Below are positions 1 through 40,273 of a stretch of DNA of 40,273 nt, piece by piece (the stretch's first letter is position 1; every line of letters begins with the position of its first letter). The notes under the pieces are model-generated. The model had not been told where the DNA came from and made no database searches. It saw only the letters and a program-made list of their open reading frames with translations. Made by a program: the position numbers and the translations under genes. The stretch lies in contig NZ_CACSIJ010000015.1 of assembly GCF_902705855.1 (NCBI RefSeq), positions 140,618-180,890 of the forward strand, written 5' to 3'. Source of the DNA: Zhongshania aliphaticivorans (GTDB lineage Bacteria > Pseudomonadota > Gammaproteobacteria > Pseudomonadales > Spongiibacteraceae).

Positions 1-1551
1 GTTTTCAACCACGTCGCCACGGCTATAAATCCAGCGGAAATTACCCGCGCGATCCTTAACCCGAAACTCGACACTATTGCCCGTTGCCATTCCCAGCCAA
101 CTGTCCACCGCTGAGGCAATGATTTGCAAATCATCAGCGAAGGCAATATTTTTAAAAGCTCCAACGGGATAAGGTTTGACGGGGACGTCGTAACCCAACA
201 TCCGAAAGAAGCTCTCCCCAACGGTAACAAGGCCGGTCTGCAAGTCTAAATCCCACAGATGGTTTTGTGCCGCATCTAGCGCCAGTTGGAAACGACGTTC
301 GCTTAGTTTTAAAGCGCGTTCGGTTTCGGTGCGTTTTGCTACCATAAAATTCGCGTCTTCAGCTAGGCGCTGAAATTCCGCAAAAGGTAGGCGCTTAATA
401 TCTATCGCCGTGGAACGTTTACTCGCGTCGGCAAAAAACTGCTGGAATATATGGAAGCCTGCAGCACTGCGCCTCGCCAACCAACGCGCCGCGATGGTTG
501 AGAAAATCATTAAAATGAAAGCAATAATCACAATAAAACGGATATGCTCTTTGACCCGCTCTTGTAAAGCAGCGCGCTCGTCACTTAATTTATCGTTGAG
601 TTCATCCAAGAATACACCCGAACCCAACACCCAACCCCAGGGTTCAAAGCGGCGAATATACGAAATAACGGGTTTCTTCTCACCGTCGCGATCAAGCCAA
701 TTAAGCTCAGTAAACAAGCTGTGTTCTTCACCGCCGACTCGCGTACTCACATCGACAATATCCGGCATTAACAAGCCGACATTACTGGGGTCGTATGCAT
801 TAACCAATTGCCGACCGTCTTTATCAACCACAAATAATATGGAGTTATCAGGATCGATGGGGACAGCTGCAATTCGCTCAATAACTTCGCGCTTAAGCCG
901 GTTAAGTTCATCGCTCAAAAAAATACTCGCGCCAATATAAATACTCAGCGGTTTGTAATAGTAAACAAAGCTAAAATTACGTTCGGTAGCAACGTCACTG
1001 CTAGGATCGGTAAACCGGTATTCAAGAAAGTCGTATTTTTTATCTTGTAATGCGGCCCGAATCTGCGATGAAAACGCGTTAACCGTCGCTGTATCGGTCA
1101 TTCGCGCTTCGGCGGCAGGGTTCATCGGCGGCAGCAAAGCCTGCCCACTGCTATCAAATAAGAAGAAAAAACCTTTGTTATTTAAAAAACGTAGCGACGC
1201 CATGGTCGCCCGCAGACGGGTTAATTGATCGGTTTTGCTCTCGCCAACAAACTCTTTGCGAGTGTCTTCTATTAGCGATATACCCACCGCGACCTGCTGT
1301 CGCAAATCATTGTATATCTGCCGGTTTAGCTGGGTATGTTTAAAATCTAAATACTCAACGGCCTTGCCAACTTCTCGGCGCAATAGCTCCCTGCGTGACT
1401 CAACATAGGTGTCTCGCCATGCTTCACTCTGCTGAGTGTAGCGCTCGTATTCTTTTGCAATCCAGATATAGCCGAATATCGCCAAAGGAATCGCAGACAA
1501 TGCGACTAGGCTAAGGAGATAAATCTGTACTAAACTGCGCTTAGTTCGCAT
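1..1551 (-). CDS. Sensor histidine kinase N-terminal part (double Cache-like sensor, PAS), cut by window edge
   Basis: I read this frame by hand: 517 codons run open from an ATG at 1551-1549 to position 1, so the C-terminus lies outside the window. An AAGGG lies 6 nt before the ATG. Residues about 8-28 form a first membrane helix. Residues about 30-330 are a periplasmic sensor with two Cache-type units (motifs GFFFLFD and ILFVVDKDGR, and GWVLGSG near the end). Residues about 335-355 form a second helix. A HAMP/linker-like stretch follows, then a PAS_3-type domain from about 415 (ERRFQLALDAA, ending RWIYSRGDVVEN). The kinase core itself is not visible; I infer it from this architecture and from the divergent FixJ-type regulator next door, its likely partner. 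A diguanylate cyclase output remains possible. The ligand is unknown; Cache domains usually bind small metabolites. Confidence 0.85.
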   Translation of the reverse strand, partial: MRTKRSLVQIYLLSLVALSAIPLAIFGYIWIAKEYERYTQQSEAWRDTYVESRRELLRREVGKAVEYLDFKHTQLNRQIYNDLRQQVAVGISLIEDTRKEFVGESKTDQLTRLRATMASLRFLNNKGFFFLFDSSGQALLPPMNPAAEARMTDTATVNAFSSQIRAALQDKKYDFLEYRFTDPSSDVATERNFSFVYYYKPLSIYIGASIFLSDELNRLKREVIERIAAVPIDPDNSILFVVDKDGRQLVNAYDPSNVGLLMPDIVDVSTRVGGEEHSLFTELNWLDRDGEKKPVISYIRRFEPWGWVLGSGVFLDELNDKLSDERAALQERVKEHIRFIVIIAFILMIFSTIAARWLARRSAAGFHIFQQFFADASKRSTAIDIKRLPFAEFQRLAEDANFMVAKRTETERALKLSERRFQLALDAAQNHLWDLDLQTGLVTVGESFFRMLGYDVPVKPYPVGAFKNIAFADDLQIIASAVDSWLGMATGNSVEFRVKDRAGNFRWIYSRGDVVEN

Positions 1552-1678
1552 GCGCAACCCTTGTTGTTGTATAGCAATCGCTTTGTTGCGTTGCAGCTTA
1601 TTAGGCAGAAGCTTATCCAGTCTTGGTGCTTCCCGCCAGTATCAATCAATTTATTCACTACTTAGGCATGCCCATAGT

Positions 1679-1707
1679 TTGTCATTTCATGGTAGCCTGA
1701 ATACATT
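1679..1707 (+). promoter_or_regulatory. Putative sigma-70 promoter of the response regulator gene
   Basis: TTGTCA at 1679-1684 (5 of 6 to consensus) and TACATT at 1702-1707 (4 of 6) are 17 bp apart, 29 bp before the ATG at 1736. The 184-bp gap between the two divergent signalling genes must hold both promoters. I saw no equally good match facing the kinase. Confidence 0.45.
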
Positions 1708-1735
1708 ATAAAACGGTAACGGCAAGGACGTAATA

Positions 1736-2356
1736 ATGACTATTGAAGCGACAGTGTACCTCGTTGAAGACGACGAAGCCGTGCGAGACTCACTGCAGAT
1801 GGTATTGGAATCCGTTGGCCACAAAGTAGTTAGCTACTCCCGCGCCGACTCTTTTCTAGAGGATTACACCACCGAGATGGCCGGCTGCATGGTGTTAGAC
1901 ATTCGTATGCCAGGCATGAACGGCATGGAATTGCAGCGCCAACTTAATTCTCGCAACTCTATATTGCCTATTATTTTTGTGACCGGACACGGTGACGTGC
2001 CGATGGCAGTAGACGCCATGCAGCGAGGCGCGGTGGACTTTGTACAAAAGCCCTATCGCGAAGAAGAGCTGCTTGGCAAAATCCAGCAGGCTATTGCCGC
2101 CGACGCTGAAAACCGCGCCGACCTTGAAGAAAAGCATAAAATTCGCGCCAAATTAGCAGATCTAACGCCGCGTGAAAGTCAGGTTATGGAGTTAATGATT
2201 GAAGGTAAGGCCAATAAGGTTATTGCCTACGATCTTGATATCAGCCAGCGCACGGTAGAAATTCACCGTGCCCGCGTAATGGAAAAAATGGGTGTACGTT
2301 CATTAGCCCACTTGGTGCGTATGGTAATGGCTGCAGAAGACAGTAGCAGCAACTAA
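1736..2356 (+). CDS. FixJ/NarL-family two-component response regulator
   Basis: The 206-aa protein has an N-terminal receiver domain (about 5-120) and a LuxR-type helix-turn-helix (about 143-199, beginning LTPRE and containing ISQRTVEIHR). The acidic pocket E11-D12-D13, phosphoacceptor D55 (in LDIRMPG), T83 and K105 are all present, so it should be phosphorylated normally. The motif FVTGHGDVPMAV is typical of the FixJ/TtrR branch. An AAGGA sits 7 nt before the ATG. It is divergent from the Cache-PAS sensor gene, which is its probable kinase. Targets cannot be told from the sequence. Its stop lies 2 bp from the stop of the convergent yqcC, with no terminator between. Confidence 0.93.
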   Translation: MTIEATVYLVEDDEAVRDSLQMVLESVGHKVVSYSRADSFLEDYTTEMAGCMVLDIRMPGMNGMELQRQLNSRNSILPIIFVTGHGDVPMAVDAMQRGAVDFVQKPYREEELLGKIQQAIAADAENRADLEEKHKIRAKLADLTPRESQVMELMIEGKANKVIAYDLDISQRTVEIHRARVMEKMGVRSLAHLVRMVMAAEDSSSN

Positions 2357-2358
2357 GC

Positions 2359-2685
2359 TCACTGACTGCCCAGCAAGGCGTCCATCGCCTGCAGGGCAGT
2401 CATCAAACCGTTCACCGGCAACTGTAAACCACTAAAATACTCTTCCGCCATCGGCGCAATCCCGCTAGCACGCGGTAAATCTTGCTGCTGATCTAGCAGA
2501 AACTGCATTCTGGGAATAAAGATAAACTGCAGCCACTGTGCAAAATTCAAGGTATCGATGGCAAAAGGCTGCTCGCTTCGCAGTGCTTCTGGCGGCGGCG
2601 ATTCGGCCTGCCAACATCCTATTCGGCGCAGCTCTGCTTCAATATCCATTAAAGTCGCCGCTACTTCGTGATTCTCAGCCATCAT
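2359..2685 (-). CDS. yqcC: YqcC family protein (DUF446)
   Basis: This 108-aa soluble protein carries the family features: a helical N-terminus with IEAELRRIGCW, then the central block FAQWLQFIFIPRM and a C-terminal LPVNGL-type end. Family members are about 105-110 aa, so it is full length. In enterobacteria yqcC is next to truC and its molecular role is unsettled; here it follows dinG by 21 bp and is probably the last gene of the acyltransferase-dinG-yqcC operon. Two ATG codons in tandem open the frame and either could be used. It converges with the response regulator gene at a distance of 2 bp. Confidence 0.85.
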   Translation of the reverse strand: MMAENHEVAATLMDIEAELRRIGCWQAESPPPEALRSEQPFAIDTLNFAQWLQFIFIPRMQFLLDQQQDLPRASGIAPMAEEYFSGLQLPVNGLMTALQAMDALLGSQ

Positions 2686-2706
2686 CTCTACTATTACATT
2701 CCAAGC

Positions 2707-4830
2707 TTATTCTATGATCTGTCGATAGGGCGGCATCGACGCTAGCATTTTCCGGCCGTAGTGCCGAGTCACAATTCGTCTGTCTAAAATAGTAATTCGT
2801 CCAACATCAGATTCGCTGCGCAGTAAACGTCCGCTGGCCTGAATCAATTTTACCGCCGCATCTGGCACGGTAATATCCATAAAGGGATTGCCATTGTTGC
2901 GGCTAATCCACTCTGCCAATGCTTCTTCTACCGGATCTTCTGGCACCGCAAAGGGAATTTTGGCGATAAGGACATGGGAGCAATACTTGCCGGGTAAATC
3001 TACCCCTTCGGCAAAGCTCGCCAAACCGAAAATCACACTTCCTTCTCCGCCATCTAGGCGCTTGCGGTGCTGGCTGAGGATCTCGTGTTTTGGCAGATCG
3101 TCCTGCGCCAAGATACGGCTCTGCCACTGTGCCGGCATGGCTTCGCGAACTGCACGCAGTTGCTTGCGAGACGAAAACAATACCAAATTACCTTCAGAGG
3201 GCGACATCAACTCCGGCAACATCTCTATTAACGCGGCGGTGTGGGCCTCAGCATCACCCGCGTCGCAGTTCATGGCCGGTATATATAATTCACCCGCCTC
3301 GGCGTGAGCAAAGGGACTGGGCACCACCTCAAAGCTAGCATCAGTGTCGAGCCCCGCGCGCATACTAAAACGATTAAAGCTACCCAAGGCCGTCAAGGTC
3401 GCCGAGGTGAGCACCGCCGCATAACAACGCGACCACAGCGCCGACTTAAGCGCATTGGCGGCCAATATCGGGCTAGCATTTAATTCGATATCGAATAAGC
3501 CCTGCCCAGTTTCGACCAAGGCCATCCAGCGCGCATTTGGCGGCTTTTCTTTACTAGCGTCACTGGCGTAGGAGCGCCACAGCGCAACGGCGTTTTCCGC
3601 CCGAAAACGGGTAGATGACACAGTTGTTAACCACTGCTCCATTACCTCGCGGCTCGCTAGCAGCTGATTGCTGTCTAAGCTATCTTGCAAGGTATCGATA
3701 ATGCGTTCAGCCTGCTGAATAATCCCGCTAAAGCCTTCGGCCATACTTCTAGCATGGGCGGCTAAGTCATCTGGCACAATACCGTCGGGGAAGCGCACAC
3801 TCTTTGTTCCCTGCCGCTCTTCAGCGCCGTCTAATAAGTCTTCCAGTAAGGGCCGCAACGGAGCCAAACCACGTCGCACTGCAATAAGCTGAGCCAGTAA
3901 GCTCTCAAGCTGTCCCCGTGCCGTCATGTCCATCGCAGGCACTGCGATCATGGCGGTCAAGGCGCGCTCTATTTGCTCCATCCAGCGTTCAGTCGCCGCA
4001 AGACGGAAATTCGCACTGAAATGGTTTATGACTTTATCGGGCAGGTGATGAGCTTCATCAAATATATAGATGCACTCCTCCGGCGGCGGCAGTATAGCGC
4101 CGCCACCTAGGGCGAGGTCGGCCAGCACCAAGTCGTGATTCGCCACGATAACATCCGCTTGAGTCAGTGATTCGCGAGCCTTAAAAAAACTACATTGTTT
4201 AACGTGACTGCAGCGCCGCCCAGTGCACTGGGCATGATCGGTCGTGACCCGCGTCCACTTATCATCGGCAATCACCGTATCCCAGTCGTCACGGTCACCC
4301 GCCCACTTTCCGGTCGCCATTTTCTGCGCAAAATCGGTATACAAAGACAGGCTTTCAGCGTCGGGGGCCGCCATGTGCTCGTCGATATACAGCGGCAACA
4401 CCTTAGCGTCTGCCCCCGACAATAATTGATCTAATTTAGATAAACAGATATAGCGCCGGCGGCCCTTAGACAAGCTAACAGTAAATTGCAGCCCGCTATT
4501 AGTAAGAATATCCGGCAGATCGCGGTAAATTATTTGCTCTTGGAGAGCCACAGTTGCGGTAGAAATAACGAGGGTTTTGTTAGTCTGCTGCGCAATCGGA
4601 ATCGCCGCTACCGCATAGGCCAAGGTTTTACCCGTGCCTGTGCCGGCTTCCACCACACAGAGATGATCGCCACCACCACGCTGAAACTCTTGATTACGCT
4701 TTACACCGCCCAGCACTCTCGCAATATGGGCAATCATCAAGCGCTGACCGTAGCGAGGACGCAGCTGTTTTACATCTAGGAATTGTCGATATGCGTCCTG
4801 AATCGCTTTTTTCAGTGCATCTGTGAGCAC
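2707..4830 (-). CDS. dinG: ATP-dependent DNA helicase DinG (iron-sulfur, XPD-like)
   Basis: The 707-aa protein matches the usual DinG length (E. coli about 716). It has Walker A (GTGTGKT, K68), the DEAH box (D258-E259-A260-H261, followed by HL) and the C-terminal motif VI QASGRLLRSE. Four cysteines that should hold the 4Fe-4S cluster are present: C129, and C202, C207 and C213 in the CTGRRCSHVKQC segment. DinG is a 5'-3' SF2 helicase that unwinds D-loops, R-loops and G-quadruplexes. The start is GTG, directly after the TAA of the upstream acyltransferase gene (TAAGTG), so translation is likely coupled. No LexA box is expected at such an internal operon position, and I did not see one. Confidence 0.95.
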   Translation of the reverse strand: MLTDALKKAIQDAYRQFLDVKQLRPRYGQRLMIAHIARVLGGVKRNQEFQRGGGDHLCVVEAGTGTGKTLAYAVAAIPIAQQTNKTLVISTATVALQEQIIYRDLPDILTNSGLQFTVSLSKGRRRYICLSKLDQLLSGADAKVLPLYIDEHMAAPDAESLSLYTDFAQKMATGKWAGDRDDWDTVIADDKWTRVTTDHAQCTGRRCSHVKQCSFFKARESLTQADVIVANHDLVLADLALGGGAILPPPEECIYIFDEAHHLPDKVINHFSANFRLAATERWMEQIERALTAMIAVPAMDMTARGQLESLLAQLIAVRRGLAPLRPLLEDLLDGAEERQGTKSVRFPDGIVPDDLAAHARSMAEGFSGIIQQAERIIDTLQDSLDSNQLLASREVMEQWLTTVSSTRFRAENAVALWRSYASDASKEKPPNARWMALVETGQGLFDIELNASPILAANALKSALWSRCYAAVLTSATLTALGSFNRFSMRAGLDTDASFEVVPSPFAHAEAGELYIPAMNCDAGDAEAHTAALIEMLPELMSPSEGNLVLFSSRKQLRAVREAMPAQWQSRILAQDDLPKHEILSQHRKRLDGGEGSVIFGLASFAEGVDLPGKYCSHVLIAKIPFAVPEDPVEEALAEWISRNNGNPFMDITVPDAAVKLIQASGRLLRSESDVGRITILDRRIVTRHYGRKMLASMPPYRQIIE

Positions 4831-5994
4831 TTAAACCGCCTCGTCGACGGCCCGCAGATCGCGACTACGCAACTGATTTCTCACGGGGTTAGCGTATATC
4901 TCCATCGCCTTAACGCGGAATTCCTGAGGCATTTTTGCAAAACGCTTTTCAAATTCGGCGACATCGGCATCGGTGATTTTTGGCACCTGCAGCTCGCGCC
5001 AGCGGTCATCGTTGTAAAGGCGCTTATAGGCGAGCACATTGCTGGCATGCAGACGATATTGATCAATAATTGCGTTATCCAGCACCGCCGCCACCGCTGA
5101 AGCGTCGGCAAACTCACCCTTTAGCGGTGCACCAAAACTAACGTGAACATCGCCCTTATTGCCCAAAACGCCGACGGCGATACTTTTTAAATCTTCGTGT
5201 TCGGCTTTTAAATACGCGCCATCGCGCTCTACATGCACTAGCTCTTGGGCCTTAGCGGCATCTAAGGGATCCCATTCGTAAGAAATAGACACCGGCACAA
5301 TATTTAGCTTGTTGATATAGTCAGAGAAGCTCTCGTCTGGCTTTTGCTGCGCCATACCGATCATTTTTATCACCGCCGCCTCGGTGGCATCGTTGCCATC
5401 TTTAGCGCGGCCTTCACGCTGGGCTATCCAAATAGAACTGCGCTCTTCTAATAAAGAGAATCGAATATAGTTTGCCAATTGCCTAAATGCGGCCAGCATC
5501 TGGCGAGGGCCACGGGCTGAGCGACGCACAATAAAGCTTTTATTTAAGCGCATTAGGTCTGCAGCGAAGGGCTTTGACAGCAAATTGTCGCCAATGGCGA
5601 TCCGCACAGTATCCCGTTCGTGATGATACAAGGCATAGTTAACAAAGGCGGGATCGAGGGCGATATCACGGTGGTTGCTAATAAATAAATAGGCCGCGTC
5701 CGAACCAAGCACATCTAGGCCCGACACATTAAAGCTACAGGTATGATCCTCGATCATCGCATCCATATAGCGTTTAATGATTAACTGAAAGTCCGCCACG
5801 CTGCTGACGCCCTTTAACTCGCGACGTAAATACCAAGTGATAAAGGGGCGAACCAACCACGGTAAATAGCGGTTTAGCTTGGGAATACGCAGATTGGCGA
5901 CCACATTTAATAACTCGGGGTCGACCAGCAACTTGCCTAAAACCGGCACGACTTCATCGTCGTGGTATGGCCGGATCTCAGCGAAGTCATCCAT
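4831..5994 (-). CDS. PlsC-like glycerolipid acyltransferase family protein
   Basis: The frame opens with a TTG at 6042, but I prefer the ATG at 5994, giving 387 aa beginning MDDFAEIRPYHDDEV, a typical N-terminus of this family as I know it. The acyltransferase motif is SNHRDIALD (H108 to D114), which places five residues between His and Asp instead of the classic four. The second motif, normally EGTRS, reads REGRAKDG at about 190-200. Together these suggest a divergent branch often annotated as 1-acyl-sn-glycerol-3-phosphate acyltransferase. It probably acts at the inner membrane, but the substrate is not proven. It is first in an operon with dinG and yqcC and divergent from the neutral-lipid locus. 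Confidence 0.85.
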   Translation of the reverse strand: MDDFAEIRPYHDDEVVPVLGKLLVDPELLNVVANLRIPKLNRYLPWLVRPFITWYLRRELKGVSSVADFQLIIKRYMDAMIEDHTCSFNVSGLDVLGSDAAYLFISNHRDIALDPAFVNYALYHHERDTVRIAIGDNLLSKPFAADLMRLNKSFIVRRSARGPRQMLAAFRQLANYIRFSLLEERSSIWIAQREGRAKDGNDATEAAVIKMIGMAQQKPDESFSDYINKLNIVPVSISYEWDPLDAAKAQELVHVERDGAYLKAEHEDLKSIAVGVLGNKGDVHVSFGAPLKGEFADASAVAAVLDNAIIDQYRLHASNVLAYKRLYNDDRWRELQVPKITDADVAEFEKRFAKMPQEFRVKAMEIYANPVRNQLRSRDLRAVDEAV

Positions 5995-6284
5995 CGGATT
6001 TTGCTCTCTACAATATGAAGGGGCGTACAATAAAGGATTCAAGCGCAGTCGTCATCTGCCTAGCGCAATCACCCGCTACTAAATACTCAATTTGTCGGTA
6101 AAACGCTCTTATTCGGGGCTCACACCCCCTCTCTCGCAAGCCCCAATCCTGCACCCCACCCCGTACCCAGCTTAGCTTTCAAGGTAAAAGCACTGGACTC
6201 TCGAGCTAATCCAATGCACAATTTAGTAAGCATGATTACATTTCGTATATGAACATAATTCTTAAATCTGAAGCAGGGAAAAAT

Positions 6285-7859
6285 ATGCCAATTAAATCAA
6301 GCACTAAAGGCCATGCCGTAGATAAACAAACGGCAGCTTTCTTCGATTTTGACGGCACCCTGATCGCCGGTTATTCCGCTTTTTATCTGCTAAAAGAGCA
6401 AATTAAACGCAAGCTCCTCGGGCGCCATCAGATCACCGAGGTCATTTTGGGCTTAGTGAATTACCGCGCTCACCTAATCGACGCCGATGAACTAATGAGT
6501 ATTGGCAGCTCTCACCTCAAAGGCATGCTAGAAAGTGATTTTGCTGACCTAGGTAAACAGGTATACGAAAAGAACATTTTTAAACTGATATACCCTGAAG
6601 CCCGCGCACTAATCGAAAAGCATCGCCAGCAAGGTCACCAGATTGTCATTGTGTCCTCCGCCAGCCAGTACCAACTTACCGATGCCGCCAAGGAGCTGGG
6701 CATTGACCACATTCTATGCACCCAATACCAAGTAAAAGACGGCAGCTTCACCGGCGAAGTGATTTCCCCGGTGTGCTGGGGTGACGGAAAAGTACGGGCG
6801 GCAAACAATTTTGCCGCCGAACACGGTATCGACCTAGATCAAAGCTACTTTTATTCCGACAGCGATGAAGACCTTCCGCTGCTAGAAGCCGTCGGCCATC
6901 CCAGGCCGCTCAACCCCAATAAGCGCCTTACTAAAATTGCTAAAAAGAATAACTGGCCTTGCCAAACTTTCGGCAGCAGAAGCCGCGGCTTAAGCAAAAC
7001 ATTGCGCAGCGTTGGCGTATATACCTCACTCATCAGCGCCTATTTCGGCGGACTGGGTGTATCTAAGCTGAGCGGTTCGAGTATTACTGGTCGCAATTTT
7101 ATGGTGTCGTCGTTTTCAGACTTTGTCTGCGCGCTGATCCAAATGGAGCTAAAGGTTCGCAATCCAGAACATATGGCGAATAGCGGCCCAGCGGTGGTGA
7201 TATTCAATCATCAAAGCCAAGCCGATGGCTTCATTATTATGAAGCTGTTGCGCGACAATTTTGCAGGCATCGGCAAAAAGGAGTTCGGCAAATTCCGCCT
7301 GCTGGCCAATGCTTACGAATTTGCGGGCATCATTCCCATTGACCGCTCAGACAGCAAAAACACTATCGATCTCATGAAGCCATTGGTCGACACCTTGCAG
7401 ATCGAAGGGCGCAGTGTCGCCATTGCCCCCGAAGGCACTCGCTCCAGCTCGATGAAACCGGGACCGTTCAAGAAAGGCGCTTTTCATTTAGCCATTGATG
7501 CCGGCGTACCGATTCTGCCCGTGGTTATTCACAACACCGCAGATGTTCAAGCCAAGGGCGATTTTCTATTTCACCCAGCGACGGTCACCGTCGAGATTTT
7601 ACCCGCTGTGAATACCACCACGTGGCGTAAAGAGACTCTCGACGCGCACATCAATGAGGTGCGTAATCAATTCCTTACTGCCCTTGGGTTTCCGGCAGAG
7701 AACACTGTCGGCACAAAATCTGCTACACAAGAAATAGCCGCAAAAGCCAATGTCACGGCGGCAAAGCCTAAGCCCCGCACAAAAAAGGCCGCGCCGAAAA
7801 ATAGCAGCGCTAAGGCGAGCGACAGCAGCACATCGCAAACTGACAAACAAACACAATAA
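6285..7859 (+). CDS. Bifunctional HAD-IB phosphatase / PlsC-type acyltransferase
   Basis: I chose the ATG at 6285 (524 aa) because AGGGA lies 5 nt before it; an upstream ATG at 6249 has no ribosome site. The N-terminal half is a HAD-IB (SerB-like) phosphatase with DFDGT (nucleophile D21, acid D23), a VSSAS motif and the late YSDSDEDLPLL acidic motif. The C-terminal half is a PlsC domain with NHQSQAD (H309 to D314) and EGTRSSSMKPGPFKKGA. The last about 45 residues are rich in Ala, Lys and Ser and look disordered. The order HAD-PlsC is known from mycobacterial PlsC (Rv2483c). The PlsC part should acylate lysophosphatidate; the HAD part might dephosphorylate a phospholipid intermediate, but its substrate is inferred. 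It leads the neutral-lipid gene run, 24 bp before the WS/DGAT gene. Confidence 0.92.
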   Translation: MPIKSSTKGHAVDKQTAAFFDFDGTLIAGYSAFYLLKEQIKRKLLGRHQITEVILGLVNYRAHLIDADELMSIGSSHLKGMLESDFADLGKQVYEKNIFKLIYPEARALIEKHRQQGHQIVIVSSASQYQLTDAAKELGIDHILCTQYQVKDGSFTGEVISPVCWGDGKVRAANNFAAEHGIDLDQSYFYSDSDEDLPLLEAVGHPRPLNPNKRLTKIAKKNNWPCQTFGSRSRGLSKTLRSVGVYTSLISAYFGGLGVSKLSGSSITGRNFMVSSFSDFVCALIQMELKVRNPEHMANSGPAVVIFNHQSQADGFIIMKLLRDNFAGIGKKEFGKFRLLANAYEFAGIIPIDRSDSKNTIDLMKPLVDTLQIEGRSVAIAPEGTRSSSMKPGPFKKGAFHLAIDAGVPILPVVIHNTADVQAKGDFLFHPATVTVEILPAVNTTTWRKETLDAHINEVRNQFLTALGFPAENTVGTKSATQEIAAKANVTAAKPKPRTKKAAPKNSSAKASDSSTSQTDKQTQ

Positions 7860-7883
7860 TTCATCACAGGGGTAAGCCGCGCC

Positions 7884-9344
7884 ATGACTCAGTTAAAACC
7901 GCAGGACTCGCAGTTCTTATACATGGAAACAGCAAACAACCTGTCGAATGCGACCATGATCTGCGTGTATTCACCGCCCGCCGATGCCGAAAATTTTGAC
8001 TGTTTTCTATCGATAAAAGAACATATTCAAAGTCGTTTACACGTCAGCCCTATTTTTACTCGCAAGCTCAAGCGGCTGCCGCTAAATCTGGACTATCCCT
8101 ACTGGATTGACGACAACTATTTCGATATCGACAGCCATCTGTTCAATGCCAGCCTACCCACCCCCGGCAATTGGCAGCAGCTATGCGATCTGGCCGCAAG
8201 TATTCACTCCCGACCGATGGATATGAATCGCCCCTTGTGGGAAATCCATATTGTCAATAAACTCAATAATATTGACGAAACCGAATGCGCAGACGTACCC
8301 CCTGGCAGCTTTGCACTCATTACCAAAATCCATCACGTTGCCATTGACGGAACCTCAGCAATGCGTTTTTTCCAAGCGCTTAGCGATATTGACCCATACG
8401 GCACTCCCGCAGCAGATATCAGCAATATACAGGGAATACACGATGACGAACCCACAGTAGGAAAAATGCTGTACAACGCAATTCACAACCACATTCGTTC
8501 ACCGCTGCAATTTATGAATACCGCAGCGCGCAGTATTCCAAGCATTGCACCCAGTGTAATGAAGTCGCTAATCAGCAAAGACAAGTCCGAGCGCAATACC
8601 GTCGTTCATAGCCGCTTTAACGGCGCTGTTGCACCGCAAAAGAACTTCTCGGCATGCAGCTTCCAACTGACAGACTTAAAATCTCTGCAAACACTGGTGC
8701 CCGAAAGCAAACTAAACGATGTGGTACTCGCCATTTGCAGCGGCGCCCTGCACCACTACTTACTTGCCCACCAAGACCTGCCAGCCACCCCGTTAATTGC
8801 TTGGGTGCCAATTAATGCCCGCACGCCAAAATCAGACAGCAGCAAAACCGACGGCAATGAAATTACCGCCATGTCGGCCAATTTATACACCCATATTGCC
8901 GACCCGGTAGCGCGCTTTAGCGCTATTACCAAGGCGACGAGATTATCGAAAGAAGCCAAATCTGGCGTTTCTGCCCGCTTAATGACCGACCTCAGCAAAC
9001 ACATGCCCGGCGCAACCATGGCACTTGCCAGCAAACTAATTCTGGCCACCAATGTGACGGCAAAGCTTTGTAATCTCGCGGTTTCTAATGTACCTGGCCC
9101 GCAGATCCCCCTGTACATAAAGGGCGCGCAATGCGTGCACCAATACGGTATGGTTCCATTAGCAGACGCCATGGGCTTATTTGTTGTCACCCTTAGCTAT
9201 AACGGTAAAATGTCCTTCAGCATTACCAGTTCTGACAATATCATTCCCGACCTGCCATTTTTTACAGAGTGCCTATCGCTGGCCTTTAATGAATTAAGAG
9301 ACCTAACAAACACCCCTTCAGCAAATGCTGACCGGAGCAAATAA
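7884..9344 (+). CDS. Wax ester synthase / acyl-CoA:diacylglycerol acyltransferase (WS/DGAT)
   Basis: The 486-aa protein has the active-site motif HHVAIDG (H150, H151, D155, G156), the upstream MNRPLWE motif, the late SNVPGP block and a C-terminal DUF1298-type region. WS/DGAT enzymes join an acyl-CoA to diacylglycerol or a long-chain alcohol at the inner membrane, where storage droplets form. It sits between the HAD-PlsC fusion (24 bp upstream) and a patatin lipase gene (3 bp downstream). With PlsB and PlsC in the same run, triacylglycerol is the likely main product, but wax ester cannot be excluded. The predicted ribosome site (AGGGG) is rather far, about 12 nt from the ATG. Confidence 0.95.
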   Translation: MTQLKPQDSQFLYMETANNLSNATMICVYSPPADAENFDCFLSIKEHIQSRLHVSPIFTRKLKRLPLNLDYPYWIDDNYFDIDSHLFNASLPTPGNWQQLCDLAASIHSRPMDMNRPLWEIHIVNKLNNIDETECADVPPGSFALITKIHHVAIDGTSAMRFFQALSDIDPYGTPAADISNIQGIHDDEPTVGKMLYNAIHNHIRSPLQFMNTAARSIPSIAPSVMKSLISKDKSERNTVVHSRFNGAVAPQKNFSACSFQLTDLKSLQTLVPESKLNDVVLAICSGALHHYLLAHQDLPATPLIAWVPINARTPKSDSSKTDGNEITAMSANLYTHIADPVARFSAITKATRLSKEAKSGVSARLMTDLSKHMPGATMALASKLILATNVTAKLCNLAVSNVPGPQIPLYIKGAQCVHQYGMVPLADAMGLFVVTLSYNGKMSFSITSSDNIIPDLPFFTECLSLAFNELRDLTNTPSANADRSK

Positions 9345-9347
9345 GTA

Positions 9348-10829
9348 ATGGCTAGACGTAAAGACGTTATCGATCACGAATTAGACCACGCGGAAACCTA
9401 CGAGCAATGGAAAGCTGCAGCGATTTGCAGCGACGAAAAAACAGGGCTCGATTATTGGAAAAACGTTGATCGCAGTGGCCTATACGATTTCAAATCTATT
9501 CGCCAACGTCTAGAGCGGCTACGAGAACTACGGGCAAAGTCAGACAACCAAGGGCTTCTTTTTGCCCTTAATGAAGGCATACACGGCAATATGGGCGGCA
9601 TGGGCCGCTCGATTCTCTACAAAAAGGCCCGCTTTGGCACCAAAAGCCTTATCGTCGAATACATCGAAGAAATCGGGTCGGCATTACTGCATTTGGCCAG
9701 CGACAAAGCTGACGATATTTCCTTAGAAGAAAAGTTTGAATTTTTCCAGCGCGCCAGCCACTGCTTTGGTCGCTCTGCACTTATGCTGAGTGGTTCTGGC
9801 ACGCTCTTATACTTCCATCTCGGGGTTGTAAAAGCCCTGTGGGAACAGCAACTGCTACCGCCCATCATGTCAGGTTCCAGCGGCGGCGCTTTAATTTCTG
9901 CACTGGTGGGCACTCACTCACGTGCAGACTTAGCAAAAATTTTCGCACCAGAATACATCCGCTTTGAGGTAGAAAAAGAAGGCGGCATTCTTGCCGGTCT
10001 CAATATGTTTAAACGCGCCGCCATATCACCTGACGCGGTGGTAAAACTTTACGAGCGCTTAATTCCCGACCTGACATTCCAGGAGGCCTACCACCTTACC
10101 GGGCTACAAATTAATGTTTCGGTCGCACCGGCAGAGAAACATCAATCATCGCGCTTGCTCAATGCGGTTGCATCACCCAACGTCATGATCCGAGAAGCCG
10201 TCATGGCATCCTGCGCCTTTCCCGGCGCCTTCCCGGCAGTCACCCTAGCGGCCAAAAACCAGCGCGGCGAACGTCAGGCCTATCTCGCTTCGCGAAAATG
10301 GATAGACGGCTCGGTCAGCGACGACATGCCGATAAAGCGCGTCGCTCGCCTCTACGGCGTCAACCATTTCATCGTCAGCCAAACCAATCCTATTGCCCTG
10401 CCCTTTGTAACCGAATCAAAAGAGCAACATGGCTGGGGTATTATTAAGCACGCAATGCGTAACACGACCCGAGAGTGGCTGCTTGCCGGCACCAAACTCA
10501 TAGCCAAACCTGTTGGACTCAATCCAACCTTGAGTAAAGTCGTCAATATGACCAGCTCTGTATTAGCGCAAACCTATACCGGCGACATCAACATTCTGCC
10601 TCCACGGCGCCTGCACAGCCCCATTGGTTTGCTGTCGGGCCGCAGTACCGAAGAGATCATGAATATGATTCGTGACGGTGAGCGTGCCTGCTGGCCGCAT
10701 ATAGAAACCATTCGCCTACAAACCAGCGTCAGCCATGTTCTAGACCGTATTTTGCGTGACATGGAACTGCGTTTGATTGCAGACTCACAACAAACCCGAA
10801 CCGATGTTGCAATGGAAGCTAATAAATGA
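9348..10829 (+). CDS. DUF3336-patatin family lipase (triacylglycerol-lipase-like)
   Basis: The 493-aa protein begins with a DUF3336-like region (about 10-60: YEQWKAAA..LDYWK..LYDFKSI) followed by a patatin domain. The oxyanion loop is SGSGTLLYFHLG, the nucleophile elbow GSSGG places the catalytic Ser at 178, and DGS supplies Asp320, giving the patatin Ser-Asp dyad. DUF3336 plus patatin is the architecture of yeast TGL3/4/5 and plant SDP1 triacylglycerol lipases. Next to a WS/DGAT and a monoacylglycerol lipase, the obvious role is hydrolysis of stored triacylglycerol. Phospholipase activity is an alternative. It starts 3 bp after the WS/DGAT stop and overlaps the next gene by 4 bp (ATGA), so translation is probably coupled. 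Confidence 0.92.
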   Translation: MARRKDVIDHELDHAETYEQWKAAAICSDEKTGLDYWKNVDRSGLYDFKSIRQRLERLRELRAKSDNQGLLFALNEGIHGNMGGMGRSILYKKARFGTKSLIVEYIEEIGSALLHLASDKADDISLEEKFEFFQRASHCFGRSALMLSGSGTLLYFHLGVVKALWEQQLLPPIMSGSSGGALISALVGTHSRADLAKIFAPEYIRFEVEKEGGILAGLNMFKRAAISPDAVVKLYERLIPDLTFQEAYHLTGLQINVSVAPAEKHQSSRLLNAVASPNVMIREAVMASCAFPGAFPAVTLAAKNQRGERQAYLASRKWIDGSVSDDMPIKRVARLYGVNHFIVSQTNPIALPFVTESKEQHGWGIIKHAMRNTTREWLLAGTKLIAKPVGLNPTLSKVVNMTSSVLAQTYTGDINILPPRRLHSPIGLLSGRSTEEIMNMIRDGERACWPHIETIRLQTSVSHVLDRILRDMELRLIADSQQTRTDVAMEANK

Positions 10830-11659
10830 CACACCAGCAAAGTACCTTAAGCAGCAACTCCGGTTGCCGTATCTACACTCAAAACTGGCAGCCGACTGGC
10901 ACGCCAAAAGCGGTTTTAATATTGGTACATGGGCTCGCTGAGCACAGCAATCGCTATGTAGACATAGCAAATTATTTTACCGAACAAGGCTATGCGGTTT
11001 ACGCCTTAGATCATGAAGGCCACGGTCACTCGCAGGGATTACGCGGCTATATAAATCGCTTCGACGATTTTTTAAGCACACTAGATCAATACTGCAACAA
11101 AATTGCCGAACTACACCCAGACCGCAAATTGTTTTTGGTGGGTCACAGTATGGGCGGCGTTATTTCAAGCGCCTATTTGTTAGAACACCAACAAAAGCTC
11201 GCTGGCTGCATATTGTCTGGGGCCGCACTGGCTACCGGCGATGTAGTTAGCCCTATTCAAAAAGCTGTGCTAAATACGCTTTCAAAAGTTTTACCGAAAT
11301 TACCTGTTCTACAATTAGAAGCCAATGACGTTTGCCACGATCCTGCAGTCGTCGCAGCTTACAAAAATGACCCACTAGTCTTCAACGGGAAAATTAGGGC
11401 GCGACTGATAAGTGAAATTTTAAGCACAGCAGATCGCGTACTAAAAAATGCCGCCAGCATTTCTCTACCGATGCTTATCCTTCACGGTGGTGATGATAAG
11501 ATGGCGTCGCCCACTGGCTCAGAAAAATTATACGCAGCTATCTCTTCAAACGATAAAACCCTGAACATTTACCCAGGCCTTTATCACGAAATTTTTCTCG
11601 AACCCGAAAAATTCGAAATCTATGCCACGATCCAAGCGTGGATTGAACAAAAAATATAA
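10826..11659 (+). CDS. Monoacylglycerol lipase-like alpha/beta hydrolase
   Basis: The 277-aa protein is a Hydrolase_4 / serine aminopeptidase S33 fold enzyme of the monoglyceride lipase type. The oxyanion strand is LVHGLAEHSNRY, the nucleophile is Ser108 in GHSMGG, the acid is Asp224 (or Asp223) in LHGGDD, and the base is His254 in YPGLYHE. The HG..EH..RY block and the ALDHEGHGHS segment are typical of monoacylglycerol lipases and lysophospholipases. It overlaps the patatin gene by 4 bp and would complete triacylglycerol breakdown to glycerol. The frame ends with two stops in tandem (TAATGA). A 115-bp gap then precedes plsB. Confidence 0.93.
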   Translation: MTHQQSTLSSNSGCRIYTQNWQPTGTPKAVLILVHGLAEHSNRYVDIANYFTEQGYAVYALDHEGHGHSQGLRGYINRFDDFLSTLDQYCNKIAELHPDRKLFLVGHSMGGVISSAYLLEHQQKLAGCILSGAALATGDVVSPIQKAVLNTLSKVLPKLPVLQLEANDVCHDPAVVAAYKNDPLVFNGKIRARLISEILSTADRVLKNAASISLPMLILHGGDDKMASPTGSEKLYAAISSNDKTLNIYPGLYHEIFLEPEKFEIYATIQAWIEQKI

Positions 11660-11673
11660 TGACAAATGCGATA

Positions 11674-11679
11674 TATAAT
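11674..11679 (+). promoter_or_regulatory. Possible -10 element upstream of plsB
   Basis: A perfect TATAAT lies in the AT-rich 115-bp gap before plsB, but no convincing -35 element stands 16-18 bp upstream. plsB may therefore have its own start of transcription or may simply be read through from the lipase genes. Weak evidence. Confidence 0.2.
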
Positions 11680-11774
11680 TAGTTAGTATGTAATCTATAC
11701 GAATGAAGTAATAAAAAAATCTATAACAATTTTCATAGTGGCATTCAGCGGTATCGCACTAAAGGAATAGCACA

Positions 11775-14120
11775 ATGCAAGACACTCGTACCAACCCTTG
11801 GCCAGAAACTATCTCTGGCCCCGTAGTATTCATTGTCGACAGTATCAATCGCACTGAAAAACGCCTTTTAATAGATGCCATCCGCAAAAACCAACCCAAG
11901 GGTTCTACCTACCACGTTGTGCACAGGCAATTACGGCAAGTGAAGCAGAGCAGCTCACGCACCAACACTCAATTGCTTGAGCTTACAAAATCAAATGACA
12001 ACCCTTACTTTGTACCGATACGAGTGTGCTGGCAAACCCGCGACGCTCAAGACATGAAAGGTGTGTCGCTGCGTGACTTAATCACCGGCAACCGCGAATA
12101 CCCAGGCTGGATTCAACAACAGATTAGACTTCGTCAAGGCGGTGACAATCACAGCATTACCATCGGCAAGGGTGCTAGCTTAGAACAACTAAAAGAGAGT
12201 TGCAGCCTACATGCCGGCAAGCACGGCGGCACAGAAAATCTGATTAAATTTATTGATCGCTCAGCATTTTTGGCTCTCGAAAAAATTGAGCGCCAAACCA
12301 AAGGCGCGCGCTACAAAATTCCACAACTGCTTACCGACGAAGTTATACGCAAACCCTCGGTGATCAAAGCCTTAACAGAGCTAAGCCAGTCCACAGGCCG
12401 CTCTATGGACAGTCTGATCAAAGAAGCCAAGCTTTGCCTAGAAGAAATGTCGGCAAAACCGACCACGTTAGGCACCGATCTTTTCGCCGCACTTGGCCGG
12501 TTCATGTATACCCGAGGCTTCGACAAAAACATCGATTATGCCGACGGTGACATCGAGCGTATTCGCAAACTACTTGCTGAAAAGCCCGTCGCATTTTTAT
12601 TTACACACAAATCTCATATCGATGGCTTTCTACTGATGACCATCTTTCACGACCAAAATTTAACGCCACTGCACTTGTTCGGTGGCATCAATATGAATAT
12701 GCCAGGTGTAGGCCCACTAATGCGGAGATCTGGTGCGATCTTCATTCGACGCAGCTTCCAAAACGATGCAGTCTACAAAGTAGTATTTAAAAACTATATC
12801 GACTATTTAGGTGAAAAGCGCTTCCCATTGATGTGGGCACTAGAAGGCACTCGCTCCCGCACAGGTAAGCTCATGCCGCCACGCTACGGCCTGATCAACT
12901 ATGTAGTGAGCGCCTATATGCGTGACGACGCTCCGGACTTAATACTCATGCCGGTGTCTATCACCTACGATCAAGTCCCCGAAGTGGCCGATTACGACGC
13001 GCTGCAAGCAGGCGGTAAAAAGCGCCCCGAGTCAGCCTCTTGGTTTATGGAATACGTGAGTGGCCTAAAAAACCCCCACGGCAAAATTCATGTGCGGTTT
13101 GGCGAAGGTGTACCTATCAGCGAACATCTGGATCGCAGCAGTCCAACACCGCAAACCCGAGACATTCAAAAAATTGCCTTTGAACTCGCGGTAGACACCA
13201 ACAACGTCACCCCGATAACGGTTAACTCGCTCATCTGTTATGTCATTCTTGAGCACGGCCACAAGGCGATAACCTTTAGTGAGATGCATACCGACATTCA
13301 AGAGCTCATGCAGCTTATTAATATGCTGGGATTTTCCACCACCACTGACGTACAAAACCTTGACGAAGCTGGTATTAGAAAGTGCCTACTAGAGCTAGAT
13401 ACTACCGGCGTTATAAATACATTTAACGACGGCATTGAATCTGTTTACATGCTGCCGACCGACGCAGGACGCACAGCGGCTTATTATCGCAATGGCTTAA
13501 TTCACTTTTTTATTACCAGCGCCATTGCCGATCTGGCTCTACTCGCCGTTAGCGAAACCGGTGACGATGCCATTGCCCAGTTCCATAACGAAGCACTGAA
13601 ATTGCGCGACATGTTCAAGTACGAATTTTTCTTTGAAGGCTCAAGTGCCTTTATTGTACTACTGGAACGTGAGCTTGATCAGCGCGCGCCCAACTGGCGT
13701 GAGAGCGTTACCCAAGGCGCGAAAGCAACCCGTAAATTGCTCACAGGCATTGCACCTATATTGGGTCATGGCACGCTACGGCCCTTTATCGAGGCCTATC
13801 TTGTACTGGCGCGAGCTTTGCGCATGCAAGCCGTGGGGGAAATTAGTGATCAAAAACAACTCATCGACCACGCTCTAACGCTCGGCAAGCAACGGGTACT
13901 GCAAAAACGTATTCACTGCGAAGAATCGGTCTCCGGCAGTTATTTTGAAAATGCCATTAAAATTGCCGAAAACCAAGACCTGCTAAAAGCCGGTGACGAC
14001 GCAGTGGCTGGACGCCAGCGCTGGTTAGAAGAACTAAGAGCCATTTCTGCCAACGTGCGGTTTTTGGCGTCTATATCTGATGCAAAGCGTTTGGCGCTGC
14101 GTACTCAGCTAGAGAAATAA
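11775..14120 (+). CDS. plsB: Glycerol-3-phosphate 1-O-acyltransferase PlsB
   Basis: The 781-aa length is close to E. coli PlsB (807). The acyltransferase motif I is HKSHID (H278 to D283), followed by the FIRRSF block and the EGTRSRTGKLMPPRYG block, all characteristic of the PlsB/GPAT family. The long C-terminal region aligns in kind with the membrane-associated part of PlsB. It transfers an acyl chain to position 1 of glycerol-3-phosphate, the first step of phospholipid and triacylglycerol synthesis, at the inner membrane. AAAGGA sits 8 nt before the ATG. It is the last gene of the neutral-lipid run; its stop is 12 bp from the convergent metallophosphatase stop, and I see no terminator there. 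Confidence 0.96.
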   Translation: MQDTRTNPWPETISGPVVFIVDSINRTEKRLLIDAIRKNQPKGSTYHVVHRQLRQVKQSSSRTNTQLLELTKSNDNPYFVPIRVCWQTRDAQDMKGVSLRDLITGNREYPGWIQQQIRLRQGGDNHSITIGKGASLEQLKESCSLHAGKHGGTENLIKFIDRSAFLALEKIERQTKGARYKIPQLLTDEVIRKPSVIKALTELSQSTGRSMDSLIKEAKLCLEEMSAKPTTLGTDLFAALGRFMYTRGFDKNIDYADGDIERIRKLLAEKPVAFLFTHKSHIDGFLLMTIFHDQNLTPLHLFGGINMNMPGVGPLMRRSGAIFIRRSFQNDAVYKVVFKNYIDYLGEKRFPLMWALEGTRSRTGKLMPPRYGLINYVVSAYMRDDAPDLILMPVSITYDQVPEVADYDALQAGGKKRPESASWFMEYVSGLKNPHGKIHVRFGEGVPISEHLDRSSPTPQTRDIQKIAFELAVDTNNVTPITVNSLICYVILEHGHKAITFSEMHTDIQELMQLINMLGFSTTTDVQNLDEAGIRKCLLELDTTGVINTFNDGIESVYMLPTDAGRTAAYYRNGLIHFFITSAIADLALLAVSETGDDAIAQFHNEALKLRDMFKYEFFFEGSSAFIVLLERELDQRAPNWRESVTQGAKATRKLLTGIAPILGHGTLRPFIEAYLVLARALRMQAVGEISDQKQLIDHALTLGKQRVLQKRIHCEESVSGSYFENAIKIAENQDLLKAGDDAVAGRQRWLEELRAISANVRFLASISDAKRLALRTQLEK

Positions 14121-14132
14121 GCTAATCCGACA

Positions 14133-15677
14133 TTAACCGCAGTGCCGAAAGGCGCGGCGGTTTCTATCGTGGGTGTGGGCGGCGATGGCTTCAAAATTTT
14201 GCAGCAGCACTTCAGGTCCCCGGGCAGGCATCGCGCATTGGCTGCAGGCTAACAGCGACTTAGCATTTATTTCAACGCTATCAATAATCTCAAAAATACC
14301 TTCGCTGTATTCACGACCAGCATCGGACATATCCAGCGGTGGCGCGCCGATATAATCGATTTTAATTTTGCCTTTACTCACTTTGTAATGGGCAAAGCCA
14401 ATCCCGACAAAACTCGCCTCTGACCAAATTTGGGTGCCGTCATCATCCAATAAACGAATCGACGCACCTCCAGTGCCCACCATCATTTGCACATAGCCCA
14501 GCGGATTTGGAAGTCCCAAGAACATCGGCGCCGAACGCTGGTAGATGTGATCATGACCAACAATAACAAGATCCACACCGTAGCGAAGGAATATATTTTC
14601 TTCTAAAGCCACCAGCGTGAAATTCGCCGGACTACGATCAAGCTGATCAGTCCATATCGTGAAATGCTGCATCACAATAATAAAATCTATTTCACCACGT
14701 AGACGACGAAAAGCGGCATTGGCAAGATCAACCTCAATATTCAGAAGCTCTTCTGGCAGCGTACCATCGCCGATTAAGGCACCAGCGGTAGTCACCAAAA
14801 AGTGCACGCGATTAAAATCGAAGGAATAAAAGGTGCTACCCGGATCGTTAGGCCCAAACGAAGACGTTAAAGGTTTGGGCGGATGGCTAAAACGATTTTT
14901 AAAGGTCTCGCCGCCAAAGTCTTTTTCCTCATGATTTCCTGGCGCCGCCATGGTAAGACGACGTGCCAATAGCGGCTGCATTTGCTCAAACCACACATCC
15001 CATATTTGCTGATCGCCATTGGCATACGACAAATCCCCCGCCAACATCAGTAAATCCGCCGGCGTCCGCATCACTTCTTCCGTTACTAATTTCGGGAGTT
15101 CGCCAATGCCGTGGTCGCCAAAGTGAATAAAGCTCCACTCATCACGCGGGCTTGGCATCACAACGTAAACCGCTGACCAGCCGCCCTCGTCAGAACCAAC
15201 TCGGTAACGCAAGGGACGGTCAGGGTCGATACCCACGGCACTAGCGCGATGCGTAAAACTGTCGATACCCGTCGTTTCAGATGTGCTCGCCTCAACGCTA
15301 AACTCAAAGGCGTCGTCTTGAATCGAAAACTCATCCAGCCCCACATCAAATGACGAGAATTCCAGCCACGATACCGGCGCATCTCCACCGTCGGTAAACC
15401 ATGTGATTGTTCGAGAGCTGTGGCTATCTCCCATAAAACTGCTGTGCAAACCACGCGGCATCATTGGACCAAGCACCTCAGTGTCGGGCATCGGTTCCGG
15501 CTGCGGAATAGGTTCCGGCATTGGCTCTGGCGTAATAAGCGCACCGTCAGTACTACGACTGCTCCCGCCCCCACAGGCAGTTAAGGCTAAACCCGCAACG
15601 CTTCCCGCCACAAAGCGTCGGCGTGTTAATGGCCGTAAAGGAGACGGGCGTGAAGTTGGATCGCGAGGTAAAGACAT
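14133..15677 (-). CDS. Tat-exported lipoprotein metallophosphatase (purple acid phosphatase-like)
   Basis: The 514-aa precursor begins with a twin-arginine signal (TRRRF at 18-22) that ends in a lipobox LTAC (Cys35), so it is probably a Tat-translocated lipoprotein. A PEP/PMP-rich linker (about 50-65) follows, then a fibronectin-like N-terminal domain, then a calcineurin-like phosphoesterase domain with the metal ligands in FGDHG, AGDLSYANGD, PGNHE and VGHDH. This arrangement is that of purple acid phosphatases; the substrate is unknown and may be an organic phosphate in the periplasm or at the surface. The C-terminus holds an unusual CSQC pair. GGAG lies 6 nt before the ATG. It is convergent with plsB and not obviously part of an operon. 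Confidence 0.9.
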   Translation of the reverse strand: MSLPRDPTSRPSPLRPLTRRRFVAGSVAGLALTACGGGSSRSTDGALITPEPMPEPIPQPEPMPDTEVLGPMMPRGLHSSFMGDSHSSRTITWFTDGGDAPVSWLEFSSFDVGLDEFSIQDDAFEFSVEASTSETTGIDSFTHRASAVGIDPDRPLRYRVGSDEGGWSAVYVVMPSPRDEWSFIHFGDHGIGELPKLVTEEVMRTPADLLMLAGDLSYANGDQQIWDVWFEQMQPLLARRLTMAAPGNHEEKDFGGETFKNRFSHPPKPLTSSFGPNDPGSTFYSFDFNRVHFLVTTAGALIGDGTLPEELLNIEVDLANAAFRRLRGEIDFIIVMQHFTIWTDQLDRSPANFTLVALEENIFLRYGVDLVIVGHDHIYQRSAPMFLGLPNPLGYVQMMVGTGGASIRLLDDDGTQIWSEASFVGIGFAHYKVSKGKIKIDYIGAPPLDMSDAGREYSEGIFEIIDSVEINAKSLLACSQCAMPARGPEVLLQNFEAIAAHTHDRNRRAFRHCG

Positions 15678-15880
15678 AGAGAACTCCGGAATTTATGCTC
15701 GCCAGAGTCTATGCCCACCCTATTAAGAAATGATGACACAACTGAAAACCTAAAAATACTGCGTAGATGACCCCATAAGATTCCGCGCTTGTTTATATCG
15801 GCACTGGAACAGCCACTTAAGAATGATAACGCAATGTATTGCGGAGTTAAGACTTAGAAAACCAAAGCTACCGGAGGAAA
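15678..15880. other. Non-coding gap between metallophosphatase gene and yoeB
   Basis: This 203-bp stretch lies upstream of the metallophosphatase gene and downstream of yoeB. I found no convincing ORF, hairpin or strong promoter match. It must contain the metallophosphatase promoter. Confidence 0.5.
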
Positions 15881-16147
15881 CTATTTTTCATAATGGTAAC
15901 GACAAGAAATAACAGTAAGCTGATTATCGTCCACCGCATAAACTAAGCGATTGCTATCATCAATACGCCGCGACCAAAAACCGACTAAATTTTCCTTTAG
16001 AGGCTCAGGCTTGCCAATACCTTCAAACGGAGATCGCTGCGTATCCTGAATAAGCCTATTGATACGCTTTAATGTTTTCTTGTCTTGAGTTTGCCAGTAC
16101 AAGTAATCCGACCATGCCGCTCTAGTCCATGAAAGTACTTCAATCAC
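15881..16147 (-). CDS. yoeB: YoeB family ribosome-dependent mRNA interferase toxin
   Basis: The 88-aa protein is full length (E. coli YoeB 84). The catalytic residues are conserved at E48, R67, H85 and Y86 (E46, R65, H83 and Y84 in E. coli), inside the family blocks GKPEPLK, SRRI...RLVY and CRYHYEK. YoeB binds the ribosome and cuts mRNA in the A site. The gene overlaps the antitoxin gene by 8 bp, the usual antitoxin-first order, so the two are translated together. The toxin appears intact. Confidence 0.96.
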   Translation of the reverse strand: MIEVLSWTRAAWSDYLYWQTQDKKTLKRINRLIQDTQRSPFEGIGKPEPLKENLVGFWSRRIDDSNRLVYAVDDNQLTVISCRYHYEK

Positions 16148-16394
16148 TAGTCAGCTCATGCTGGCTTATTTTACCAGCCCGATATTGTTTAATGGATTTT
16201 GAAAGATGGGATGCATTAGCGGGACTCTTCAGTAAATGAACCGTTTCCATAAGACCATTAAACTGATCCAAAGACATTACAACCGCATCCTCAGAGTCCC
16301 GGCGAGTAATAATAGTGTAGTCAGCATCACTAACCACCTGATCTAAAACACTTTTTAACTTACTCCGAGCATCTGAAAAGCTAATAACTCTCAT
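16140..16394 (-). CDS. yefM: YefM family antitoxin (Phd/YefM fold)
   Basis: The 84-aa protein begins MRVISFSDARSKLKSVLDQV and carries the family block TIITRRDSEDAVVMSLDQFN; the C-terminal half (LLKSPANASHLSKSI) should wrap and inhibit YoeB. The N-terminal half forms the DNA-binding dimer that, with YoeB, represses the operon. An AAGGTG precedes the ATG by about 8 nt. The upstream DNA holds TGTACA-type operator elements (see that entry), consistent with autoregulation. Confidence 0.95.
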   Translation of the reverse strand: MRVISFSDARSKLKSVLDQVVSDADYTIITRRDSEDAVVMSLDQFNGLMETVHLLKSPANASHLSKSIKQYRAGKISQHELTSD

Positions 16395-16410
16395 GGATCA
16401 TCACCTTACT

Positions 16411-16456
16411 TGTACAGCAAATAGGTCAAGTATAACTTGTACGGTAATTTGTGCAA
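16411..16456 (-). promoter_or_regulatory. yefM-yoeB promoter and TGTACA-type operator
   Basis: Three copies of the YefM recognition hexamer occur here: TGTACA at 16411-16416, TGTACG at 16438-16443 and TGTGCA at 16450-16455. The last two are 12 bp apart centre to centre, the spacing I recall for the paired palindromes of E. coli yefM-yoeB. On the minus strand a promoter can be drawn with -35 TTGCAC (16456-16451, poor) and -10 TATACT (16434-16429, 5 of 6), 16 bp apart, so the operator pair sits between them. Confidence 0.7.
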
Positions 16457-16645
16457 GTAGCGCACTAATTCGGAATGACGGCCTGCAACTGTTGATGGCT
16501 ATTGCGCTGCCGCAATCGGGCGGCCGAGTTTTGGGTAAAACGATCATATGAAACGACGCTGCCGAGCCAAAGTCGCCCCCGCTGATCACAAGCTAATTCA
16601 GTTACGTAGCCAACTTTAGAGTGAAGCTACAATTAACACTATTGC
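16457..16645. other. Non-coding gap between the SDR operon end and the yefM promoter
   Basis: About 190 bp with only short, unconvincing reading frames. A weak imperfect inverted repeat (GTAGC...GCTAC, about 16596-16625) might help end the SDR operon, but there is no T-tract. Confidence 0.4.
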
Positions 16646-17464
16646 CTAACGAGCTACAATTCCACGCAGTCGCATCAACATTTTTATTATATAAACTGAG
16701 GCTGTGGGTAACAGCCTTGCCAATATGTCTTGCGCACGGCCGTCACTGATAAATATGCGGGCGACATTTTTTTGTACGCCACGTAAAATGATCTTTGCTG
16801 CATCGGCAGGGTGGGTTCCACGTTGTAATTCTTCGTGAAATTGTTGGGTGCCGCTATTGTGATGATCTGCATTGAGGGTGATGTTGGTTGCTACCGCGCC
16901 GGGATGTACTGTGTGTAGTGTTACATTGCGGATGCCGCGAATGTGATGTTCTGCGCGCAGGCTGTCGGTAAAGCCCCGTACGGCAAATTTGGTGGTGCAA
17001 TACGGCACGAGATACGGCAGCGCAAGAATACCTTGTGAGCTTGAAAGATTTACAATGGCGGCCTCTGGCCGAGTCCGTAAATGCGGATAACAACGCTGGG
17101 TGGTGTGAATGACGCCCCAGTAATTGATGTTGGTAATTTTTTCAAAGTCTTGCTCACTCGCTTCGCCAAAAGTGAGGTCGCCAAGGGCAATACCGGCGTT
17201 ATTAATCAGCAGGTCGATGCAGCTAAAGCGAGCAAGCACATTGTCGATAAAGGCGTTAATAGCCAGTTTGTTGCCCATATCAACCGTTTCGCTGTAAAAC
17301 TCTGCGCCCAGCGCCGTTAATTTTTCTTCTGTGGTATTTAACTTAGTGATATCGCAAAAGGCGATTTTGGCACCTTGACGCGCAAGCTCCATGACCAAGT
17401 GATGACCAATACCGTCGCCACCCCCGCCCGTCACGATGGCGACTTTATCTTTAAATGTTTTCAT
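16646..17464 (-). CDS. Short-chain dehydrogenase/reductase (second SDR of the BVMO operon)
   Basis: The 272-aa protein is a classical SDR: NAD(P)-binding TGGGGDGIG near residue 12, NNAG, the catalytic Ser in NLSSSQG, and YCTTK for the Tyr/Lys pair, followed by HPGAVATN. The glycine motif is slightly unusual, with an extra Gly-Asp. The acidic residue after the second strand (FCDIT) suggests preference for NAD. It is the last of four genes in the BVMO-SDR-hydrolase-SDR operon, 30 bp after the hydrolase gene. It probably oxidises an alcohol or reduces a carbonyl of the same pathway; the exact substrate is not visible. Confidence 0.92.
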   Translation of the reverse strand: MKTFKDKVAIVTGGGGDGIGHHLVMELARQGAKIAFCDITKLNTTEEKLTALGAEFYSETVDMGNKLAINAFIDNVLARFSCIDLLINNAGIALGDLTFGEASEQDFEKITNINYWGVIHTTQRCYPHLRTRPEAAIVNLSSSQGILALPYLVPYCTTKFAVRGFTDSLRAEHHIRGIRNVTLHTVHPGAVATNITLNADHHNSGTQQFHEELQRGTHPADAAKIILRGVQKNVARIFISDGRAQDILARLLPTASVYIIKMLMRLRGIVAR

Positions 17465-17494
17465 GCCCGATCTCTTATTTGATAGAAGCTGGAT

Positions 17495-18433
17495 TTAATG
17501 ATGTTTATTCAAAAACGCGAGCACATCGTCTGCGCTCTTACTCGGCGCTTCTAACATGGGCATGTGACCAAGCTCTGGATAGGTAATGAGTTCGGCATTC
17601 GGTATACCGCTCTGCCACACCGCTGCGGAGCTAATATGCAGCAGACGATCACGTTCGCCCCATAATATGAGTATGGGCACGTGGATTTCACTCAGATGCT
17701 CATCCAAAAAATCGGTATTGTGGAAGTCATTGAATATGCGGGTAAGTGACTCGCGACGAACAATATAGTCATCCGCCATATAGTCTAAAATCATTCTTGG
17801 CAGCCACGGTGGCTGGGCCATGGTCATGCCATAAAATTCAATAAATTCTTCACGACTACGAATTTCAAAAGGGTTGCGGCCCGAGGCCAGCATTTTGGCC
17901 ATGTCACTTTCTTGCGGCGCAACAACACCGGCGGCATCAATCAGTACGGCGCTCTGCACGCGGTCTGGATTATGCAAAGCCAATTGCGCACTGATGAAAC
18001 CGCCCATGGAATTACCCACAATATGAGCGCGCTGAATACCCAATACGTCCATCGCTTCTACCACCCGCTGCGCCTGACTCACGGTGTCGTATTTTATTGC
18101 AGGATCAAAGGCAGTTTCGCCGTGGCCAGGCAGATCAAGAATCAAGACCCGATACTTATCAGTGAAATGGCTGGCAAAGCGCATCCACACGGTTTTTTCT
18201 GAGCTATAGCCGTGAATCATAAGCACGGTTTCGTCGGCCGTTTGCGGGCCACCCTGCCAGCTCATCATGCGGCTATCGCTAATCTCGACTTCAGCGCGGT
18301 GTAAGCCATAAATACGTGTTTCAATACCGCTAACCAAGTGCAGCACGTCACCACCAATACGCGGGTAAGTAACCCCAGCCCAAATGGCGAAACTAGCAGC
18401 CAACGCGATAGCAACAATTAGGTACTTCTTCAT
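17495..18433 (-). CDS. Membrane-anchored or exported alpha/beta hydrolase
   Basis: The 312-aa protein starts with a hydrophobic segment (residues 4-20), either an uncleaved anchor or a signal peptide. The hydrolase fold shows MIHGYSSEKTVW (oxyanion), GNSMGG (nucleophile Ser), LWGERD (acid Asp) and ELGHMPMLE (base His). It is an esterase/lipase-like enzyme. In an operon with a Baeyer-Villiger monooxygenase, the natural job is to cleave the ester or lactone the monooxygenase makes, but a periplasmic location would argue for acting on an incoming ester. AAGGA is 7 nt before the ATG, and the gene overlaps the upstream SDR gene by 4 bp (ATGA). Confidence 0.93.
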   Translation of the reverse strand: MKKYLIVAIALAASFAIWAGVTYPRIGGDVLHLVSGIETRIYGLHRAEVEISDSRMMSWQGGPQTADETVLMIHGYSSEKTVWMRFASHFTDKYRVLILDLPGHGETAFDPAIKYDTVSQAQRVVEAMDVLGIQRAHIVGNSMGGFISAQLALHNPDRVQSAVLIDAAGVVAPQESDMAKMLASGRNPFEIRSREEFIEFYGMTMAQPPWLPRMILDYMADDYIVRRESLTRIFNDFHNTDFLDEHLSEIHVPILILWGERDRLLHISSAAVWQSGIPNAELITYPELGHMPMLEAPSKSADDVLAFLNKHH

Positions 18434-19296
18434 CCTGCATTCCTTTCTTTAATCGGTGTAGTAAGAGGTTTACTAATAGTTGGCTGCAGCGGATAGTCGC
18501 TGCGGTCGATCACGTCGCGCATATCCCACCAAATAATTTTATTTAGCAGGCGCAGGGGTACAAAGTTCGCGCCGAACCACGTTTTAAATGAGTCTTTACC
18601 GTATACAATTTTCGGCGTGCCACGACGTATACCGCGAATCACGTGGCGCACAATTGCCTCCGGCGGGGTTGACAGATATTTGTCCGAGAAGGCTTGGTGC
18701 TGAGGCACATTGGCAATATTGGTCGCAATGCCACCCGGATGCACAAGGTGCACGCTGATTGGACTATCGAGTAACTCAACCATTAACGCTTCGGTAAAGC
18801 CGCGCACGGCAAATTTCGCTGCGCTGTAATCACTGTTATTTGGTGGGCCGATCAAACCAAAAACACTAGACACATTCACCACCGCGCCCTCGCCGTTCTC
18901 GATCAGCTGTGGCAAGAACACCTGGGTGCCGTGCACCACGCCATAAAAATTGATGCCCATAACCCGCTCGATTGAAGAGAGTGGCGTCGCCCACACCGGT
19001 TTGCCATCACCCGACACGCCGGCATTATTTATAATGACATGAGCATTGCCGAGCGCATTTTTTACATCGGCAGCAAATGTTTCCATTGCCGAGCGATCTG
19101 CAACATCGAAGGTAGCACTGTATATTTCGGTAGAACCGTTCTTCCGCACCATCTTAACGGTTTCAGAAAGCCCCTTGCTGTCGTAGTCATTCAGTGCCAG
19201 CCTTGCACCTAGCTTCGCAAATTCTAGGGCATAAGCACGCCCCATACCCGAACCAGCCCCCGTTATAACAATGAGCTTATTATTAAAATTCTTCAT
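18430..19296 (-). CDS. Short-chain dehydrogenase/reductase (first SDR of the BVMO operon)
   Basis: The 288-aa classical SDR has TGAGSGMG at the cofactor site, NDYD after strand 2 (suggesting NAD), NNAGVSG, the catalytic Ser in NVSSVFG, and YSAAK. The block HPGGIATNI follows. Its C-terminal extension is rich in hydrophobic and aromatic residues (FVPLRLLNKIIWW) and may touch the membrane. It resembles the SDRs beside flavin monooxygenases in actinobacterial mymA-type operons. It lies 10 bp after the monooxygenase gene and overlaps the hydrolase gene by 4 bp. The substrate is inferred to be a long-chain or cyclic alcohol or ketone. Confidence 0.93.
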   Translation of the reverse strand: MKNFNNKLIVITGAGSGMGRAYALEFAKLGARLALNDYDSKGLSETVKMVRKNGSTEIYSATFDVADRSAMETFAADVKNALGNAHVIINNAGVSGDGKPVWATPLSSIERVMGINFYGVVHGTQVFLPQLIENGEGAVVNVSSVFGLIGPPNNSDYSAAKFAVRGFTEALMVELLDSPISVHLVHPGGIATNIANVPQHQAFSDKYLSTPPEAIVRHVIRGIRRGTPKIVYGKDSFKTWFGANFVPLRLLNKIIWWDMRDVIDRSDYPLQPTISKPLTTPIKERNAG

Positions 19297-19306
19297 GTTA
19301 ATGGCC

Positions 19307-20773
19307 TTAGCTAAACAAATGGTGCTTCGTCTTAAAGCGGCTGGCTAGCCTGCGAAACGTAAAGCTGAAGCCGGGGAACATGGCGATAACGTGGCCACTT
19401 TTGCTTTGATACCAACTGGTGCATCCGCCCGCTTTCCATACGGTTTTTTCCATTTCAGAGTGGACCATTTGAGTGTATTCATCTTCGGCGTCGGCACGGA
19501 CTTCGATGGCTTGCTTACCGGATTTTTCAAGCTGCTGAATGCTGTTAGTGATGTATTTAATTTGCGACTCAATAACAAAAATCGCCGAGGTGTGACCAAT
19601 GCCGGTATTTGGCCCGGTGACGATAAAGAGGTTGGGAAAACTGGGAATCGTCGTACCGAGGTAAGCCCGTGGAAATTCCTCCCAAACATTGGCTAGGCGC
19701 TTATTGCCTTTGCCCATTACGGGATAGGAGATCACGCCATCGGTGGCGTCATAGCCGGTAGACCAGATAATGAGATCAACATCAACTTGCTGCCCCTGCG
19801 CGGTGAGAATACCGGCCTCGTTTATGGCGGCTATACCGTCTTGCTTGTCATGCAAACTGACATTGGACCGAGACAAGGCAGGATACAAGGTGCTTGATAA
19901 AATGACGCGCTTACAGCCAATAGTGAAATCTGGGGTAAGCTTTTCACGCAGTACTGGGTCTGGCACCTGCTTTTTAAGGTGCTTCAAGGCCACCCGTCCG
20001 GCAGCGAGATTTAGCATCAGCTTAGAATACTTAAAACCGATCACACGAGTTTCAAGGCCCCAATAAATCGACCAGCGCAGCGCTTTATAAAACGGCTTAA
20101 TACCAAGCAACTTACGCTGGAAAGATGAAAACTTACGGTCTGGCCGTGGTAACACCCAGTGCGGACTGCGCTGAAAAACGTGCAGCTCGGCGACATCCCC
20201 CGCAATAGCGGGAATAACCTGCGCGGCACTTGCTCCACTGCCAATAATCGCGACGCGTTTACCGTGATAGTCGTATGAATGATCCCAGCCGTTGGTGTGA
20301 AAGCTTTTTCCTTTGAAGGTATCGCTACCGGGAAAGTGAGGAATAACTGGCGTGCTCAGCGGGCCAGAGGCATTGATCAAGATTTGCGCCTCAAACGTCC
20401 CCGCGGCGTCGGTCTCTACAATCCAACGCTTGTCAGCCTCATTCCAGATCACCTGCTTCACATTGGCATTTAGCGTGGTTTTTTCACGCAAGCCATGTTT
20501 ATCAATCACGTCGTTGGTGTATTGCTGTAGCTCTTCCTGTTCTACAAACATCTGCGACCACGCGCGGGGCTCGGACGAAATTGAATACAGCGGTGACTGC
20601 ACATCTACCGCTGCACCGGGGTAACTATTTTGACACCACGTGCCACCCATAAAATCACGACGTTCGAGAAGTCGGATGTCCGTAATGCCCTGCTCCTGCA
20701 GGCGGATTGCCGCGCACTGACCGCCAATTCCGCTGCCAATAATGACAACCCGATAACACTGCCTAGTTTGCAT
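19307..20773 (-). CDS. Baeyer-Villiger-type flavin monooxygenase (FAD, NADPH)
   Basis: The 488-aa protein has an N-terminal FAD site (GSGIGG), the GGTW block that follows in this family, the type I BVMO fingerprint FxGxxxHxxxW[P/D] exactly matched at F153-D164, and a second nucleotide site GSGASA whose last Gly is Ala, common in this branch. A late STGYDAT motif closes the FAD domain. Such enzymes insert oxygen next to a ketone to give an ester or lactone; related members (AlmA, MymA) act on long-chain substrates. It is the first gene of a four-gene operon, and GGGAG sits about 9 nt before the ATG. The operon is divergent from a tetR gene, with paired palindromes over the promoter. Confidence 0.95.
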   Translation of the reverse strand: MQTRQCYRVVIIGSGIGGQCAAIRLQEQGITDIRLLERRDFMGGTWCQNSYPGAAVDVQSPLYSISSEPRAWSQMFVEQEELQQYTNDVIDKHGLREKTTLNANVKQVIWNEADKRWIVETDAAGTFEAQILINASGPLSTPVIPHFPGSDTFKGKSFHTNGWDHSYDYHGKRVAIIGSGASAAQVIPAIAGDVAELHVFQRSPHWVLPRPDRKFSSFQRKLLGIKPFYKALRWSIYWGLETRVIGFKYSKLMLNLAAGRVALKHLKKQVPDPVLREKLTPDFTIGCKRVILSSTLYPALSRSNVSLHDKQDGIAAINEAGILTAQGQQVDVDLIIWSTGYDATDGVISYPVMGKGNKRLANVWEEFPRAYLGTTIPSFPNLFIVTGPNTGIGHTSAIFVIESQIKYITNSIQQLEKSGKQAIEVRADAEDEYTQMVHSEMEKTVWKAGGCTSWYQSKSGHVIAMFPGFSFTFRRLASRFKTKHHLFS

Positions 20774-20810
20774 GTATTAACTCTCCCGTGAGGGCTTTAG
20801 AATTTTTTAT

Positions 20811-20830
20811 GTGATGACAAGCGACATCAC
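20811..20830. promoter_or_regulatory. Operator-like palindrome 1 in the BVMO-tetR gap
   Basis: GTGATG at 20811-20816 and CATCAC at 20825-20830 form a perfect 6-bp inverted repeat around an 8-bp spacer. The site covers the -10 end and probable start of transcription of the monooxygenase promoter. Its TGATG half resembles palindrome 2, so both may bind the divergent TetR protein. Confidence 0.6.
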
Positions 20831-20857
20831 TTTACTTCTGATGACACTTGTCGTCAA
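20829..20857 (-). promoter_or_regulatory. Putative sigma-70 promoter of the BVMO operon
   Basis: On the minus strand, TTGACG (20857-20852, 5 of 6) and TAAAGT (20834-20829, 4 of 6) are separated by 17 bp. It lies about 55 bp upstream of the monooxygenase ATG and is overlapped by both palindromes, as expected for a repressed promoter. Confidence 0.55.
20839..20856. promoter_or_regulatory. Operator-like palindrome 2 in the BVMO-tetR gap
   Basis: TGATGACACTTGTCGTCA is an 18-bp inverted repeat with one mismatched position per half (TGAtGACA / TGAcGACA). It covers the -35 and spacer of the monooxygenase promoter and ends 9 bp before the tetR ATG. Its centre is 27 bp from the centre of palindrome 1. 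Confidence 0.7.
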
Positions 20858-20865
20858 ATACTAAT

Positions 20866-21516
20866 ATGCAAAAAATTGAACAAAACAACACATCAGGGCG
20901 AACCTACGGGGGCGAAAGCGCAGCCGAACGGCTGTCGCGGCAACGCCAGACCTTTATGGATGCCGGTTTAGAGCTCTTTGGCACTGTTGGCTACCGTGCC
21001 ACCACAGTAAGAACGCTGTGCAAGCAAGCGGGACTGACTGATCGCTATTTTTACAAAACCTTCAGCGACACCGAAGATTTATTAGCGGCGGTCTATACCG
21101 AGTCGCTAGACCAAATCCAAGCCGAGGTAGTGGCCGCCATCAATACCGCAGCCAACCAACAATTAACAGCTGGCCAAATCGACGCTGGGCTTGAGGCATT
21201 TTTTAGTGCATTTGAAAACTCACGGATGGCGCGTGTGTGCTGGCTGGAAGTACTAGGCGTTAGCCCGCGCATCGACGCGCTATACACCCACCGCACTCAG
21301 CAGTTTGCCGAATTATTATTAGTTCTTGGTAGAGCCATGCAACCAAACTGGTCTATCGCAGAAGAGGAAACCCGTATCACGGGCATTGCTTTGGTCGGCG
21401 CCATCAGTCAGTCGGCGCTGCAATGGCTATTGGATGACTACCGCTCACCGAGAGCAATGCTGGTGAGCGCCAATGCTCGCTTAATTAGAGGGCTTATCAA
21501 CACGCTCCCGCATTAG
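20866..21516 (+). CDS. TetR/AcrR family transcriptional regulator
   Basis: I place the start at the ATG at 20866 (216 aa); an in-frame TTG at 20848 lies inside the operator palindrome. The N-terminal domain has the TetR helix-turn-helix (GYRATTVRTLCKQAGLTDRYFYKTF, split here as a description of residues about 37-61), and the C-terminal ligand domain is not recognisable beyond the fold. It is divergent from the BVMO operon, with 92 bp between starts, so it most likely represses that operon and itself, released by a pathway substrate. No clear ribosome site is seen before the ATG. It converges with the TonB receptor gene. Confidence 0.93.
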   Translation: MQKIEQNNTSGRTYGGESAAERLSRQRQTFMDAGLELFGTVGYRATTVRTLCKQAGLTDRYFYKTFSDTEDLLAAVYTESLDQIQAEVVAAINTAANQQLTAGQIDAGLEAFFSAFENSRMARVCWLEVLGVSPRIDALYTHRTQQFAELLLVLGRAMQPNWSIAEEETRITGIALVGAISQSALQWLLDDYRSPRAMLVSANARLIRGLINTLPH

Positions 21517-21524
21517 GCGCTGTA

Positions 21525-21554
21525 TAGGGCTGCGGTTTTGTCGCTACAGCCCTA
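21525..21554. terminator. Hairpin between convergent tetR and TonB receptor genes
   Basis: TAGGGCTG (21525-21532) and CAGCCCTA (21547-21554) form an 8-bp perfect stem with a 14-nt loop that can pair further inside (GCG/CGC). It lies between two convergent stops and could end transcription from both sides, but neither side has a T-tract, so it is not a classic intrinsic terminator. Confidence 0.45.
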
Positions 21555-21577
21555 AGAAACATACCGAAGAAAGCGGC

Positions 21578-23848
21578 TTAAAAAATAACTTTAAAATCCA
21601 CACCATAGGTTAATGGGTCAACAACACCAACATGGTAGGTACCAATATCAGTCCCTGTTAAACCACCGGGTTGCGACACCCGATCATTGCCCAGTAAATT
21701 TTTGCCCCACAATGCCATTTCATAGCCGCCACCTGGGGTATTCCACGCCACCCGTGCATTCAGCAATTGTGTATCGTCGCCATAACCGTTAACGGTATTA
21801 AAGAATGCTTGATGGTCTTCATTACCCGACTCGGTGTTTTCCTCATAAATATAATCAACATGAAATAACAACAAGCCGTAATTAATCTCTGGAGACCAAT
21901 CCATCGTCAGGGTGTATTCCTGTGGCGACGACACATTGAGCTGATCAGCAACAATAAATTCTCCCTGCGCGTTGTAGTAGGCCTCTCGACTAGATTCCTG
22001 CTCCCGATAGGTATAAATAAGGCCGAAGCGCAGATTGTCACTTGCCAACCAATCAGCCGTTAGCTCTATGCCTTGAATATCTTCATCGGTATTGATAACT
22101 GTCGGCACCGCGCCATTACTCTCTGGGGTGCGCGACTCGATGGCTTCTTGCCGATCGTCAATAATCATTTTAAATAGGGCGACTTGGGTGCGAACGCGGG
22201 TGTCGAAAAAATCACCTTTAACACCAAATTCAAAATTGCTCACCACTTCTGGGTCTAGCGGCGCTTCGCGGGTGCCGGTATTTAATGAATCATAGCCGCC
22301 AGATTTATAACCGGTGGAATAACTCAAGAATGTCATCGCACCTTCTGTGATCTGATAATTTGCAACGACACGTCCGGTAATTTTATCCCAGCTTTCGGAA
22401 GCTGTTTCTAGCCCCTCGGAGTTAAAAAAGAAGTTCTCACCCAATGCCTGTGAGACTACAAAATCAGCTAGCGGCGCATCCCAGCTAAAAGACTTTTTGT
22501 CGTTGCTATAACGTAAACCGGTAATCACATTCAGGCGGTCGGTAATGGGAAAATCAAGGTCTGTAAAAAAGCCGTAGCTTTCAAAATCACCTTCGTTGGT
22601 CATGGTTTCGGTTACGTAATTGCCTGCCACCACACCGCCCAACAAGGTATTTAGTAAACCTTGAGGAATGCTCGCCATACCCGAGGCCAGCTCTAGCACC
22701 GTGCCATAGCCAAAGGTTAAAGCGGTTTGCTGGTAGGTGTCTTCCTTGCTGTAATTCGCGCCGAATACCGCGTCTACCCAATCTAGCGCAACATTAAATT
22801 GCATCTCGAAATAGGCGATATCTGAATCTTCAATATTATTGGTATCAACGTAGACCGACTCATCGGAGGTCGCATCTTCGTCCTGTAAATTATAAGTTTC
22901 GAAAGCGCGATAACTGCCGATCAAGGTCATGGTAGTTGCGTCGCTTAACTCATACCATAGCTTGCCGGTAAATCCCTGCATGTCTCTGGTTTCGCCGCCG
23001 CCAATCGCATCGGTCTCTAATTTTCGATCTGTCGGGTCGGGGTAATTTGAGAAATTCTCGCTAATACTAAGACGCGCCTGCGGGCCATTATCAACGCGAT
23101 CAATATCGTAGGCGAACTGCATGCTCAATCTATCGCTGGCTTCCCAGCGTAGGGCCAAACGCGCAAATTGATTATCTTGCTCGCCGGGGTCAGGGCTAGC
23201 TGTACCTTTATTGTCGATAACCGCATCGCGCTGGTTGTGCAGCAAATTCACTCGCAGGGCTAGAGTGTCACTAAGCGGGACATTCCCCATGCCTTCGACA
23301 CGAAACAAGTTGTAACTTCCCAACTTTGCCATTACAAAACCTTCGGTCTCTTCAAGGCTTGGCGCATTAGGAATAAAACTCACCACCCCCGCCGCCGCGT
23401 TGCGACCAAACAAGGTGCCCTGTGGGCCTTTTAAAACTTCTACACGCTCCATATCAGAAAACGGCACGGTAATCGCAGCACGCGGTAAATAAACACCATC
23501 TAAAAAAGTTGCAACCGAAGGGTCGCCTCCGGTACTGATATTTGAGCTATCGATACCACGAATCACAAACGAAGATTGGGTAGTACCGCCGCCCCGCACA
23601 CCGTCACCTACCTTCAAGCCTGGGATATACGCTTGAATATCTTCCATATTCAGAGCGCCGGTATTTTCCAAATCCTGATTGGTAAAGGTGTCCACCGTGA
23701 CCGGCACCGTCATCGCACTTTGTTCACGCTTTTGGGCGGTAACCACCACCTCCTCTAGCGCCAAGTTCTTCGCCGCGTAGGCCGAAGGTGCGCCTAGTAC
23801 CGCAAGACCAACCGCGTAAGCTATGCGATTTCTATTCATGGATTTCAT
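21578..23848 (-). CDS. TonB-dependent outer membrane receptor
   Basis: The 756-aa precursor has a signal peptide (cut near APSAYA-A, residue about 25), then a TonB-box-like LEEVVVTAQKR, a plug domain (about 45-150, with VEVLKGPQGTLFGRNAAAG), and a beta-barrel that ends in an aromatic Phe as outer membrane proteins do. It belongs to the broad class annotated as iron-complex receptors, but many of this subtype in marine gammaproteobacteria import sterols, hydrocarbons or other organics, so the cargo is unknown. Two ATG codons (23848 and 23839) are possible starts. A run of eight G lies directly before the first on the coding strand. It lies downstream of three cytochrome genes on the same strand, behind a hairpin. 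Confidence 0.95.
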   Translation of the reverse strand: MKSMNRNRIAYAVGLAVLGAPSAYAAKNLALEEVVVTAQKREQSAMTVPVTVDTFTNQDLENTGALNMEDIQAYIPGLKVGDGVRGGGTTQSSFVIRGIDSSNISTGGDPSVATFLDGVYLPRAAITVPFSDMERVEVLKGPQGTLFGRNAAAGVVSFIPNAPSLEETEGFVMAKLGSYNLFRVEGMGNVPLSDTLALRVNLLHNQRDAVIDNKGTASPDPGEQDNQFARLALRWEASDRLSMQFAYDIDRVDNGPQARLSISENFSNYPDPTDRKLETDAIGGGETRDMQGFTGKLWYELSDATTMTLIGSYRAFETYNLQDEDATSDESVYVDTNNIEDSDIAYFEMQFNVALDWVDAVFGANYSKEDTYQQTALTFGYGTVLELASGMASIPQGLLNTLLGGVVAGNYVTETMTNEGDFESYGFFTDLDFPITDRLNVITGLRYSNDKKSFSWDAPLADFVVSQALGENFFFNSEGLETASESWDKITGRVVANYQITEGAMTFLSYSTGYKSGGYDSLNTGTREAPLDPEVVSNFEFGVKGDFFDTRVRTQVALFKMIIDDRQEAIESRTPESNGAVPTVINTDEDIQGIELTADWLASDNLRFGLIYTYREQESSREAYYNAQGEFIVADQLNVSSPQEYTLTMDWSPEINYGLLLFHVDYIYEENTESGNEDHQAFFNTVNGYGDDTQLLNARVAWNTPGGGYEMALWGKNLLGNDRVSQPGGLTGTDIGTYHVGVVDPLTYGVDFKVIF

Positions 23849-23849
23849 G

Positions 23850-23857
23850 CCCCCCCC
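23850..23857 (-). repeat. Homopolymer G8 (coding strand) at the TonB receptor start
   Basis: Eight consecutive C on the plus strand, which are G on the coding strand, end one base before the first ATG. The tract is part of, or next to, the ribosome site (GAGAGAGG precedes). Slippage would change the spacing between that site and the start codon. Confidence 0.9.
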
Positions 23858-23878
23858 TCTCTCGCAAACACTCGTAAA

Positions 23879-23908
23879 CGCCTAATGCACCACACAGCGC
23901 ATTAGGCG
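23879..23908 (-). terminator. Hairpin between beta-helix cytochrome gene and TonB receptor gene
   Basis: CGCCTAATGC (23879-23888) and GCATTAGGCG (23899-23908) form a perfect 10-bp stem with a 10-nt loop, 12 bp after the stop of the upstream gene. On the minus strand the following bases (TTTACG) give only a weak T-tract, so it may reduce rather than stop read-through into the receptor gene, or it may protect the mRNA end. Confidence 0.55.
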
Positions 23909-23920
23909 CTTTAATAAAAT

Positions 23921-25315
23921 TTATTTGGTGACGTTCAACATAAATTCAGCGACTTCACGGCGTAAATCAGGTGATAAATGCCCCTGTGGTGGCATCGCTG
24001 GGTAATCTGTTCTTACCTTATGCGGTGCGGCAATATAGTCAGCAATCCCCTGCGGGTCATTGCGATACAAAGCCTGCACCGTTAGTGTTGGCGGGCCAAT
24101 CATGCGCATATTGTAGGCGTGGCAGCCAGCACATATACCTTGGTAAAGTAATTTAGTGCGATTCTCTGTTGTCACAACTTCATTCGGAGCGCCACCCGGA
24201 ATACGCATAGTTGTGATATCTGCCGTGTCTTTGCGCTCGCACTCGCTCCACTTTTTTACACCGAAGCTGGTGTAACGTTCACGATTAATAATGCAGTTAT
24301 CTGGCTCTTGGGCAGAACCCAAGTTAGCGAGAATGTCTGGGCCGCTGCGACTAAACTGAGTCAGCATCAACGCCTTTACGTCCGCCACCGGATCGGCGCC
24401 GTTATCAAACATTAAGTTGTCTAGGAACACCATGCGATCTGGATTGGGCTCTGACTCTGGATCGCTAGAAATATCCGTAATAAACGCCAAATCAGTCACG
24501 ACGATACCGGCGGTTTTATTACCTGACACAATATTGCCTTCCACCACCACGTCATCCGCAGCCATGACTACAATGCCAATACCTGCCGGAACCTTTGAAA
24601 CAATGGAGCCAGGCGCACCAAAATTCGCAGTGTTGTTATTCACTACAAAGTTATTACGCAGGATGACATCAAAGGTGGTTTTGATCGGTAGGCCTGGGGT
24701 AATAAACACCAATAAACCCGCGGTATTATCGTGGGCATAGTTGTTCTCGACCAAGGCGTGACGGGTGTTTTCAATTTCGATACCGGCGACGTTATCGAAG
24801 ACTTCGTTATGACGAACATCGACGTTGTCACACATGCCAACATAGATCGCTGCGTCTTCTATACCGCTTAATACGTTGTATTCAATGAGGCCATTTTTAC
24901 CAAACTGGGGGAAGATTCCGTACACGCCGGTGTCGATGACTCGGTTGTAGCGAATCACAAAATTATTGCCGGCCTGCCCCATAATGGCATTGCCTTTATA
25001 GTGGGTGATGGTTAACCACTCCACGGTAAAATCATTACCGGAATACAAGATGGCATCATTGCGCTTGCCCTCGCCTTCCATCACCGGCCATTCGCCATCC
25101 TGAACAACACCGCGAATAGTAATGCCGTCTTTATCGACATACACACTTTCTTTATAAGTGCCGGGATAAACCAAAATGACATCACCCGTCTCGGCTTTAT
25201 TCACCGCGCCCTGAATAGATTCGCCGTCTTTTACCGAGATTTCAGCCGCCATCAAACTCGGCGCGGCCACTAATAGGCTAAGCCACAACAGCCCTAGGGG
25301 GATTATTTTTGTCAT
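23921..25315 (-). CDS. Exported right-handed beta-helix protein with C-terminal cytochrome c domain
   Basis: The 464-aa precursor has a signal peptide (cut near LMA-AEIS, residue about 24). Residues about 30-330 are a right-handed parallel beta-helix of the NosD/PbH1 type, with repeated short turns such as GIEIENTRHALVENNYAHDN. A connecting region with two cysteines (NC.., EC) follows, then a class I cytochrome c domain of about 75 residues with haem site C395-AGC-H399 and a likely axial Met in AMPPQ. AAAGGAG lies 7 nt before the ATG, an excellent site. It is third in the minus-strand run cytochrome, di-haem enzyme, beta-helix, TonB receptor. The helix may bind a substrate or metal and the haem may pass electrons; I know no proven function for this fusion. 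Confidence 0.92.
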   Translation of the reverse strand: MTKIIPLGLLWLSLLVAAPSLMAAEISVKDGESIQGAVNKAETGDVILVYPGTYKESVYVDKDGITIRGVVQDGEWPVMEGEGKRNDAILYSGNDFTVEWLTITHYKGNAIMGQAGNNFVIRYNRVIDTGVYGIFPQFGKNGLIEYNVLSGIEDAAIYVGMCDNVDVRHNEVFDNVAGIEIENTRHALVENNYAHDNTAGLLVFITPGLPIKTTFDVILRNNFVVNNNTANFGAPGSIVSKVPAGIGIVVMAADDVVVEGNIVSGNKTAGIVVTDLAFITDISSDPESEPNPDRMVFLDNLMFDNGADPVADVKALMLTQFSRSGPDILANLGSAQEPDNCIINRERYTSFGVKKWSECERKDTADITTMRIPGGAPNEVVTTENRTKLLYQGICAGCHAYNMRMIGPPTLTVQALYRNDPQGIADYIAAPHKVRTDYPAMPPQGHLSPDLRREVAEFMLNVTK

Positions 25316-25348
25316 TGTTGCGCTCCTTTATGTCCAGAGTCTGGATGG

Positions 25349-26506
25349 TTAATGCGTCAATATTTGGGTCGCCACCGGCGTTAAGCCAGAGGGCACTTTT
25401 GCCGGTAGAACCGGCATAAAACTTTGATCAGTTAAGGTCTTTAAAAATGCGACTAATAAATCTAATTCATGATCCGTCAGATCCGGCTCCCAGATATGCC
25501 AGTGCAAACTCAAATGCTCGCCCTTTGGCACAGCATGACCACGTCCGCCGGTATAAAACGCGACGGTTTCTCGCAGGGTTTTAAAACGGCCGGAATGCAT
25601 ATACGGCGCCGTTAATTCTATATTCCTCAGGGTCGGCACTCTAAAGCCACCGCGCTGCGAGGCGTCGCCGGTAATGGCTTGTACTCCAGGGTCTAAGGCC
25701 GCGCCCTCCGGCTCTGGCGTACCAATCACCGCAATTTGCTGATTGGTAAATGCCGGCGGGGTATGACATTCCGCACAGCGGGCCACAAAGGATCGAAATA
25801 CATTCATGCCCTCAATTTCTGGCTGGGTAAGTACCTCGTGAAAGCCATTAGCGTATAAATCGTAGCGGCTACCTAAAGACACCAGCGATGATTGGAACGC
25901 CGCCAAGGCGGTGTAAACCTGCCCTAAGCTCAGCGGCTCATCATTAAAGGCCTGTTTAAATAATTCCTCATAATTGGCATTGTCTTGCAAACTTTTAAGC
26001 AGTTGGGCTGGGGTATTTGCCATTTCTTCTTGAGAAAATAGTGGCCCCTTCATTTGCTCTTCTAAAGACTTCGCCCGCGCATCCCAAAATAATTCTCGCA
26101 AAAAACCCACATTCCACAGCGTGGGCGCCGAACGATGCATGGCCTCACCGTGGCGACCAACACTGCCCGCCAAGCCATCAGTAAAACCCCGCGCAGGTTG
26201 ATGACAGGATGAACAAGCCATATCCCCATCTACCGACAGCAGGGGATCAAAAAACAATAGACGACCAAGATCGATTTGCTGGGCAGTAAAGCCCTCTCGC
26301 AATGGCGGCATGCCCGTTTTTAAGCCGCCAACACCAGACTCCTGCAAGGAGGCGTAGCCACTGTAAAAACTTTGTAAATAACAGCCACCGTCGCGCGAAT
26401 GGAATCCTGCAGGACAAATATCACTCAAGCGCCATTCAGCATCGGCAGCCAGCGGCAACGCCATTCCAATTACCCACAACAGCAGTGGGCGTAATCGTCG
26501 CTGCAT
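25349..26506 (-). CDS. Di-haem cytochrome c peroxidase/MauG family protein
   Basis: The 385-aa precursor has a signal peptide (cut near ADA-EW, residue 23). Two haem sites are visible, C98-SSC-H102 and C244-AEC-H248, with the family motifs LFFDPLLS, SAPTLWNV, LFWDARA (W141) and PYMHSGRFKTLRETV. An N-terminal extension carries two more cysteines (C31, C42) that may form a disulfide. Members reduce hydrogen peroxide (CcpA) or perform oxidative protein modification (MauG, MbnH); which applies here cannot be read from motifs. Only 2 bp separate it from the upstream cytochrome gene, and 33 bp from the downstream beta-helix gene, so the three form an operon. Confidence 0.94.
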   Translation of the reverse strand: MQRRLRPLLLWVIGMALPLAADAEWRLSDICPAGFHSRDGGCYLQSFYSGYASLQESGVGGLKTGMPPLREGFTAQQIDLGRLLFFDPLLSVDGDMACSSCHQPARGFTDGLAGSVGRHGEAMHRSAPTLWNVGFLRELFWDARAKSLEEQMKGPLFSQEEMANTPAQLLKSLQDNANYEELFKQAFNDEPLSLGQVYTALAAFQSSLVSLGSRYDLYANGFHEVLTQPEIEGMNVFRSFVARCAECHTPPAFTNQQIAVIGTPEPEGAALDPGVQAITGDASQRGGFRVPTLRNIELTAPYMHSGRFKTLRETVAFYTGGRGHAVPKGEHLSLHWHIWEPDLTDHELDLLVAFLKTLTDQSFMPVLPAKVPSGLTPVATQILTH

Positions 26507-26508
26507 CG

Positions 26509-27186
26509 TTAATCTGCCAAAGATTGGATATAGGCAATCACGTCTTTAGCGATTTCGTCGTCTGGTAGCGTCTTGCCCATCATGCCCATTTGATATCCGT
26601 AACGATCTGACTCATCCGCGCCACGAAGCCCGTCGCGGAAGTGGTTAAACTGTTTCAGTAAATACCAGTCCTCGACGCCGGCCAAGGCTGGCGCTTGAAG
26701 CTTCTCATTACCTTCGGCGGCGGGGCCATGGCAAGCACCGCACAAATTCGAGTAATAATCAGCACCTCGTTTAACATTCCCTTCCAGCGTTTTAGCTGCG
26801 GGCTTGGCTTTAAAACTAGCGATATGGCCAACAACCGCTTTAACAGCATTGTCGTCGGGCAAGGTTTTTGCGATCACCTGCATTTGTGCGCCGTAGCCAT
26901 CTTTAGGGTCGTTACCACGTAGGCCACTTCTAAAGCCAAGTAGCTGGCGCTCTAAATACCAATCTTGCTGATTGACCAGTGACGGCGCATTTAAGGCCGC
27001 ATTGCCCTCGCCCTCAGCACCATGACAAGCAGCGCAAGCTGCATACAGCGCTTTGCCGTCTGCCGCCGTCGAATGCTGCAAAGCCTGTAGTGCTTCTGCG
27101 GCCGCTTTTTCGCTACTCACATCTGGCGCGTTATCATTACTACACGCCACCAGCATTACACTTAGCAATAGCACCAATCGTTTCAT
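26509..27186 (-). CDS. Lipoprotein cytochrome c with two haem domains (c4-like)
   Basis: I chose the ATG at 27186 (225 aa), because it opens a lipoprotein signal MKRLVLLLSVMLVAC (lipobox Cys15) and AGGAT lies 8 nt upstream; an earlier start at 27219 adds an unlikely basic stretch. The protein is an internal duplication: haem sites C51-AAC-H55 and C149-GAC-H153, each followed by the repeated block DWYL..QL..FR.GLRG...D.YG.QM and TLPDD. It is probably tethered in the periplasm and passes electrons to or from the di-haem enzyme encoded 2 bp downstream. It is the first gene of the cytochrome operon. Confidence 0.94.
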   Translation of the reverse strand: MKRLVLLLSVMLVACSNDNAPDVSSEKAAAEALQALQHSTAADGKALYAACAACHGAEGEGNAALNAPSLVNQQDWYLERQLLGFRSGLRGNDPKDGYGAQMQVIAKTLPDDNAVKAVVGHIASFKAKPAAKTLEGNVKRGADYYSNLCGACHGPAAEGNEKLQAPALAGVEDWYLLKQFNHFRDGLRGADESDRYGYQMGMMGKTLPDDEIAKDVIAYIQSLAD

Positions 27187-27621
27187 TCTGACGATCCTTT
27201 TTCTGTTCTGTTTAATCAAAATTCTAGACCCAAAATCACCGCAACGGCGCCTTGCTCATCTAAGTATCTTAAACGCGAGACACCCGTAATGGCAGGTTAT
27301 GTTTTTGTAACCTATCGAACAAAAGCACATTAAGCAATATATTAAAAATGGCAGATTACCGGAATTTTACGAATTTTGACGTCATTATTATTGTTGTTCG
27401 ACTCATTTACCGCAAACACATTATTTGCACCAAAAGTGTCATTAGCTCATTGAATAGCGAATTTATTATGTTGTCAATGACAACACCAATCTTGTGCACG
27501 GCCTTGTTAATTTTTGACAGCTGATCATCGCGACGCCACAGAAAATACGAACTTCCGAGACATACCTATAATAGCGCATGCCGCCAACACCTCCCTCCTC
27601 GCACCAAAATCAAGGCAAAAA
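27187..27621. other. Long non-coding region upstream of the cytochrome operon
   Basis: About 435 bp without a credible gene. It holds AGGTTA (27294-27299) and TAACCT (27308-27313), a 6-bp inverted repeat with an 8-bp loop, a TGACGTCA octamer near 27377, and a perfect 17-bp palindrome at 27469-27485. The cytochrome operon promoter must lie here, but no -35/-10 pair stood out. A short 84-aa frame at 27525-27779 crosses the terminator and is not believable. Confidence 0.6.
27469..27485. promoter_or_regulatory. Perfect 17-bp palindrome, possible operator
   Basis: TGTTGTCAATGACAACA reads the same on both strands around a single central base (8-bp arms). It lies 283 bp upstream of the cytochrome operon ATG and is not followed by a T-tract, so a regulator site is more likely than a terminator. 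The binding protein is unknown. Confidence 0.5.
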
Positions 27622-27646
27622 AAACGGCACCAAAAATGTGCCGTTT
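27617..27646 (-). terminator. Intrinsic terminator of the subtilisin-like protease gene
   Basis: On the minus strand AAACGGCAC (27646-27638) and GTGCCGTTT (27630-27622) form a 9-bp perfect stem with a 7-nt loop, followed by a run of T (27624-27617 are all A on plus). It lies 33 bp after the protease stop. Confidence 0.9.
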
Positions 27647-27678
27647 CTATAAAAACCGATATTAAGTCATAATTAATA

Positions 27679-29538
27679 TCAGGGGTTTTCAGTATAAAGT
27701 ACAAACTCACCACTGCCGCTATACGACTTAACCCGCCAGCGATATGTACCCGCACTTCCATTGTAAGTAATCGTCTCATCGGCGCTCAGAGATTCGCCCG
27801 CCGCCACTACCGACCAGCTTTGGAAAAGGAAGCCGCCGAATTTTTCCAAATACAAATCGAAATCGACACCGTCTGGCCCCTCCAAGAAGCCACGGAACTG
27901 ACCGCCGCTGCTGCTAAATCCAGCGCTGTTAGGCGTATATTGCTGGGCATTCGCGCCGCTCAAGGTGCCGCTGGTCTGCTCACACTCAGGACAAGGACCA
28001 CTGCCCGGCAATGTGACCTTCACAGTATTTACGTTCACTGTTTTCTGACCTGTCGTATCTGTTACCGACAACGCCACAGTGTACGTTCCCGAGCTATCAA
28101 ACTCATGGCTCAGCGTCACACCACTTGCAGAGTCACCATCACCAAAGTCCCATTGATAGCTTGCAATACCGTTATCATCACGCGAATTAGAACCGTCAAA
28201 ACTGCAGATCAAATCTGCGCAACTGTAGGTAAACGCCGCGCTGGGTGGAAAATCACTTGGCGTTCCGCCATTGGACTCCGACACCTGCAGCAGCAAATTT
28301 GGTGATCCTGTACCAATACTACTTAATTTACCCTCCACCCCTTCACTTACAAGCTGCGCGGCCACCGTAGCGGGACTAGCCGCAGGATTTTGACCCAAGA
28401 TTAATGCGGCTGCGCCGGCGACATGCGGAGATGCCATCGATGTGCCGTTAAGCACGGCGGTATCACTATTGCTCTGATACCACGCTGAAGTAATTCCCGA
28501 ACCGGGTGCAAAAATATCGACACAAGCACCTTTATTTGAATACGACGCGCGACTGTCGTTTGAGCTTATAGCCCCCACGGTAATAGCTTCCCCAACGCGG
28601 TTTGGCGAGCCTGAACACGCATCAATATTGTCGTTGCCCGCAGCCACCACAAACGTAACACCGGCCGAAATCGCGGCGCGAACTGCCTGATCTAAAGCCG
28701 TACTAGCGCTACCACCTAGGCTTATATTGGCGACAGCAGGTTTTATGTGATTGCCCGCCAGCCAATCAATACCGGCGATAACTGCAGAATTACTGCCTGA
28801 CCCGCCACAGCCCAATACTCGAACCGGATGCACAGTCGCCGCTTTTGCCACACCCCATTTACTGCCCGCCGCAGTACCAGCTACGTGGGTACCGTGGCCA
28901 TTGCAGTCATCTACGTTGGCAGGATCAACACTGCCAAATAAAAAACCACTCGACACAAAATTTCGGCCGTTACCGACTCGCCCGCTAAATTCTTGATGAC
29001 TGGTACGTAAGCCGGTATCGACAACATATATATGCACGCCACTGCCGTCGCTGCCGTACTGATAGCTGCCATCTAAGGGCAGGTTAGGCTGGTCGATTCT
29101 GTCTAGCCCCCACGTTGCGCCAGTTTGTGTAGCCGCAATGGCGACCGTGCGGTCTTGCTCAACCAATGATACCAAGGGGTTTTGCGCCAGTAGCGCCGCT
29201 GCCTCAGGGCTAAGTTCTGCAACAAAACCGCGTAATACATGCTCAAAACTACCTAGCAAGACACCGCCGACATTGCCAAGCAGATCGTTGATCACATCTC
29301 CCAGTGGCAAAAGAGATAACAGTGGTATCTCTAATTTATTGAGCAAAACAATATATTGCCCTTCTATCGGCTCGCCGACGCTAAGGGCGTCAGACACCGA
29401 ACTCTCTATAGCCGTGACTTGCAGGTCGTCGTTATCTATCGCTTCGGCAACGCCGCCGCCACTTCCACCACCACATGCTGACAAGGTCGCCAACATCACA
29501 CCACCGAGCAACATCCGCCCACGCATCGCTAACACCAT
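27679..29538 (-). CDS. Secreted subtilisin-like serine protease (S8), lipoprotein with PKD and C-terminal beta domain
   Basis: The frame opens at 29685, but I choose the ATG at 29538 (619 aa): AAGGTGG lies 7 nt upstream and it opens a lipoprotein signal with LSAC followed by Gly-rich GGGSGGG. An inhibitor I9-like prodomain (about 45-145, with QYIVLLNK) precedes the proteinase K-like catalytic domain. The triad is Asp174 (VVDTG), His218 (NGHGTHVAG) and Ser367 (NGTSMASPH). A PKD domain follows (about 425-505, DFGDGDSASG), then a PPC-like C-terminal domain (about 520-619) of the kind often removed during maturation. It is likely a surface or secreted scavenging protease. A strong terminator follows, so it is transcribed apart from the cytochrome operon. 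Confidence 0.92.
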   Translation of the reverse strand: MVLAMRGRMLLGGVMLATLSACGGGSGGGVAEAIDNDDLQVTAIESSVSDALSVGEPIEGQYIVLLNKLEIPLLSLLPLGDVINDLLGNVGGVLLGSFEHVLRGFVAELSPEAAALLAQNPLVSLVEQDRTVAIAATQTGATWGLDRIDQPNLPLDGSYQYGSDGSGVHIYVVDTGLRTSHQEFSGRVGNGRNFVSSGFLFGSVDPANVDDCNGHGTHVAGTAAGSKWGVAKAATVHPVRVLGCGGSGSNSAVIAGIDWLAGNHIKPAVANISLGGSASTALDQAVRAAISAGVTFVVAAGNDNIDACSGSPNRVGEAITVGAISSNDSRASYSNKGACVDIFAPGSGITSAWYQSNSDTAVLNGTSMASPHVAGAAALILGQNPAASPATVAAQLVSEGVEGKLSSIGTGSPNLLLQVSESNGGTPSDFPPSAAFTYSCADLICSFDGSNSRDDNGIASYQWDFGDGDSASGVTLSHEFDSSGTYTVALSVTDTTGQKTVNVNTVKVTLPGSGPCPECEQTSGTLSGANAQQYTPNSAGFSSSGGQFRGFLEGPDGVDFDLYLEKFGGFLFQSWSVVAAGESLSADETITYNGSAGTYRWRVKSYSGSGEFVLYTENP

Positions 29539-29710
29539 ACCTTCGCCACCTTTAAATAATGTCGTTATCTTATTTTCGATTTTTAAATTCTGCCTAAAAT
29601 GCAGCCAGCCGCTATTAAAGCCCATCACCGCGACTTCCAAACATAAGGGAAAATGCGCAAACAAATAGTCATCAAAACCTACCAACCATTTCTCTATTTT
29701 TATGTTTTAG

Positions 29711-30724
29711 CTACCAACGAGCATAGTGGTCCTCGGCAAAACCCCAGCAATTTTCGATAGCAATTAGCTCATCGGCCACGCGAATTTGCCCCTCAAGCAC
29801 ACCGAAGTGCTGCGTAAAATTAGAGGCTATAAGCAACGCATTAATTTTCTCTTTGCGCCGCCCCATGGGAGTAAATTGCAAATCGACAATGCCATCGGCA
29901 GATTGCATACGCCACGCGCTGTCGGGTCGGTAGCGATCAAACTGAAAATTCACCATATCTATTTTTATAAGCTTGCCGTCCAACCACAGCGCATTCTCAG
30001 TAAAACCAGTCTCATTCACGCCGGCAGCAAGGTTTAGCCCCAATCGACGGCCATCACCCAAGGTGGCCGACATACTTCCCCAGTTCCAAAAAGTTTCGCC
30101 ACGCATATAGCCCGCCGTCCAGTCGACGGAGGCCAGCGCCTTGATCCCGCGCAAGTCATAACTTTTGCCAGCCCATGCAACACTGCCCTCACAGAACATG
30201 GCTGCGGTTTTACGGGTGTACACCCAGCCCTGATATCCGGCACGGCTGCATATTGCCAGCGGCGCCGCGCTGGACTCGTCAATATCTGCGCTAATCTGCA
30301 CGCCGGATTGCAGCGACACCCTAAGCTGCCGACGCCCGCTTTTTACCTCGATTGAAATCGTATTCTTACCACTACGAAAATACGCCGCGCCATCATCTGG
30401 CCGCTGGTCTATTACGGTGTTACGAGCAAATGGCTGCAGAAAACTATACTCATCAAAGGCCTTTGTTTGCGGATCATATAAATAGACAAAAGCATTACTC
30501 ACCAACTTCAAATCGACAATCGCCACACCCACAATGAGCTGTGGGCTAACTAGGGCGACAAATTGAAATTGATTAAATTTAAAGCGCTTAGCAAGGCCGC
30601 CTAATTTACGATCCATTGGTGAGCGCAGGTCATAGTCCAAATAATTGATCTGCGCCACGCCCTGCTCAAATAGACCAAACGTCGGCTGGCCGTCTGGGCC
30701 AATTAAGGTCGCTTTGTGATCCAT
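29711..30724 (-). CDS. DUF2804 family protein
   Basis: The 337-aa protein matches DUF2804 in length and motifs: an early RFKFNQFQFVALVSPQ block, a central FWNWGSMSATLGDGRRLGLNLAAG block, and the C-terminal ENCWGFAEDHYARW. There is no signal peptide or membrane helix. The family has many beta strands and is often compared with lipocalin-like carotenoid hydratase folds, but no reaction is established that I know of. It lies upstream of the S8 protease gene on the same strand with about 170 bp to the chosen protease start, so co-transcription is possible but not clear. Divergent from the phosphopantetheinyl transferase gene. Confidence 0.85.
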   Translation of the reverse strand: MDHKATLIGPDGQPTFGLFEQGVAQINYLDYDLRSPMDRKLGGLAKRFKFNQFQFVALVSPQLIVGVAIVDLKLVSNAFVYLYDPQTKAFDEYSFLQPFARNTVIDQRPDDGAAYFRSGKNTISIEVKSGRRQLRVSLQSGVQISADIDESSAAPLAICSRAGYQGWVYTRKTAAMFCEGSVAWAGKSYDLRGIKALASVDWTAGYMRGETFWNWGSMSATLGDGRRLGLNLAAGVNETGFTENALWLDGKLIKIDMVNFQFDRYRPDSAWRMQSADGIVDLQFTPMGRRKEKINALLIASNFTQHFGVLEGQIRVADELIAIENCWGFAEDHYARW

Positions 30725-30999
30725 ATCACTGCTCTCATTATTTCAACCTTTGCACGCTAATTATTTTGCCCTGTGGTGGCGCCGTCTCCGGCACCAACTT
30801 CTGACTATAACCGCACATAGGCCTACACATTGGTAAACAAGTGTTCGCATTCTGTGACAACACAAAGACGGGGTCAAACGATCAAAACCAAAGATGTGAC
30901 CCAACAAACATTGCGACACACATTACCCTAAGGCACACTTAGTCGCGTTTTGCTGCGCCAAGCGCTGCGCAAATTCATTCGTATAGCGGTAGAGAAAGC
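30725..30999. other. Divergent promoter region between DUF2804 and phosphopantetheinyl transferase genes
   Basis: This 275-bp gap must hold promoters facing both ways. I noted repeated TGTGAC (about 30854 and 30895) but no clear palindrome or strong -35/-10 pair. Confidence 0.4.
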
Positions 31000-31731
31000 A
31001 TGACTGACACCACACCAGCCGCCAGCCTTGACGATTTTATGCAAACCGATCACGACCGCCAATGCTACGCCCCTGCGGTGTTAGTGAGTGCAAACTTCAA
31101 CAACTTTCAGTTTGAACCTGCACTTTACGACCAGCATTCGGTGTACTGCCCTCCAGCAATGGTTAAAGCCAGTCGCAAGCGCCAAGCTGAGTATTTCGCC
31201 GGACGTTATTTAGCCGCCAAGGCAATGGCAAGCCACGACATACACAACGTCAAACTCATTGCCGATGCCAACCGTTGCCCGCTGTGGCCAAGTACGCTAG
31301 TGGGAAGCATTACCCACACCAATAACTACGCAGCCTGTATTACCGCCAATAAAGCTGACATTTCCGCCATTGGTATCGACGCCCAAGACATTCTGAATGA
31401 GGAACGAGCGGAACGCCTGCAATCGCGGATTATCGACAGCGCTGAAGCGCGCTTAATTTCCCAAAATAATCTTTCGCCAGCATTGGGCCTAAGCCTGTGT
31501 TTTTCTGCCAAAGAGGCCATTTACAAAGCACTTTACCCCCGCATACAGCAATATTTTGGTTTTAACGCCGCAAAACTACACAGTATCGACACCGCGGCCA
31601 ACACATTTAGCTTTCGTTTCGACCCCGCTTTGTGGGTACTACACAATGATAGAAACCTGCTGACACTTCGCTACCAGATCAACGAGCAACGGGTCCAAAC
31701 CTGCTTAATATTGCCCGCTATGCAAAAATAA
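31000..31731 (+). CDS. 4'-phosphopantetheinyl transferase (EntD/Sfp-like)
   Basis: The 243-aa protein has the Sfp/EntD landmarks: an N-terminal RQAEYFAGRYLA-type block, GSITHTNNYA, the magnesium-binding IGIDAQD and the signature CFSAKEAIYKAL. It moves the phosphopantetheine arm from coenzyme A onto carrier proteins of polyketide, peptide or fatty acid synthases. No such synthase is in this window, so its partner is elsewhere. AGAGAAAG lies just before the ATG. The gene stands alone, 180 bp before minC. Confidence 0.92.
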   Translation: MTDTTPAASLDDFMQTDHDRQCYAPAVLVSANFNNFQFEPALYDQHSVYCPPAMVKASRKRQAEYFAGRYLAAKAMASHDIHNVKLIADANRCPLWPSTLVGSITHTNNYAACITANKADISAIGIDAQDILNEERAERLQSRIIDSAEARLISQNNLSPALGLSLCFSAKEAIYKALYPRIQQYFGFNAAKLHSIDTAANTFSFRFDPALWVLHNDRNLLTLRYQINEQRVQTCLILPAMQK

Positions 31732-31911
31732 GCGCGCAATTGCCCATTATGGCCAATCAGAGTACGAAGAACGTGAAAAACAGTTGAACAATCGTGGCGA
31801 TCCCTTACTCTAAGCCCCAATAGTTTTTACTTCAGATTTTCAGCGACGAACCGCGCAGCGTAAACACTATTCAGCGCGGCCTTGTCACCACTCCAATGTT
31901 AGGAAAGTAGC
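31732..31911. other. Gap upstream of minCDE
   Basis: This 180-bp stretch should hold the minCDE promoter. The only structure I noted is CCGCGC (31851-31856) with GCGCGG (31874-31879), a 6-bp inverted repeat with a 17-nt loop just before minC. No strong promoter match was found. Confidence 0.4.
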
Positions 31912-32682
31912 TTGCCACTTTTAAAATCCGTAGACAGTAAATCCTCTGCAGCATCCGTCGCTTTTCGCCTGAAAGGAGGCTTATTCCCCCTCACACTATT
32001 AGAAATTGCACATTATAATTGCGCGGAATTTGAGCAGCAGCTACAAAGCAAAGCCGCCGAGGCCCCGGTCTTTTTCCAACAAACGCCGGTCGTACTCAGT
32101 TTTGAAGAATTTAATGGCGATATTGGCGCGTTGCCACTAAGCGAGCTAGTCGCGATCTGTAAGTCCCACGGCCTACTGCCGGTGGCCTTACGTAATAGCA
32201 ATACCGCGCTGCAGGCCCAAGCCAAACTTCTTGATTTAGCTATTATGCCCGTTGGCCGAGTAAAAGCCGCGCCAGAAGAGCAAGCTCCGGTAGCAGAAGA
32301 AGCCCCGCAAACAGCAGTACCGGTCACAGAGCAGCCCGCCGAGTTTAGCCATAGCCCCAGCCGCATTGTGACCACGCCGATTCGCTCAGGCCAGCAAGTT
32401 TACGCCCCTGGCGGCGACCTCATTATCATGGCCTCGGTATCTGCGGGTGCTGAAGTCCTCGCCGACGGCAATATCCATATCTACGGCGCACTGCGCGGTC
32501 GTGCACTAGCCGGCGTTCGCGGCGACACCTCAGCCCGTATTTTTTGCCAGAGTTTAGAGGCCGAGCTGGTTTCTATCGCTGGAAACTTTAAAGTAGATGA
32601 AGACCTTCGCAACAACCATTGGAAAGCCGCTGTTCAGGCAAGCCTCGACGAGCAAACTCTCTACATTACACCGCTCGTCTAA
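31912..32682 (+). CDS. minC: Septum site-determining protein MinC
   Basis: The 256-aa protein has the MinC N-terminal domain (about 10-115, with FRLKGGLFPLT), a Glu/Pro/Ala-rich linker, and the C-terminal beta-helical domain (about 150-250, IRSGQQVYAPGGDLI...GALRGRALAG) that binds MinD. MinC blocks FtsZ polymerisation away from midcell. The start is TTG: AGGA lies 7 nt before it, an in-frame stop lies 10 nt upstream, and no Met codon occurs before the conserved N-terminal block. First gene of minCDE, 55 bp before minD. Confidence 0.96.
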   Translation: MPLLKSVDSKSSAASVAFRLKGGLFPLTLLEIAHYNCAEFEQQLQSKAAEAPVFFQQTPVVLSFEEFNGDIGALPLSELVAICKSHGLLPVALRNSNTALQAQAKLLDLAIMPVGRVKAAPEEQAPVAEEAPQTAVPVTEQPAEFSHSPSRIVTTPIRSGQQVYAPGGDLIIMASVSAGAEVLADGNIHIYGALRGRALAGVRGDTSARIFCQSLEAELVSIAGNFKVDEDLRNNHWKAAVQASLDEQTLYITPLV

Positions 32683-32737
32683 AGCAGACTGAACCACATT
32701 CATTAACACGCACCACGACCAAAAAAGGATTAGAGCC

Positions 32738-33553
32738 TTGGCCAAAATAATTGTAGTCACCTCAGGAAAAGGCGGTGTGGGTAAAACCACTACCAGCGCC
32801 GCCATTAGTAGCGGCATCGCCATGCGCGGCCATAAAACCGTCGTTATCGATTTTGATATTGGCTTGCGTAACCTAGACATCATCATGAACTGCGAACGCC
32901 GTGTGGTGTATGACTTTGTTAACGTCATTAATGGTGAAGCCAATCTTCGTCAGGCCTTAATTAAAGATAAGCGCGCAGAGAATCTCTATATTTTACCGGC
33001 CTCACAAACCCGTGATAAAGATGCACTCACCGTAGAGGGTGTAGAACGCATTTTAAATGAACTAGCTGCCGATGGTTTTGAGTACATTATTTGTGACTCA
33101 CCCGCCGGCATTGAACACGGCGCCTTTATGGCAATGTACTTTGCGGACTTGGCCATTGTGGTTGCCAACCCAGAGGTGTCTTCGGTACGCGATTCTGACC
33201 GCATACTGGGCATACTCCAAAGCAAATCACGCCGCGCTGAAAAAGGCGAACGAGTTGAAGAATGCTTGCTGCTTACGCGTTACAACCCCGAGCGCGTTGC
33301 CAAAGGTGAAATGCTCGGCGTGACCGACGTGGAAGAAATTCTTGCCACTAAACTGCTTGGCGTTATCCCTGAGTCAGAAACGGTACTCAAGGCGTCTAAC
33401 CAAGGTATTCCGGTCATTCACGACACCGAAAGCCCAGCAGGCCAAGCCTACTCCGACGCAGTTAGTCGCCTGCTAGGCGAAGAAGTTGAGCACCGGTTTA
33501 TGAGCGTAGAGCAGAAAGGACTGTTTCAACGCCTGTTTCGGAGGAGCGCATGA
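32738..33553 (+). CDS. minD: Septum site-determining ATPase MinD
   Basis: The 271-aa protein begins (M)[20 protein letters not shown] with the deviant Walker A that marks MinD/ParA ATPases, and ends in the amphipathic membrane-targeting helix (LFQRLFRR). MinD binds the membrane with ATP, recruits MinC and is released by MinE, giving the pole-to-pole oscillation. The start is TTG, with AAGGA about 9 nt upstream; the sequence cannot start later without losing the Walker motif. It overlaps minE by 4 bp (ATGA). Confidence 0.98.
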
Positions 33554-33804
33554 GCATCTTCGATTATTTCCGCACTGCTAAAAAAGACACCGCATCGATT
33601 GCAAAAGAACGCCTGCAAATTATTGTGGCTCACGAACGCAATCAACGAAACAAACCAGACTATTTGCCGAAGCTACAGCAAGAATTATTAGAAGTTATTC
33701 GGAAATACGTTGACGTCGATCAGGATCAAGTTGAAGTTCAGCTCGACAATAACGGTAACTGCTCAGTACTAGAACTGAATATCACCCTACCCGAGCGCGC
33801 CTAA
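33550..33804 (+). CDS. minE: Cell division topological specificity factor MinE
   Basis: The 84-aa protein starts [25 protein letters not shown], described here as residues 1-25: the N-terminal amphipathic membrane-binding part followed by the MinD-binding helix with AKERLQI. The C-terminal topological specificity domain (about 35-80) follows. MinE stimulates MinD ATPase and sets the midcell position of the Z ring. The ATG overlaps the minD stop (ATGA), and GGAG is 7 nt upstream within minD. A strong terminator follows 10 bp after the stop. Confidence 0.97.
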
Positions 33805-33813
33805 TCTGGTATA

Positions 33814-33841
33814 GGCCGAAGACAGTGTCTTCGGCCTTTTT
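33814..33841 (+). terminator. Intrinsic terminator of minCDE
   Basis: GGCCGAAGA (33814-33822) and TCTTCGGCC (33828-33836) form a perfect 9-bp stem with a 5-nt loop, followed by TTTTT. It lies 10 bp after the minE stop. The opposite strand has no T-tract, so it serves minCDE only. Confidence 0.93.
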
Positions 33842-33862
33842 CATTGCACTCAAATCTAGGTA

Positions 33863-35896
33863 TCACTTCTCAATAGGCCAGTCGCGCATTGCGTCGATTT
33901 CCGGTGGATTATTCTCCAACACAAATCGCATCGACTCTGCCAACACGCGCTGACGTGTGCTTTCTCGTGACAAAAAGTGGTCGGCACCATCAATTTCTAT
34001 AAATTCATAGGGCTTTTTAGCTGAGCGTAATTTCTTCGCCATGCGTTCACTTTGCACTATCTCTACAACGGTATCGTCGCTGCCGTGAATTAACATAATG
34101 GGCGCGTCGGCACGCTTCGCCAACACATAGGGTGAAATTTCGTCCAGACTGTCATCACCCGTCCCCGTTACACCCATAAATTCTCTCCAATAGCGCAATG
34201 AATTACGCTTCCTATCAAATTCTTTATCACGTAAAAATAAGCTTAGATCTGTCACCGGCGCAATCGCCACTGCGCAGCGGTAAATACCCTGCTGAACCGT
34301 CACTCCTGCCAGCGCCGCATAGCCACCGTAACTGCCGCCCACAATACATGCTCGATTAGGGTCAATCACGCCCTCTGCCGCCAAGGCGGCTAGGCCGTCT
34401 GAAAGGTCGGTTTGCATTTTACGTCCCCACTCACCGAAACCTGCATTGCGGAATTTGTTTCCGTAACCTTTCGAGCCTCTAAAGTTAGGTTGCAAAACAG
34501 CGTATCCACGGCTTGCAAAGGCCTGCGCCAACCAATCAAACTGAGGGTAGTCTCGCGCTTCTGGGCCACCGTGGGGCAACACCACTAACGGTAAATTCTT
34601 GGCGCCACGGTGTGGCGGCAGGGTCAACACTGCGGGAATATCCAAGCCATCAGCAGCCTTGTAATGCCACATTTTCACCGGCCCGATTTGATCCGCTTTA
34701 ATCCCAGGGTAGCGCCAACCAATTTCAACTGCGTCGCCAGAGGCGATATCAACCAGCCACCATGTACCGGCATCCGTTGCGCCATCGGTTCGTACAATCA
34801 TACGGCCAAGGTCGTCTGTCATAGATTCAAAATGTACATTCAAATTAGGAAAGGCCTTGCGCGTCCCCCTGACCCTCGCTTCTAAATGGTCATCTATCAT
34901 TTGCAATTGCGGCTGATCGCCGCTGACAACAAAACCGGCCAGCAAACCCGTCGCACCATTAAATATATATCGTTCAATCCCCAAATCAGGATACAACTCA
35001 AGCGGCTCAGCGCTGCCATCTAGTGGCATTTCCAGTAAGTGGCCAAGACCATTTTTGTCGTGGCTCACAAACAGTATTGTTCCCTCTGCTCTTCCCTGAC
35101 CGATAACGCTATTTCTCCCAAATGGATCTTTAGATTTATATAGCCGGTCACCCCGCTTACCAGCGTATAGCTCCCAATCAGTACGCACATTATCGTGGGT
35201 TTCCCGTGCAATGATCTTAGGCCCGGCACCCACTGCCCAGCCACTGCCATCTTTACGCCCCGCGGCCAATAATTTCAATTTACGGGAATCTAGATCAATA
35301 CAGCGTACCTCAATTTCAAAACCAGAGATCCACACAGAACCCGAGCGCATACTTGTCTTAAGCGGCAAAGTATTTACACACTGCAGCCACCCATCATCTG
35401 ACTTGATCGGCATATACAAGCCAAATGCCGCGTTTAGCACCTTGCTAGATTTCGCCAAGGGCCAAAACACGTCTTTGGTTTTGGTATCGATAACGGCAAT
35501 ATTCTGAAATTCGTATTTATAACCGTAGACCATCCCCAAGTTCTGAGTGGAGCTAGTGATTAATATGACGTAGCGCTCCCCCGCCCAATACAGGTCTCGC
35601 GCTTTAATATCACCCAAACCAATTTTTAGCCTGAGGGTTTTTCCAGCTTCACCTACCACTAATAAACGTCGGTCATCCACTGATGCAACCATCGCCAACT
35701 GTTTGCCAGACTCCGAGAGAGCAGTGATATCAATTGTGGGTAAATGACCGTAACGGCGCAGGTCTGGCAGCTGATATGGCGCGGCGGTAACGGCGCCCCT
35801 GCTCGCGACCTCCTGAGCATAGGCCGCAAAGGATAAAAAGAATAACAAGCCAGCTAGTAAAAATTTATTTTTCATCATCCATGAATCTAAAAACAC
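33863..35896 (-). CDS. S9 family prolyl oligopeptidase-like serine peptidase, exported
   Basis: The frame opens with GTG at 35896 (677 aa); ATG codons at 35878 and 35875 are equally good starts, the latter giving MKNKFLLAGLLFFLSFAAYAQ, a clean signal peptide. A GAGG about 9 nt before the GTG keeps the long form possible. An N-terminal seven-bladed propeller-like region (about 45-400) precedes the alpha/beta-hydrolase domain. The triad is Ser522 (GGSYGG), Asp607 or Asp608 (HGSDD) and His640 (GADHF), numbered from the GTG. Such enzymes cleave short peptides after Pro or Ala, probably in the periplasm. It is convergent with minCDE. Confidence 0.92.
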   Translation of the reverse strand: MFLDSWMMKNKFLLAGLLFFLSFAAYAQEVASRGAVTAAPYQLPDLRRYGHLPTIDITALSESGKQLAMVASVDDRRLLVVGEAGKTLRLKIGLGDIKARDLYWAGERYVILITSSTQNLGMVYGYKYEFQNIAVIDTKTKDVFWPLAKSSKVLNAAFGLYMPIKSDDGWLQCVNTLPLKTSMRSGSVWISGFEIEVRCIDLDSRKLKLLAAGRKDGSGWAVGAGPKIIARETHDNVRTDWELYAGKRGDRLYKSKDPFGRNSVIGQGRAEGTILFVSHDKNGLGHLLEMPLDGSAEPLELYPDLGIERYIFNGATGLLAGFVVSGDQPQLQMIDDHLEARVRGTRKAFPNLNVHFESMTDDLGRMIVRTDGATDAGTWWLVDIASGDAVEIGWRYPGIKADQIGPVKMWHYKAADGLDIPAVLTLPPHRGAKNLPLVVLPHGGPEARDYPQFDWLAQAFASRGYAVLQPNFRGSKGYGNKFRNAGFGEWGRKMQTDLSDGLAALAAEGVIDPNRACIVGGSYGGYAALAGVTVQQGIYRCAVAIAPVTDLSLFLRDKEFDRKRNSLRYWREFMGVTGTGDDSLDEISPYVLAKRADAPIMLIHGSDDTVVEIVQSERMAKKLRSAKKPYEFIEIDGADHFLSRESTRQRVLAESMRFVLENNPPEIDAMRDWPIEK

Positions 35897-36094
35897 GCCC
35901 CAACACCTCTTCGCTACTCGAAAAACCGATGGCCATAAGCCAATATTCGAGGATACACTTTATGATCACGCAACCAAAGTTGATACTCAAATAACTCTTT
36001 GTGGGAGACGCCTTCGCGTAAGCACGACGACTACCTTGGGGAGAATTTTACGTTGCGATAATGGCAATATTACTACGCGGATAAACTTACCCCC

Positions 36095-36691
36095 ATGACC
36101 TATGCCATGTCGATCAAAGATATCTTCAGCCTGCTAGCCGTCGCGCTCACTTTTATCGGTTTTGCGCCGTATATTCACGCCATTAATAAAGGGACGACGA
36201 GGCCCCATGTATTCTCCTGGATTATTTGGGGGCTAACGACGAGTGTGGTTTTCTTTGCTCAGCTAAGTGCCGAAGGCGGGCGTGGGGTGATTGCTATTGG
36301 CGTTTCTGGCGCGATTACCTTATATATTGCGGCACTTGCCTATCGCCATAAAGCAGATGTCACCATCACCAAAAGCGACTGGCTGTTTTTATTACTAGCG
36401 CTGTCGTCGCTACCAGCGTGGTATTTTGCAGCAGACCCCAGCATTGCCGTCATTATTCTCACCACGGTAGATTTACTCGGCTTTGGGCCTACCTTGCGCA
36501 AAGCGTATCTACACCCCTTTGAAGAAAATCTCAGCTTCTTCGCCCTTTTCACAGTGCGCAACGGCTTGGTGATTATCGCACTAAGCCACTACTCCCTCGC
36601 TACCGTGTTATTCCCACTTGCCGTTGGGATAAGCTGCCTATTATTGATAGTATTACTGCTGGTACGCCGACGTAGCGTAGCGACCACATAA
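36095..36691 (+). CDS. Small multi-pass membrane protein with PQ-loop-like repeats
   Basis: The 198-aa protein has about six or seven hydrophobic segments. Two parts look alike: IGFAPYIHAINKGTTRPHVFSW (about residues 18-40) and LGFGPTLRKAYLHPFEENLSFF (about 130-150). Each has Gly-Phe-x-Pro followed by a short loop and a Phe-rich helix, which recalls PQ-loop/SWEET transporters, though the Gln is missing. I do not recognise a named family. No good ribosome site is seen; an ATG at 36107 is an alternative start. It stands alone between the S9 peptidase gene and the next small gene. Confidence 0.8.
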   Translation: MTYAMSIKDIFSLLAVALTFIGFAPYIHAINKGTTRPHVFSWIIWGLTTSVVFFAQLSAEGGRGVIAIGVSGAITLYIAALAYRHKADVTITKSDWLFLLLALSSLPAWYFAADPSIAVIILTTVDLLGFGPTLRKAYLHPFEENLSFFALFTVRNGLVIIALSHYSLATVLFPLAVGISCLLLIVLLLVRRRSVATT

Positions 36692-36765
36692 GACATAGCC
36701 GTTGATCATTCGTTAATATCTGCTGTCCAACATTGCAATGTAAAATCCTAATCAAAGAGCCGTTT

Positions 36766-37389
36766 ATGTATTCTCGTTTTATTCTCGCACTGATATTGAT
36801 TCTGCCAACTCTCAGCTTCGCCGCCGACTGTGAAGACACCTACATTTTTAATGAAAAACTGCTCAGCACCGCCGTTACGCAACTCGTCAAAAATTATGGT
36901 AGCGACGCCACCAAACAAACCATTGCTAGCTGCGAAAGTGGGCCAGGAACACGCAGCATAAAGTTGAATGCCCACGAGCAAGACGAATACTTCACTTACT
37001 ACCGTATGGTTAATTGCGTAATGGGAAATGCAGCCAGCGAAGTCAGTTGCGAAAGCAATGAAGGAAGACGCATTAAATATCGCGACACAACGATTGATAC
37101 CGATAAAGCCACTGACGACAAAGAATTTAACGACAAACAAACTACAAACTATATAGCCGCATTGGACTGCTTTCATCAAGGCCTGCAGACTGGTACGGTT
37201 AAAGCTCGCAAATACAATCGCTTGCTAGACAGCACTTTAGATATTCCGCTGGCAGTCAATAGCGAAATAAACTCCATCAAAATTCTGCCTGGCTTTAAGC
37301 GTTATATCGTCAACGCCACGCCGGAGCGCTCACGGTTTAGTATTGAATTAGACAAGGAATACGGTTGCTTTATAGAGCCACTGAAGTAA
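36766..37389 (+). CDS. Secreted hypothetical protein with six cysteines
   Basis: I choose the ATG at 36766 (207 aa), which opens a typical signal peptide (MYSRFILALILILPTLSFA, cut before ADC). An upstream in-frame TTG at 36733 would hide that signal. The mature part is hydrophilic and has six cysteines (in DCE, SCE, NCV, SCE, DCF and GCF contexts), enough for three disulfides, so a periplasmic or secreted location is likely. I recognise no family. Its stop is 4 bp from the convergent YaiI/YqxD-type gene. Confidence 0.75.
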   Translation: MYSRFILALILILPTLSFAADCEDTYIFNEKLLSTAVTQLVKNYGSDATKQTIASCESGPGTRSIKLNAHEQDEYFTYYRMVNCVMGNAASEVSCESNEGRRIKYRDTTIDTDKATDDKEFNDKQTTNYIAALDCFHQGLQTGTVKARKYNRLLDSTLDIPLAVNSEINSIKILPGFKRYIVNATPERSRFSIELDKEYGCFIEPLK

Positions 37390-37393
37390 GGTT

Positions 37394-37840
37394 TTAGTGT
37401 TGCCGCGCTAAATAGCGATCTAGCTGATTTGCAAAAGCCTGCTTGTCTGCCGAGCTATAAGCCGCTGCGCCGCCGCTATGTACCCCCGACGAGCGCATGG
37501 TATCCATAAAATCACGCATCATCAGCCTCCCTCGCACATTGTCGGCAGTCAGCAACTCTCCTCGTGGGCTCAGGGCCAACGCACCCTTCGCTATTACCTC
37601 TGCCGCCAAAGGAATGTCGCTGGTAATCACCAAATCACCCTGCATTGCCCTACGTACAATTTCATTATCTGCCACATCAAAACCACTGCTCACCTGTACC
37701 GCAGTGATATTCGGCAAGGGCGGCACACGCAACATTTGATTTGCGATGAGGGTCAACGTCACCTTGGTACGTGTTGCCGCCTTAAACAGAATTTCCCTTA
37801 CCACCACCGGACACGCGTCCGCATCTACCCAAATCGTCAC
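37394..37840 (-). CDS. yaiI: YaiI/YqxD family protein (DUF188, PIN-like)
   Basis: With the GTG at 37840 the protein is 148 aa and begins (M)[11 protein letters not shown], the family's usual N-terminus; the longer frame from a TTG at 37870 adds ten residues without support. Family blocks [21 protein letters not shown] and LSPRGELLT are present; the early Asp residues and the SD of VITSD are the expected acidic cluster of this PIN-like fold, which suggests a nuclease, though the function is unproven. GGTGGGG lies 5 nt before the GTG. Confidence 0.9.
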
Positions 37841-38034
37841 CGCCGCCCCACCATTCTCGCCACGCTTCAAACCTACATTGTATCTGTAAGGGATGCTAAA
37901 TACTTAGCGCTACGCTCTAATCCCTCAATTCTCGCCCTAGGGAAAGTACGAATATCAGCCACCCCACCAACTCGCCTAGGATAAAGAGCTTAAAAGGAAA
38001 GTTGCGAGCGCATTCAAATGCAAAGAGTAAGTGC
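37841..38034. other. Divergent gap between yaiI and CHASE kinase genes
   Basis: A 194-bp stretch that must serve both neighbours. A short minus-strand frame here (37917-38177) runs into the kinase gene and is rejected. No clear promoter or palindrome was found. Confidence 0.35.
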
Positions 38035-40273
38035 ATGAACCACTTCATTGCGCGTTTAAAAAAGAAAAATGCACACAGTGAGTTGGTCGACGACCAACAC
38101 AAAACATCACTTCGTCCCGACTTTAGTAAAATACAGTGGCTGCAAAAATCAATTTTACTCGCTTCCGCAATCATCATTATCGCTGGCAGTGTCTATATCG
38201 ACCAAGTCAATAATCGCAACTTTAAAACCCACGCCCGCGACCTAACCGACAATGCCCTAAAAATTATTGCCGCGCGCCTTGAGGGAAATATATTAGGAAA
38301 TTTACAAACCGCTAAAGCGATGGTATCTGCAATATATTCAAATCCCGCCCTTGACCAAGCAGGCTTTGAAAAATTTGCTAAACCATTATTCGATGGCAGC
38401 GCCCAACTAAGAAATATTAGCGCCACGCAAGACCTTACCCTGCAATATATGTACCCTATCGATGGCAATGAAAGTGCCATCGGCTTTGATTACCATAAAC
38501 GCCCAGATCAATTAAAAGATCTACTCCGCGCCCGCCAAACTCAAGAAACCATTATTTCTGGTCCTTTTGAACTCATTCAAGGCGGCCAAGGTCTCATTGC
38601 CCGTATTCCGGTCACCCTAGACAGCCGAACGCAAGAAGCACCCGAATTGTGGGGAACCGTATCAGCGGTCATCGACTTACAACGCCTATATGAAGCCAGC
38701 GGCCTACTCAAAACCGAAGAAAATCTAAATATTGCCATTCGTAAAATTAGCGCAGACTCATCAAGCGTTTTCTTCGGCAATACAGATTCCTTTTCAAAAG
38801 CGCTCAACCCCGTCACAACTAAGATCGCCATGCCATCAGGCGAAGAATGGGAGCTTGCCGCCATCCCTCAACATGGCTGGCCAACGCTAGCCGGTAATGC
38901 CAGTACCATTCGACTCTACTTGTGTTTGGCTACGCTAATAATTTACTCAATGATTATTGTTATTTCACTGCAGATAAATCGTCGCCAACGCAATACGCTA
39001 CTTCTGCAAAGCTTATTTGATTTATCCCCTATCGGCATTGCGCTCAGCGATTTTAATAGAGGTAATTTTCTTCAAGTAAATGACACCCTACTAGCAAGTA
39101 CTGGATATACTCGCGATGAATTCACTGCCCTAAATTACTGGCAGCTAGGCGCAAGAAGCAGAGATGAAGCCGAGCAATATCAGCTGCGAGCTTTACAAAA
39201 AACGGGGCGCTACGGCCCCTATGAAAGAAACTATATACGTAAAGATGGCAATGAATTTCCGGTCAGGCTTAGTGGGTTATTAATCAAAGACGGATCCGGA
39301 AGGTCTTTCGTGTGGTCTATTATTGAAGATATTTCTGCGCAGAAAAAAACCGCAGAAATTATGCAGCGTCAACAATCACTTATGCGCTCAATGGGAGCTC
39401 AAGCACGCGTCGGTGCTTGGGAGTATATTGTTAATGCCGACAAAATGTACTGGTCAGAAATGACGAGAAAAATATTTAAGGTAAACGACAATTTCTCACC
39501 AACAAATGAAAGTATTAAGGAATTTTATTACACAAGCGATTCCCAACAGCGTCTCGACAAAGCCATTACAGAGGCAAAGGAAGACGGCGTCCCCTTCAGT
39601 GAAGAAATTAGAATCAGAACCGCCAATGGCCGGGAAACTTGGATACACATCACAGGGCAAGCTGAATTCCATAAAGACCGTTGCATTAGAGTTTATGGTT
39701 CAGTACAAGATATCGACAGCAGACGCAAAGTACGAGACGAGCTGATCGCCGCCAAGGAGACCGCCGAGGCTGCAGTGCATGCCAAAAGTGAATTTTTAGC
39801 CGTAATGAGCCATGAAATCCGCACGCCAATGAATGGGGTTTTAGGCATGCTAAATTTACTAGACGGCTCTCCGCTGAATGAGGATCAGAAAAAGAAAATA
39901 CATATCGCCAAAACTAGCGCACAATCGCTGCTTAGTTTAATTAACGATATTCTCGATTTTTCTAAAGTCGACGCCGGAAAACTCGAGCTCGAAAATATTG
40001 TATTTAATATCCGAAAATTATTCGACGATATTGCTGCCAGCCAAGCTCTGTACGCCCACGAAAAAGGCCTTGAGCTAATTATTGACCAAACCGCGATCAA
40101 ACAAACATGGGTGTCTGGCGACCCAGCTCGTCTACGCCAAATTGTGATCAATTTACTCGCAAATGCCATAAAATTTACGCTTAAAGGTAATATCATTCTG
40201 CGGGCAGGCTTACGCACCAGGAACGGGAAACTCATTTTAAGCTGCGCCATTACCGATACCGGCATTGGCATTC
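38035..40273 (+). CDS. CHASE-PAS-PAS sensor histidine kinase, cut by window end
   Basis: I read this frame by hand from the ATG at 38035 (AAGAG about 8 nt upstream); it stays open for 746 codons to the window end. Domains: membrane helix about 40-57, CHASE sensor about 60-285 ([33 protein letters not shown]), membrane helix about 291-314, PAS about 322-440 ([10 protein letters not shown]), PAS about 450-565, a short coiled linker, then HisKA with phospho-acceptor His593 ([12 protein letters not shown]) and the start of the ATPase domain (N-box LLANAIKFT near 708, ending in the G1 box DTGIGI). CHASE domains sense small molecules such as cytokinin-like ligands. The HisKA type ([10 protein letters not shown]) suggests a hybrid kinase with receiver domains after the cut. 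The partner is not in this window. Confidence 0.93.

Follow-up and report, generated by a model that had tools for sequence, protein, structure and literature searches.

A candidate receptor-coupled redox module built on a MauG/MbnH-like enzyme and a β-helix protein

Four minus-strand genes in the window (the whole 40,273-nt stretch of DNA that was analysed, from a marine bacterium) encode, in order, a two-haem cytochrome (cyt2), a MauG/MbnH-like di-haem enzyme, a β-helix protein with a haem motif of its own and a TonB-dependent receptor. Related sets recur in many bacteria and, hence, the four genes probably act as one system. The enzyme and the β-helix protein belong together. The link between the receptor and this pair is real but looser than their own pairing. 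Our literature search found no description of the four-gene set.

The genes and their products

The features are listed in Table 1. The gene order given in an earlier note on this DNA, made from the sequence alone, is borne out by the coordinates and by profile matches. The same is true of its spacing of 2 and 33 bp between the first three genes (the trio); the gap before the receptor gene is 72 bp. Five CxxCH motifs are spread across the set.

Table 1. Features of the four-gene locus.
Feature	Position	Strand	Details
cyt2, two-haem cytochrome c lipoprotein	26509-27186	minus	ATG start; two Cytochrom_C stretches (83.5 bits)
CxxCH motifs of cyt2	27022-27036 and 26728-26742	minus	
MauG/MbnH-like di-haem enzyme	25349-26506	minus	Pfam CCP_MauG, 175 bits
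CxxCH motifs of the MauG-like enzyme	26201-26215 and 25763-25777	minus	
Putative Tyr ligand Y318 of the MauG-like enzyme	25553-25555	minus	From alignment
Parallel β-helix protein, TIGR03805, C-terminal cytochrome c-like domain	23921-25315	minus	
CAGCH motif of the β-helix protein	24119-24133	minus	
TonB-dependent receptor of the β-helix-associated clade	21578-23848	minus	Plug and barrel
RNA hairpin between the β-helix and receptor genes	23876-23911	minus	16-pair stem

The haem motifs of cyt2 are CAACH and CGACH, both invariant in 34 aligned rows, and its lipobox-like sequence is LVAC. An alternative TTG start would extend the gene to 27219.

The haem motifs of the enzyme are CSSCH and CAECH. 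Residue Y318, invariant in 41 aligned rows, is in register with a Tyr of 6e1c and of an MbnH from the same genome, which we take to be a haem ligand in those proteins. The aligned position is occupied by Met in two peroxidases (1iqc and 2c1u). The alignment points to a Tyr ligand of the MbnH/MauG type on the second haem. The pocket Gln, Pro and Glu are those of peroxidases and show no variation across the 41 trio rows; the Thermoflexus fusion row shown in the alignment has neither Gln nor Pro. The peroxidase motif FWDxRA is also kept, and the best PDB sequence match was the di-haem peroxidase 1iqc (1.6e-50). The enzyme scored 224.7 bits with the MbnH model (TIGR04039, cut-off 362.85) and 171.2 bits with that for MauG of TTQ biosynthesis (TIGR03791, cut-off 443.85), below the cut-off in both cases. 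There was no match to TIGR03806, the SO2930 family. In an enzyme tree, the trio enzymes formed their own group, apart from MbnH and the two peroxidases, and long branches leave the position of the fusions unsure. Apart from this enzyme, the single CCP_MauG protein turned up by a search of the genome was an MbnH (TIGR04039, 470.8 bits).

The β-helix protein scored 198.4 bits against TIGR03805 (cut-off 141.5) and 55.3 bits against NosD (TIGR04247), below the cut-off of 300. Its C-terminal domain scored 25.8 with Cytochrome_CBB3, just under the cut-off of 27. When an AlphaFold2 model (mean pLDDT 85) was used in a structure search, the matches listed were generic β-helix enzymes only, with TM ≤0.50 on model length. 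A patch of 35 conserved positions is common to β-helices of the trios, those fused to the enzyme and those paired with an SO2930-family protein. Conservation and predicted strands suggest that the conserved residues F/Y135, D154, Y158, E180, E182 and N183 probably line a ligand groove. Tyr54 and Tyr106 are kept in the trio and fusion β-helices and are absent from nine SO2930-paired rows. We found no Trp conserved through both trio and fusion proteins; W76 is present in 44 of 47 trio rows, and all five fusions have Arg there. Hence, Trp-to-kynurenine maturation was ruled out as a general mechanism.

The receptor is of the TonB-dependent type, matching PF07715 (Plug, 75.7 bits) and PF00593 (barrel, 113.9 bits). 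Among NCBIfam receptor subfamilies (siderophore, haem, B12 and others), 21 matched, none above its own cut-off. The best was TIGR01783 (133 against a cut-off of 223.5). The hairpin preceding the receptor gene, described earlier as weak, is present but is not weak; its 16-pair stem has a centroid energy of −27.6 kcal/mol, with a z-score of only −1.86. No T-run follows it, and we saw no sequence conservation of the stem across the 13 relatives examined. Hence, we rejected the hairpin as a terminator. No RNA family reached its gathering score anywhere in the window.

Pairing and receptor association across genomes

The arrangement is not due to chance. Of 61 trio-type loci in the genome_contigs set, with genes called by a simple ORF script, 56 have the enzyme and β-helix genes side by side, and the remaining five lie at contig ends. 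In a draw of 194 genomes from the order, 30 had a trio-type β-helix (500 bits or more). The enzyme was beside it in 29, and the thirtieth locus is truncated where its contig stops; in one genome (G177) a single gene lies between the two. Natural enzyme/β-helix fusions occur in five Acidobacteria/Chloroflexota loci, both domains being scored on one of the five. The enzyme half was poor in an AlphaFold2 model of a natural fusion (pTM 0.52). The occurrence of fusions in Chloroflexota, which are not known to have an outer membrane, counts against the module proposed below.

Trees were built with receptors found beside both types of β-helix gene, including a 93% relative of the window receptor from locus L003. 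All of those tested fell in one clade (100/100), outside which lay all 29 paralogues from their own genomes. The same clade adjoins canonical TIGR03805 proteins that have an SO2930 di-haem partner; thus, the receptor follows the β-helix protein rather than the MauG-like enzyme. The receptor had been described as joined to the five-haem set; its clade does co-occur with the β-helix protein, but not specifically with this set. A same-strand receptor gene is directly downstream in all 13 of the closest loci (L003-L014 and L016). Across the 61 loci, 40 are without an adjoining receptor, 11 of them truncated by the contig boundary at one or both ends.

In the full order set, a receptor match was found in 18/30 genomes with the MauG trio versus 3/164 others (6/15 versus 2/81 by genus). 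The association is weak at the level of families (4/13 versus 2/34, p 0.04, taking 47 families). When only the window receptor served as query, the counts were 9/30 trio genomes versus 1/164 others. The receptor profile, A6, derives from 20 receptors encoded next to trios. When the genera contributing to A6 were left out, all 11 receptor-positive order genomes had a TIGR03805 protein, and there was no receptor match in the 141 order genomes without one. For the MauG trio only, with the same genera left out, the result was 4/16 versus 3/162 (p 0.0013) using a 760-bit cut that was chosen after the scores were seen. Neither the trio nor a high-scoring receptor is present in two genomes, G171 (genus g1) and G113 (genus g10); six and five of their respective congeners have both. 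In four genomes of family f40 the receptor is unlinked to the trio.

In a draw of 398 genomes from the phylum, 45 had a TIGR03805 protein, as did all 13 receptor-positive genomes (hypergeometric probability 9e-14 by genome and 3e-11 by genus). The receptor was within 5 kb of the TIGR03805 gene, match to match, in 12 of these 13. Eleven of the 13 have their receptor on a tree, the window's own as row WINDOW_TRIO, and two (G015 and G395) were assigned by score alone. The adjacent receptor of G475 scores 655, yet was missed in this count. No receptor match was found in 26 of 51 β-helix-bearing genomes of the order or 32 of 45 of the phylum; these absences are soft because at most five (order) or two (phylum) candidates per genome were scored. 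Since many β-helix genomes show no receptor match, receptor import appears not to be essential to the core. The earlier note would have read a rarity of homologues occurring together against a module. Instead, enzyme and β-helix protein are almost always adjacent, and one receptor clade co-occurs with the β-helix gene and is mostly co-located with it in several families.

Neighbouring genes and known systems

The neighbouring BVMO operon had been taken to hint at the substrate. This suggestion was not supported; of the 13 closest loci, just two (L004 and L009) have the operon next to the module, and in the window a convergent TetR gene separates operon and module. We therefore rejected the operon as a part of the module. 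A weaker BVMO-like ORF lies ~6 kb from the module in L014. The upstream S8 protease and DUF2804 genes, which cluster with the module in 8 and 9 fetched loci, all from close relatives, were also rejected. Neighbours in Luminiphilus/Halieaceae vary by lineage; they read as rpoD, dnaG and tsaD from sequence only and were not taken as functional. An aldehyde dehydrogenase and a haloalkane dehalogenase among the neighbours are a lead for guessing the substrate. The ten window proteins scanned included no known copper gene and no nos gene.

The closest precedent is the methanobactin-associated MbnT/MbnP/MbnH system (TIGR04052 and TIGR04039). PMC3621798 describes a TonB-dependent transporter with a MauG-like enzyme and a partner protein (MbnT/MbnH/MbnP), and places MbnP/MbnH pairs near such transporters. 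Hence, the set is only partly new, a receptor with a MauG-like enzyme and a partner protein having a precedent. The two systems share a transporter gene near those for enzyme and partner, and the aligned Tyr. Conversely, in the window the place of MbnP is taken by a TIGR03805 β-helix that carries a haem itself, and the window enzyme falls below the MbnH cut-off and keeps FWDxRA. The genome search found no MbnP next to the window enzyme. The sole MbnP match (C15:191965-192753) is beside the MbnH mentioned above, the two forming a genuine pair ~24 kb away.

The TIGR03805/TIGR03806 pair likewise combines a TIGR03805 β-helix with an adjacent or fused c-type di-haem partner, and a receptor of the same clade adjoins in 6 of the 20 loci covered by wide flanks. 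The window set differs in having a MauG-like rather than SO2930-family partner, an extra cytochrome domain on the β-helix protein and an additional two-haem cytochrome. When the two partner families were compared with hhalign, the alignment was limited to 44 columns surrounding a single CxxCH (probability 19.6%, E 0.0012). Bacterial di-haem cytochrome c peroxidases (1iqc and 2c1u) share domain family and peroxidatic pocket residues with the window enzyme, which differs in its Tyr for Met and its β-helix partner. The periplasmic copper protein NosD is also a β-helix, but the window protein matches its model weakly, far under the cut-off, and has no nos gene among the ten proteins scanned. In three flavobacterial loci (L048, L051 and L055) a SusC-type receptor gene directly follows the β-helix gene, as assigned with the SusC model on L048 and SusD on L051 and L055. 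This Bacteroidota SusC/SusD-type receptor differs from that of the window, where it is absent.

A possible mechanism and its alternatives

We tentatively propose, at close to an even chance, that the products form a receptor-coupled periplasmic redox module. The receptor would carry a ligand over the outer membrane. The TIGR03805 protein would bind the imported ligand, probably in the predicted groove. The MauG/MbnH-like enzyme may dock on the β-helix protein and use H2O2 or O2 to drive an oxidation at high potential. Either the bound ligand would be oxidised or, in the manner of MbnH/MbnP, a residue of the β-helix protein itself. Finally, cyt2 and the β-helix cytochrome domain may link the module to the respiratory chain, either supplying it with electrons or drawing them from it.

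A somewhat unlikely alternative is maturation of the MbnH/MauG type. The β-helix protein would then be the sole substrate of the enzyme, an oxidised Tyr or Trp would create a metal or cofactor site, and the receptor would import the matching metal complex. The MbnH-like Tyr position, the fixed enzyme/β-helix pairing with its natural fusion, the precedent of MbnP/MbnH pairs near transporters, the genuine pair in this genome and the distribution of Tyr54 and Tyr106 all favour this. However, no Trp is conserved through trio and fusion β-helices, and no known copper gene was among the ten proteins scanned. Furthermore, TIGR03805 proteins with the other di-haem partner have the same patch and receptor clade, which points to a ligand, not a modification.

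We consider it improbable that the set serves in peroxide defence, with a cytochrome c peroxidase fed by cyt2, a β-helix protein with a structural or docking role and a general iron receptor. Such a role would fit the match to 1iqc, the invariant pocket residues and a genome whose only other CCP_MauG protein is an MbnH. Conversely, the Tyr at the second-haem ligand position, the fixed β-helix pairing and the association with one receptor clade argue against it. Very improbable, and already disfavoured, is a unit of the three cytochrome genes only, with the receptor as an independent neighbour. The 72 bp gap with its strong hairpin and the loci without an adjoining receptor are in favour of independence, but the receptor clade, the co-occurrence results and the invariable downstream receptor in the closest loci argue against it.

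To return to the receptor-coupled module, the tie between one receptor clade and TIGR03805 proteins suggests that these proteins probably act on something imported. It is a real, if less than even, possibility that the clade is a dedicated importer for TIGR03805 β-helices. This constant binding unit would be combined with one of two unrelated di-haem modules, MauG-like or SO2930, in an undescribed system that imports one ligand class and oxidises it on arrival. The receptor may thus be a reporter for finding the ligand of TIGR03805 proteins. The module would also add one more natural partner system to those of MauG-type chemistry, methylamine dehydrogenase and MbnP. TIGR03805 with its haem partners, an annotation dead end, would thereby become a system of uptake and oxidation open to experiment.

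Pairing of the enzyme with the β-helix protein

The minus-strand set of four genes described in the earlier note was borne out, with its five CxxCH motifs and gaps of 2 and 33 bp; the receptor follows after 72 bp. The hairpin 5' of the receptor, called weak in that note, is instead a strong stem of 16 pairs. It has no T-run and its sequence is not kept among the 13 relatives examined.

The four genes in the window
Feature	Position	Strand	Profile match
Two-haem cytochrome (cyt2)	26509-27186	minus	
MauG-like enzyme	25349-26506	minus	CCP_MauG, 175 bits
β-helix protein	23921-25315	minus	TIGR03805, 198.4 (NCBIfam cut-off 141.5, passed)
TonB-dependent receptor	21578-23848	minus	

The enzyme falls under the NCBIfam cut-offs of both MbnH and MauG proper. 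We used the β-helix protein to search a contig collection (genome_contigs), where the closest named relative matches at 97% over this protein. The search gave 68 loci, 61 of which (L003-L062, L069) carry a β-helix gene of the window's type. The module proposed in the earlier note implies that homologues occur together in other genomes, and they do. A MauG-like gene adjoins the β-helix gene in 56 of the 61 loci, the remaining five being at contig ends. Among 194 genomes of the order, 30 have this β-helix type (500 bits or more) and 29 of these have the enzyme beside it; in the one exception (G045) the locus ends at the contig end. In one genome, G177, a gene for a TPR-like protein of 356 residues intervenes between the enzyme and β-helix genes (L077:8029-9099). 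The cytochrome was detected in 49 of the 61 loci; it was undetected despite available flank in flavobacterial L036, L048, L055 and L062, and in L059. The trio is patchily distributed, extending to Flavobacteriaceae. Enzyme and β-helix form a single protein in L064-L068, one acidobacterial and four Thermoflexus/Chloroflexota loci (both domains were scored on L064). From adjacency in both samples, and these natural fusions, we conclude that enzyme and β-helix probably act together.

Conserved residues

MauG and MbnH use a Tyr as haem ligand. The corresponding Tyr318 is invariant in all 41 aligned rows; the column holds Tyr in MbnH (6e1c and the copy in the same genome) and Met in two peroxidases. 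The trio rows retain the peroxidase pocket motif FWDxRA, Gln, Pro and Glu, whilst the Thermoflexus fusion row shown lacks the pocket Gln and Pro. An invariant HWHIW motif marks the trio enzymes; neither the fusion rows nor the MbnH rows shown have it.

AlphaFold2 modelled the β-helix protein well (mean pLDDT 85), and the solved structures nearest to it in fold are generic β-helix enzymes, among them alginate epimerases and DFA-IIIase. The trio, the fusions and a second β-helix type, partnered by an SO2930-family (TIGR03806) di-haem protein, have 35 positions in common, including Y132, D154, Y158, E180, E182 and N183. By our reading of the strand register, several stack on adjacent turns, and we take these as a putative ligand groove. 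Tyr54 and Tyr106 are confined to MauG-paired types.

Association of the receptor with the β-helix family

A receptor of some kind is next door in 21 of the 61 loci. In the 13 closest loci (L003-L014, L016), as in L015 and L018, it is the next gene downstream and has the same orientation; L019, L022 and L026 have it immediately upstream. Genus g10 also has a downstream receptor, separated by a transglycosylase gene in L073 and by 0.7-0.8 kb in L086 and L087; in family f47 it is upstream (L090, L091). Among 398 genomes of the phylum, all five trio genomes of f48, a family of another order of the class, have the receptor. Four (L175, L177, L179, L180) share the order receptor, ~350-residue gene, cytochrome, enzyme, β-helix; in the fifth, L178, the receptor gene is divergent. 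The ~350-residue gene encodes an AraC-type regulator with a hydrophobic N-terminus, judged by eye, in both copies tested (L175, L177). Such regulators adjoin the module in Gammaproteobacteria (L177:5901-6995, L175:12075-13115, L026:4333-5406, L054:6691-7740), and a LytTR regulator gene does so in Flavobacteria (L036, L055); their position suggests dedicated sensing. In three flavobacterial loci a SusC-type receptor directly follows the β-helix gene; the SusC model was scored on L048, and the presence of SusD was confirmed for L051 and L055.

The window's own genome has 71 TonB-dependent receptor match rows, some being pieces of one protein. Hence, an adjacent receptor is unsurprising by itself, and it is the clade that matters. 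A first tree covered 57 receptors, excluding SusC types. The 20 trio receptors entered group in a single clade (100/99), together with L017, which lies 7 kb from a trio, L075, whose genome G180 has its trio elsewhere, and L076 from G003, a genome lacking the trio. The 29 own-genome paralogues and five other receptors all fell outside.

In the phylum sample, the best-scoring TIGR03805 proteins (406 bits or more) are of the second type. An SO2930-family protein is fused or adjacent in 30 of 30 fetched, and in L181 and L182; trio-type proteins fetched have a MauG-like enzyme in 6 of 6. Between the SO2930-family and MauG-like partners, only 44 columns could be aligned, surrounding a single CxxCH (hhalign probability 19.6%, E 0.0012). 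A high-scoring receptor adjoins 6 of 20 SO2930-type loci with wide flanks (L186, L188, L189, L190, L198, L200); the receptor of L192 scores low and lies at a distance of 3.4 kb. In a second tree, of 52 receptors, 11 MauG-type and six SO2930-type receptors intermingle with L017, L075 and L076 in one clade (100/100), outside which lie the 29 paralogues, L192 and two further receptors. The receptor tracks the β-helix. Both β-helix types coexist in the window's own genome, where contig C12 encodes a 1109-residue TIGR03805-TIGR03806 fusion (L072:8962-12291; TIGR03806 part under cut-off).

At 1e-130 the receptor matched 13 of the 398 phylum genomes, spanning six families. A TIGR03805 protein is encoded in 45 of the 398, and these include every one of the 13 (hypergeometric 9e-14; counted by genus, 12 of 12 fall within the 33 of 213 genera that have the protein, 3e-11). 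Eleven of these 13 genomes appear on the trees. In 12 of them, the receptor and TIGR03805 matches are separated by 136 bp to 4.9 kb; in G015 they are unlinked. Of the 26 receptor-positive genomes in the order sample, 25 encode a TIGR03805 protein; G113 does not, and has only a weaker receptor match with an internal stop. Leaving out genera behind the profile, the figure is 11 of 11, and the receptor occurs in none of 141 genomes without TIGR03805. G171 (genus g1) and G113 (g10) lack both trio and high-scoring receptor, and six and five congeners, respectively, have both. Against the link, 26 of 51 β-helix-bearing genomes of the order and 32 of 45 of the phylum have no receptor match, and receptor and trio are unlinked in the four f40 genomes. 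Taking the trio alone, the family-level association is weak (p 0.04); G003, G015 and G047 have a high-scoring receptor and the other TIGR03805 type but no trio.

Substrate leads, precedents and mechanism

In six gammaproteobacterial loci (L042, L047, L049, L050, L053, L058), three of which are labelled Woeseiaceae, the β-helix gene is followed at 1-84 bp by an aldehyde dehydrogenase-family gene (Pfam assignment on the L047 copy). The same protein cluster occurs in flavobacterial L048 and L055, after SusD and one further gene. This neighbour is a lead to the ligand. In Luminiphilus/Halieaceae (L027, L029, L030, L031, L034, L069), the gene 23-154 bp past the β-helix gene is haloalkane dehalogenase-like; the L034 copy alone was scored (392 bits, cut-off 241).

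MbnH matures MbnP, and the main rival explanation is that the di-haem enzyme might likewise mature the β-helix protein. MbnH, MbnP and the receptor MbnT similarly combine a MauG-like enzyme, a partner and a TonB-dependent receptor, and are the precedent (PMC3621798). TIGR03805/TIGR03806 is already a named family pair. Passages of PMC10986466, PMC4837345 and PMC3584217 that mention SO2930/SO2931 or TIGR03805 give no function there, and our literature search results contained no account of the receptor link or the MauG-paired type. The window set is a variant on the methanobactin precedent and the named pair. The window's own contig (C15) also encodes a genuine pair of MbnP and MbnH, scoring 278 and 471 bits and each over its cut-off. 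The pair lies ~24 kb from the trio, ~10 kb past the window's right end (L142:10273-12362); its neighbours include a FeoB-like gene, a DUF1775 gene and another TonB receptor.

Trio and fusion β-helices share no Trp, which counts against a general kynurenine mechanism. The receptor clade and the conserved patch are constant whilst the haem partner differs. For this reason, we favour a scheme of delivery, binding and oxidation, in which the receptor would deliver a ligand, the β-helix would bind it and the di-haem partner would oxidise the ligand held there.
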